Below are positions 1-47,494 of a DNA stretch of 47,494 nt, one piece after another (within the stretch, counting starts at the first letter, position 1; every line of letters starts with the position of its first letter). Origin of the DNA: an uncultured Clostridia bacterium (lineage in GTDB: Bacteria > Bacillota > Clostridia > TANB77 > CAG-508); NCBI GenBank assembly GCA_904419495.1, contig CAJFRV010000017.1:1-47494 (forward strand), written 5' to 3'. The notes below the pieces were generated by a model that was given only the letters and a program-made list of their open reading frames with translations, did no database searches and was not told where the DNA came from. Both the position numbers and the translations under genes were made by a program.

Positions 1-111
1 CCAACCAACTTTGAGTTACATATCTATCCTAAAATAGCTAAAATCTAATATTTTACAGTCAATAGCTAAGATTGTAATCCCTGTCTTTAGCTATTGACAA
101 CATTGTGGTAC

Positions 112-309
112 TCATTCTTCTGTTCCAATGTCATTTAAGATAGCTTTTGCATTTTGGTCTGGCATTCCAAATCTTTGTGACAAATATCTAAGTGAAGCTG
201 CCAATTCACCATCTGGTCCACCATATTGTGATATGATTACTTTTGCAAGTCTTGGGTCTGTGCATTTAATATTTATTGGATATTGTAACATCTTATTATA
301 TGTCCACAT
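112..309 (-). pseudogene. cotJC: Truncated spore coat protein CotJC (N-terminal ~65 aa only)
   Basis: MWTYNKMLQYPINIKCTDPRLAKVIISQYGGPDGELAASLRYLSQRFGMPDQNAKAILNDIGTEE matches the CotJC/Mn-catalase-like N-terminus, then a stop where family members continue (GTEE-xAHLEM...). Directly downstream of cotJB. Confidence 0.8.
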
Positions 310-659
310 TAGTAATTCCCCCTTTCCCATGGCCATGGTTCTTCAAGCCATCTCCATTTATTGCAAGGATAATTGATTGTTAATGGACCATATACTTTTT
401 GGTATTTATCCTTTAATTCTTTTACTTCTTTACAATATTTTCTGTGCAAGCAAAGTGCTTTTTGATCATTTGGATGTGTATCTAAATATAACGCTAATTC
501 TGTTATAGCAAATTCATAGCATCTAATTTGCTCAGCCATTTCTCTTCTTTCATCACAATCTACAGTTCTTTCTACATCTTGCATTTGATTACAATACATC
601 ATTTCATTGTCTTCTTGACATCCACAATTTCTATTTTGATTTATTGACATTTGTTGCAC
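309..659 (-). CDS. cotJB: Spore coat protein CotJB
   Basis: C-terminal YGPLTINYPCNKWRWLEEPWPWERGNY typical of CotJB; lies between cotJA and cotJC. Confidence 0.88.
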   Translation of the reverse strand: MQQMSINQNRNCGCQEDNEMMYCNQMQDVERTVDCDERREMAEQIRCYEFAITELALYLDTHPNDQKALCLHRKYCKEVKELKDKYQKVYGPLTINYPCNKWRWLEEPWPWERGNY

Positions 660-1000
660 CCCTTTCCTATTGTATTGGTCATTTCAATATATTTAATTTC
701 TTCCATTGATTGACCCGGTGAATATGGACTTACTAATTCTGGAAAAATAGTTCCCATTTTTAGTCCTACACATGGTTTAAAAGTTCTATCCATATATTGA
801 ATAGGAACATAACTTTGTGCTAACATTGGATTTTCTGGAAAAACACTTAGCTCTTCATCAAATCCACAATCACAACTATTAGAGTTTTCTTCGTAAGATA
901 CAACATTATTACATTTTGTTTCCATTATTTCATTTTGTAATTCACATGAATTGTTTGAATAGTTGTTGTTCATACAATAGCATTTTCTTCTACTAAACAT
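641..1000 (-). CDS. cotJA: Spore coat associated protein CotJA
   Basis: PMLAQSYVPIQYMDRTFKPCVGLKMGTIFPELVSPYSPGQ is CotJA-like; AAAGGAGG RBS before ATG at 1000. Confidence 0.8.
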   Translation of the reverse strand: MFSRRKCYCMNNNYSNNSCELQNEIMETKCNNVVSYEENSNSCDCGFDEELSVFPENPMLAQSYVPIQYMDRTFKPCVGLKMGTIFPELVSPYSPGQSMEEIKYIEMTNTIGKGCNKCQ

Positions 1001-1101
1001 TTTAAAATTCCTCCTTTTGTACATTATATGTATAGTAACAAAAAAGGTTTACTTTTTTATTTATTTTATGATATAGTACTTCTAAAAGGAGGAATCAAAT
1101 T

Positions 1102-1488
1102 ATGGATATAAATATATTAATTAAAACTGCAAAAAGGGCTAGAGAAAATTCTTACTCTCCATATTCAAATTACAAGGTAGGCTGTGCTTTACTTACTAAA
1201 AGCGGGAAGATTTTTTCAGGCTGTAATATTGAAAATGATGGTATTATGTCTATTTGTGCTGAAAGAGTTGCTTTTACAAAAGCAATTTCTGAAGGTGAAA
1301 AAGATTTTGAATGTATTTTAGTTTTAGGTGGAAAAGAAGAATTACAATATACTTCTCCTTGCGGATATTGCAGGCAATTCATGTCTGAATTCTGTGATAA
1401 AAGTTTTGAAATTTATATGTATTATGATAATGATAAAATCGATAAAAAAACTTTAGAAGAATTATTGCCAAATAATTTTAATTTATAA
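1102..1488 (+). CDS. cdd: Cytidine deaminase
   Basis: YSPYSNYKVGCALLTKSGKIFSGCNIEN, CAERVAF and PCGYCRQ zinc-site motifs; AGGAGG RBS. Confidence 0.92.
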   Translation: MDINILIKTAKRARENSYSPYSNYKVGCALLTKSGKIFSGCNIENDGIMSICAERVAFTKAISEGEKDFECILVLGGKEELQYTSPCGYCRQFMSEFCDKSFEIYMYYDNDKIDKKTLEELLPNNFNL

Positions 1489-1585
1489 TTTTATATTTTA
1501 AAATTCAATTATTTAGATAAAATATCAATCTTTAAAAATATCTAATAAGTAATCAAATAAAAGTGGATTTTTTCCATACAATAAA

Positions 1586-1612
1586 AAAAGAGGAAAATCC
1601 TCTTTTTTTATA
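1586..1612. terminator. Bidirectional intrinsic terminator between cdd and pyk
   Basis: AAAAAAGAGGAAAATCCTCTTTTTTT hairpin between convergent genes. Confidence 0.75.
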
Positions 1613-1622
1613 CAGAATATTT

Positions 1623-3059
1623 TTATATTTTTGCATATACTCCTATAATTTTGCTATCTGAAGCGTTTGGTAATGTTTTTGGTCCACCTGATATAACAAT
1701 TCTATCTCCGCTCTCTAATATACCTTTTTGTTTAAGTTTTTCAATTCCTAACTCAACAACTTTATCAATATTTTCTTGCTTTTCAACATAAATAGGTGTT
1801 ACATTCCATACAATAGCCAATTGATTAAATGTTCTTCTATTATCTGTAATAGCTAATATTGGACATCCTGCTCCTAATCCTGCTAACTTTCTTGCAGAAT
1901 CTCCTGAGTTTGTATAACAAACGATAGCATCTGCTTCCATATTCATTGCAGTTACACATGTTGAGTATGCAATTTTTGTTTCAAAATCTGATAAATCAAT
2001 ATTATCATTGTTTCTAAATCTTTTCCAGTAATCTATTTCATTTTCTACTCTATTTGCAATTTTTACCATTGTTTTTACACATTCTACAGGATATTTACCC
2101 ATAGCACATTCTCCTGATAACATAATTGCACTTGTTCTATCATATATTGCATTTGCAACGTCACTTGCTTCTGCTCTTGTTGGTAATGGATTATATGTCA
2201 TAGACTCTAACATTTGAGTAGCTGTAATAGCTGGTTTGTTTGCTCTATTTGATAATTTTATAAATTTCTTTTGCATAACAGGTGGTTCTGTAAAGTCTGT
2301 TTCTGTTGCCATATCACCACGAGCGATCATTTGAACATCAGCATTCTCTACGATTTCCTCCATGTTTTCTAAACCTTCTACATTTTCTACTTTAGTAACT
2401 ATTTTTATGTCTTTTCCACCATTTTCGTCTAATACTTTTCTAACTTGATCAATATCATCTTTATTTCTAGTGAAAGACATAGCAACATAATCATAATCAT
2501 GTTCACAAGCTGTTTTTAAATCATTAATATCTTTTTCTTTTAAAGCTGGTAAACGTACTGCTGTTCCCGGTAAATTAATTGTTTTTCTACTTCCTAATCC
2601 ATTACCATGTACAACTGTACATACAATATCTTTATCTACAATTTCATCTACTACTAATTCAATTGCTCCATCATCTATTAATACTTTAGCACCCGGTTTT
2701 ACGTCTTTATATAATTCTTTATATGAAACAGATACTTTATCTTTATCTCCAACAATATCTTCATTAACTAATGTGAATTTTTGTCCGTCTTCTAGTTTGA
2801 TTTTTTCATTTTTTCCTGTAACAAGCATTCCTGTTCTAATTTCTGGTCCTTGCATATCTAATAATAAAGCTACAGGTACGTCCATCTCTTTTCTTAATCT
2901 GATTACTTCCTCTGTTTTTTCAGATTGTTCGTCCCAGCTTCCATGAGAATAATTAATTCTTGTAACATTTAGTCCCGCTTCGATTAATTCTTTTAATTTG
3001 TATTCACTTGCTGGTCCTATTGTTCCTACGATTTTTGTTTTTCTTAAAACTTCTTTCAT
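1623..3059 (-). CDS. pyk: Pyruvate kinase
   Basis: RKTKIVGTIGPAS, MIARGDMATE, ATQMLESM, PTRAEASDVANAIYDRTSAIMLSGE motifs. Confidence 0.97.
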   Translation of the reverse strand: MKEVLRKTKIVGTIGPASEYKLKELIEAGLNVTRINYSHGSWDEQSEKTEEVIRLRKEMDVPVALLLDMQGPEIRTGMLVTGKNEKIKLEDGQKFTLVNEDIVGDKDKVSVSYKELYKDVKPGAKVLIDDGAIELVVDEIVDKDIVCTVVHGNGLGSRKTINLPGTAVRLPALKEKDINDLKTACEHDYDYVAMSFTRNKDDIDQVRKVLDENGGKDIKIVTKVENVEGLENMEEIVENADVQMIARGDMATETDFTEPPVMQKKFIKLSNRANKPAITATQMLESMTYNPLPTRAEASDVANAIYDRTSAIMLSGECAMGKYPVECVKTMVKIANRVENEIDYWKRFRNNDNIDLSDFETKIAYSTCVTAMNMEADAIVCYTNSGDSARKLAGLGAGCPILAITDNRRTFNQLAIVWNVTPIYVEKQENIDKVVELGIEKLKQKGILESGDRIVISGGPKTLPNASDSKIIGVYAKI

Positions 3060-3312
3060 TTCTTATTCCTCCCTTATCATCTTAAAAACCATTTTGTATT
3101 ATATCATAGCTTTATAGTATTTTTCAATGTTTTTAGATATTTTTTACAAAAAAACTATAAAATATGCAAATATATCATATTTTAGTTAATAAAGTTATAC
3201 ATTTTACTTGCATTAGTTTTTATATAATTTCTATTTAATAAACTAGTATTAAGCTAAATTAAACTAATTTAATTAAATTATTCTATATTTATTTTGCATA
3301 AAAAATAGACAA

Positions 3313-3331
3313 AGGCGAGGATAATCCTCGC
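3313..3331 (-). terminator. Intrinsic terminator downstream of the 154-aa protein
   Basis: GGCGAGGA-TAA-TCCTCGCC perfect 8-bp stem followed on the minus strand by a T-rich tail. Confidence 0.7.
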
Positions 3332-3346
3332 CCCTGCCCGGAACCA

Positions 3347-3811
3347 TTATTCCTGATACGTCTCGATATAATTCTCAAAACGCACTTTCGTTGTAAGCAA
3401 ATCTTCCCGCGCTGCCAGCAGGACATTTAATTGCCTGCGTGCTTTCGGGATAATTAAATTAATTTCATTCGGTGCACACGAACATAACTGATGGCTTAGT
3501 TTCTCCACATACTCGAACTGGCGTACATGGAACTTGTGAAACACATATGCATCAGCTTCCTCTAAGGAAGGCTCTTTTGCATCCGGAACGGTAACCTCTT
3601 CTCCCTTTTCTCTTAACAGATAAGCCATATCATCAATGGCTGTCTCCACTCGAGATAACTCATTTGTTACTCTCTTTAAATAGAGCCTAGGGTTTTCAAG
3701 AGGCCAGTCTACCTGTGTTTTCTGCAATGGGCTGCCATACAGCTGATCATCGAGTTCAAAGTTATGCCCCGCGCATTTCCGTGCTACATGATAAATTCTG
3801 AATTCTGCCAT
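3347..3811 (-). CDS. Hypothetical protein, 154 aa, in an unusually GC-rich segment
   Basis: Full ORF with RBS (AGGAGG) and its own terminator; no family recognised. Confidence 0.7.
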   Translation of the reverse strand: MAEFRIYHVARKCAGHNFELDDQLYGSPLQKTQVDWPLENPRLYLKRVTNELSRVETAIDDMAYLLREKGEEVTVPDAKEPSLEEADAYVFHKFHVRQFEYVEKLSHQLCSCAPNEINLIIPKARRQLNVLLAAREDLLTTKVRFENYIETYQE

Positions 3812-3929
3812 AATAGGTTCCTCCTTTTAAAGAAAAAAAATTTTTAATGTACACTTTAATTATACAACTTTACATAAAAAAAGTCAAATTTAGTTTTTCT
3901 TTCTTAACTTTACACATTCTTCCAAGCTT

Positions 3930-4655
3930 TCAATTTAGTTTTATGATCGCATGCAATATTTTTTCATTTTCACTTTTTATAACTATAATATTCTCTCCAT
4001 TTTCTTTTGCATATTTACATTTTACAGTGTCTCCTAATTTTATTTGATTTTTATATTGTATTCTTATATGATTAAAAGGTCTTTTACTATATTCCTCCTC
4101 TGGTAAAGCTTCATAAGCCAAATATAAATAATATAAATTATGCATATGACCAATTACATCAATATCTCTTCTTCTGGTTGTGTAAAGCATCTCACTTAAA
4201 TATTCTTTTGGTTCTCTTATTTTTTCAATTTTCCTATCTTTAAAAACCGCTTTTTCCGTTTCTGATTTGTATCTATCTGCCATTTCCTGCTCTACTCTTG
4301 CTATCTTTTCTGTTTGACTATCTACTAATAACCATTTTGAAGTAGCAATTGCACACAAATTCTTCTTTTCATCATACACTTCAAAATCACGGTATGCATA
4401 AAACTTCTCAATTCCTCTAGACCATGTATGAATTTCAAGAATTTGTCCATATGTTGGTCTTTTTAGCACCTCTAATTCCCAATCTAATAATAACCAGTTT
4501 AAATGTGTCTCTTTAGTTGTATTAATACCAATTCCAACACTATCAGAATGATATGCTGCAATATCTTCTAAATATTCCAAAATAGCAATATTACTGACTT
4601 CATTTTTTGACCATACATCTTTTAATCCTATTTTAAATGTTTCTTTGTATATCAT
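3930..4655 (-). CDS. Acyl-ACP thioesterase
   Basis: MIYKETFKIGLKDVWSKNEVSNIAILEYLEDIAAYHSDSVG...LNWLLLDWELEV...RRRDIDVIGHMHNLYYLYLAYEALP: double-hotdog FatA-like family. Internal Met chosen as start (GGAGG upstream). Confidence 0.88.
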   Translation of the reverse strand: MIYKETFKIGLKDVWSKNEVSNIAILEYLEDIAAYHSDSVGIGINTTKETHLNWLLLDWELEVLKRPTYGQILEIHTWSRGIEKFYAYRDFEVYDEKKNLCAIATSKWLLVDSQTEKIARVEQEMADRYKSETEKAVFKDRKIEKIREPKEYLSEMLYTTRRRDIDVIGHMHNLYYLYLAYEALPEEEYSKRPFNHIRIQYKNQIKLGDTVKCKYAKENGENIIVIKSENEKILHAIIKLN

Positions 4656-4691
4656 GTTTTCCTCCTTGATGACTTTTTTCTCCGTCCCCAA

Positions 4692-5999
4692 CTAATATCC
4701 CGGTTTTTCTAATAATTTAAACATATTCTTTTTGTATTCTTCTACACCCGGTTGATTAAATGGATTTACTCCTAATATATTTCCAGACATAGCGCAAGCT
4801 TTTTCAAAGAAATAAATTAATTCTCCAATATTTTCTTCATCTAATTTTTCTAGTTCTATGACAATGTTTGGAACATCTCCTGATACATGTGCTTTTATCG
4901 TTCCTTCCATTGCTTTTTTATTGACATAGTCTAATCCTTTTCCTGCTAAATAATTTAAGCCATCTAAATTGTCATCATCTGGATGAATCGTTATATCTGA
5001 GTTTGGTGTTTTTATACTAATAACTGTTTCAAACAAATTTCTTCTTCCTTCTTGAATATATTGCCCCATAGAATGTAAATCTGTTGTAAAATCAACCCCT
5101 GCTGGGAAGATTCCCATTTGTTCTTTTCCTTCACTTTCTCCAAATAATTGCTTCCACCATTCTGTAAAATAGTGCATCTTAGGTTCATAATTTACTAAAA
5201 TTTCTGTATTTTTATATAGCTTATATAAAATATTTCTTACTACTGCATATTTATAACATTCATTATATTTTACATTAGGATCATCGTATCTATCTTGTGC
5301 CGTTTTTGCTCCCATCATTAATTTGTCAATATCTATCCCTGCTACTGCAATTGGTAATAATCCAACAGCCGTTAGTACAGAATATCTACCACCGACATTA
5401 TCAGGAACAACAAATTGTTCATATCCTTCATTTTGTGCAAGTGTCTTTAATGCTCCTTTTGCTTTATCTGTTGTTGCATAAATTCTACTTCTTGCTTCAT
5501 CTATTCCATATTTATTTTCTAAGATTTCTCTAAAAATTCTGAATGCAATAGCTGGTTCTGTAGTTGTTCCAGATTTTGAAATAACATTAACAGAGAAATC
5601 TTTATCACCTATATATTCAATTAATTCATTAATATAATTTGGACTTAAGTTATTTCCAACATATAATATTTGAGGATATTTTCTTTGTTTATTTGGTAAC
5701 ATATTATAAAATGAGCTAGTTAATGCTTCAATAACCGCTCTTGCTCCTAAATATGAGCCACCAATTCCAATTACAACTAATATATCAGATTCTTTTTTTA
5801 TTTTTTTTGCTGCTTTTTTTATTCTTGCGAATTCTTCTTTATCATAATTGGTTGGTAATTCTAACCATCCAACAAAATCTTTTTCATCATTTGCTCTTCT
5901 ATGCAAATCTTTATGTATATTTTCTACTTGTTCCTTGTATGTTAAAATTGTTTTTTGTGTAATTCCTGAATGCTTTAAGTTTAAACTGATATTTGCCAT
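4692..5999 (-). CDS. pgi: Glucose-6-phosphate isomerase
   Basis: [47 protein letters not shown] motifs. Confidence 0.97.
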
Positions 6000-6109
6000 A
6001 TAATTACCTCTTTTCTTCTAAAATTTTCTACGGTCATTATATATATATATGTAAAAAAATTCAAGCATTTGCTTGAATTTTCATTGGAGACATGACAAAT
6101 TGTTTCAAA

Positions 6110-7255
6110 TCACTTCATAATCTCATCCATAACTTTTGCTAAGTATTTCATACTTGTTAGACATTGTTCTAATGTGTTTCCTGTTGCTCCTACTTCTATG
6201 ATATTTGCATATTTTCCTGTGTGTTGGTTATATCTAGATGTTGTTAGCATAATTGGCTTAAATAATCCCGGGTATAGTTCTTCTGCTTTTTCTTGTATTT
6301 TAATCGCAAATTTTAAGTTTTGATTCCAATTAGGATGCCATAATCCTCCTGCATTTGTTCCAATAACAAACATGATTTGTGCTGCTTCTTCATCTCCAAT
6401 TTTAACTGTTGGGGCATAATCACTTCTGCTTCCTATTGCATCTCTATGTAAATCTATAATGATATCTGATGGATTGGTTTGTAATAAACTCTCTACTGTT
6501 TTTAAAGAACTTGTATAAGAACCATTATATGATGGATAATCATGATAACTTGTATCATGAATAACATTATATCCATATTGTTGTAATTGCGTAGTAAGTT
6601 CTGTTCCAACTCTTGTTACAGTGAAATTCAAATCTGTTGTTCTATAATTTCCTGTTGGTGTATAAGGATAGGCTTCACTTGAAGTATAACTTTCACAACT
6701 ATGTGTATGAAATATCATAATATTTTTGTTTTCAATTGTAATATCCGGTGTTAACATTTCTTCAGTTAATTGATAATCTGTTTGATTTTTTATTTTTACA
6801 TTTCCATATTGTGTATTATAATTTTCTGCTATTGGATTGTTTGTAACTACTTCTGTTGTAATTCCCGTTTCTGCTAATTCTATATTTTGTTCTTCTTCTG
6901 TGTTTTCTGTTTCAACATCTTCTGATATTTCTTTCATATTTTGAATTTCGTCTATTGAACTGATTTGTGTTTCTAACATTGATTTTAATATATCATTTTC
7001 GCTCAATTTTTCTTTTTCCTTTTCATCATTACGATTAATAGATGCTACAACAGGAAGTGTAGCATCTAAACAAGATAATAAACTATGACTAGATAATTGA
7101 TTTGTTACATTTTCTACTTTTTGTGTAACCTCTTGTGTATTTTTCTTTGCCCCAGAAAAATAATTGGTAATACTAAATATTAATAAAATAAGTACAAATA
7201 TACATATAATATATTTTACGATATCCTTTAACCTTAATACTGCAACATTAAACAT
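6110..7255 (-). CDS. spoIIP: Stage II sporulation protein P
   Basis: N-terminal TM; IFHTHSCESYTSSEAYPYTPTGNYRTTDLNFTVTRVG, IIIDLHRDAIG, IEVGATGNTLEQ typical SpoIIP domain. Confidence 0.93.
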   Translation of the reverse strand: MFNVAVLRLKDIVKYIICIFVLILLIFSITNYFSGAKKNTQEVTQKVENVTNQLSSHSLLSCLDATLPVVASINRNDEKEKEKLSENDILKSMLETQISSIDEIQNMKEISEDVETENTEEEQNIELAETGITTEVVTNNPIAENYNTQYGNVKIKNQTDYQLTEEMLTPDITIENKNIMIFHTHSCESYTSSEAYPYTPTGNYRTTDLNFTVTRVGTELTTQLQQYGYNVIHDTSYHDYPSYNGSYTSSLKTVESLLQTNPSDIIIDLHRDAIGSRSDYAPTVKIGDEEAAQIMFVIGTNAGGLWHPNWNQNLKFAIKIQEKAEELYPGLFKPIMLTTSRYNQHTGKYANIIEVGATGNTLEQCLTSMKYLAKVMDEIMK

Positions 7256-7325
7256 ATACCTTTTCTCCTTTGTCCAAATTCCTATATATATGTATATGCA
7301 AAAGTTTCAAAAATATTATTAAAAT

Positions 7326-7779
7326 TTAACTATTTAAAAAATATATAGAAATATTTAAGTATGTTGCAAAAAATAGCCATAAGATATATGGAATTAGCAA
7401 GATTCCAGATATTTTGTTTTGTTTATAAAATTGACAAATCATACAAATAACTAATACATCTAAAATGATAATCCATAAGACAGATAATAATCTAAGTTGA
7501 AATACAAAAAATATAAATGTCCATAAATAGTTAAATAGTAATTGTCCATAATATAATTGTTTTGTTTCTTTTGGTACTTCACCTTTTTCCTTTAAAAGCA
7601 TATAGGATATTCCTATTAATAAATAGATAATTGTCCAAACAATTGGAAAAACAATTCCGGGTGGAGATAATGTTGGTTTCATTAAGTCATTATAATTCAT
7701 AGAGCCTGAAGTAATAATACCAACAATTCCTCCAATGATTAATGGTAATACTGTATGAAATATTTTTTTTGCCTTTTGA
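7326..7779 (-). CDS. tspO: TspO/MBR family protein (5' end probably extends past the ATG at 7700; no canonical start codon seen)
   Basis: PTLSPPGIVFPIVWTIIYLLIGISYML; in-frame upstream codons read INRNQKAKKIFHTVLPLIIGGIVGIITSGSMNYNDLMKP, a plausible TspO first helix. 5' boundary approximate. Confidence 0.75.
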
Positions 7780-7907
7780 TTCCTGTTTATATAAAATCCC
7801 TCCCTTCTTAATAAAAGGTATTTTCAAAAAGCAAATTTTATGATATACTATTAGGTAAATTTTGTAACTAATAATCTTTGTATGGTAGAAAAGAATGGAG
7901 GACTTCT

Positions 7908-8273
7908 ATGTTTGAATTACGGAGATTAGAAAAAACAGTAAACAAGTATCTTTATTTTTTTGAAAACGAACAAGAAGAGTTTAGAAATAACATTGATTTG
8001 TATATCGATGATTTAAAAGAACTCATTAACTATACAGATTTATATATATCATCTACTCAGGAAGAGTTAGATGCTTTATATAAAACCAATATCGACTTAT
8101 ATATTCTTACCCCTACAATTGTTTTAAAACCTTTGGTGTTTATTATTATGAAAATCTTAGAAAAAATGATAAACAAAAAAAGTAAGAACATATTAATCGT
8201 AAAGAAATGCCAACGGTCTTTTAAAAACTTCTTGGAACGTTTGGAAAGAATGAAATACTTGTGCGATTTATGA
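7908..8273 (+). CDS. Hypothetical protein, helix-rich
   Basis: ORF with GGAGG RBS before ATG at 7908; no family recognised. Confidence 0.6.
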   Translation: MFELRRLEKTVNKYLYFFENEQEEFRNNIDLYIDDLKELINYTDLYISSTQEELDALYKTNIDLYILTPTIVLKPLVFIIMKILEKMINKKSKNILIVKKCQRSFKNFLERLERMKYLCDL

Positions 8274-8297
8274 TATTTAAATCGCTCTTATAAAGGA

Positions 8298-8338
8298 TAA
8301 GGACCCTCAGAGCTTGCGCTCTTTGGGTCCCTTTCCTT
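8298..8338. terminator. Bidirectional terminator between convergent hypothetical genes
   Basis: GGACCC..AGAGC-TTGC-GCTCT..GGGTCC compound hairpin followed by TTTCCTTTT. Confidence 0.7.
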
Positions 8339-8743
8339 TTAGAAAAAAAGAAAATTTTCTAACAGGCTTTTAAATGCTGTTATTTCATTCATTAGCTCAT
8401 CTGGTACGCATTTTACATTTACATTTCTGTCATCATAAACCTCATACATAATGAAAGAATACAATATTGCCAATGCTATATTCAGTTTCCTCATCGAATC
8501 CATTTTCAGATTTGGCATAAGTATCCAACTACTTATTGGAACGCAATTCATTTCCATTTTTACAAAATCCAATCCTTGTAGCACTTCCACAAAGTTTACG
8601 AATGGTTCATACCCTTCTCTTTCGTCATCTGGTAATTTTTTAAGAAAAGTGTCTAGATTTTTTTCCAGCCGTTCCTTTTCTCTTTTAATGTTCTTGAGCA
8701 TTTTCTTTCTTTTTTTCTTCATTCTTCTTTGAGCTCCTTTCAT
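8339..8743 (-). CDS. Hypothetical protein with basic coiled-coil-like N-terminus
   Basis: Full ORF convergent with the previous one; no family recognised. Confidence 0.55.
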   Translation of the reverse strand: MKGAQRRMKKKRKKMLKNIKREKERLEKNLDTFLKKLPDDEREGYEPFVNFVEVLQGLDFVKMEMNCVPISSWILMPNLKMDSMRKLNIALAILYSFIMYEVYDDRNVNVKCVPDELMNEITAFKSLLENFLFF

Positions 8744-8845
8744 TTATAATATGACTCTTTTCTGCCTAAGCTTATGCTTTTGACTATATTATTATAGCAT
8801 AAATTTACATAATGAGCAATAGAGTGAATTTCATATATCATCACT

Positions 8846-11800
8846 CTATTCCTCTTTCACCAACACATTCTCATTTCCAATAATCCATCTAAAAATATCT
8901 AAAATATCTTCTGTTACATACATCTGCCCACAACTCTTGTTTTCATTATCTACTTGGACAAAAACAGGCATATTGTTTTTATCTCCGGTGAAATACTTTA
9001 TAGCACCTCTTAATTTCTTTTTCTCCTCTTCGTCAGCATTCGTAATATTTAATACCAAAATCTTATGTTTTTGTTCTCCAAAATCCTTGATATCATTTGC
9101 TACAATCTTTGTCGCATCATCTTCTCTTATGCTTAATCTTCCTTCTACTAATACAATATTCTCTTCTGTTAAACTTGAACCCGCCTTCATATAAGCGTTT
9201 TCGAATACAATAATCTCTGCTTGACCATATAAATCTTCGATTGTAACAAATGCCATAATCTTGTTATTCTTCGTATATTTCTTTTTGATAGAAGTAATAA
9301 TTCCTGCATATTTGACATGGTCTCCATCAGAAAATTTTGGCTTTTCTAAATTGATTTCTCCACCATCATATTGCATTGATGAATTTTGCTCATCGATTTC
9401 TTTCATTTGCATTGTGTTAATATTGGTTTGTCTTTCAATTTGATTTCTTATTTTTTCCAATGGATGTCCTGATATATAAATACCTAACATTTCTTTTTCT
9501 GTTGATAGTAAGTCTCTTTCTGACATTTCTTCATGTTCTTCAAATACATATTTCTTTTCATTTAATTCTTGTTTATCCTCTTCTGAACCTAAATCAAACA
9601 TAGAAACCTGTCCTGAAAATCCTTTTTTCTTACTACTTTGAATGGTATCTACAATATTTTCAAAGGAAGCAAGCAAAGTACTTCTGGTTTGTTCAAAATT
9701 GTCAAATACACCTGCTTTTATCAAACTTTCAATACATTTTTTATTAACAGCATCATCTGCAATTCTTTCACAAAAATCTGTAAAGCCTTTGTAATCCCCA
9801 TGCTCATTTCTTTCCTTAACAATATTGTCAACTGGTACAGTTCCCACATTTTTGATACTTCCTAAACCAAATCGAATTTTTCCATCTTCAACTGTAAATT
9901 TGGTACTACTTTTATTAATTTCTGGTTTTAAGATTTCAATTCCTAAATTTTTACATTCATCAATATATTGTGGAATTTTATCTAAATTTCCCAAGAAGCT
10001 ATTTAAAGTTGCTGCCATAAATTCTGCTGGATAATATGCCTTTAGATATGCTGTTCTATATGCGACAACTGCATAACAAGCGGCATGAGATTTGTTAAAT
10101 GCATATTTTGCGAATTCTGCCATTTCATCAAAAATTTTATTGGCTGATTCTGCGTCAATTCCATTTCTAACACATCCCGGAACAATTACATTTCCATTTT
10201 CATCTACTTGTCCATTAATAAAGATTTCTCTTTCTTTTGCCATCACATCTAGCTTTTTCTTTCCCATGGCTCTTCTTACCAAGTCAGCTCTTCCTAAAGA
10301 ATAACCTGCTAAGTCACGAACAATCTGCATAACTTGTTCTTGATATACCATACAACCATAGGTTACATTTAAAATCGGCTCTAATCTTGGATGAGTATAT
10401 TCATTATGTCCCGGATGTTGTTTTCCTTTAATATATCTTGGAATTTGATCCATTGGTCCCGGTCTATATAAGGAAACACCAGCAATCAAATCTTCAAGAC
10501 AGTCAGGTTTTAATTCCTTCATAAAATTTGTCATTCCCTGAGACTCAAATTGAAAAATTCCACAAGATTTTCCTTCTTGCCATAATTTATATACTTTCGG
10601 ATCTGCCATATCTTTGTCAAATTCTACATCAATTCCTCTATTTTTCTTTACCAAGTCAATGGTATCTTGAATAACTGTTAAAGTTCTTAATCCTAGAAAG
10701 TCCATTTTTAATAATCCTAGTTCTTCCAATGTTGTCATGATATATTGCGTAGAAATTTGATTATCTCTTACATATAATGGAACATAGGTGTCTACTGGGT
10801 CTTTTGTAATAACAATTCCACAAGCATGAGTCGATGCCTGTCTTGGCATTCCTTCTAATCCCATAGCAATATCTAATAGATTTTTCACTTGTGGGTCATT
10901 TTCATATTTTTCTCGTAATTCTATATTTTGCTCTAAGGCTTTTTTTATGGTGATATGCAATTCATTTGGTATCATTTTTGCTAATGTATCTGCTTCTGCA
11001 TAAGGAACATCTAATACTCTTGCTACATCTCGAATAACCATTCTTGCAGACATGGTTCCAAAGGTGATAATCTGTGAAACATGATCATGTCCATATTTTC
11101 TAGACACATAATCAATAACATCTTGTCTATGTTCATAGCAAAAATCTACATCAAAATCAGGCATACTGATTCTTTCTGGGTTTAAAAATCTCTCAAATAG
11201 CAAACCATATTTCATAGGGTCAATATCTGTAATTTCAATCGCATAAGCAATAATAGAACCTGCTCCTGATCCTCTTCCGGGTCCTACAGGAATATTATGC
11301 GTTTTTGCATAATGAATAAAGTCCCAAACAATTAGGAAATAATCTACATATCCCATTTTTTTGATAACCCCAATTTCATATTCTGCTCTCTCTAAGATTT
11401 CCTTACTTGGATTTTCTCCATATCTCTTTTTAATACCATCATCACAAAGTTTTTTAAAATAATCATAATGTGTCGGATATTCTGGCGGTACATCATAGTT
11501 GGGTAATATGGTATGTCCAAATTCAAATTCAACATTACATTTATCTGCAATTTTCACCGTATTTTCTATGGCATCTGGAAATGCACTAAAATATTCTGAC
11601 ATTTCTTCTGGAGATTTGACATACAATTCATCTGTATCAAATCGCATTCTATCAGGGTCACTCATTCGTTTTCCTGTTTGAATACATAATAGAACTTCAT
11701 GATTATAGGCATCTTCTCTTTTTAAATAATGGGCATCATTTGTAGCAACTAGTGGAATATCTAATTTTCTTGCTAGTTTTACTAATTTTTGGTTAGCCAA

Positions 11801-12349
11801 TACTTGTTCCTTAATTCCATTATTTTGGATTTCTATATAATAATCTTCACCAAAAACTCTTTTATGCCATAAAGCAACTTCTTCTGCTTTTTCTTCTTGC
11901 CCATTTAATAAAGCTTGGTTAACGGCTCCTGCTAAACAAGCACTTAAACAAATCAATCCTTCATGATATTTTTCTAACACCTCTAAATCAATACGAGGTT
12001 TGTAATAATAGCCATCTACAAATCCAATAGAAACCAATTTACTTAAATTTTTATATCCTTGATTATTCTTTGCTAATAAAATCAAATGATAATAATGGTT
12101 ATCAATATTTGGCTCTTTATCAAATCTGCTTCTAGGTGCTACATACACTTCACAACCAATAATAGGTTTGATTCCTTCTTTTTTACATGCTTTATAAAAG
12201 TCAATAGCACCATACATAACTCCATGATCTGTTAATGCCATTGCCTTCATTCCTAATTCTTTAGCTCTTACTGGTAAGTCTTTGATTCTATTTGCTCCAT
12301 CTAATAAACTAAATTCACTATGTATATGTAAATGCACAAAATCTGACAT
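8846..12349 (-). CDS. dnaE: DNA polymerase III subunit alpha (DnaE)
   Basis: FVHLHIHSEFSLLDGANRIKDL PHP domain, VGPGRGSGAGSI, PDFDVDF, SHAACYAVVAYRTAYLKAYYPAEFMAA, C-terminal OB fold. Start placed at MSDFVHLH (12349), not the tool's 12457. Confidence 0.97.
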   Translation of the reverse strand: MSDFVHLHIHSEFSLLDGANRIKDLPVRAKELGMKAMALTDHGVMYGAIDFYKACKKEGIKPIIGCEVYVAPRSRFDKEPNIDNHYYHLILLAKNNQGYKNLSKLVSIGFVDGYYYKPRIDLEVLEKYHEGLICLSACLAGAVNQALLNGQEEKAEEVALWHKRVFGEDYYIEIQNNGIKEQVLANQKLVKLARKLDIPLVATNDAHYLKREDAYNHEVLLCIQTGKRMSDPDRMRFDTDELYVKSPEEMSEYFSAFPDAIENTVKIADKCNVEFEFGHTILPNYDVPPEYPTHYDYFKKLCDDGIKKRYGENPSKEILERAEYEIGVIKKMGYVDYFLIVWDFIHYAKTHNIPVGPGRGSGAGSIIAYAIEITDIDPMKYGLLFERFLNPERISMPDFDVDFCYEHRQDVIDYVSRKYGHDHVSQIITFGTMSARMVIRDVARVLDVPYAEADTLAKMIPNELHITIKKALEQNIELREKYENDPQVKNLLDIAMGLEGMPRQASTHACGIVITKDPVDTYVPLYVRDNQISTQYIMTTLEELGLLKMDFLGLRTLTVIQDTIDLVKKNRGIDVEFDKDMADPKVYKLWQEGKSCGIFQFESQGMTNFMKELKPDCLEDLIAGVSLYRPGPMDQIPRYIKGKQHPGHNEYTHPRLEPILNVTYGCMVYQEQVMQIVRDLAGYSLGRADLVRRAMGKKKLDVMAKEREIFINGQVDENGNVIVPGCVRNGIDAESANKIFDEMAEFAKYAFNKSHAACYAVVAYRTAYLKAYYPAEFMAATLNSFLGNLDKIPQYIDECKNLGIEILKPEINKSSTKFTVEDGKIRFGLGSIKNVGTVPVDNIVKERNEHGDYKGFTDFCERIADDAVNKKCIESLIKAGVFDNFEQTRSTLLASFENIVDTIQSSKKKGFSGQVSMFDLGSEEDKQELNEKKYVFEEHEEMSERDLLSTEKEMLGIYISGHPLEKIRNQIERQTNINTMQMKEIDEQNSSMQYDGGEINLEKPKFSDGDHVKYAGIITSIKKKYTKNNKIMAFVTIEDLYGQAEIIVFENAYMKAGSSLTEENIVLVEGRLSIREDDATKIVANDIKDFGEQKHKILVLNITNADEEEKKKLRGAIKYFTGDKNNMPVFVQVDNENKSCGQMYVTEDILDIFRWIIGNENVLVKEE

Positions 12350-12408
12350 ACTTCTTCCTCTTTTCGTATTACTTTTTCTATTTTGCATTATATCATAATT
12401 TTTATAAA

Positions 12409-12439
12409 TGTCCAATTGGGGACGTTTCTTTTTGGGACA
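12409..12439. repeat. Dispersed short repeat, copy 1
   Basis: TGTCCAATTGGGGACGTTTCTTTTTGGGACA; same core at 15517-15546 and inverted near 25004-25046. Confidence 0.8.
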
Positions 12440-12548
12440 TTTTATATTGTTATTCATATTAATACGTGTAATAACTTATATCATTAGTAAAAAGAGGACA
12501 AAAGAATCAAATCAAAAAATAAAATATATCATAAATATAGGAAAAGAG

Positions 12549-12577
12549 GTTCTGTTTTCCTAGCAGAACCTCTCCCC
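12549..12577 (-). terminator. Intrinsic-terminator-like hairpin downstream of the Bax inhibitor-like gene
   Basis: GAGGTTCTG-(loop)-CAGAACCTC stem. Confidence 0.6.
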
Positions 12578-12590
12578 TTGTATGATTTTA

Positions 12591-13241
12591 TTAATCGTCA
12601 TCACTTGCCGAAAGCAAGCGTATAAATAGATTTACTATGTCTAGATATAATGCCACTACACTGTCAACTGCATTATCTAATGTCCGTGGTTTTGTCTGTG
12701 CCTCTGCCCAGTCATATCCTATATAACCGCAGAAAATTAAAGCAACAATCCAGTCCCAAATAGATGGTGTAGAAAATCCGATTAGTAAAAAGATTATTTC
12801 ACAGATAACTACTCCTGTCAAGCAGACAAACAATACTCTTCCCATTGAAAAGAAAATTTGTGGGAATATACTTCCCAGTAAAATCATTAAGAGTGTTATC
12901 GCCACAGTTGTTACCAACGCATTCATAATAGATATCTGATCATAATCTACTAGCGCTATACTCAATACAACACCGATAGGTATTACTACCATATTGTAGC
13001 CAATAAAGCTAACCAATGCATTACTACTTTCACTCAGGTAAATTCCTGCTATGGCTACCACGAAATACCCTATTATGATAGCCACTGGGTTCCACTGCAT
13101 AAAAATTTCTGTACAGCAAACACACATTATAATGTTGATTAAGACCCCCCACAATAGAATCAGTCCAATTACAATATTATAAGTCCGCACGGATAATTCA
13201 TTGCTCTGCCGTCCTCTCATCTTTACTTCTAAATCATACAT
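12591..13241 (-). CDS. Bax inhibitor-1-like multi-pass membrane protein
   Basis: About 7 hydrophobic segments and C-terminal GYIGYDWAEAQTKPRTLDNAVDSVVALYLDIVNLFIRLL resembling the BI-1/YbhL C-terminus. Confidence 0.75.
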   Translation of the reverse strand: MYDLEVKMRGRQSNELSVRTYNIVIGLILLWGVLINIIMCVCCTEIFMQWNPVAIIIGYFVVAIAGIYLSESSNALVSFIGYNMVVIPIGVVLSIALVDYDQISIMNALVTTVAITLLMILLGSIFPQIFFSMGRVLFVCLTGVVICEIIFLLIGFSTPSIWDWIVALIFCGYIGYDWAEAQTKPRTLDNAVDSVVALYLDIVNLFIRLLSASDDD

Positions 13242-13405
13242 GTTACTTTCCTCCTAAAATTTTATAATATATGTAAACTAACAAAAAATGTTAGAATAAA
13301 AAAGGAACTCTATATAAAATGACTTTTGTCATTCTTTTTAATTATACAATAAATTAGAAAAACTACAAATTATATATCTAAAACATGAACAAGATAGAAA
13401 ATATA

Positions 13406-14266
13406 TTATTTACTATCTTGTTCTATTTTCCTTCCTACAACTGCAAATCTACCATCTTCTACATAATATGAACAAGTCGATAAAGTGATTAATTGATCTC
13501 CATAACTTGCTGTTGCATCAATAGGATATAATGAAGCATTTTTTGCATTTTTTACAAACTCATTATATTCTTCTTCTGATTCATTATTAATGAAATAATA
13601 ATAACGAAATACATTTTTTTCTGATTTATAATACACTCTTGATTTAAAAACAGAAATAATCTCATATTCTGTATCTTCCTCTGCTGTTGTAAAACGAATC
13701 ACAGGATGTTCTTGATAAAAGCTTTTCTTTTCATATTTTAGCAATTCTTGAAACATCATTCCATTTCCTAAATTATGCCCATAGATTAATAAATTATTAC
13801 TTGGTATGTTCCAGTTATAATTTGCCTCTAAAAAGATTGATCCGTTTTTACTCTTTTCGTTTTTATAATTATGTGTCATATAATAATTATTATCTGCTCC
13901 TTGTAATACGGGATAATTAATATTTGTATTTTCAATTTCTAACCAACCGACAATATCTGTATTTTGTCCTTGTAACTGTTTTACCTGCAACATTCTCTCT
14001 GTTTCCTTTTTTTGTTCCTCTGTATTTTTTCCTATTACTGTTTCTTCATTTTCTTCTATTACCCTTTCCTCGTCTTCTAAAGTATTTTTCGCAACTTCTT
14101 TTTCATATATGTCTATTGCATTTAATAATTTACTTTGTTCTTTTGCTTCTTGTTTTAAGGAAAAAAAGTTTATGATATAGATAAGCGATAAAATTATTAA
14201 TGCAGTTAAAAGTAAATAAATAATAATAGATATTCTTTTTCTTTTCGCTTTTGTTTTCTCTTCCAT
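13406..14266 (-). CDS. srtB: Class B sortase
   Basis: N-terminal TM; DIVGWLEIENTNINYPVLQGADNNYYMTHNYKNEKSKNGSIFL, LLIYGHNLGNGMMF, ITLSTCSYYVEDGRFAVVGRK (catalytic H, TLSTC, R). Confidence 0.93.
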   Translation of the reverse strand: MEEKTKAKRKRISIIIYLLLTALIILSLIYIINFFSLKQEAKEQSKLLNAIDIYEKEVAKNTLEDEERVIEENEETVIGKNTEEQKKETERMLQVKQLQGQNTDIVGWLEIENTNINYPVLQGADNNYYMTHNYKNEKSKNGSIFLEANYNWNIPSNNLLIYGHNLGNGMMFQELLKYEKKSFYQEHPVIRFTTAEEDTEYEIISVFKSRVYYKSEKNVFRYYYFINNESEEEYNEFVKNAKNASLYPIDATASYGDQLITLSTCSYYVEDGRFAVVGRKIEQDSK

Positions 14267-14304
14267 AATGACTCCTTGATATTAGTTAAGGATAGACATT
14301 TTGC

Positions 14305-15423
14305 CTACCCTTCTCTATTTTTCTTTTTCATAGAAATCATGACAGTTGATGATAATACAATTACTAGTATAGCTAATCCTAAATAATTTTCTACACCAGT
14401 TTTTGGTGTTTCATCTTTTTCCTCAGTCTCTGGTTTTGTTTCTGGTACAGTTGTTTCTACTGTAGAAATTTTTGCATAAATTGTTGCGTCTGCATTTAAT
14501 GGATTATTAAAATTAAATTCTGTTGTATAATTAGCATCTGTATAATATCCATCTATTTGTTCATTATCTTCTAAAACAATATGTGATTTTACTAAATCAG
14601 CTGTAATCATTGTTCCTTCATTTGCTGTAAATCGAATCTCTTTATCCTTAGCCATGACAGTTACAATTACTTTTTGTTCATCTGCATTACCAGTTACTTT
14701 ATCTGGTACAGCTGTTTCTGCAATTACATTATTATACTTATCTGTTAGAACAACTTTATCCTCTGTCAAAACAATTTTGTTAGTTGTATTTGGTGTATTC
14801 GTAACTGTAAACTCTGTTAAACTATCATTTTCAGCAATTTTTACTACATTTTCTGTTGAATCTGATTTTAGAGTACCATTCATTGTTAATGTCGGATTAT
14901 TTGTTGCCGCTGCTCCTTTGGCAATTTCAATACCATTATTTGCACCTGTTCCATTATATCCTAGATGTAAGTCTATAACTTCAACATTACCACCATTTGC
15001 AAGAACACCACCATATTTGAAGCCTGTTATAGAAACATTATTTAATATGACTGTTGCTCCATCATATGCTTGTACACCATATTTAGGTCCGTTTTGTAAA
15101 TTAATATTTTTTAATGTTAATTTACCAGCAGAAAATTGTGCTGTAAACATAGTTTGATTTCCTGATGTTGATGTCCAATCGCTAGAACCTGTGATGGTAT
15201 ACCCATTACCATCAATCGTAAGTTCTTTTTGAATAACAATTGGTGCCTTTACCGTAATATTATTTTGTAAAGTAATGGTTTCTCCATCACCAACACTAGA
15301 AATGGCACTAAGTAAAGAACTTTCATCTGTAACAGGTGTTGCAGCCTTAGCAAAATTTGGTATAAAGAAACTAATTGCAAAAATTGCTATAAAAAATATA
15401 ATGAATTTAATTGTTTTATTCAT
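14305..15423 (-). CDS. Cell-wall-anchored beta-helix surface protein with TPKTG sorting signal
   Basis: Signal peptide; parallel beta-helix-like N-terminal part (ITLQNNITVKAPIVIQKELTIDGNGYTI...); C-terminal ETPKTG-VENYLGLAILVIVLSSTVMISMKKKNREG. Confidence 0.85.
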   Translation of the reverse strand: MNKTIKFIIFFIAIFAISFFIPNFAKAATPVTDESSLLSAISSVGDGETITLQNNITVKAPIVIQKELTIDGNGYTITGSSDWTSTSGNQTMFTAQFSAGKLTLKNINLQNGPKYGVQAYDGATVILNNVSITGFKYGGVLANGGNVEVIDLHLGYNGTGANNGIEIAKGAAATNNPTLTMNGTLKSDSTENVVKIAENDSLTEFTVTNTPNTTNKIVLTEDKVVLTDKYNNVIAETAVPDKVTGNADEQKVIVTVMAKDKEIRFTANEGTMITADLVKSHIVLEDNEQIDGYYTDANYTTEFNFNNPLNADATIYAKISTVETTVPETKPETEEKDETPKTGVENYLGLAILVIVLSSTVMISMKKKNREG

Positions 15424-15516
15424 TTTTTCACCTCCACTAAAATCTATTTTTTCCTGTTTTTCATTTAATTATTTACAAAATTTCTAATTAAAATTTTCCA
15501 ATTTTTTATTTAAAAA

Positions 15517-15546
15517 TGTCCAATTGGGGACGTTTCTTTTTGGACA
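15517..15546. repeat. Dispersed short repeat, copy 2
   Basis: TGTCCAATTGGGGACGTTTCTTTTTGGACA flanked by AAAAA and TTTTT. Confidence 0.8.
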
Positions 15547-15689
15547 TTTTTATATCAATTTATAAAAAAATTTATAAAATTAAAAGTAATAAATACATTT
15601 TTTAAATTTTTTTATAAATTAAGAGACGAGATATTTCTTTTTCATAAACAAAATCATCTCGTCTCCAAAATTTCATAAATGAATTAACT

Positions 15690-17257
15690 CTATTTTATAT
15701 ATTTTACATAGCCTGTTTTATCTGAGTCTGTTTGTGTATAATTTGTTGTTATATATTCTCCAATATTTGTGATTTCTTCTTTTATATAAATGGTTTCAGC
15801 AGAATTTAATAAATTTCCACAAGAAGTACTTGTGTTTAAATTTTCTGCAATTACTAATGAGTCTATTGTTACATTTTTTAGATATCGGCAATTATTAAAA
15901 GCTCCCGTTCCTATATTTTCCACATTTTTACCTACTACTATACTCTTTATACAAGAACTATTAAAAGCATTTATGTTTATTTGTTTTACATTATCTGTTA
16001 TGGTAACACTTGAAAGTGAAAATGTATATCCAAATGCACTTTGATCTATTGTTTCTACCATTTCAGGAATAACAAAATCGCCTGCACGACCTCTTGGACA
16101 CAATTTTAATATTTTTCCATCTGCTGAATACAAAATATTTTCCTCAATTTTATATCTAGAATTTGTATTATCTATGCTAATTTCATTCCAGTTACCACAC
16201 TCTCCAAAACTAGTTATTCCCCAACAATCATTGTTATTTTTAAATGTTACACTTTTTAAATTACCGCAATGCCAAAAAGTATAACTCCCTATGCTTGTAA
16301 CATTTTGTCCAATTACTAGACTTTGCATATTATTTACACTATTAAATGCATACGAATCTATTTTTTCTATATTATCAGAAATTTCTAAATCATATATATT
16401 ATTACATTTTCTAAAAGCATTTTGCCCGATTCTTGTTACTTTTTTCCCTTTATATGTTTCTGGTATGATTAATACACCACTAATTTCTTTTTCCTTTAAA
16501 GCATTTCCATAGGTACTACTTCCGTCTCCAAGCATATAGCTAACAATTTGACTTTCACTTGTTGTTATATTTCCATATTGATCTAGTCCTGTGAAAACAA
16601 GTGTATCTTCATTATTAAAAATTATATAATACATAAATGTAATTGCCGTATCTTCTGTAATTTTCCCTGTTATCATTTCTTCATTTGGAATATACCCTGC
16701 TATTTCAGGTGCATTTTTTGTGTATTTATCTTTTAATATTACATACTGATATTCAGATAATATTTGATTTTTACTATCAACACATTGTACTGTTAAAATT
16801 TTTTCTCCATTTGTTACTTGAATATATTCTACATCTCCATTTGTATTAACCGTATAATATCTTTCACTTTGAATAAATTTTACTATGTACTCATCATTAT
16901 CTCCATCTAATACATCTGTTATACCATTTCCTAAATCTTTATTTAATTCTTCTTGTAACTCACTTTTGACTATATTTCCATACTTATTTTTGTTCATAGC
17001 TTCTACTGTTGCAGTTTCTACAGCTTCTTTTTCACTATCAATTTCTGTACTTTCTTTTGCATTTCCTGCATTATTAATGATGCCATTCTCTCCTGTAATA
17101 CTACTTATAGTTATTCCTGCTAAAATTAATAATATAATTATGGTTATTATCAAAACCAATATTGTTATGCCTTTTTCTGTTTTTACTATTTGCTTTTTTG
17201 TTATTACTACTTTATTTTGTTTTTTTCTTCTTGTTTTTCTTTTTTTATATTGTTCAT
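15690..17257 (-). CDS. Pilin-like N-terminus plus BspA-type leucine-rich-repeat surface protein; 5' end appears frameshifted from the ATG at 17257
   Basis: GITILVLIITIIILLILAGITISSITGENGIINNA followed by LRR_5-type repeats (VTRIGQNAFRKCNNIYDLEISDNIEKIDSYAFNSVNNMQSLVIGQNVTSIGSYTFWHC). ATG with AGAGGA RBS at 17255-17257 is one frame off. Confidence 0.75.
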
Positions 17258-17456
17258 CCTTTATTCCTCTTTCTTTTGTTTTCTATTTGTTACTATCAGT
17301 TAAATACTTTAAGAAATTATAAATTTACAAACATATAGAAATAAAGGCTTTTAAAATATTTTTTTGTAGATTCTGATTACATTTTTTATATTTATTTCTT
17401 ACAAAACTTTCTCACTTTTGGTTGACTTTATTATATTTTATTGCTATTATGAAGAT

Positions 17457-17497
17457 GAAAAAATTTTCTTAGAGTATTTAACTCTAAGAAAATTTTT
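17457..17497. terminator. Strong hairpin, bidirectional terminator-like
   Basis: AAAATTTTCTTAGAG-TATTTAA-CTCTAAGAAAATTTT perfect 15-bp stem with A and T flanks. Confidence 0.7.
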
Positions 17498-17658
17498 TAT
17501 ACTTCTTTATATTTTTTACTATTCATGATATAGTATTAACATAAGATTTCTAGTTATACTTTTTTGATCATACTCTCACATATTTATTAATTTGTGTGAA
17601 ATCATTAGAGTTAAGCCATGTTTCTATTATAAAATTTCTTTTATACCAGAAAAAAATT

Positions 17659-17683
17659 AAAATCTAGCTTATGGCTAGATTTT
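17659..17683 (-). terminator. Intrinsic terminator of hsp20
   Basis: AAAATCTAGC-TTATG-GCTAGATTTT followed on the minus strand by AATTTTTTT. Confidence 0.75.
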
Positions 17684-17688
17684 GATTT

Positions 17689-18108
17689 TTATTCAATTGG
17701 AATATATTTCTTTTCTGGCAATTCTTTTTTGTCCTCTTTTTTAGGAACTTCAATGGTTAATGTTCCATTTTTGAATTTTGCCTTAATTTCTTCTTCTTTT
17801 ACATTTTCTCCTACATAAAAGCTTCTTGAACATTCTCCTACATATCTTTCTTTACGTACATATTTTCCTTTTTCTTTTTCGTCATCTACTTCTTTATTTA
17901 CACTTGCATGTACTGTTAAATATCCATCTGATATCTCCATTTTAATGTCTTCTTTTTCATATCCCGGTAAATCGATATCAATTAAATATTTATCCTTCTT
18001 TTCTTTGATATCTGTTTTCATTACTTTACTTTCTGTTCCCTCAAAAAATGGATCTCTAAACATTTCATCAAATAAATCAAAATGATTTCTTCTTGGTATC
18101 ATCATCAT
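17689..18108 (-). CDS. Hsp20/alpha-crystallin family small heat shock protein
   Basis: DIKEKKDKYLIDIDLPGYEKEDIKMEISDGYLTVHA...RSFYVGENVKEEEIKAKFKNGTLTIEVPK. Confidence 0.95.
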   Translation of the reverse strand: MMMIPRRNHFDLFDEMFRDPFFEGTESKVMKTDIKEKKDKYLIDIDLPGYEKEDIKMEISDGYLTVHASVNKEVDDEKEKGKYVRKERYVGECSRSFYVGENVKEEEIKAKFKNGTLTIEVPKKEDKKELPEKKYIPIE

Positions 18109-18222
18109 AATAATCAACTCCTTCATTAATTATATATTTATGTGTTGACACCTTTTTTCGGTAGCACATATTTAGATTAAAAGTACTTTTATCTTTTTTC
18201 ATTTATTATTATATATCTATTT

Positions 18223-18249
18223 TTAGCAAAGTCAATAGTAGAGTGCTAA
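18223..18249. promoter_or_regulatory. Degenerate CIRCE (HrcA operator) upstream of hsp20
   Basis: TTAGCAAAG-N9-GAGTGCTAA; right arm identical to CIRCE, left arm has 3 mismatches, spacer exactly 9. Confidence 0.65.
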
Positions 18250-18401
18250 AATTCACAAAAATTTCATATTTCTCTTCTACATAGCCTATTTCTTAGGATT
18301 CCTTCTGTCCTTTTCAATTTTTAATCTATTTTATGTACAACATTTTACTTATTATTTTATAAATAAAAGACAAGAACTTTTCATTCCTGTCTTTGTATAT
18401 A

Positions 18402-18947
18402 TTAATAATTTTCAGCTTTGATTTCAAAATATGCTTTTGGATGACTACATACTGGACAAATTTCTGGAGCTGATTTTCCAATAACAATATGTCCACAGTT
18501 TCTACATTTCCATATTCTATCTCCATCACGGCTAAATACTAATCCACCTTCAACATTTTCAATTAATTTTTTGTATCTAGCTTCATGTTCTTTTTCAATT
18601 TTTCCTACTTCTTCAAATAAGTATGCAATATGGTTAAATCCTTCTTCTTTAGCTTCTTTAGCCATTCTGTCATACATATCTGTCCATTCATAATTTTCTC
18701 CTTCAGCTGCTGCTTTTAAGTTTTCTACTGTAGATTTGATATCTCCACCTTGCAATAGTTTGAACCACATTTTTGCATGTTCTTTTTCGTTTGCTGCTGT
18801 TTCTTCGAATATAGCTGCAATTTGCTCATATCCTTCTTTTCTAGCTTTAGATGCAAAATATGTATATTTATTTCTAGCTTGTGATTCTCCTGCAAAAGCC
18901 TCCATTAAATTTTTCTCTGTTTTTGTTCCTGCTAAATTCATTTCCAT
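18402..18947 (-). CDS. rbr: Rubrerythrin
   Basis: AFAGESQARNKYTYFASKARKEG, EEVGKIEKEHEARYK, C-terminal rubredoxin WKCRNCGHIVIGKSAPEICPVCSHPKAYFE. Confidence 0.96.
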   Translation of the reverse strand: MEMNLAGTKTEKNLMEAFAGESQARNKYTYFASKARKEGYEQIAAIFEETAANEKEHAKMWFKLLQGGDIKSTVENLKAAAEGENYEWTDMYDRMAKEAKEEGFNHIAYLFEEVGKIEKEHEARYKKLIENVEGGLVFSRDGDRIWKCRNCGHIVIGKSAPEICPVCSHPKAYFEIKAENY

Positions 18948-18959
18948 TTTAATTCCTCC

Positions 18960-19352
18960 CTATTTTTTATTATTTGATTTACAATCTTCACATATTCCAT
19001 AAATTGTAATACTATTTATATTCATATTATTTCCTATTTGTTTTAATAATTCTTTTGAAATTTCGTCTTTATTAAAATCATCATAGAAATCAAATATATT
19101 CCCACATTTCTCACAAATTGCATGAGAATGTTCTTTATATAAATAGTCATATCTGTCTGGTCCTACTGTCATATTTAATTTTTTGATTTCTCCTAATTCT
19201 ACTAAGATGTTAATATTCCTATATACTGTACTTTTACTTATCTGAGGTTCTTTTTCTAATACGAAATGGTAAATTTCCTCAGCTGTTGGATGTACTAGGT
19301 TTTCTTTCATAACATCTAGTATGGCTTCTCTTTGTTTGGAATAGTTGTTCAT
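18960..19352 (-). CDS. perR: Fur family transcriptional regulator, PerR-like
   Basis: SKQREAILDVMKENLVHPTAEEIYHFVLEKEPQISKSTVYRNINILVELGEI, two CxxC motifs (CEKCG, CEDC); adjacent to rubrerythrin. Confidence 0.9.
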   Translation of the reverse strand: MNNYSKQREAILDVMKENLVHPTAEEIYHFVLEKEPQISKSTVYRNINILVELGEIKKLNMTVGPDRYDYLYKEHSHAICEKCGNIFDFYDDFNKDEISKELLKQIGNNMNINSITIYGICEDCKSNNKK

Positions 19353-19365
19353 AAATCTCTCCTTA

Positions 19366-19388
19366 AAATTAGGAATTATTCCTAATTT
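19366..19388. promoter_or_regulatory. Perfect 11-1-11 palindrome, probable PerR/Fur operator
   Basis: AAATTAGGAAT-T-ATTCCTAATTT just upstream of the perR RBS. Confidence 0.65.
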
Positions 19389-19539
19389 CGTTTTTATCAT
19401 ATATCTTTTTTTCGTGTTTGTCAAGAAAATTTTGTATAAATTTTTCATCTATTTTGACATTTTTCTACAAATCTTGCTATTTCTTTTCATCTTATGCTAT
19501 AATAGTTTTTATAAATATGTATTTAGGAGCTGATCTTGT

Positions 19540-20115
19540 ATGGATTTATTAAAAGAAAAAATTAAAAATGATGGTATTGTTATTAGTGAAAATGTTTTAA
19601 AAGTTGATAATTTTTTAAATCACCAAGTAGATACAAAATTAATGGATTCAATTGGAGAAGAATTTGCTGACTACTTTAAATCAAAAAATATCACAAAAGT
19701 CGTTACCATTGAATCTTCTGGAATTGCACCTGCTTACGCAGCTGCACTAAAATTAGAGGTACCTTTGGTTATCTTTAAAAAGCAATCTTCTGCCATTTTA
19801 GATACAGACACAACCATTCAAACACCAGTACATTCTTTTACTAAAAATACTGATTATGTCTTAATGGCTTCAAAAAAATATTTATCTGAAAATGATAATA
19901 TCTTAATTATTGATGACTTTCTTGCAAACGGACAAGCTGCAATGGGTGCTTATCGAATTCTAAAAGAGGCAGGTTCTTCTGTTGCAGGTGTTGGAATTGT
20001 GATTGAAAAGTCTTTCCAAGATGGAAGAAAAAAATTAGAAGATTTAGGTTTAGATATTTACTCTTTAGCAAGAGTTTCTAAGATTTCTTCTGATGGCATT
20101 GAGTTTCTAGACTAA
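19540..20115 (+). CDS. xpt: Xanthine phosphoribosyltransferase
   Basis: ESSGIAPAYAAALKLEVPLVIFKKQ, ILIIDDFLANGQAAMG PRPP motif. Confidence 0.95.
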   Translation: MDLLKEKIKNDGIVISENVLKVDNFLNHQVDTKLMDSIGEEFADYFKSKNITKVVTIESSGIAPAYAAALKLEVPLVIFKKQSSAILDTDTTIQTPVHSFTKNTDYVLMASKKYLSENDNILIIDDFLANGQAAMGAYRILKEAGSSVAGVGIVIEKSFQDGRKKLEDLGLDIYSLARVSKISSDGIEFLD

Positions 20116-20117
20116 AC

Positions 20118-20153
20118 AGAAAACACATAGTTCTCTTTACTATGTGCTTTTCT
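20118..20153 (+). terminator. Intrinsic terminator of xpt
   Basis: AGAAAACACATAG-TTCTCTTTA-CTATGTGCTTTTCT then TTTTT. Confidence 0.7.
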
Positions 20154-20169
20154 TTTTGATTAATTTTTA

Positions 20170-20592
20170 TTATTTTTTGACCATTGTTCCTATATATGCA
20201 AATGTTCCAAATGCTAAGAAAAGCATAATGACATAAAACAAGACTAATAATACCATACCTACTTTAATGGAAACATTTAAAAGATAACATATCCATTTTG
20301 TTAAAAACATATTAACTGAACCTAGCCCTTTTACATAACTATTATTTTTAGCTTGTACAAATTTTTCACTTGGTACTTCATAAATTGCTGATAATTCATA
20401 AATCATATCTAAATCTGGATATTCTAATCCCAATTCCCATTTCCTAATATCTTTTTCTTTTATTGTTTTACTAGATAAATGTGCCAAAAGCTCTATACGT
20501 GACCAACCTTTTTCATTTCTTAACCTAATTAATAGTTCTTCTATTCCTTCTCCTACTTCTTTTTTCTCTTTCTTCCCTTTTATTTGATCCAT
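20170..20592 (-). CDS. XRE-type HTH protein with C-terminal membrane segments
   Basis: EELLIRLRNEKGWSRIELLAHLSSKTIKEKDIRKWELGLEYPDLDMIYELSAIYEV plus hydrophobic C-terminus. Confidence 0.75.
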   Translation of the reverse strand: MDQIKGKKEKKEVGEGIEELLIRLRNEKGWSRIELLAHLSSKTIKEKDIRKWELGLEYPDLDMIYELSAIYEVPSEKFVQAKNNSYVKGLGSVNMFLTKWICYLLNVSIKVGMVLLVLFYVIMLFLAFGTFAYIGTMVKK

Positions 20593-20647
20593 TTTTCATT
20601 TCCCCTATTTTATTTTCTACTGCCATCATAGCATAAGAAATATGGTT

Positions 20648-22364
20648 TTACAACACCTTTTTCAATTCTTCATTTCTTTTCGTTTTATGTGTTGTTGTCT
20701 TAATTAATGGTTCATCTGTTAATATCATATGTACCATATATTTATATTTTGGTAAAGTTTTATTTATTTCTTTTATCTTATTCCAGATAATTTTATATAA
20801 ATCTTCTTTTGAAATGTCTCCATATTTTTCTTTTACAATTTCCCTGTTATATACAACTTCTACTGCTACTTTTATTTTACTTTTATCCTCTTTATCTGGC
20901 ATACCATATACAAATGATTCTTCTATTTCCTCATTTCGATTAATTAAAGTTTCCAGTTCTTCTGGAAATACTTTTTTACCATTTTTTAAGACAATCATAT
21001 CTTTTTTTCTTCCTGTAATGAATAAAAAACCATCTTTATCTAAATATCCTAAATCTCCTGTATGGAACCAGCCATCTTGCATGACTTCTTTTGTTGCTTC
21101 TTCATTTTCGTAATATCCAAGCATGACATTTGGACCTTTTACTGTAATTTCTCCGATTCCCTTTTCATCTTTATCCACAATCTTGACTTCTGTATGCTTC
21201 ATGGGAATTCCCACTGATCCATATTTTGCATATTTGTCATTTTCAGCTGCAATAACGGGTGATGTTTCTGTTAAACCATATCCTTGTACCATATGGATTC
21301 CAAATTCGTTAAATTTTCTCTCTGTTCTACTATCAAATGGTGCACCTCCTGCAACAACAAATCGCATTTTACCACCTAGTCCATCAATGATTTGTTTAAA
21401 TAGTTTTCTTCGAATATCTATATGGAATTTTAATAGAAAATTACTAATTTTTGTTGCTACTTTAATTAATTTTGTTTTTCCTTGTTTTTCAATTTCTTTT
21501 TCAATATTGGCATACATTTTATCTACTAATAAAGGAACACCTACAAATACAGACACTTGATATTCCAATAAATTTTGTTTAATATATCGTAATCCATCTG
21601 GGAATACCGTTTTTACACCACATGCTAACATAACTACCATAGCTGTTGAACCAAATATATGGTGATATGGCAAGAAAGCAATATTAACATCTGTTGGTAA
21701 AAAGGTTTCTACAATTTGCATATCATAAACATTGGTTGCAATCCCATATTGTGATAACATAACTGCTTTTGATTTAGAAGTTGTTCCAGATGTAAATAAT
21801 AGGATACTCATTCCTTTTGAGTCGACTTTGTGATTTACAAAATCTTGATTTCCTGTTTCTAAAATTTCTTTTCCTTTTTCTAGTAATTGTTCAATATTTT
21901 CAAAGCCATCCATGTTACTCATGCAAATATACTCATGGATATTTGTTTTTTGGTTTTCTTTAATCACTTGTATTTTATCTGTTAGTTTTTCATCAAAGAT
22001 AATACCATCTACTTTACTTCTTATCAATGATTCTTCTAGCTCGTTAATTTGTACAGGCTAAGTGTGAAATTGCCCAATGATATTGATTTTTTCCAATAAT
22101 AGCAATTCGTTTTCCTTGCAATCCTTTAGCATATAAAGCTGTTCCTAATACATTTATATCTTTTAATAATTGTGTATAAGTTATATTTTTGTATTCTACT
22201 TTATTTTCTTCTTTTTTCTCTTTAATGGTAAAAGCTATATTTTCTGGATATAACTCTACAGAATGATAAATAATTTCTTTTATGTTCTCAAATTTTGGAA
22301 CTTCTCTCAATTGATTTTTCATATTCAAAACCCTCCAATCTGGTTTTCTAAACCAGATTAACAT
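20648..22364 (-). pseudogene. AMP-dependent acyl-CoA synthetase/ligase, split by a frameshift near 22030-22060
   Basis: ORF 22044-22364 (MKNQLREVPKF...GKNQYHWAISHLACTN) and ORF 20648-22027 (LLFTSGTTSKSKAVMLSQ, YGLTETSPVIA, GWFHTGDLGYLDKDGF) are two parts of one family protein in different frames. Confidence 0.85.
22337..22359. promoter_or_regulatory. Perfect inverted repeat at the acyl-CoA ligase leader/RBS
   Basis: AATCTGGTTT-TCT-AAACCAGATT immediately upstream of the GGAGGG RBS. Confidence 0.55.
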
Positions 22365-22497
22365 ATCGATATAACTTTGTCAATATTGACTATCTATTTC
22401 AAGCATGGTAATATATATGTATATATGTTGTTTCAGGGATTTTTAATAGATTATGAAAATTTTATGAAATAAAATTTAAAATAAAGGATTGAAATAT

Positions 22498-22995
22498 ATG
22501 AGTAAAGAATTAATAAAATTGCATATTCCTAGGTGGAAAGAATTACCTAATGTAGATTTATATTTAGATCAGGTGGTTACTTTAGTAAATGAAACCTTAT
22601 CTTCTTTCTTATCAAATTCCAATTCTGAAGAAGATGCACTTATTTTGACAAAGAATATGATTAATAACTATGTAAAAAATAAAATTATAGAACCACCTAT
22701 TAAAAAAAAATACAACAAAAATCACTTGGCTAAATTTTTTGTTATTTGTGTTTTAAAAGAGGTTTATAAAATAAACGATATAAAGATATTAATTAGATTA
22801 GCTTTAGAAAGTGCACCGATTGAAATTGCATATGATAATTTTTGCAAATTATTTGAAAAGGCTTTAGATTGTGTATTTAATAAAACAGATTTCATCGATA
22901 ATTATTCTACAAATGACCGTAAGTATTTGTTAAAAGCTGTTTTACTTTCTTGTGCTTATGCGATTTATACAAAAAAAGAAATAAGTGAAAATTAA
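22498..22995 (+). CDS. DUF1836-like protein
   Basis: HIPRWKELPNVDLYLDQVVTLVNETLSSF...ILTKNMINNYVKNKIIEPPIKKKYNKNHLAKFFVICVLKEVYKINDI. Confidence 0.75.
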   Translation: MSKELIKLHIPRWKELPNVDLYLDQVVTLVNETLSSFLSNSNSEEDALILTKNMINNYVKNKIIEPPIKKKYNKNHLAKFFVICVLKEVYKINDIKILIRLALESAPIEIAYDNFCKLFEKALDCVFNKTDFIDNYSTNDRKYLLKAVLLSCAYAIYTKKEISEN

Positions 22996-23085
22996 TTCAT
23001 TTATTTCTTTTTTTATTGTTTTAGGCAACAAGGTTCTGGGGTATCCGACTGCAATCTTTGATTGCTATGTCGGGTCAGGTTCTTA

Positions 23086-23277
23086 TTATTTTAAAACTAA
23101 AGCATGCTTTGGGCAAAAATCTGAACATTTTCCACAACTAATACATTTTGCATAATCAATTGTAGGTGCTTGGAAATCTTCTTGACTTAATGCACCAACT
23201 GGACATACCTTTACTGCTGGACATTTATGATTTTGTGGACAATTTTCTACAATAATATTTAACTTTTTCTTTTCCAT
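23086..23277 (-). CDS. 4Fe-4S ferredoxin-like protein
   Basis: CPAVKVCPVGALSQ...CISCGKCSDFCPKHAL. Confidence 0.88.
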   Translation of the reverse strand: MEKKKLNIIVENCPQNHKCPAVKVCPVGALSQEDFQAPTIDYAKCISCGKCSDFCPKHALVLK

Positions 23278-23343
23278 ACTTTGCTTCCTCCTAGTTTCAT
23301 TGTATTATATTTATTTATACTTTATTACTACCAACTATATAGC

Positions 23344-23766
23344 TTATTTTTTCCATACCATTACATATTCTTTTTCATTTGTTGTTTTATCTATTTCTTC
23401 TTTTACAATTTTAAATCCTTCTCTTTCATAAAATGCAATTGCTCTTTGATTTTTTTCATATACTTTTAGGATTAGTTCTGGGTATTTGGCTTTACAATAT
23501 TGTATCAATTTCCTTCCTATCCCCATAGACTGTTTTTCTTTTTTTACAAATATCCCTGCAATATATGTACTAGATAATCCTATAAATCCACATATATCCT
23601 CTTTTTCTTTATAGACATAGATTTCTGCCTTTAAAATTTCTTTTCTCACATCTTCAAAATAGTTATCCCAGTATGTTTCAGGAATATAGTTATGTGTTCC
23701 TTTATTTTCTTTTAACCAAATATCCATAATTTCATTTATATCTTTTTTATTTAATCCTTCAATCAT
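23344..23766 (-). CDS. GNAT family N-acetyltransferase
   Basis: GIFVKKEKQSMGIGRKLIQYCKAKYPELILKVYEKNQRAIAFYEREGFKIVKEE. Confidence 0.9.
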   Translation of the reverse strand: MIEGLNKKDINEIMDIWLKENKGTHNYIPETYWDNYFEDVRKEILKAEIYVYKEKEDICGFIGLSSTYIAGIFVKKEKQSMGIGRKLIQYCKAKYPELILKVYEKNQRAIAFYEREGFKIVKEEIDKTTNEKEYVMVWKK

Positions 23767-23780
23767 CTATATCTCCTCTA

Positions 23781-24110
23781 TTACCCTAGTTTATCTCCAT
23801 TGCTTGCTTTTTTATCTGGGGTAATTAATATAACCCCTTCTTTACTATATGTTCCTAAAACCAATACTTCTGATAGAAAGTCTGCAATTTGCTTTTGAGG
23901 AAAGTTAACGACTGCTAATATTTGTTTTCCGATTAATTCTTCTGGAGTATATAGATTCGTAATTTGTGCTGATGATTTCTTAATCCCCACTTCTTCTCCA
24001 AAATCAATCTCTAATTTGTAAGCTGGTTTCCTTGCTTTTTTAAATTCTTCTGCTTTTACAATTGTTCCTACTCTGATATCTAGTTTTATAAAGTCTTCAA
24101 AAGTTGCCAT
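23781..24110 (-). CDS. csaA: CsaA-like tRNA-binding domain protein
   Basis: FIKLDIRVGTIVKAEEFKKARKPAYKLEIDFGEEVGIKKSSAQIT...ILAVVNFPQKQIADFLSEVLVLG. Confidence 0.92.
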   Translation of the reverse strand: MATFEDFIKLDIRVGTIVKAEEFKKARKPAYKLEIDFGEEVGIKKSSAQITNLYTPEELIGKQILAVVNFPQKQIADFLSEVLVLGTYSKEGVILITPDKKASNGDKLG

Positions 24111-24124
24111 TCTATTTATTCTCC

Positions 24125-24895
24125 TTATATTTTCATATCTTTTAAATAATTTTTTCTTTCAAAAGTATAAACTGGAACCAATTCTCTTTTATGTTTTGAT
24201 GCATTGTATCTTTTTAAAATTTCTTTCTTCGCATTTTCCTCCGTGTTTCCTGTTTCTATCATTTCTGCAATTTGACTATACTTGATTCCCATTTTTTCTT
24301 CATCTGTTTTTCCACCTAATCCATCATTTGGTGCCTTTTCTAGTATTCTTTCTGGAACACCTAAATATTTTCCAATCGCTAATACTTCATCAACGGTAAA
24401 GTTTCCAATTGGATTTAAATCCGAACTATTATCTCCCCATTTTGTTGTATATCCTACCATTGCTTCACAAAGATTTCCTGTTCCAATTACTAAGTATCCT
24501 AAACTTTGTGCAATTCCATATAAGGTGGTCATTCTTAATCTTGGTTTCATATTAATAGCTGCTTCTTTTGATAGTTCTGCTCCCATTGCAGATTGTATTT
24601 CTTTTTCCATTTCATTATATGTATTTGTTAAATCTACTTTTAGAAATTTTACACCAAAAGTATCTGCTACTAATTTTGCATCTTCAAAATCATGAGAAAT
24701 AGAATGACATGGCATAGATACAGCCAGTACATTCTCTTTTCCTAATGCTTTTACTGACATAGCAAGCACAGTTGCAGAATCCTTTCCTCCACTATTTCCA
24801 ACAATAACACCTTTTGCTCCAGTTTTTTTTACATATTCTTTAATCCATATAATGGCCCTATCTGCTTGTTTAATCAATTCTTCTTTTTCTAACAT
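24125..24895 (-). CDS. nadE: NAD(+) synthase
   Basis: KGVIVGNSGGKDSATVLAM PP-loop, GTGNLCEAMVGYTTKWGDNSSDLNPIGNFTVDEV, PNDGLGGKTDEEKMG. Confidence 0.95.
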   Translation of the reverse strand: MLEKEELIKQADRAIIWIKEYVKKTGAKGVIVGNSGGKDSATVLAMSVKALGKENVLAVSMPCHSISHDFEDAKLVADTFGVKFLKVDLTNTYNEMEKEIQSAMGAELSKEAAINMKPRLRMTTLYGIAQSLGYLVIGTGNLCEAMVGYTTKWGDNSSDLNPIGNFTVDEVLAIGKYLGVPERILEKAPNDGLGGKTDEEKMGIKYSQIAEMIETGNTEENAKKEILKRYNASKHKRELVPVYTFERKNYLKDMKI

Positions 24896-25003
24896 TGATT
24901 TTTTCTCCTTTACTATTATTTGTTTTATGTATCCGTATTTTGCATATTCCATGATATATTTCAAAAGATGACTTCTCTAATTATATTGTTGTTTACATAA
25001 AAA

Positions 25004-25046
25004 TGTCTCAAAAAGAAACGTCCCCAATTGGACACTAAGCTGGACA
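25004..25046. repeat. Dispersed short repeat, copy 3 (inverted relative to copies 1 and 2)
   Basis: TGTCTCAAAAAGAAACGTCCCCAATTGGACA followed by CTAAGCTGGACA, in the nadD-nadE gap. Confidence 0.75.
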
Positions 25047-25048
25047 TT

Positions 25049-25660
25049 TTATTGATATAACTGATGTTTTTTTATATATGAGATAACTTCATCTGGTGTT
25101 AAATATCTTATACTTTTCCCTGCTTTAATTTTTTCTCTGACAAATGTAGAACTTAAATTACTTTTTACGGTATCTTTTGCTTTTATAAAAGCTTGTCTAT
25201 GTTTTTTTAATAATTCGTTATTTTGAATGATTTCCTCCATACAATCATTATCTCTTTCTAAGATATACAGTTTGAATTTGGTCGTAAGCTCTTCTGCTTT
25301 TTTCCATGTGCCTAATGTTTTTAAATTATCACTTCCTGTTAAAAAAGCCACTTCATAATCTTTATATTCTTCTTGTAATCTGTGTAATGTTTCAACTGTA
25401 TATAGTTGTCTTTCGCTGTCTATTTCAATTCTGGATACTTCAAATTTTTCATTTTTGTCACAGACTGCTTTTAACATTTGATAACGATGTTCATTTTCAA
25501 TTAAATCTATTTTTTCATATTGACTATTCACCGGAACAAATATGATTTTTTCTATTTCTGGATATTCTGTTATCATTTGTTCTGCAAGTGAAAAGTGTGA
25601 ATTTAATGGCGGATTAAAACATCCACCAAATACAATAATTCGTTTTTTATCATTTTTCAT
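25049..25660 (-). CDS. nadD: Nicotinate-nucleotide adenylyltransferase-like protein
   Basis: IIVFGGCFNPPLNSHFSLAEQ nucleotidyltransferase motif, AFLTGSDNLKTLGTWKKAEEL, SSTFVREKIKAGKSIRYLTPDEVISYIKKHQLY. Confidence 0.88.
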   Translation of the reverse strand: MKNDKKRIIVFGGCFNPPLNSHFSLAEQMITEYPEIEKIIFVPVNSQYEKIDLIENEHRYQMLKAVCDKNEKFEVSRIEIDSERQLYTVETLHRLQEEYKDYEVAFLTGSDNLKTLGTWKKAEELTTKFKLYILERDNDCMEEIIQNNELLKKHRQAFIKAKDTVKSNLSSTFVREKIKAGKSIRYLTPDEVISYIKKHQLYQ

Positions 25661-25780
25661 AGTTTTCTTATTCCTTCAAATTTATTTTCTACAATATATC
25701 ACATATTTTAATATTTCACAATTCTTTTTATACGAATTCTATACAAGCTAACAGTTTATTTTTTCCCATTCAACAAAAAA

Positions 25781-25809
25781 TGAACTTTAAGGAAGATCCC
25801 TAAAGTTCA
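25781..25809 (-). terminator. Intrinsic terminator of the ABC permease gene
   Basis: TGAACTTTA..TAAAGTTCA with TTTTTTG tail on the minus strand. Confidence 0.7.
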
Positions 25810-25815
25810 CCAAGT

Positions 25816-27465
25816 TTAAAATATTTTTCTATACAGTTTCATTTGATTCTTCTTGACATATTGATTGATTGCCAAATTGATACATACAAGTGTTATAAAT
25901 ATAGTTATCATGAAAACTGCTATGTTGTTTATGATAAATGCAATTACTGTTAGCAAAATCACCACTACTACAGCATAAAAGAATTCATACATAACATTGA
26001 CATTTTCCTTCATCATAGCATATTCACTTGTCCATGTAATTTTTGGTTTTTTCAAATCGATTAATATCATCACTTTTTCTTGTACCAAACAAAGTGCCAT
26101 TAATGTAATAAATAGAAAAATACTAAATATCATGTTCATGTTTGATACTAACAAACTATAACATATGGTAACAATACAAGTAATCACAGTATCTGCAATG
26201 AGTGCAGGATATAGTTTATATTTAAATTGTTTGTATAAGCTAATTGGTATGGTTTTCATTAGTTTTGCTTTTCTACCTTCTCTTGAAACGGCAATAATCG
26301 ATGTAAAGTTCATGATATACAATACTTGTGCAATACTAATAGCAATTGCTATTCCTATTGGACTAAATATATTTTCTTGCATATTGGTTAAAAAGTCAAT
26401 TCCTACACTTCTAACAAATGAAATTAAAGCAATGGCAGGAAGCCCAATAAATAAAATAGGATATACCATTGGCAATATGATACATTGTAAACAAAAGATA
26501 GGTGTTCTCATAATTTGTTTTAATTCTTTACTTAGAAAAGCTCTTTTAGGACTTTTGGGTTTACATTCACTTAGCTTTAATTCTGTATTTTTCTTTGTTT
26601 TCATATTGTTTGTATTAACAACTGTTCCAATAGCTCCTTTTAGATATATTTTGGATATTATCCATGTACCTAAATAATAGCTTGCGAAACTTTCTATAAT
26701 AAACAAAAGAATATTCGCCATTCCTGTCATGGTTTCATAATTTATCAAACTATTCATAATTGGTTTTAAAATAACAAAATACTCTGATATCAGTTCAATT
26801 AATCCATTGACTTCTAACATTTTTTCTGTAAATCGTTCTAATGAAATACCTTCTCCTGTTGAAAATAGACTTGTGATAATGGCAAGTACAACAAACCCAA
26901 TGAAAATAGATATATATTGAACTTGTGTCTTATTTTTTATGACATTGGTAAATCTCATAATCACAGCTGTTATAAGAGACGTCAATACAATTGGTATCAT
27001 TGGTAATAATAGTAATATAATAGTCATATATACATAAAATATGATACCTGCTTTTACTAAATATCCATATACCAATATAGGCGAAAGTAATAGCATTAAT
27101 TCCATAACATATTCAGAAACAATCATATTATTAATCTTTGCTTTTACTAATTCTATTGGTTTTATTGGCATTCTTAAAAAGATTTTTAAATCTTTTGCAA
27201 AATATAAATTGTTTAAACTTTCAAATATACTTTTTGAAAACAAAAATATAAACATAATTAATAATACAATATTAACAAATACTGGTGCCTGATTGACTTT
27301 TATCAATTCTGTTGTTAAATAATAACTTGCTACTCCCATAATCGTAGAGATGGTTCCAAATATAATTACAAATATTAATACTGTTAAGGCTTTGTTCACA
27401 ATACTTTTATTTTCATTATCTCTTCTATGTGCATTTTTAAAAATGACTTCATTTAATCTATTCAT
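25816..27465 (-). CDS. Putative ABC-type exporter permease, multi-pass
   Basis: About 12 hydrophobic segments; directly downstream of an ABC ATPase. Confidence 0.8.
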   Translation of the reverse strand: MNRLNEVIFKNAHRRDNENKSIVNKALTVLIFVIIFGTISTIMGVASYYLTTELIKVNQAPVFVNIVLLIMFIFLFSKSIFESLNNLYFAKDLKIFLRMPIKPIELVKAKINNMIVSEYVMELMLLLSPILVYGYLVKAGIIFYVYMTIILLLLPMIPIVLTSLITAVIMRFTNVIKNKTQVQYISIFIGFVVLAIITSLFSTGEGISLERFTEKMLEVNGLIELISEYFVILKPIMNSLINYETMTGMANILLFIIESFASYYLGTWIISKIYLKGAIGTVVNTNNMKTKKNTELKLSECKPKSPKRAFLSKELKQIMRTPIFCLQCIILPMVYPILFIGLPAIALISFVRSVGIDFLTNMQENIFSPIGIAIAISIAQVLYIMNFTSIIAVSREGRKAKLMKTIPISLYKQFKYKLYPALIADTVITCIVTICYSLLVSNMNMIFSIFLFITLMALCLVQEKVMILIDLKKPKITWTSEYAMMKENVNVMYEFFYAVVVVILLTVIAFIINNIAVFMITIFITLVCINLAINQYVKKNQMKLYRKIF

Positions 27466-27511
27466 TTTTACTTCTGTTCCCTTCAAAAATACAAGTTTTG
27501 TTAGAAAATCA

Positions 27512-28234
27512 TTATTCCTCTATTATCTTTAAAAATAAATCTTCTAATGAACTATTGGATTTCCATTTTTCTCTTAATTCTTCACATGTTCCCACAAATT
27601 TGATTGTTCCTTTGTCAATTACTGCAATTTTATCACATATCTTTTCAGCCACTTCTAGCACATGTGTTGAGAAGAATACGGTATTTCCTTTCTTACTATG
27701 TTCTTTCATTAATTCTTTTAATTGAAAAGATGCCTTAGGATCCAATCCTGTCATTGGTTCATCTAAAATCCAATTTTTAGGATTGTGTAATAAAACACCT
27801 ATAATAATGATTTTTTGTTTCATTCCATGTGAATAACTTTGAACTCTTTCTTTGAGAGAATCATAAATACCAAATCTCTTTGCTAATTTTGTTATTTTTT
27901 CAAATCTTGTCTTTTGGTCTACTTCATATACATCTGCTACAAAATTTAGGTATTCTATTCCTGTTAATTTTTCAAATGCATCTGGTGAATCTGGTACAAA
28001 TCCAAATTGTTTCTTTGCTTCAATTGGATTTTTTTCTATATTAATCCCATCAATTAAGATTTCTCCTTCATCTATATCTAAAATTCCTGTAAGCATTTCC
28101 ATAGTGGTTGTTTTTCCTGCTCCATTTGGTCCAATAAATCCAAATATCTGTCCATCTTCAATGGTTAAATTCATGTTTTTAATTACATTTTTATGTTTGA
28201 CATATGCTTTACTAACATTTTTGATTTTTATCAT
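27512..28234 (-). CDS. ABC transporter ATP-binding protein
   Basis: FIGPNGAGKTTTMEMLTG Walker A, SYSHGMKQKI signature, WILDEPMTGLDP Walker B. Confidence 0.95.
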   Translation of the reverse strand: MIKIKNVSKAYVKHKNVIKNMNLTIEDGQIFGFIGPNGAGKTTTMEMLTGILDIDEGEILIDGINIEKNPIEAKKQFGFVPDSPDAFEKLTGIEYLNFVADVYEVDQKTRFEKITKLAKRFGIYDSLKERVQSYSHGMKQKIIIIGVLLHNPKNWILDEPMTGLDPKASFQLKELMKEHSKKGNTVFFSTHVLEVAEKICDKIAVIDKGTIKFVGTCEELREKWKSNSSLEDLFLKIIEE

Positions 28235-28330
28235 AATTTTTCTTCCTTCTATCTTTTTTCTAATTTTATCATTATTTATATTTTTTGCAATTCTTACAAG
28301 TTGTTGAATTTATTATATTATTTAATAAAT

Positions 28331-28897
28331 TTATTTCATCATTTCACTTAATTTTATATATACTTGGTTAGTTAATACACAATCATTTAATGCTCTATGT
28401 TCATTTCTTTGAGTTAGATGAAAATAGGTAATTAAATCATCTAATTTATGATGTCGTAAATTTGGAAGCACTTTTCTTGCTATTCTTAAAGTATCCACAT
28501 AATCATTTGATAAATATGTATCTAAATGTTCTTCCATATTATCATAAAGAAAATTAATATCAAAATTAACATTATGTCCAACAATGATGTCCTTTCCTGA
28601 AAATGTTTTGAAGTTTTGTAAAACATCCTCTAATTCTTTTCCTTCCTTCAACATCATTTCATTGGTAATCCCTGTTAAGTTTGTTGTAAAATATCCCAGT
28701 TCCTCATTTGTTTTGATAAGTTCAGAAAAATGATCTACCTCTTCTTTATTTCTAACTTTAATGGCACTAATTTCAAGAATCTCTCCATGAAAAGAATCCA
28801 AGCTGGTTGTTTCTATATCTACTACTGTATAATCTCCTACATCTTCGACTAAACTATGTCCTTTGTATATTCTACAATTTTTGTTAAGATTTCTCAT
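28331..28897 (-). CDS. DnaQ-like 3'-5' exonuclease
   Basis: YTVVDIETTSLDSFHGEILEISAIKV, VGHNVNFDINFL, EHRALNDCVLT DEDDh motifs. Confidence 0.92.
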   Translation of the reverse strand: MRNLNKNCRIYKGHSLVEDVGDYTVVDIETTSLDSFHGEILEISAIKVRNKEEVDHFSELIKTNEELGYFTTNLTGITNEMMLKEGKELEDVLQNFKTFSGKDIIVGHNVNFDINFLYDNMEEHLDTYLSNDYVDTLRIARKVLPNLRHHKLDDLITYFHLTQRNEHRALNDCVLTNQVYIKLSEMMK

Positions 28898-28901
28898 ACA
28901 T

Positions 28902-29612
28902 CTACTCCTCTTCTAATATCCATTTTATCCCTTTTGCCATCCTCAAATCTGCTTCATGGAAATGATTTCCTTCATTTTCTTCGTAAATCGTTTTTATTCC
29001 TTGAGAACGATATATGTTTTCTATTGCTTTTGTATGTTCTTCAACTGTTGCCAAGACTTGATTTCTAACTTTACTTTCTTTATTTCCTAGTGAAAAATAC
29101 ATGGTTTGAATTTCAGATTTCATTTTATTTTCCTTAATAAATTCTACAAAATTTGGAAACCAAAAAGAACCTGAAGCAGATGCAACTTTAGTAAATATAT
29201 CTGTTTTATATGTCGCATATACAGCAAATAAACCACCTAATGAATAGCCTGCAATGGCATAATATGCTATGCTTTTTTCTAAATCTTGTTCAATATAATT
29301 TTTTACTTGTGGTAAAATTTCTTCCATAAATTCTTCTATATATTCATTTGCTGTTCCTAAACAATCTTCATCATGTTGATTCAATTTTGGAGCAAACCAT
29401 GGTGTCATCTCATTATTCCAATCCAAATTGGATATGGAAACTAATATAAAATTAGGACAATGCAATTTTTCACATTTTTCAAAAACGCCTCTTCCTTCCT
29501 CTTCATTATAGGTATGTAATATAACAACTGGTAATTCCTTTATATCTGTTTTGGGACATTGTATATTTACATGTTTATTATTAATTTTATCTTCTATATT
29601 CAATGCTAACAC
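28902..29612 (-). CDS. Putative alpha/beta hydrolase esterase
   Basis: YYAIAGYSLGGLFAVYATYKTDIFTKVASASGSFWFPNF nucleophile elbow; C-terminal EENEGNHFHEADLRMAKGIKWIL. Confidence 0.88.
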   Translation of the reverse strand: MLALNIEDKINNKHVNIQCPKTDIKELPVVILHTYNEEEGRGVFEKCEKLHCPNFILVSISNLDWNNEMTPWFAPKLNQHDEDCLGTANEYIEEFMEEILPQVKNYIEQDLEKSIAYYAIAGYSLGGLFAVYATYKTDIFTKVASASGSFWFPNFVEFIKENKMKSEIQTMYFSLGNKESKVRNQVLATVEEHTKAIENIYRSQGIKTIYEENEGNHFHEADLRMAKGIKWILEEE

Positions 29613-29710
29613 TTCCTTAAAAACGATAACTCACATCATTATATTACCACAAATGAGAGCAACTCTCAATAGAGTTACTCCCAATAAACATATAATCTAT
29701 TTTATATTCT

Positions 29711-30161
29711 TTAGTCAGTATTCAAAAAATTCATCACTAAATCAATTAATACTTCCTTCTCCTTTGGATTAGATTCAGCTATAAGCAAAGTTAAGGCGGT
29801 TAATGTATTATTATCAATTGTTTGTTTTCCATCTTTATATAAAATCCCGTAAAAGTTTAAAAAATATATAAATAATGTGGCTGCTATTCTTTTATTTCCA
29901 TCAGCAAAGACATGGTTTTTAACTGTTAAATATAAGAAATTTGCTGCTTTTTCTTCTATACTTTTATATATGTCTTGTCCTGCAAAGCTTTGATATATAT
30001 TTCCAATGATAGATTCTAGTCCTTTATCTCTTTCTACCGCAAATAATGTACTTTCTTCATTAAATCTAAGTTTATTTATAACATTAATACAATCACGATA
30101 TTGGATTCTTCTTTCATCTATATTTCCTTTGATTTTCTTAAGTGTTCTATGGTCATAATCA
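29711..30161 (-). pseudogene. Fic/DOC domain fragment, frameshifted off the upstream RhuM domain
   Basis: Read by eye in the -1/+1 frame: DYDHRTLKKIKGNIDERRIQYRDCINV...NHVFADGNKRIAATLFIYFLNFYGILY...LIDLVMNFLNTD*; intact HxFxDGNKR motif but no own start codon nearby. Confidence 0.8.
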
Positions 30162-30647
30162 ATCTAATGCTTTTGAATAGTCTCCAATAACTTTTAAAAT
30201 TTCTTTTGCATCACTGTTGTCTAATCTTTCTTCCATACGATTCGCTATATCAATTAATTTTATTGTTTTTTCTAGATATTCTAATCTTTTTTGATTTACG
30301 GCATATCCTTTTAACATGTAGTCTTTTAAAATTTTTGTTGCCCATTTTCTGAAAATCACACCATTTTTAGATTTTACCCTATACCCCACGGATATAATTA
30401 CATCTAAATTATATATTTTTGATTTTCTTCCTCCTGTACTTTTGTCGGAAATTCCGACAGAAGTTCTTTCTTCAAGTTCACCTTCTTTAAAAATATTACT
30501 AATATGTTCACTGATTGTTGCGTGTTTTACATCAAATAATTCCTCCATTTGTGCTTGTGTAAGCCACACTGTTTCATCTTTTAAGTTTACTTCTAATTTT
30601 ACTCCTTGGTTTTCGAATAAAATGATCTCATTTTTCTTTTCTTCCAT
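30159..30647 (-). CDS. RhuM-family (virulence RhuM-like) N-terminal domain
   Basis: VNLKDETVWLTQAQMEELFDVKHATISEHISNIFKEGEL...KIYNLDVIISVGYRVKSKNGVIFRKWATKILKDYMLKGYAVN. Confidence 0.88.
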   Translation of the reverse strand: MEEKKNEIILFENQGVKLEVNLKDETVWLTQAQMEELFDVKHATISEHISNIFKEGELEERTSVGISDKSTGGRKSKIYNLDVIISVGYRVKSKNGVIFRKWATKILKDYMLKGYAVNQKRLEYLEKTIKLIDIANRMEERLDNSDAKEILKVIGDYSKALD

Positions 30648-30753
30648 AAAACCACATCCTTTATAAAATTCAGTTTATCCAGATGTTTTTGCTTATAAGT
30701 ACTAGCAAACTGTTCAATCATTTTATTAAAATTTATTTAATTTTATTAATAAG

Positions 30754-31017
30754 TTAAACTTTTCCATATTTTTCAAGTATTTTCTTTGCATAAGAACATT
30801 CTGCAATAAGTTTTTTATTTTCTTTTTTTGCATTCTCTATAATGCATTCTACCAACTTTCTTGCAATTCCTTGTCCTTGATATTCATCATTTACCTCTGT
30901 ATGTGTTATATTCCAATAATCTTCTGTTTCTAGAAAATCACATTCTCCTACTTGGATTGTATTATTATATACAACTGCTCTATTTTTCTCTTTATCAAAT
31001 ATAATTTCAATCATCAT
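30754..31017 (-). CDS. Small GNAT-type N-acetyltransferase (YjdJ-like)
   Basis: NITHTEVNDEYQGQGIARKLVECIIENAKKENKKLIAECSYAKKILEKY. Confidence 0.85.
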   Translation of the reverse strand: MMIEIIFDKEKNRAVVYNNTIQVGECDFLETEDYWNITHTEVNDEYQGQGIARKLVECIIENAKKENKKLIAECSYAKKILEKYGKV

Positions 31018-31127
31018 ATTCTCCTCTACTTTCTTTTAAGTCTTATGTTTATAAATTTTATTATTTTTTATTCATAATACCATAAAAAAAAGAATTCTGA
31101 AAGATAATATAGTTTTTGTTCAGACTG

Positions 31128-31328
31128 GATTGTCATTAAGCAAGCATATATATTATTTTTTATTAATTGACGAATGTGACGTGGAGTAGATGTACAAATT
31201 CTTAATTTTAAACAAATGAGGAAGCGAGATATCGAGAGGCTCGTTTGTTTAAAATTTAGAATTTGTAATCTATGGAGCTAGCCGAGGAAATAATAAAAAA
31301 TAATATATATGCTTGCTTAATGATAATC
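31128..31328. repeat. Large nested inverted-repeat element 1
   Basis: 33-bp perfect outer arms (31133-31165 / 31291-31323), 38 bp with one mismatch; inner 24-bp stem (31193-31216 / 31244-31267) with one mismatch. Confidence 0.9.
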
Positions 31329-31438
31329 ATATCTCAATAGAAACGTAATATATTATATTTTTATGACTTTTATATGATTTCATTTACAAAAACTTTAAAT
31401 TTATATATAATCTTCATATAAAATAATTTTTTTGGGGG

Positions 31439-33622
31439 ATGCAAATGAAATATTTAAAATACTTTTTTAGAAAGATTAAAAAAATGGTAAAAGGCATTAT
31501 TGTAAATGCAAAACCTTTTCTATTTATTATACTAATTCTCTTTTTATCTATAGCATCTGAAGGCTATACATGGGAAGATTTTGGTCTTGATGGATTTAGC
31601 TTAAATCCCAATGATTACTGCAATTTAACAGATATTGACTACACCGCAGTTTTACATGATGATCCAAATGGAAATGCCAGTGTTGAAATTACAGAATATT
31701 TAACATTTGATGTGCATGCAGGCTCAAAATCTAATACCTATAAAGAATTATGGAGAGAACTTCCCGAAGAATATGTTGATGGATTAAAGGTAACTTATGA
31801 TGTCAAATCAGTTACACAAATTCTGGACAATGGTCAAGAAATACCTTATTCAGAAACTTCTAAAATGTATTGGGAAGATTCCGACTATACCCAAAGTTCA
31901 ACTATGCGTTGGCATCATAGTGATAGCTCAGGAAGTTATCCAGATAATGATGAGTCTTTGCTAATATACATTCCTTGGACATATCGAGAAAAAATGACTT
32001 TTAAAATTGTATATTCTATGAACAATGCAGCTTTAAAATATAATGATTGTTCTGAATTATATTTAGCTATGTATTCTGGAAATACGATTACAAAACTAAA
32101 TTCTTATAAAGCTCAAATTCTCATACCAGATGAAATAATGCCATCCACTTACTATGCATATACATTTGGAACGGCTAATAATCGATTGCCGCTTATCGAA
32201 TCAGATTATATAAATGATGGCTATCATACATTTTCAATTAATTTGGATAAGTCTGATTTAAAATTCAATTATCACAATCGTTATATAGAATTTTGTTTAT
32301 TGGCATATGGTGATGATAAACATATTTTTACAAAATATGCACCTAATAATAGATATTCAAATGAAAATGTTTTAGAGGAATGTATTGCAGAAAATGAATA
32401 TTATGAAACGCAAAATAGAAAATTTGATACATATAAAACACTATTATTGATAGCATCTATATTTGGTACGATTTTAATAGTGTATACTACAAAAAATAAG
32501 TATATGAAAACTAAGGAAAAATACAACTTATATACCCCAGAGGTAGACTATGATTATTTTAGAGAAATACCAAGTGACTTAGACCCTATTTTTGCTTCTG
32601 AGTTAGTATTTATGAAAGATCCTTTTGATGAAAATAAAGAAAAACAAGAAGAATATGCAGCAATTTTACTTAGTTTAGTAAGAAAGAAATATGTTAACAT
32701 TACGAAATTAGATAATAATCTTGACTGGGATAGTTCAAATACAGTCATTTCTATAGAACCTACTCGCACCAATTACGCAACACCAGCTTTTACGGATTCT
32801 CCAGATTATTCACCAGAACCTATTTATACAACAATAAATGAAAATACTGGTGATGTTTTAGAGCCACTTACTACTTCTGAAAGACTTTATTTAGAATTAT
32901 TGGAAAGACATTCTAGAACTTATCATAATTCAATTACAATTAATCAATTACAAAAATGTATTGATAATGATTATGTATATACAAATGCATTTGTGAAAGA
33001 TATAGAAAAGAAACCTATTTTAGAAAGTGGTGTCATGCAAGGATATTTCCAAAGTGCAGATTATGATGCACCTAAAAAAGAGCTCAATAAAAGTGCTAAG
33101 TCAAGCCTAATTTTAGGATTAATTTTATTAATTGTTATAAATCTAATTTCCTACTTTACACCTATGGCATTAGCCTTCGGGGCATATACGATTTTTGGAA
33201 TCGCTTGTTTGTGGAAATATTTTTATCTAACTTCAAAAGCAAGTAATTTAGTTTTATTTACACAATATGGAGCTAATGAACAAGCTAAATGGTATGGTTT
33301 ATACAATTTCTTAAATAGTGATACTTTGATGAATGAAAAAGAAGTTCATGAATTACCTTTATGGGAAAAATATTTGATTTACGCAACTGCTTTTGGTATT
33401 TCTGAAAAAGTGATAAAAGCGATAAAGATACATGCAGTAGAATTAAATATTGATAGCAGTCCTATATTAAACCATCATTTTTATATTCACTCAAGTAGCT
33501 TTCATAGGACCTCTAGAGCCTTTGGTCGCTCTATTCATACCTCCTCAAGAGGCGGTGGATTTGGTGGACATGGTTATGGTGGAGGCGGCCGTGGAGGCGG
33601 CGGTGGTGGCGGAGGCCATTAA
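31439..33622 (+). CDS. DUF2207-type predicted membrane protein with Gly-rich C-terminus
   Basis: DYTAVLHDDPNGNASVEITEYLTFDVHAGS...WRELPEEYVDGLKV; TM segments; tail SSRGGGFGGHGYGGGGRGGGGGGGGH. Confidence 0.82.
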   Translation: MQMKYLKYFFRKIKKMVKGIIVNAKPFLFIILILFLSIASEGYTWEDFGLDGFSLNPNDYCNLTDIDYTAVLHDDPNGNASVEITEYLTFDVHAGSKSNTYKELWRELPEEYVDGLKVTYDVKSVTQILDNGQEIPYSETSKMYWEDSDYTQSSTMRWHHSDSSGSYPDNDESLLIYIPWTYREKMTFKIVYSMNNAALKYNDCSELYLAMYSGNTITKLNSYKAQILIPDEIMPSTYYAYTFGTANNRLPLIESDYINDGYHTFSINLDKSDLKFNYHNRYIEFCLLAYGDDKHIFTKYAPNNRYSNENVLEECIAENEYYETQNRKFDTYKTLLLIASIFGTILIVYTTKNKYMKTKEKYNLYTPEVDYDYFREIPSDLDPIFASELVFMKDPFDENKEKQEEYAAILLSLVRKKYVNITKLDNNLDWDSSNTVISIEPTRTNYATPAFTDSPDYSPEPIYTTINENTGDVLEPLTTSERLYLELLERHSRTYHNSITINQLQKCIDNDYVYTNAFVKDIEKKPILESGVMQGYFQSADYDAPKKELNKSAKSSLILGLILLIVINLISYFTPMALAFGAYTIFGIACLWKYFYLTSKASNLVLFTQYGANEQAKWYGLYNFLNSDTLMNEKEVHELPLWEKYLIYATAFGISEKVIKAIKIHAVELNIDSSPILNHHFYIHSSSFHRTSRAFGRSIHTSSRGGGFGGHGYGGGGRGGGGGGGGH

Positions 33623-33650
33623 TACTACCTAAAAGATATCCTATAAAAGA

Positions 33651-33680
33651 AAAGAAAGAGTGTTAAAATACTCTTTCTTT
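33651..33680. terminator. Bidirectional terminator between DUF2207 and homospermidine-synthase-like genes
   Basis: AAAGAAAGAGT-GTTAAAAT-ACTCTTTCTTT with T tail. Confidence 0.75.
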
Positions 33681-33705
33681 TTATTTAAAATTTAAATTCT
33701 TGCTA

Positions 33706-35169
33706 CTATTGATTCTTCAATATGTCTTTTAATTGTAAACAATTTAATTGAATATCAAGACTATGTTCTATTTTTTCTCTAGGAATGGTTTTGTAAATTG
33801 TTTTTGAAATATATTTTTCTGCAAAATGAATGATTTCTCTATATTCCTTAATGTCATCAGGAAAATATATTCCTCCTTTATCTTTATTTTTTATCATCCA
33901 GCAAACAGCTGCTAACGCTGACATGGCAACAGGTGTTATTGTTGGTGTTTGCCAGAAGGATGATTTTTTGTCCTTATATAAAAAATGTTTCTTAATTCTA
34001 TTTCCTACCCATACTGGCTCAAATTTATCTCCTAATAATAGTATTCCTACATATTCTGTGCCTCGTTTTATATTTTCTTTGTAAGGAATTTCTGCTCTTT
34101 TAGGGTATTTAAATCCTCGTATAATTGAAATATCATCATCTTGTGGCTTATGGATATCTGGATGAAGATAATCATTTACTTTCGCTTTTTTCAAGTATTT
34201 TACTGCAAATTCACAAGGAGAGTATAAAAATATAACTGTTGGTCTATATACGACCTCCTCCCCTTTTTTTACTTCAAGAGATTTTGCTATCGTTATTGTC
34301 TCTTCGTGAGGAACTAAAAATCCTTCAAATTCTCCTTTTGGATAATATGTTTTTCCTACTTTATCAATTGCTATATCTTTAAATTCTAAAAAACCATTTT
34401 TTAAATCTAGCTTTTTACATTCTTTTTCATAATCGATTTTCTCACTCGTACCAATATTAGCAGTTGCTTCACTTAACATTTCGAAGAAAAATGAATCCAC
34501 TGACCATGTACTATATAGTTTGTTTTCATCAAATTTTTCTTTGATTTCTTGATAATCATTATCATTTACGTGAACTTCTTTTAAATCAAGAGCCTTCGCA
34601 AGTTCATTGAATTTATTTTCCTTTAAAAGTTTATGATATTCTTCATTATTCTTAAATTGCTTTTTTACAATGTATTCTAGCCCTGCTTTTACAAAATGAG
34701 AAACCAACCCAGGATTATTTCCATGTTGCAACACGATAGGATATTTATTCACATTGCTTTTTTGCTTTAATTGATTTCGTGATTCATTTTTTTTCAAGTT
34801 TTCTTCAAAAATATTATACCAATTATCGCTCCAATCTGTCTCTCCTGTGTTTAGATACATGATATTTTTATTTGCACACCATTCTATGAAATCTTTTGTA
34901 CCAACACTATCAGCAAAATCAATTAATAAATCGCCCTCTTCTAAATATTTTGAAAATATGCTTTTGAAATTTTCTCTATTAATATCCGCTACAAGGAAGT
35001 TCCCCATCTTCCCTCCAAGTTCGAGAAAAAAAGTATATTCAAGCTTATCCCTAGATATTACGAAATATTTGTCTTTATCATATTTTATTTCTTTAGAAAT
35101 TTTCTCGAAAAAACTTTTTCCTACTGCACCAAAGCCAAATTGTACTATTTTATTTTTAAATTCAATCAT
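33706..35169 (-). CDS. Homospermidine synthase-like / saccharopine-dehydrogenase-fold enzyme
   Basis: IVQFGFGAVGKSFF Rossmann motif, DLLIDFADSVGTKDFIEWC, YLNTGETDW, VLQHGNNPGLVSHFVKAGLEYI, FLYSPCEFAVKYLK. Confidence 0.85.
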   Translation of the reverse strand: MIEFKNKIVQFGFGAVGKSFFEKISKEIKYDKDKYFVISRDKLEYTFFLELGGKMGNFLVADINRENFKSIFSKYLEEGDLLIDFADSVGTKDFIEWCANKNIMYLNTGETDWSDNWYNIFEENLKKNESRNQLKQKSNVNKYPIVLQHGNNPGLVSHFVKAGLEYIVKKQFKNNEEYHKLLKENKFNELAKALDLKEVHVNDNDYQEIKEKFDENKLYSTWSVDSFFFEMLSEATANIGTSEKIDYEKECKKLDLKNGFLEFKDIAIDKVGKTYYPKGEFEGFLVPHEETITIAKSLEVKKGEEVVYRPTVIFLYSPCEFAVKYLKKAKVNDYLHPDIHKPQDDDISIIRGFKYPKRAEIPYKENIKRGTEYVGILLLGDKFEPVWVGNRIKKHFLYKDKKSSFWQTPTITPVAMSALAAVCWMIKNKDKGGIYFPDDIKEYREIIHFAEKYISKTIYKTIPREKIEHSLDIQLNCLQLKDILKNQ

Positions 35170-35173
35170 TGTT

Positions 35174-35836
35174 CTATATTTCTTCTTTCTCTAATCGTTC
35201 TTTTATTGTTTTTGTTAATATGACTTTTTTTGGAAATACATATCCATCTGTTATATAAATCTCCATTCCTTTTTCTTGAAATTTTAAGAAAATTTTTTTC
35301 AAGTCTGGTTGAATTTTATCTCCTACCACTATGATTTTCACTATACCATTTTTCTTAAAATATTCAGATGTTGGAATATCATGTTTGTATAAATCCCAAC
35401 TATTATCAAAAATAGATTCCTTTGCTCTATATCTATTTGTTCTATAGCTATCAATCAAAAAAGCTGGGTTTGCATCATTTTTTAGTTGTATATTTTTTAA
35501 TTTTTCACTTCCATTTATTAAGCAACTTTCAATTAAATACGTATTTGTCGTTGCTTGTGCGTCTTGTTGTTCATCCGTCCCATTAAAAACTGGTATGGGT
35601 CTATAACCTAGATGTGCTAAATCGATTCCCAATTCTATACTTTCTTTACCCGGTAAATCAATAAATATCGCTGTATCTTGTTGATATTTTTTTAAAAACA
35701 TTGCTTTTCTATCTAGCCAATCACCAATAGGTTGTCTATGATAAGTATCAATTGCAACAAATGGTACTGGTCTCACCCATTGTGTCCATTTCGCACCTTC
35801 AGGTGCATATATTTTATATATTTCTTTTCCTCTCAT
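35174..35836 (-). CDS. Hypothetical protein, 220 aa, in the polyamine-like operon
   Basis: ORF with 4-11 nt gaps to its neighbours; YAPEGAKWTQWVRPVPFVAIDTYHRQPIGDW; no family recognised. Confidence 0.75.
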   Translation of the reverse strand: MRGKEIYKIYAPEGAKWTQWVRPVPFVAIDTYHRQPIGDWLDRKAMFLKKYQQDTAIFIDLPGKESIELGIDLAHLGYRPIPVFNGTDEQQDAQATTNTYLIESCLINGSEKLKNIQLKNDANPAFLIDSYRTNRYRAKESIFDNSWDLYKHDIPTSEYFKKNGIVKIIVVGDKIQPDLKKIFLKFQEKGMEIYITDGYVFPKKVILTKTIKERLEKEEI

Positions 35837-35847
35837 TTTCTTACCCT

Positions 35848-37053
35848 CTATTTTTCAATTAATACTGGAATATCTTCTGCATAAGAATCAATTCTTGGAT
35901 ATGGACTCATTCGTGCATAATATCCAGCATGCTCTCCTTCTATTGTATATGAGCCAAGACAAATATGGTATTCTTTTCCATCTTCACTTTTTAATGGTTT
36001 ACTTTGGAAGTTTTTCTGTGCCAAGTATTGCTTTGGATGCTTTTTTACATCTTGTAAAATTCTTTCATATTCATCTTCTTTACACGCTTCTTTAATTGAA
36101 ATCCTCTCTCCTACTCTACCATAAACTGGTTTATATATAAACCCTTCTTTTTTTCCTACATCCTTTACTTCTACTGTTTCTGGTAATAATGTTTTCCACG
36201 TTTTCATACAAATACCAGCTTTTTCCAGCTCTTCCCAAACAAACGGAAATCTTTTGCTTTGAGCATATATGCTAATAGGATGGTTGCAAGATTTCGTTAT
36301 GGTGTTAAAGTATCCATCCCATCTGCGTGGTTTCATTTGGATAAGCCATTCCAATGGAGTAAATCTAAAAATTAAATCTATACTTTCTTGATTATTATCT
36401 AAAATACAATAAGCTTTTTTATCTTTAAAATTAATATGATCTGCTGCTCCATAAATAATCTTGTAACCTTCCTTTTCAAGTCTATCTCCTAAGTATTGCA
36501 TAACTTGCCTATCATCACTAAAGCAAGTACAATGTACCATCATAATCGTTCCTTTTTTGTTTAATTTGTTGTTTATTGTATCCACCATTTTTTCACCAAA
36601 TGAATGATATTCTAATTCAGGCATATTTATCATTTTACGTGCTATATCTGGTAATAGTGAACTTTCTGCAAAACCTCCTGGACAATCACTATTTACTTCA
36701 GTTACAACCCAATGATTGTCTGTGCTTGGATGAAAATCATATCTCATAAGTCTAATATTTTGAGTTTTATCATAAGTTTGCATATTTGGTATTTGCTTTA
36801 AAATTTGTTTAGGAAGTGCTAATTTTTTTGCAAGTTTACGATTTTGATTTAAATATTCTTCTGCTAATCTAGTTTCTTTATCTAAGCTTTTGGTAAGCTT
36901 AATGATTTCTTCATTTTCTTTTTGCGTTAATATCAATATATGTTTTGATAAAGTGTTACTATCACAAAACTGTGGATCCCATTTATAGCAGTCAAACATG
37001 GCTTGAATTTTATATTCATAATATCTATCTTCGGGAATCTTGATTAATTTCAT
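35848..37053 (-). CDS. Glutathionylspermidine synthase-like ATP-grasp protein
   Basis: RYDFHPSTDNHWVVTEVNSDCPGGFAESSLLP, DLIFRFTPLEWLIQ, GFIYKPVYGRVGERISI resemble GSP_synth-type ATP-grasp signatures. Confidence 0.8.
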   Translation of the reverse strand: MKLIKIPEDRYYEYKIQAMFDCYKWDPQFCDSNTLSKHILILTQKENEEIIKLTKSLDKETRLAEEYLNQNRKLAKKLALPKQILKQIPNMQTYDKTQNIRLMRYDFHPSTDNHWVVTEVNSDCPGGFAESSLLPDIARKMINMPELEYHSFGEKMVDTINNKLNKKGTIMMVHCTCFSDDRQVMQYLGDRLEKEGYKIIYGAADHINFKDKKAYCILDNNQESIDLIFRFTPLEWLIQMKPRRWDGYFNTITKSCNHPISIYAQSKRFPFVWEELEKAGICMKTWKTLLPETVEVKDVGKKEGFIYKPVYGRVGERISIKEACKEDEYERILQDVKKHPKQYLAQKNFQSKPLKSEDGKEYHICLGSYTIEGEHAGYYARMSPYPRIDSYAEDIPVLIEK

Positions 37054-37089
37054 AACCTCTCTCTTTTCTCTACAAATTACAATTTTTCA

Positions 37090-37602
37090 TTATATTCCAA
37101 ATTCCTTTGCATATTGGACAACACCTGTTATTTCTATGTCTGTGTCATTCAATTTCATAGCCATAAAATTTTCATTAGCCACATCAAAAGGTGCTTGTAT
37201 TCCATATTGTGTTGCTGGAATGTATCCAAACTTTGGATAATAGTTCTCACTTCCTAAGACAATAGAATAATGATATCCTAATTTTTTAGCTATCTTATGT
37301 CCTTGCTCAATTAGCATACTACCAATTCCTTGTTTTTGGTATTCTGGTAATACAGCAAGTGGTGCTAAAGCTATTTCTTCATAATTTTCTATTTTTATTT
37401 TTGTAAATAAAATATATCCTACAATTTTATCATCTTTAACAGCTACTAATGATAATTCTGGAATAAAACTATCACTATTCCTTAAAGCCACTACCAAATC
37501 CTGTTCATTTCCATCACTATGTTCTGCCATTTCAAACGCTGTTTTGACAACCATATATACTTCTTCATAATCTTTTTGATTTTCTTGTCTTATTTCTATC
37601 AT
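37090..37602 (-). CDS. GNAT family N-acetyltransferase (YhbS-like)
   Basis: IALAPLAVLPEYQKQGIGSMLIEQGHKIAKKLGYHYSIVLGSENYYPKFGYIPATQYGI. Confidence 0.92.
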   Translation of the reverse strand: MIEIRQENQKDYEEVYMVVKTAFEMAEHSDGNEQDLVVALRNSDSFIPELSLVAVKDDKIVGYILFTKIKIENYEEIALAPLAVLPEYQKQGIGSMLIEQGHKIAKKLGYHYSIVLGSENYYPKFGYIPATQYGIQAPFDVANENFMAMKLNDTDIEITGVVQYAKEFGI

Positions 37603-37653
37603 ATTACATTCTCCTCACAACTTGTTATTATCCATCTAAGCATATCATAAAAA

Positions 37654-37700
37654 AGAAAATTATTCTATATATCAGACCAAAGCCTGTAAAATAATTTTCT
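37654..37700 (-). terminator. Terminator downstream of the P-type ATPase-derived gene
   Basis: AGAAAATTATT...AATAATTTTCT with TTTTTTATG on the minus strand. Confidence 0.65.
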
Positions 37701-37724
37701 AAAAGGTAATATTTTGTTAAATAT

Positions 37725-39107
37725 TTATGGTGCTTTACATAACTTTCTTTTTATAAAAATAATCACATAACTAATTATCGCTAAAATCACAACAATTCCT
37801 ATTTGCTCAACTACCAATGGTGATAATTTTAATAAATTTCTAAATAGATATGTTGCCACATAGAATCCAACAGCTGTTGTACTAAATAAAAATGCATGAA
37901 CTTTATTAAATGGCATACAAACCTCTTGAACGGCTAATATACTTACAAATCCAATTAGTAGGTACATCATAGTAGTTAATGTATTTTGCTCTATTCCCAT
38001 ACCATTTCCTAAAACTGTTAAAACTATTATATTTAACATAATTACAATGGCAAATGGAAGTGCATTTGTTAAGGCTGTCTTCAAAAATGTTCCTTTAATT
38101 GGTTTTTCATTTCTTTCAAAAGATATAAAGAAAGAGGTATATGCTTCAATTACTAAGTCTATTAATGTAATTTGTATTGGTATAAATGGAAATTCCATAT
38201 TGGTTAATATACAAAATACAGATAATAAAATAGAATATATAGTTTTAATAAAAAATATTCTTGCAACACTTGTAATGTTATTAACCACTCTTCTTCCTTC
38301 CATTAGTACATCTTTTAAGACACTAAAATTAATAAGACTAACCCTTTTGGTAACATTCCGAAGTAATGCTGCTGCTGTTGCAATGACTGATTGTGTGATA
38401 TCTGTTTGTCTTGTAATATATGCTTGTATAAATAGAATAATTCCAAATGGAATAATGACAAAACTTGTAAATCTTGTTACCTTTTTCATAGAATTAATTA
38501 ATTCTGAATTGTTAGATTTTTGTTTTTTTGCTGAACTAATAATTCTATTGGCAAAATTATTCTCTCCTACTTTTTCTATTTTGGCATAACATTTTCCACT
38601 AACCACATAACTTCCTGAAAGCAATGTGTCTTTTTCACTTTTTAAGATTAAATCTGATTCTCCTGTAAGTAAGGATTCATTAACTTCTATTTCTCCACTG
38701 ATAATTTGTGCATCTGATGGAATTTGATCTCCTTGTGCTAAAACAATTGTATCTCCTAATACGATTTCTTCTACATCTATTTTTTTCTCTTTTCCATTTC
38801 TTATGACAGTTGCTTTTGCTGTATTTAGAATCGACAATTTTTTCACTAAATTTTTTCCATGGATTTCTTGTATAATACCAATGAAAACATTTACTGCGAT
38901 AATTGCAAAAAAGAATACATTTGTATATGCTTTTACTGAAATTAATGCAATCGCAATTATCAAATTATATAAATTAAATAATGTAAATACATTGTCAGCA
39001 ATAATCTTCCAATTTGATTTTAAATTGTCTTTTGGAAGTGTATTCACATTTCCTTTTTGTATTTGTTCTTCTACTTCTTTGTTTGATAATCCGTGTATTT
39101 TGTCCAT
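37725..39107 (-). CDS. P-type cation ATPase-derived membrane protein lacking the catalytic P/N domains
   Basis: N-terminal HGLSNKEVEEQIQKGNVN, actuator VEVNESLLTGESDLILKS, C-terminal VLMEGRRVVNNITSVARIFFIKTIYSILL and TM bundle present; no DKTGT, no TGDGVND. Confidence 0.85.
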   Translation of the reverse strand: MDKIHGLSNKEVEEQIQKGNVNTLPKDNLKSNWKIIADNVFTLFNLYNLIIAIALISVKAYTNVFFFAIIAVNVFIGIIQEIHGKNLVKKLSILNTAKATVIRNGKEKKIDVEEIVLGDTIVLAQGDQIPSDAQIISGEIEVNESLLTGESDLILKSEKDTLLSGSYVVSGKCYAKIEKVGENNFANRIISSAKKQKSNNSELINSMKKVTRFTSFVIIPFGIILFIQAYITRQTDITQSVIATAAALLRNVTKRVSLINFSVLKDVLMEGRRVVNNITSVARIFFIKTIYSILLSVFCILTNMEFPFIPIQITLIDLVIEAYTSFFISFERNEKPIKGTFLKTALTNALPFAIVIMLNIIVLTVLGNGMGIEQNTLTTMMYLLIGFVSILAVQEVCMPFNKVHAFLFSTTAVGFYVATYLFRNLLKLSPLVVEQIGIVVILAIISYVIIFIKRKLCKAP

Positions 39108-39143
39108 TTTTTTAATATCCTTCCTTTCTTAAGGCACAAATCT

Positions 39144-39274
39144 GGTTGGAAAAGAATTAAATTTTGGCTAGGAAAACGAGTTTGAAATTTATGAGGCGTA
39201 CTAACTGTACGTTGAATAAATTTCAAATGAAGTTCGCCACTGCGCAACGCCAAAATTGTAATTATTTTTCAACC
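39144..39274. repeat. Large nested inverted-repeat element 2
   Basis: Outer GGTTGGAAAAGAATTAAATTTTGGC (39144-39168) / GCCAAAATTGTAATTATTTTTCAACC (39249-39274); inner TTTGAAATTTAT (39181-39192) / ATAAATTTCAAA (39216-39227); apical CGTAC-TAACT-GTACG. Confidence 0.85.
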
Positions 39275-39453
39275 ATCCTTTCTTTTATCATAAGTCTTAA
39301 CATTTATTACACGATGAAAAAACAAAAAGGTTGGAAAATTTTTTAAAAAATTGTCAATAATACAAAAAAACAGAATTAAGTATGTATTGCACAAACCATT
39401 TGTAGTTTTACAACATCTCCTAATTCTGCTTTTAATATTATTCTTATAAATTT

Positions 39454-40116
39454 CTAGTTATTTTCAAAAACAATTCCATCGATACACTCATCAAAAATAA
39501 ATTGTTTAATTTTCTCTTTGTTATTTGTACTATAAAATTCAGATAACAAAATTGTAAAATCTTTTAACTTATTATCTGGAACTTTTATAATTCCGCAACC
39601 ATTTTCAATCATAATCTTATTAGCACAAATTGTACTTGTTCTTTTATTTCCATCCCAAAACAATTGACTTCTCATACCATATAACATATACTCTATTGCT
39701 CTTTCTGTAGCATTTTCTATTTGCAATATATGAGTTATCTGTTGTTTTACTTTTTCTTCACTTGATATTTCAGGAATATAATCTGTTCCAGTTATTTGAA
39801 CTTTACCTTGTCTTAATACTCCCCAAGCAATACTTTCATTTCTTGCTACAAATTCATTTATTTTACAAATAAAATCAAGGTCAAAAGCTTTGTCTACATT
39901 ATTTATAACATATTTCCAAGCATCTCTTAAATTTAATATACATTGAATTTCATCTATTTTTAAATTTGGAACATTAACCCCTTCCAATATTGTTTTAGTC
40001 TCTGGAAAAGTTATATTTAAACCTTCCATTCTTGCATTGGCATATATATTATCTACTAAATTTTTTTTTGCTAAAAATATATTTTGTTCTAAAGTTAAAT
40101 TATATTTATTATTCAT
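39454..40116 (-). CDS. Fic family protein with altered motif (QLFWDGNKRTS)
   Basis: NARMEGLNITFPETKTILEG inhibitory-helix-like start; MLYGMRSQLFWDGNKRTSTICANKIMIENG. Confidence 0.85.
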   Translation of the reverse strand: MNNKYNLTLEQNIFLAKKNLVDNIYANARMEGLNITFPETKTILEGVNVPNLKIDEIQCILNLRDAWKYVINNVDKAFDLDFICKINEFVARNESIAWGVLRQGKVQITGTDYIPEISSEEKVKQQITHILQIENATERAIEYMLYGMRSQLFWDGNKRTSTICANKIMIENGCGIIKVPDNKLKDFTILLSEFYSTNNKEKIKQFIFDECIDGIVFENN

Positions 40117-40270
40117 TTTTTCAAGTCCTTTCTCAAATTTGTATAATTTCTATTTTATTTTTCAAATCTCTTTTGACTTGTTGGTGTTTCAATTTTTTCT
40201 TCTGACTACTTTTATATTATACTACAAAACACTTAAATTTACTATACTTTTAGACATTTTTATACATAAA

Positions 40271-40582
40271 TTAATTTTGTCGTTTTTTCCCACATTTAGC
40301 ACAATACTTATCATTCCTATTCAAAACAGAACCACATGTATGACAAGTTTCACTTAATTTTGTGCCACAATATATACAATATATATGACTTTTATCTTGC
40401 GAAGCACCACATTTAAAACATGTTTTTTGGTTTTGTTTGTAAATCATATATATGATAACACCTGCTATATTGGTAATTAATGTAATACCACCCCATAAAT
40501 ATGGATTTAATTTTGATTTTAGAGCATTTTGATAAATATATAAAGCAAGTAATACCCAATATATCATAAAGAAAAACATCAT
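40271..40582 (-). CDS. Membrane protein with C-terminal zinc ribbons
   Basis: Two TM segments, then CFKCGASQDKSHIYCIYCGTKLSETCHTCGSVLNRNDKYCAKCGKK. Confidence 0.78.
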   Translation of the reverse strand: MMFFFMIYWVLLALYIYQNALKSKLNPYLWGGITLITNIAGVIIYMIYKQNQKTCFKCGASQDKSHIYCIYCGTKLSETCHTCGSVLNRNDKYCAKCGKKRQN

Positions 40583-40663
40583 AATAGCTAGAGTTACTTT
40601 TTTTTAAGTTATATCTATTTTCTTCTATGAGATTATCTATACTCTCTGGATGTTTTCTTTGTT

Positions 40664-40762
40664 CTATTCTGTTATATTTAATTTTTCTGCAAGTTCTGCT
40701 TGCGTCATGTTTTTTTCTTTTCTACGTTGAGCAATAAATTTTCCAATTTTTACTTGATCCAT
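40664..40762 (-). pseudogene. XRE-type HTH remnant
   Basis: Read by eye: MDQVKIGKFIAQRRKEKNMTQAELAEKLNITE* stops in the middle of the HTH domain. Confidence 0.7.
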
Positions 40763-40870
40763 ACTTTTACCTTTGTTATTATTGTAAATTCCTTATCGTA
40801 AAAAGTAAACATACTAATCGTTGAGTGAGGAAAACAACAATTAATAGAATAACATAAGTTGTATATTTTT

Positions 40871-41332
40871 TTATTGATTTTCTATCTTAAACTTTGTTAC
40901 AGATTTATCTATTTCAATTAAAAGTACTTTTCCCGTAATATCAGCTGTTGCTATTCCTGTTGCATGATCTATATCGACTTTACATACTAATAAATTACCC
41001 GTAATTGATACGTCTATATTATTTAATCTATTCATACTACTTCCCGTAACAATATTAATAATTGCTAAAGATTTATTATTAAAATATTTTTTGTTATACT
41101 TATTAGAATAAAAATCATTCATATTTTTTGGTAAATCTATATAATCAACAAATTCCATGTATTCTTGATAATTTGATATTATCTTACTTTCATAGCTGGA
41201 ATATCCGTCTTTTATAATCTCATAATCAACATCATTACTACTTTCATTCTTTGCTTTAAAAAATACTTCTATTATTATTGCTATTACAATTACCACTAAT
41301 GCTACAATTATTACTAGAACTTTTTTGTTCAT
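40871..41332 (-). CDS. Hypothetical membrane-anchored/secreted protein
   Basis: MNKKVLVIIVALVVIVIAIIIEVFF N-terminal TM; no family recognised. Confidence 0.6.
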   Translation of the reverse strand: MNKKVLVIIVALVVIVIAIIIEVFFKAKNESSNDVDYEIIKDGYSSYESKIISNYQEYMEFVDYIDLPKNMNDFYSNKYNKKYFNNKSLAIINIVTGSSMNRLNNIDVSITGNLLVCKVDIDHATGIATADITGKVLLIEIDKSVTKFKIENQ

Positions 41333-41528
41333 TAATATTTCCCCTTTACAATTTACCAATTCTTGTTAGGATTATATAATAAAAGGCAGAATATCTCAAT
41401 TTTTTATTTATCTTATTTTTTTGTTCATCCTAGAAGATTACATTCAAAATTTTTAGTCTATATTTTTCTAAATTTTAGGATTATAAAAATACAAAAATAT
41501 GACATAATAAAATAAAAAAGGAATTGCT

Positions 41529-42233
41529 ATGGAATATACTGTTAATATGATTATGCAAAGCTTGAAACTTTTAGGTAATGAACAAATTAAAAAAATATAT
41601 ATGAAACATGGTGCAAAAGAACCATTGTATGGAGTAAAAACAGGAAATTTACAACCTATTGCAAGAAAAATAAAAAAAGATTATAAATTATCCATAAAAT
41701 TATATGAAACTGGAAATTATGATGCTATGTATTTAGCTGGCTTAATTGCAGATTCTCAAAAAATGTCTAAAGAAGATTTTACTAATTGGATAGAAAAAGC
41801 ATATTGTCATAGCTTATCTGATTATACAGTTGCAACAACATTAGCCAAATCTGAGCTGGCTCAAAAAATTGCAGATGAATGGATAAGTAGCAAAAAGGAA
41901 TTATATCAGTCAGCTGGCTGGACATGTTATTGCCAACTTTTAAAAGATAAACATAATAATGAAATTAATAAAGAAAAAATAGAAAAATTCTTGTATCATG
42001 TTGAATCGAACATACACAAAAGTGCTAATCGTGTTCGTTATTCCATGAATCAATTTGTCATCACTGTTGGGAGTTTTTATAAACCTTTAGAAGAGCAAGC
42101 ACTTGAAGTTGCTAAAAGCATTGGTCAAATCCATGTGGATATGGGTAAAACAAGTTGCAAGACACCTTTAGCAACAACTTATATTCAAAAAGCCATTGCT
42201 AAAAGAATTTCATCTTGTAAAAAAATTAGATAA
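41529..42233 (+). CDS. AlkD-like DNA alkylation repair protein
   Basis: HGAKEPLYGVKTGNLQPIARKIKKDYKLSIKLYETGNYDAMYLAGLIAD and SAGWTCYCQLL; HEAT-like AlkD family. Confidence 0.85.
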   Translation: MEYTVNMIMQSLKLLGNEQIKKIYMKHGAKEPLYGVKTGNLQPIARKIKKDYKLSIKLYETGNYDAMYLAGLIADSQKMSKEDFTNWIEKAYCHSLSDYTVATTLAKSELAQKIADEWISSKKELYQSAGWTCYCQLLKDKHNNEINKEKIEKFLYHVESNIHKSANRVRYSMNQFVITVGSFYKPLEEQALEVAKSIGQIHVDMGKTSCKTPLATTYIQKAIAKRISSCKKIR

Positions 42234-42246
42234 AAATAATGGAGTA

Positions 42247-42795
42247 TTATATTTTTAATACTCCTCTAAACCCTCTATTTGAATAATATGACTCTGCCCT
42301 ATTATGATAAATGAATGTCCTATTATATCTTTTATCTCCAAATATTGCCCCACCTAATAATCGTGTTTCATTTTCTGTTAATAACCAACTAGATGATTTT
42401 AAATCAAAATCATCTAGCGTTTGAAGATATATATATTCTTTTTCTGTTAATAATTCTATATGATGTTTTTCAGCCTCAAACACAGCACTTGATACAGGTT
42501 TATTTGTTTTTCTCTTATCAAGTGCTTCATTATCATAACATAAATTTCTTCTATCAATTGGTGATTCCTTTGAACAATCACAATATATATAATGATCACT
42601 TTCTTCATCATACATAATGACATCTGGCTCTCCACCTGTTTGTTCCATGTATTTTAAAGATAGTAAAATATCTTCATTTAGCCTTTCCAAAATACTATCC
42701 CATTTAACATCTATATGTCTATTCATATTTTCTTTAAATCTTTTTTCTAAAATGCAGATTAATTCTGTATTTGTCAAATTTCTTCCTCTTTTCAT
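42247..42795 (-). CDS. DUF4256-like protein
   Basis: YMEQTGGEPDVIMYDEESDHYIYCDCSKESPIDRRNLCYDNEALDKRK...LGGAIFGDKRYNRTFIYHNRAESYYSNRGFRGVLKI. Confidence 0.85.
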   Translation of the reverse strand: MKRGRNLTNTELICILEKRFKENMNRHIDVKWDSILERLNEDILLSLKYMEQTGGEPDVIMYDEESDHYIYCDCSKESPIDRRNLCYDNEALDKRKTNKPVSSAVFEAEKHHIELLTEKEYIYLQTLDDFDLKSSSWLLTENETRLLGGAIFGDKRYNRTFIYHNRAESYYSNRGFRGVLKI

Positions 42796-42931
42796 TTTTT
42801 ATTATACTGATTATTTCTATAAATTGTGTTCTTCTACTATTCTATCTTCTTTTTTTACTTTTATACTAATAATCATATTTATCTCTATTTAAAATTGTAA
42901 TTTATAATCACAATAGTTTTAAAAAATAATT

Positions 42932-43441
42932 TTAAACTTTCTTTCGAGTCAATAAAATTCCAATAATTAATCCAATAAGGATAATCGGTGCTATTCTGAC
43001 AAATAGCCATTCAAATGAATGTAAAATAACTCCTAAAACAGCCTTTTCAGGATTACTATAATCCCAATTTAAGTATGGACTATTTAATAATATTAAAGAT
43101 ATGAAAATAATTATTATAATTATACATAATGAAATTAGTAACCAATGAACTATTTTTCTTCTCTCATTCTTCCTTTGTGATAGTTGTAAGTTTATTATCT
43201 CCAGTTTTTCTGAAATTGCTTTTATATCATCTGCTTTAGACTCAGAAATATTTTCTCCAAGTAACTTGCTTACAGGTGTTTCAAGAACTTCTGATATTGA
43301 GATTAACATTTCTGCATCAGGAACAGATAAACCTTGTTCCCATTTAGAAATTGTTTGTCTAACCACATTTAACTTTATAGCAAGTTCTTCTTGTGAAAAT
43401 CCTTTTGATTTTCTTAGTGCTTTGATATTTTCTTTTAACAT
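42932..43441 (-). CDS. XRE family regulator with C-terminal TM segments
   Basis: MLKENIKALRKSKGFSQEELAIKLNVVRQTISKWEQGLSVPDAEMLISISEVLETPVSKLLGE. Confidence 0.9.
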   Translation of the reverse strand: MLKENIKALRKSKGFSQEELAIKLNVVRQTISKWEQGLSVPDAEMLISISEVLETPVSKLLGENISESKADDIKAISEKLEIINLQLSQRKNERRKIVHWLLISLCIIIIIIFISLILLNSPYLNWDYSNPEKAVLGVILHSFEWLFVRIAPIILIGLIIGILLTRKKV

Positions 43442-43566
43442 TTTACAACAACTCCTTTCTTTACTAAAACTATTATATAAAGAACAGTCCGTTGCTACAA
43501 GCAATGCTTATTAACATTTTAAATTTATCTCTATAAATTAGTATTTTTTTACTTATATATTGTAAT

Positions 43567-43757
43567 TTATTGGTTATTAAACATAAATATTCTATCTTCA
43601 TATTTGTTGTTATTATTTGTATATTCATTTATGACACTATTCCAAAAACTATAAGCAGATTTACTCCCAAAAGGAAGGAGATACTTCCCAATTGACTTTA
43701 TACATATCAAAACATTCAAAAGCAACTCTTTTACCTATTTTATTTCTTCTATACCAT
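43567..43757 (-). pseudogene. GNAT acetyltransferase C-terminal remnant with frameshift
   Basis: Read by eye in two frames: IGKRVAFECFDMYKVNWEVSP | FGSKSAYSFWNSVINEYTNNNKYEDRIFMFNNQ*. Confidence 0.65.
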
Positions 43758-43768
43758 TATAGTAAAAA

Positions 43769-44137
43769 TTATTTTTTATGTTTAAATACTGGGAATATCA
43801 AAGCAATTCCAATCCCTAAATATATAAGCGTACTAGAAATTGAAGATATAGAAGCATACCCCTCTAAAAAATCCAAAAAACTTAGATTTAAACCATACGC
43901 CCCTATACTTAGCATTATTGAAGAAAACACAGCAATAATGCCATTCGCAACAACATTGCCTCCATTAGCTTTATATTTTTTATATTTTATAAATTCAACT
44001 ATAGAAGCAATTAAAATAATTAAACTGTTCAAAAGCCATACTGGCATAACTGCAAGTCCACTAAGATTATTTGCATCACGTGTATCCAACCATATCAGAA
44101 ATGTGAGAAAAATTGTTATAATTTCTGCTATTATCAC
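43769..44137 (-). CDS. Hypothetical membrane protein
   Basis: Three to four hydrophobic segments; no family recognised. Confidence 0.6.
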   Translation of the reverse strand: MIIAEIITIFLTFLIWLDTRDANNLSGLAVMPVWLLNSLIILIASIVEFIKYKKYKANGGNVVANGIIAVFSSIMLSIGAYGLNLSFLDFLEGYASISSISSTLIYLGIGIALIFPVFKHKK

Positions 44138-44215
44138 TAATAGTAAATACCACTTTTAGTTCCTTTTACTTTTCTATAATACTTCTACCTTATACAATTA
44201 TATATTGAACTCTAG

Positions 44216-44467
44216 CTATCTTTTATTTATTTCTTTTTGTATTTCATTGTTGTTTTCTAATAACCAATATCTGGTAATCAGCAATATAATTATTGGAATA
44301 ATAGCTAAAAATGGATTAACAAATGCTAACAACAATGCTCCAATCAGAAAGCATATGGCTCTTTCCTTTAATCTAAACTGATTAATTTTAAGTTGTGCCT
44401 TTAGTTCGTCAACAGACATTTGGTATAATTCTTTACCATTATAAGATAACTTTCTGTTCATATTCAT
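44216..44467 (-). CDS. Small hypothetical membrane protein
   Basis: 83 aa, two hydrophobic segments, GGAGG RBS. Confidence 0.6.
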   Translation of the reverse strand: MNMNRKLSYNGKELYQMSVDELKAQLKINQFRLKERAICFLIGALLLAFVNPFLAIIPIIILLITRYWLLENNNEIQKEINKR

Positions 44468-44542
44468 TCCTCCTTAAAATTATTTAACCAGATGATTGTT
44501 GCTACATATATAATATAAACTGCCTATTGATAGCGTTCTAAA

Positions 44543-45217
44543 CTATTCTTCTTTATTTTTATATATTTTATATGCAATTTTATATGATATTAGATACATG
44601 ATTATTGTACTTATACTTGCTATTATTATTCCAAATCTAGTAATAAAGTTATTTACCATTTCTATATCAATATTGATATTGGCTTTGTTTATTAAAAAGT
44701 ATATTCCACCAAGTATTGCAACTATAATAAGCACTAATATAAACATCTGGATTCTTCCTTTTTCTGCTCCCCATTTATATATACTTGGAATTTGAACTGA
44801 TTGTAGAAAAGATATTCCAAAAATACCTCCTATTGTTGCTATAATTAAACTTTGGTAATCAAGATTTATTATATTTTCAGGCCTTAAATAATTCATAATA
44901 TTTACAACTATTATAGTTAGCAACATTCCTAATAATCCGCCTAATATAGTTGCACCTATTGCTAAAATATATTTTTCTCTTACTAATTCTTTTCTATTAG
45001 TTGGTAATGTTAAAATATACCTATTAGACTTTGACATTTCGTCATAACTAAATGTTGAAAGAGAAATCATACCAACTATTGCACAAATTACGGTTGGTGC
45101 AATAGTAATAGCATCCGTTCCTATTATTGCAATTCCACAAAACAAAATTATTATAATTAATGATGCTTTGTAAGTTGCTAAGTTATACAAATCTTTTTTT
45201 AATAATCCTTTTATCAT
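44543..45217 (-). CDS. ABC-2 type transporter permease
   Basis: Six hydrophobic segments; SYDEMSKSNRYILTLPTNRKELVREKYI typical of ABC-2 permeases; next to an ATPase gene. Confidence 0.85.
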   Translation of the reverse strand: MIKGLLKKDLYNLATYKASLIIIILFCGIAIIGTDAITIAPTVICAIVGMISLSTFSYDEMSKSNRYILTLPTNRKELVREKYILAIGATILGGLLGMLLTIIVVNIMNYLRPENIINLDYQSLIIATIGGIFGISFLQSVQIPSIYKWGAEKGRIQMFILVLIIVAILGGIYFLINKANINIDIEMVNNFITRFGIIIASISTIIMYLISYKIAYKIYKNKEE

Positions 45218-45219
45218 TC

Positions 45220-46077
45220 TTATTTTTCCCCCTTAATATAAAATAACATTATATCTTCAATAGACGGCTTATCAATAGTTGTAATATTATATTTGTTTCT
45301 AATAACGCTTTTATCATTTGTTAATACCTCATATTGATATTTTCCTTTTTTGTAAGCAATATAATCTTTTCCACCTAATCTAATAAAATCCTCTTTACTA
45401 CACTTGATTATTCCATAGTTTTCAAGTAATTCATCTGTTGGTAAATTAAAAATTATTTTTCCTTTTTCTATAAATACTATATAATCTGATATATGTTCTA
45501 AATCTGTGGTAATATGTGTTGATAATAATATTGATCTTGTTTCATCTTCTTCAATATATTTTCTAAAAATATCTAGTATTTCATTTCTTACAACTGGATC
45601 AAGACCACTTGTAGGCTCATCTAATATTAAAATTTTAGGATTATGTGATATAGCTGTTGCAATTTTTAATTTCATTTTCATACCACTTGAAAAATCTTTT
45701 ATCAATTTATCTGTTGGTAAATTGAATTGTTTTAAAAAATCTATATATTTATTTTCATCCCAATTCTTATAAAAATCTTTCATAATAGAATTAACTTGTT
45801 TTGCAGTTAAGTATTCTGATAGAAAACTATCATCTAATACCACACCTGTTTCTTCTTTTATTTCTTTTTCATTTTTTATGCTATCTTTTCCAAATATCTT
45901 TACATTTCCTTCTGATTTAGTAATATTTAGTATCGATTTAATGGTGGTTGTTTTTCCTACTCCATTTTCTCCAATTAGTCCTACGATGCAACCTTGTGGC
46001 ACATTAAAAGTAACATTTTTAAGTTCAAAATCATTATATTTTTTTGATACATTTTGTAATTCAATATTATTTTTCAT
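45220..46077 (-). CDS. ABC transporter ATP-binding protein (YtrB-like)
   Basis: GLIGENGVGKTTTIKSILN, FSSGMKMKLKIATAI, ILILDEPTSGLDP. Confidence 0.93.
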   Translation of the reverse strand: MKNNIELQNVSKKYNDFELKNVTFNVPQGCIVGLIGENGVGKTTTIKSILNITKSEGNVKIFGKDSIKNEKEIKEETGVVLDDSFLSEYLTAKQVNSIMKDFYKNWDENKYIDFLKQFNLPTDKLIKDFSSGMKMKLKIATAISHNPKILILDEPTSGLDPVVRNEILDIFRKYIEEDETRSILLSTHITTDLEHISDYIVFIEKGKIIFNLPTDELLENYGIIKCSKEDFIRLGGKDYIAYKKGKYQYEVLTNDKSVIRNKYNITTIDKPSIEDIMLFYIKGEK

Positions 46078-46078
46078 A

Positions 46079-46471
46079 CTAAAAATCCCCCTCAAATATC
46101 ATTTTAAATAATTCTTTTACTTCTTCCTCAGATATATTGGATATTTTTGAAATATCATATATTTTTTCTATATAGTCTTGGATTTCTTTTAGTTTTTCCT
46201 CTTTGATTAGTTCTAAATTTTTAGGAGCGACAAAGCTTCCTTTTCCTTGAACTGTTTTTATAAATCCTGCTTGTTCTAGTTCATCATAAGCTCTTTTTAC
46301 TGTTAGAAAACTAATCTTTAAATCATTTGCTAGACTTCTTACAGATGGCAACATGTCTTCCTCTTTTAGTTCATTGGAAAATATAGCTTCTTTTATTGCA
46401 TTTTCTAATTGTTCATAAATGGGTACACTACTATTATTACTAATTATTATATTCATATTTTCCCTCCTCAC
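46079..46471 (-). CDS. GntR family regulator (YtrA-like)
   Basis: PIYEQLENAIKEAIFSNELKEEDMLPSVRSLANDLKISFLTVKRAYDELEQAGFIKTVQGKGSFVA; first gene of the ABC operon. Confidence 0.92.
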   Translation of the reverse strand: MRRENMNIIISNNSSVPIYEQLENAIKEAIFSNELKEEDMLPSVRSLANDLKISFLTVKRAYDELEQAGFIKTVQGKGSFVAPKNLELIKEEKLKEIQDYIEKIYDISKISNISEEEVKELFKMIFEGDF

Positions 46472-46525
46472 TGTTATTGTCTGTTATATTTTTATTATAA
46501 CACCTTATAACAATGTGTCAATACT
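46472..46525 (-). promoter_or_regulatory. Promoter with overlapping repeated GntR operator half-sites
   Basis: Minus strand TTGACA-16 bp-TATAAT; + strand TGTTAT TGTC TGTTATA ttttta(t) TATAACA CCT TATAACA. Confidence 0.6.
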
Positions 46526-46547
46526 TTTTTTCAAAATTATTATAAAA

Positions 46548-46569
46548 AAAACTACATCATTGTAGTTTT
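46548..46569 (-). terminator. Intrinsic terminator downstream of the GNAT gene
   Basis: AAAACTACA-TCAT-TGTAGTTTT with poly-T on the minus strand. Confidence 0.7.
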
Positions 46570-46615
46570 CTTTTAGATATTAAATTTTTTTAAAATAAAA
46601 GCTTTTTATAATAAT

Positions 46616-47150
46616 TTATAATTCTAGTTCATCATCTTCTTCTATTTGTTTATCTCGTTCTAAGTTTTTAGAAATATAATAGGTCGAACTATTTTTCATT
46701 CCATTTATGCCAAAACCTAAATTCCTATAAAATTTAAGTAGATAATCTCTTGCCTCAGCTTTCATACATTGACAAGCTATACTTTTTGAATATTCTTCTG
46801 CTTCATTAATTAATCTTTTAGCAATACCTCTTTTTCTATAATCTTCTTCTACAAATAAGCCTTGTATAAATGTATAACTCTCTTCCTTATTCAATTCTAA
46901 CATTATATAGCCAACTATTCTACTCTCAAATCCTTCATCATTTAATAAAGAAGCCACATAAGCAATATATGACTTTTCTTCATTAAATATTTTATCATAA
47001 ATATAATTAGGATAACCGATGTCCAATTCCAACATTGCTACCGTAATTAGCCAAAAGTTTTTCATATAAATCATTTATAATATCTTTATCTTCTTTTTTT
47101 GCTTCTCTAACGATAGGTCTTAAATATTCTACTTCAACATTGCTTTTCAT
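46616..47150 (-). pseudogene. GNAT acetyltransferase, apparently frameshifted near its N-terminus
   Basis: ORF body LFVEEDYRKRGIAKRLINEAEEYSK...LLKFYRNLGFGINGMKNSSTYYISKNL; N-terminal MKSNVEVEYLRPIVREAKKEDKDIINDLYEKLLA lies in another frame from ATG at 47150. Confidence 0.65.
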
Positions 47151-47199
47151 TGCTACCACACTCTTTTTTTATTCTATTTATTGATTAGATAATATCATA

Positions 47200-47231
47200 A
47201 AAGAGAGTAATTATCAATAATTACTCTCTTT
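47200..47231 (-). terminator. Intrinsic-terminator-like hairpin
   Basis: AAAGAGAGTAATTA-TCAA-TAATTACTCTCTTT. Confidence 0.65.
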
Positions 47232-47235
47232 AGAA

Positions 47236-47493
47236 TTAAACTCTTAACTTAAATGTTTTAGGTGCATACTTATATGCAAGAAATAGTGAAATCAAACAAT
47301 AAGCAATACAGAATACTATTGTTGCTATACCAAAAGTAAATATAGGCATTTGAATTTGTATCATATACCAACAAACAATATAAGTTAATCCTTGCACCAC
47401 TTTATATGTACTACTTTTCATTTCTGTACTTACATTATAAGGTTGTAATAAATAATACATTACCAAATAATGAACTGAAAAGAATATACTCAT
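47236..47493 (-). CDS. Hypothetical membrane protein, possibly truncated by the window end
   Basis: Hydrophobic ORF reaching position 47493. Confidence 0.45.
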   Translation of the reverse strand: MSIFFSVHYLVMYYLLQPYNVSTEMKSSTYKVVQGLTYIVCWYMIQIQMPIFTFGIATIVFCIAYCLISLFLAYKYAPKTFKLRV

Positions 47494-47494
47494 T

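Follow-up and report, generated by a model that had tools for sequence, protein, structure and literature searches.

The two nested hairpins in a 47,494-nt stretch of DNA (hereafter the window; contig C17 of a 1.71-Mb genome in 64 contigs) belong to two unrelated families of small, non-coding mobile DNA elements found in uncultured gut Clostridia; in one family the stem seems to keep its two sides matched by copying one from the other as DNA, not by preservation of an RNA shape. Both hairpins, proposed in an earlier note made from the letters alone, are real (Table 1): their folds far surpass those of dinucleotide shuffles, with z scores for elements 1 and 2 of -13.5 and -7.3 as DNA and -13.9 and -8.2 as RNA (equalled by none of 200 shuffles for any of the four). 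The explanation that we consider probable is that they represent two separate families of non-autonomous, MITE-like palindromic mobile elements, with the arms of family 1 (that of element 1) kept complementary by template switching and a transposase acting in trans.

Table 1. The two hairpins and their parts, in window positions.
Feature	Position	Strand	Evidence and remarks
Element 1, whole nested hairpin, family-1 copy	31128-31325	-	Fold z -13.5; family-1 blastn matches; same-site copies in G072, G035 and G085
Element 1 outer arm, 3' side as read on the minus strand	31133-31165	-	33 bp, pairs with 31291-31323; locus-specific sequence; fold, inverted repeat I1
Element 1 outer arm, 5' side as read on the minus strand	31291-31323	-	Fold, inverted repeat I1
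Family-1 conserved core: left loop, inner stem, apical module, right loop	31165-31294	-	Covariance model R1, 148.1 bits, E 3.6e-33
Element 1 inner stem arm	31193-31220	-	Pairs with 31240-31267; inverted repeat I2, 28 nt, 93% complementary
Element 1 inner stem arm	31240-31267	-	Pairs with 31193-31220; inverted repeat I2
Element 2 hairpin	39144-39274	+	Fold z -7.3
Element 2 inserted unit, family 2, 145 bp	39131-39275	+	Empty site in four relatives; upstream of E1-E2 ATPase gene
E1-E2 ATPase gene	37725-39107	-	Pfam
Element 2 target duplication, left copy TCCTTTCTT (AAGAAAGGA on the minus strand)	39122-39130	+	Comparison with empty sites; at the Shine-Dalgarno-like stretch of the ATPase gene
Element 2 target duplication, right copy TCCTTTCTT	39276-39284	+	Comparison with empty sites
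Element 2 variant stretch with CCACTGCGCA motif	39230-39250	+	Longer than in most copies; 125-nt form in 2 of 32 parsed copies; alignment

If the two hairpins share motifs in the same order, do they not belong together? The earlier note had united them on this ground, and the comparison speaks against it. The family-1 covariance model (R1) gives element 1 148 bits and element 2 only 9.3 bits (E 8.5), a score that falls among many chance matches; local similarity between the two elements is no greater than expected by chance (678 of 1000 shuffles score as high), and that between the two family consensus sequences is equalled or exceeded by 531 of 1000 shuffles. The motif strings themselves are indeed present in both elements but are no mark of one family. 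CCACNNCNCA..CGYC occurs at 31169-31184 (minus strand) and 39237-39251 (plus strand) and in none of 100 shuffles, the pattern having been drawn from these very two places, and the combination of GGCTAG with a following AAA is frequent (18 matches, a number reached by 5 of 100 shuffles). Other element-2 copies have GTTTAACGACGCC, or something near it, where the window copy carries its variant stretch; the longer CCAC-bearing variant is confined to 2 of 32 parsed copies, that of the window and that at L045 in G007. The near-invariant strings of family 1 are CTCGG.T and CACAtTCG alone, and both GGCTAG and CCAC vary from copy to copy. Because R1 is blind to element 2 above chance, similarity does not exceed the chance level, and CCAC occurs in element 2 only as part of a variant, the two elements are assigned to separate families.

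Family 1 was found by blastn in 40 of 97 genomes of the genus, and in the order as a whole R1, at E no higher than 1e-6, finds it in 47 of 191 genomes; the R1-positive genomes represent 11 of 39 genera, and all except one, which is from another family, belong to the window's own family (46 of 47). Among the matches listed in a pattern scan, nearly all are MAGs of uncultured Clostridia or Eubacteriales, and chicken, rabbit or goat was the source of several; matches in Streptococcus, Methylocapsa, Zipacnadia, Acidobacteria and viruses look coding and were judged by inspection to be due to chance. The family has the makeup of a MITE: its copies are small, dispersed and numerous, carry terminal inverted repeats (GTTACARTTCACRG ends; TTAAGTTTCAG ends), duplicate the target site and contain no transposase gene. 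Copies with GTTACARTTCACAG ends are flanked by 8-bp duplications (CTCACTTT at L060, TTATATTG at L133, CATAAACT at L276 and TACCAGTA at L275), and an A-run is duplicated at a site occupied in G046 (L111) and empty in G033 (L107); the duplications are clear at only some copies. Solo palindromes that consist only of GTTACARTTCACAG-type ends also exist (L286). A non-autonomous hairpin element, one of the options raised in the earlier note, is thus borne out by dispersed copies, short target duplications and the lack of a transposase inside.

Could these simply be ordinary MITEs of a known insertion sequence, with arms that still pair since the copies are too recent to have diverged? Terminal inverted repeats, 8-bp duplications and many near-identical copies in G060 and G145 are what such MITEs would show. 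However, among 58 copies the arms are 67% identical from copy to copy (57% when shuffled), as compared to 92% for the two arms of one copy and 95% for the loops between copies; the arms therefore diverged without losing their pairing. Likewise, copies at one site in different species have unlike yet paired arms, and we regard the ordinary-MITE reading as improbable. The assertion of the earlier note that the stems differ yet stay paired fails between elements 1 and 2 and applies, far more strongly than it was made, within family 1.

What keeps the arms paired? Compensatory stem change is the standard proof of a functional RNA, and the earlier note had read the compensated stems as selection on a folded molecule, RNA among the candidates. 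Family 1 could accordingly be a structured RNA, cis-regulatory or trans-acting, with stems kept by RNA selection and copies dispersed secondarily: loops are 95% conserved between copies, the inner stem holds conserved internal motifs, and the covariation score (0.393) is far above that of shuffles (0.113; 0 of 500 as high) and of slid controls (at most 0.079). Selection on RNA should leave G-U intermediates, whereas none are expected when one DNA arm is copied from the other. In the inner hairpin (18 diverse copies, chosen at <93% mutual identity and sharing one apical module), 76 cells changed on both sides vs 2 on one side, with 0.3% G-U; 30 SRP RNAs of the genus, put through the same folding and counting script, have 47 cells changed on both sides vs 49 on one, with 10.8% G-U. 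The ratio of two-sided to one-sided changes is thus 38 in family 1 and 0.96 in SRP RNA. A further alignment, in which the L046 row is misplaced, plays no part in these results. A strict alignment of the outer arms in 65 parsed copies (from pattern-found loci in hand, 2 of 67 having been dropped as chance) contains 3105 Watson-Crick pairs, 108 transversion mismatches, 54 gaps and 76 transition mismatches; the latter, which would be G-U on one strand or the other, split 41/35 between strands, so the outer arms are without strand asymmetry. These arms are perfect in 22 of the 65 copies and vary in length (median 47 bp, about 25-105 bp), extending up to about 100 bp, which also argues against a structured RNA, as does a center that flips relative to its flanks. 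The comparison with Rfam that the earlier note had proposed returned no match at the gathering score in the window and none with E up to 1 in seven loci. With G-U and one-sided intermediates nearly absent relative to SRP RNA and mismatches symmetric between strands, RNA selection is unsupported, and we consider a structured RNA unlikely. Strong covariation with almost no G-U instead makes DNA copying the probable source of the pairing, and family 1 provides a naturally replicated case of this combination, at many loci and in many species. This case is a warning for RNA discovery in metagenomes and supplies a test: the G-U share, strand symmetry and one-sided changes.

Sites occupied by family 1 in more than one species reveal how the arms change. 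At 10 sites, with one pair of copies each, 77 arm columns differ between species: 43 changed in both arms and are still paired, 24 changed in one arm, and 10 changed in both and are unpaired; independent arms would give about 5.6 paired changes. Twelve sites were run, and two were removed: J, where L065 and L153 are in the same genome and hence not same-site copies, and L, where the flanks are doubtful; with these included, 50 of 90 changed columns are paired, as compared to 6.1 expected. Sites A and C supply much of the paired count, which is inflated by an alignment shift among the 16 columns of site A, and the differences at both sites are large enough that another copy may have replaced the original instead of a change in place. 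Cleaner sites are B (4 of 4 paired) and E (3 of 5); changes are mostly one-armed at G (1 of 12 paired), H (0 of 2) and I (0 of 4). In 34 of the 77 columns the change is not a paired one, so arm copying is incomplete. In addition, the center is inverted relative to the flanks at 5 of 11 same-site groups, which were built by hand from one listing, limited to groups that span different genomes and are not in doubt. Arm homogenization together with spacer inversion is described as an outcome of template switching (PMC8604942), which is also reported to maintain hairpin stems (PMC8794818); mirrored arm changes and inverted centers match the signature described in the former paper.

The arms could also come from the host: an insertion event that inverts and copies the flanking target would make locus-specific arms of duplicated host DNA. 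Arm sequence does differ from locus to locus, and G072 and G035 have only one arm where G085 has a full hairpin. But the one-arm sites look like deletions inside a palindrome, the empty site in G033, when compared to the occupied one in G046, is without either arm, the ends TTAAGTTTCAGTATTTTT and GTTACARTTCACAG are common to arms at different loci, and copies at different loci in G060 carry the same arms. Arms shared by unrelated loci contradict an inverted target duplication as their source, and we think it very improbable that the arms arose in this way.

Element 2 represents family 2, which is present in 63 of 97 genomes of the same genus, and blastn finds more copies, stem-only copies and half arms in the element's own genome. 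The site is empty in four relatives (G072, G046, G035 and G085), and comparison with them delimits an insertion of 145 bp with a 9-bp target duplication; the duplicated TCCTTTCTT is the complement of the Shine-Dalgarno-like AAGAAAGGA that precedes the ATPase gene, and the left end of the element reaches 12-13 nt past its inverted part. Flanking sequence was sufficient in 30 family-2 copies, and in 26 of these an ORF of 100 codons or more starts within 90 nt in the same sense; of the others, one has an ORF in the opposite sense, one has ORFs on both sides and two have neither. Family 2 therefore either favors or is tolerated in a single orientation immediately upstream of genes. These genes include pta, grpE, an ABC permease and recD2 (named by eye from translations); a cis-regulatory RNA of a gene set was considered for family 2 and rejected, as the copies precede unrelated genes and Rfam is silent. 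Family 2 is without arm divergence of the family-1 kind; nearly every copy has the same two fixed mismatches, a recurrent G.T and a G.A.

How might such elements move? In the scheme that we favor, both families are dispersed within one genus of uncultured gut Clostridia, with family 1 also reaching other genera of its family, and insert with short target duplications; family 2, as comparison of its copies shows, lands nearly always in a single orientation, immediately ahead of genes. Family 1 conserves its loops, not its ends, while its long arms would drift freely in sequence; DNA synthesis may occasionally template one arm on the other in an extruded hairpin, leaving the arms complementary, and the same template switching would invert the center. 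A putative transposase acting in trans would move both families, presumably by recognizing the loops. As the earlier note had observed with regard to reverse transcriptase, integrase and Y1 transposase, the window holds no obvious partner: none of the 30 window ORFs that were scanned with Pfam has a transposase, integrase or reverse transcriptase domain. An autonomous partner was also sought next to unpaired family-1 ends, where ten ORFs proved to be ordinary genes, and in G145, where the arms give pairs, contig ends and solo palindromes and no long element; that neither place yielded a transposase counts against the favored scheme.

G145 also harbors longer relatives of family 1, 444-513 bp, with extra stem and loop tiers; the longest open stretch in five that were checked is 48 aa. 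The inner 140 bp of the G145 copies are 85-99% alike, the outer 80 bp are 56-82% alike and comprise at least two end types, and the same core is found inside two different end types in this one genome. Alike cores with differing ends imply that cores and ends have been reshuffled or nested, and on this basis one may speculate further, toward a class of palindromic mobile elements recognized through their hairpin loops and not their ends, which would settle at palindrome centers and so produce nested hairpins; the arms would be freely evolving, self-copying handles, paired by DNA template switching and not by selection. This extension of the favored scheme is tentative, and its being wrong is the likelier outcome.

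Dispersed hairpins are familiar from other systems. REP and REPIN palindromes are likewise dispersed, have a hairpin structure and are mobilized in trans by TnpA-REP; the elements here are far longer, nested and flanked by 8-9 bp duplications, and no Y1 transposase is found among the 30 window ORFs. In mitochondrial double-hairpin elements the stems vary and the loops are kept; these and other repetitive hairpin elements are likewise dispersed paired hairpins but are organellar, and the likeness is one of description.

MITE-like repeats and template switching at inverted repeats are each already known. Template switching between inverted-repeat arms (quasipalindrome correction) is described as yielding arm homogenization, mirrored multi-base changes and spacer inversion, as in family 1; the cases described concern short repeats in yeast genes and RNA genes, whereas family 1 is a mobile family with arms of about 25-105 bp at many loci (PMC8604942; PMC8794818), and is thus a natural system in which the rates of arm copying and center inversion could be measured. 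No paper on these two families or on this combination was found in the open-access literature; since the search was limited to that literature, this is weak evidence of newness. The closest comparison is with the pneumococcal BOX, RUP and SPRITE repeats (PMC3049150) and bacterial MITEs (PMC10969869), which are described as short, AT-rich, dispersed, non-coding hairpins like both families here, and which share with them target duplications, insertion into one another and a frequent position beside genes. Unlike these repeats as described there, family 1 has internal and apical loops that are more conserved than its arms, and arms that diverge yet stay complementary. Homology to the BOX elements of streptococci, through boxA/boxC, looks striking by eye (GCTAGCCG, TGACGTGG) but at chance level for family 1, in which the consensus is matched to the BOX element present in L161 no better than 486 of 1000 shuffles; element 2 does slightly better, with 28 of 1000 shuffles as high.

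Hairpins of family 1, a dispersed MITE-like repeat, look modular: outside the conserved core, an additional outer loop pair (GAGGAATGTTCACG / CTGAGTGAAAGAGGC) recurs at loci L065, L066, L075, L077, L081, and L331-L340, and other copies carry different apical modules (ATACCCGAAAACAGGACCC). One-arm remnants of a family-1 hairpin are present at L098, L099, and L101 (genomes G072, G035, and G080); this is what deletions inside the palindrome would be expected to leave. In the window's own genome (G000), an intergenic gap occupied by family 1 in relatives contains another, unrelated hairpin, GTCCAATTGGGGACGTTTCTTTTTGGACA and its complement (L109; G000:C28:17300-18150).

Element 2, the copy of the separate family 2 in the window, lies immediately upstream of a gene whose product is possibly a shortened P-type ATPase; Pfam reported no hydrolase domain in this protein.

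Gene adjoining element 2
Feature	Coordinates	Strand	Pfam domains
460-aa protein gene	37725-39107	-	Cation_ATPase_N, E1-E2_ATPase

Elsewhere in G000, family-2 half arms (TTGAAAAATAATTACAA) immediately precede Shine-Dalgarno-like sequences at L019 (G000:C33:4699) and L020 (G000:C7:58009); these could be remnants or promoters.

Follow-up and report, generated by a model that had tools for sequence, protein, structure and literature searches.

The window (the whole stretch of 47,494 nucleotides analysed here) lies on contig C17 of a 1.7-Mb draft genome, G000, which is 91% complete; the public sequences nearest to it come from uncultured Clostridia MAGs, one of which, the closest, is named for chicken. 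The neighbourhood studied contains the following features.

31439..33622, + strand: DUF2207 membrane protein, the convergent neighbour (PF20990, E 5.2e-29), with a His/Arg/Tyr-containing Gly-rich C-terminus
33650..33681, − strand: terminator-like hairpin 3' of the HSS-like gene, 12-bp stem plus T tail, statistically weak
33706..35169, − strand: homospermidine-synthase-like (HSS-like) NAD-dependent enzyme, 487 aa, optional partner (phmmer to 2ph5, E 5.2e-37; Pfam Sacchrp_dh_NADP, E 5.9e-12)
35174..35836, − strand: U220, 220-aa alpha/beta partner protein, core gene, without a known family and beside the ATP-grasp gene
35848..37053, − strand: YgiC/GSP-synthase-like ATP-grasp ligase, 401 aa, core gene (Pfam GSP_synth, PF03738, E 1.7e-23)
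37090..37602, − strand: GNAT acetyltransferase (Pfam, E 4.3e-13), upstream of the ATP-grasp gene and judged to lie outside the unit

The open reading frames confirmed the layout given in the first-pass annotation, with three genes on the same strand separated by 11 nt (ATP-grasp/U220) and 4 nt (U220/HSS-like), and a GNAT gene 36 nt upstream of the ATP-grasp gene. The unit had been delimited as 33706–37602, and the trio does lie within these limits, but the linked DUF2207 gene falls outside them. The GNAT gene had been described as preceding the operon; we found it 5' of the ATP-grasp gene only in near-identical relatives (L002–L004 and L018), and it is missing in L005–L017, so we place it outside the unit and reject it as a fourth component. 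A hairpin is indeed present at 33681–33650, but its earlier description as a strong terminator is an overstatement, because the stem contains just three G-C pairs and the scan found two such sites compared with 1.4 in shuffled sequence. A known anti-phage defence system was considered and dropped, because none of the five proteins of the neighbourhood matched a PADLOC model.

Conservation and partners of the ligase/U220 pair

Homologues of U220 were gathered from GTDB contigs and from whole genomes of the same family, in which the occurrence of U220 is patchy (16 of 146). The ATP-grasp gene lies directly 5' of U220 in all 28 distinct related contigs, and the trio ATP-grasp/U220/HSS keeps its order and strand in 27 of these 28 Clostridia contigs, even where U220 identity falls to 46–50%; conservation of the neighbourhood in relatives, on which the earlier proposal depended, is thus far beyond chance. 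Among the 27, U220 is interrupted in one (L031) and HSS is truncated by the contig end in two, and HSS is absent from the 28th contig (L029). Gaps of −11 to 85 nt separate the genes of the trio (71 nt in L017), except for one of 187 nt in L031 with its interrupted U220. Pairwise distance matrices of the three proteins correlate with r = 0.98, which is what a unit inherited as one would give, and which weighs little alone, the rows being closely related.

A profile search of the class found U220 in 13 of 292 genomes, and all 13 also have a GSP_synth gene; in a phylum-wide draw the only one of 399 genomes to carry U220 was the window's own; at each locus that was read, the ligase gene adjoins U220. 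HSS was found in five of the 292 class genomes (a sixth match, E 6.5e-4 over 70 residues, was left out of this count), and all five also carry the ATP-grasp/U220 pair. The invariant core of the cluster is the ATP-grasp/U220 pair, with the HSS-like gene as an optional third partner. The 220-aa protein had been put forward as an unrecognised third component, and it is unrecognised, but it is not merely the third, being the most constant partner. The class also has other GSP_synth matches, of about 440 aa, which lie among different genes and without U220.

At more distant clusters, in which U220 is 28–37% identical, the gene 5' of the ATP-grasp gene encodes a DUF350 protein. A direct search for DUF350 was positive in all seven distant-cluster genomes and negative in all 17 from the HSS-type clade, the window's genome included, and from this complementary occurrence HSS and DUF350 look like alternative partners of the ATP-grasp/U220 pair. 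By hhalign, a more distant protein is also U220-like (probability 95.5%, E 1.5e-8, with negative controls at E 0.13 and 0.48). In two other genomes its gene is flanked by a small gene and by one for a Ser/Gly-rich, lipoprotein-like product, at loci that adjoin a tandem ATP-grasp of 826–861 aa.

The DUF2207 gene faces the trio in nearly all relatives with a long enough contig, and it is present also at L049 and L052, the two loci without HSS. Paralogues of DUF2207 occur in every genome tested; homologues that align with most of the window's protein at 42–98% identity turned up only next to the ATP-grasp/U220 cluster. The Gly-rich tail of the DUF2207 protein reads RGGGFGGHGYGGGG, and the cluster-linked tail, GYGGGGRGGGGG, has several His and Arg residues, compared with GGGFSGGGG in paralogues elsewhere. 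Gly-rich tails are common among DUF2207 proteins generally, and many of the linked ones have no terminal Gly or shift into another frame in the assemblies.

U220 itself had no match among the families of Pfam, NCBIfam, PHROGs or PADLOC. Structure prediction, suggested in the first-pass annotation, gave AlphaFold models (pLDDT 82 and 80) with an alpha/beta Rossmann-like core, but three Foldseek searches returned no PDB or viral fold match at E ≤ 0.001. We did not name the fold and claim only ‘Rossmann-like alpha/beta’, because the best match reached E 0.002 and a TM of about 0.3, the weak matches being to DOT1 and isochorismatase-like folds. The conserved segments NGT and R-x-x-R...FDNSWD sit in loops that were modelled with lower confidence. 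An isochorismatase-type hydrolase was discarded, there being no conserved Cys or Lys at the matching places, as was an origin in phages or plasmids, because there was no match in phages, plasmids or IMG/VR. Given its strict linkage to the ligase, the simplest reading is that U220 is most likely a ligase subunit or a substrate-presenting protein.

Residues of the two enzymes and polyamine supply

The best PDB profile match of the ATP-grasp protein is YgiC (7uk8, E 9.6e-7), with GspS (2io7) behind at 0.0016. RefSeq product names give YgiC and YjfC as peptide-spermidine ligases, in agreement with Pederick et al. (2023), as cited in PMC12568646. The protein shares with YgiC and YjfC the motifs R-x-D, E-x-N, DR and KP-x-x-R, and R104, D106, E119, N121, K308 and R313 are common to it, YgiC, YjfC and the enzyme of phage Motura (see below), the first five being invariant across 20 homologues. 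The counterparts of these five in trypanothione synthetase (TryS) are R328, D330, E344, N346 and K548, whose ligands are Mg, ATP and the acyl group (PMC3581523), and the ATP-grasp protein matches this catalytic set, taken for glutathionylspermidine synthetase (EC 6.3.1.8); the residues for Mg, ATP and acyl phosphate are kept, as its annotation as a ligase had presupposed. The lysine matching TryS K513 would be K267, one column off and uncertain. TryS S351 hydrogen-bonds the glycyl carboxylate of glutathione (PMC3581523); the same position is Thr in YgiC and YjfC, and an invariant Gly (G126) in 20 of 20 ATP-grasp homologues. Family and motifs place the ATP-grasp protein with the YgiC/YjfC peptide-polyamine ligases, and E. 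coli YgiC is described as being without Gsp activity (Sui 2012, as cited in PMC12506659). With YgiC as the closest match, the catalytic residues kept and the Ser that contacts the glycyl carboxylate replaced by Gly, it seems most likely that the enzyme acts in the manner of YgiC and that its acid substrate is not glutathione.

All PDB relatives of the HSS-like protein are homospermidine synthases, of which 2ph5 is the best match, and this bears out the earlier naming of the third gene as homospermidine-synthase-like, rather than as another enzyme of the saccharopine-dehydrogenase type. The protein has the fold family of the B. viridis enzyme, BvHSS (4PLP), at about 25% identity. Mutation of N162, E237, H296 or E298 leaves BvHSS inactive (PMC4725965), and N162, W229, E237, H296 and E298 are kept as the invariant residues N152, W222, E230, H288 and E290. 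In contrast, E210, Y323 and D361, which are called highly conserved in the HSS family, are D203, F314 and E372 in all 15 HSS-like members, and the E117 position is not Glu; Phe at the Y323 position is found also in an Alteromonas plasmid homologue. Because E210, which holds the inner amine of putrescine, is replaced, the preferred amine may differ.

The supply of putrescine was considered at the level of the genome. No match over the cut-off was found for an OKR decarboxylase (PF01276) in the window's genome (91% complete) and 32 related genomes, or for PotA in 10 genomes including the window's own, and no ODC-fold decarboxylase (PF02784) was matched in the window's own draft. A spermidine-synthase match in this genome was not accepted as a canonical SpeE; it is 488 aa long, with an apparently membrane-spanning N-terminal half, and lies beside topA (contig C6). 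The altered inner-amine pocket, together with the lack of a usual putrescine decarboxylase and of PotA over the cut-off, makes the synthesis of homospermidine from putrescine by the HSS-like enzyme doubtful. As the genome is a draft and the search covered the OKR and ODC-fold decarboxylases and PotA, the missing genes weaken the homospermidine reading rather than refute it.

Related systems and proposed function

In the E. coli YgiBC and YjfLMC systems the ATP-grasp belongs to one family with that of the window and shares its catalytic residues, at about 20% identity. DUF350 and DUF1190 genes flank YjfC in E. coli, with yjfL (DUF350) adjoining yjfM-yjfC, and DUF350 is likewise found in the distant U220 clusters. 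Of these typical partners of YgiC/YjfC, however, the trio has no DUF1190 and the window's genome no DUF350; HSS is added, and U220 is unrelated to the E. coli partners, with no E. coli counterpart seen.

No described pathway with exactly this trio had been named in the first-pass annotation, but the pairing of the two enzymes does have precedents. The clustering of hss and gss has been described in beta-Proteobacteria and in the Achromobacter phage Motura, with glutathionylhomospermidine as the suggested product (PMC9992855), and PMC11237479 describes operons, near the membrane, in which DUF350, a GSP-synthetase-related ligase and polyamine-metabolism genes co-occur. In Motura, as here, an HSS homologue stands beside a GSP-synthase-like ATP-grasp, with a small protein between them. 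The order is hss, DUF1190-like gene, gss, which gives the combination of HSS with a YgiB/YgiC-like pair a precedent, although the Motura HSS and ligase are about 21% and 19% identical to those of the window and the HSS pocket differs. The middle protein of Motura is a DUF1190-like lipoprotein, which matches DUF1190 (the family of YgiB and YjfM) at E 5e-4 with a bit score of 20.9 against a cut-off of 22, whereas here there is U220, which is not related to it. The operons of PMC11237479 include AdoMet decarboxylase, polyamine oxidase, DUF2491 and PspA; HSS, U220 and DUF2207 were not found in the text available.

From the gene content, conservation, linkage and catalytic residues observed, we infer substrates, a product, a role for U220 and a link to the envelope, and we think it slightly better than an even bet that the cluster, which is carried by gut Clostridia, is an acid/peptide-polyamine ligase module with a YgiC/YjfC-like mechanism, U220 as obligate partner and an envelope-serving product. 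The ATP-grasp would convert a carboxylate, probably a peptide or protein C-terminus or a peptide-like acid rather than glutathione, to an acyl phosphate and then join it to a polyamine amine. U220 would accompany the ligase as an obligate partner, most likely as a subunit or scaffold that either binds the ligase or presents its substrate, and the HSS-like enzyme, where present, would use NAD-dependent aminoalkyl transfer to make or remodel the polyamine. Because membrane proteins are the remaining constant neighbours (DUF2207 in this cluster and DUF350 in those of other families), the product probably serves the envelope. The first-pass annotation suggested that the enzyme pair could make and conjugate a homospermidine-like polyamine; conjugation is still the best reading, because the neighbourhood is conserved, the ATP-grasp residues are kept and the third gene is homologous to HSS, but homospermidine from putrescine is the doubtful part. 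We count against the ligase module the three differing pocket residues of HSS, the lack of a putrescine decarboxylase or PotA over the cut-off, the lack of a U220 relative of known function and the low model confidence of the conserved U220 loops.

It is unlikely that the cluster instead makes a small natural product for secretion, a polyamine amide that the ATP-grasp forms, in the manner of E-64 biosynthesis, from an amine provided by HSS. Fungal ATP-grasps whose structures closely resemble YgiC/YjfC make polyamine amides of the E-64 type (PMC12568646), and on Alteromonas plasmids an HSS homologue lies beside NRPS and cyclic-peptide-export genes, but conservation with the trio does not extend to any transporter, tailoring or regulatory gene, and its stable neighbours encode the DUF2207 or DUF350 membrane proteins.

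A second alternative is that HSS makes homospermidine from putrescine and the ATP-grasp converts it to glutathionylhomospermidine, as has been proposed for the hss-gss clusters (PMC9992855). The HSS homology is clear and the four BvHSS residues proven essential by mutation are kept. However, the invariant Gly at the TryS S351 position, the D/F/E replacements in every HSS-like member, the lack in the genome of a usual putrescine-making gene and of PotA over the cut-off, and the reported lack of Gsp activity in the closer relative, YgiC, make this improbable.

We give no better chance to the addition of a polyamine to a protein C-terminus, either the Gly-rich tail of DUF2207 or the tail of U220, which is longer in DUF350 clusters. 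YgiC is a peptide ligase, several ligase partners end in Gly-rich tails (YgiB, RGGFG..SMGG; YjfM, RGGYG..HWGG; the Motura protein, RGGFG..SAGG; a distant U220, GGFGG..YYGFG; and DUF2207), and the cluster-linked DUF2207 tails are unlike those of the paralogues. Yet such tails are common in DUF2207 everywhere, many linked ones are frame-shifted or end in another residue, the short U220 of the HSS clade has no Gly-rich tail, and the three E. coli and phage tails belong to one family, so that the idea that a polyamine could be added to a Gly-rich partner tail is thin speculation. U220 was rejected as the acceptor in the HSS-type clade, as its C-terminus is not conserved. Least probable of all is the fuller scheme in which a U220–ligase complex tags an envelope protein with a homospermidine-like polyamine at its Gly-rich tail, HSS being the dedicated maker; the tail would be that of DUF2207 in this cluster and that of a DUF1190 lipoprotein or of the long U220 in related systems.

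In the literature searched, the features that seem to be new are U220 as a family, the interchange of HSS and DUF350 around it, a DUF2207 subfamily linked to the cluster and the residue changes seen in the two enzymes, while the hss-gss clustering and the grouping of DUF350 with a GSP-synthetase-like ligase and polyamine genes are already known. Ligases of the YgiC/YjfC type are widespread. With U220, such a ligase has a strictly linked partner family in Clostridia, in a pair that combines with HSS in one lineage and with DUF350 in another, and the role of these ligases becomes testable with three small soluble genes. The cluster also suggests a part for HSS-family enzymes in the synthesis of conjugates, in bacteria without recognisable putrescine synthesis.

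Neighbours of the gene trio

37725-39107, minus strand: P-type ATPase gene from which some 300 aa are missing, the DKTGT phosphorylation motif among them
30159-30647, minus strand: short ORF with a partial RhuM profile match (only profile positions 15-69 of 252 covered)
L050:7978-8565: LemA-family gene of one relative

The P-type ATPase gene of the window looks like a decaying gene; in the near-identical relatives L002-L004 the first ORF ends after 269 aa, and L002 carries, in another frame, the stretch that the window copy lacks. The RhuM-like ORF is probably a remnant. The LemA-family gene, on the side of the trio opposite the DUF2207 gene, was seen in a single relative, L050.

Partner proteins and glycine-rich tails

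L113:245-913: YgiB
L114:7388-8023: YjfM
L100:5288-5668: DUF1190-like protein encoded between hss and gss in phage Motura
L105:4153-8087 and L120:4757-8556: clusters with a remote U220-like protein, from another Clostridia family

YgiB, YjfM and the Motura protein share a C-terminal tail of the form RGG[FY]G...GG. The L105 and L120 clusters encode a small protein, the remote relative of the 220-aa partner protein U220, a Ser/Gly-rich lipoprotein-like protein and a tandem GSP_synth ATP-grasp of 826-861 aa.

In many assemblies the Gly-repeat tail of DUF2207 genes often passes into a shifted frame, giving RRWWWRWRWP-like ends (L009, L011, L013, L052, L054, L056, L125-L137 and others), in cluster-linked and unlinked genes alike; the cause may be either assembly error or genuine slippage within the repeat.

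An HSS homologue on a plasmid

L102:1-7302: HSS homologue region, Alteromonas mediterranea plasmid

This homologue has Phe in the place of Y323, a substrate-pocket residue of BvHSS. It lies between a cyclic-peptide exporter on one side and an NRPS gene on the other, a gene context that suggests that HSS is employed there for a peptide natural product.
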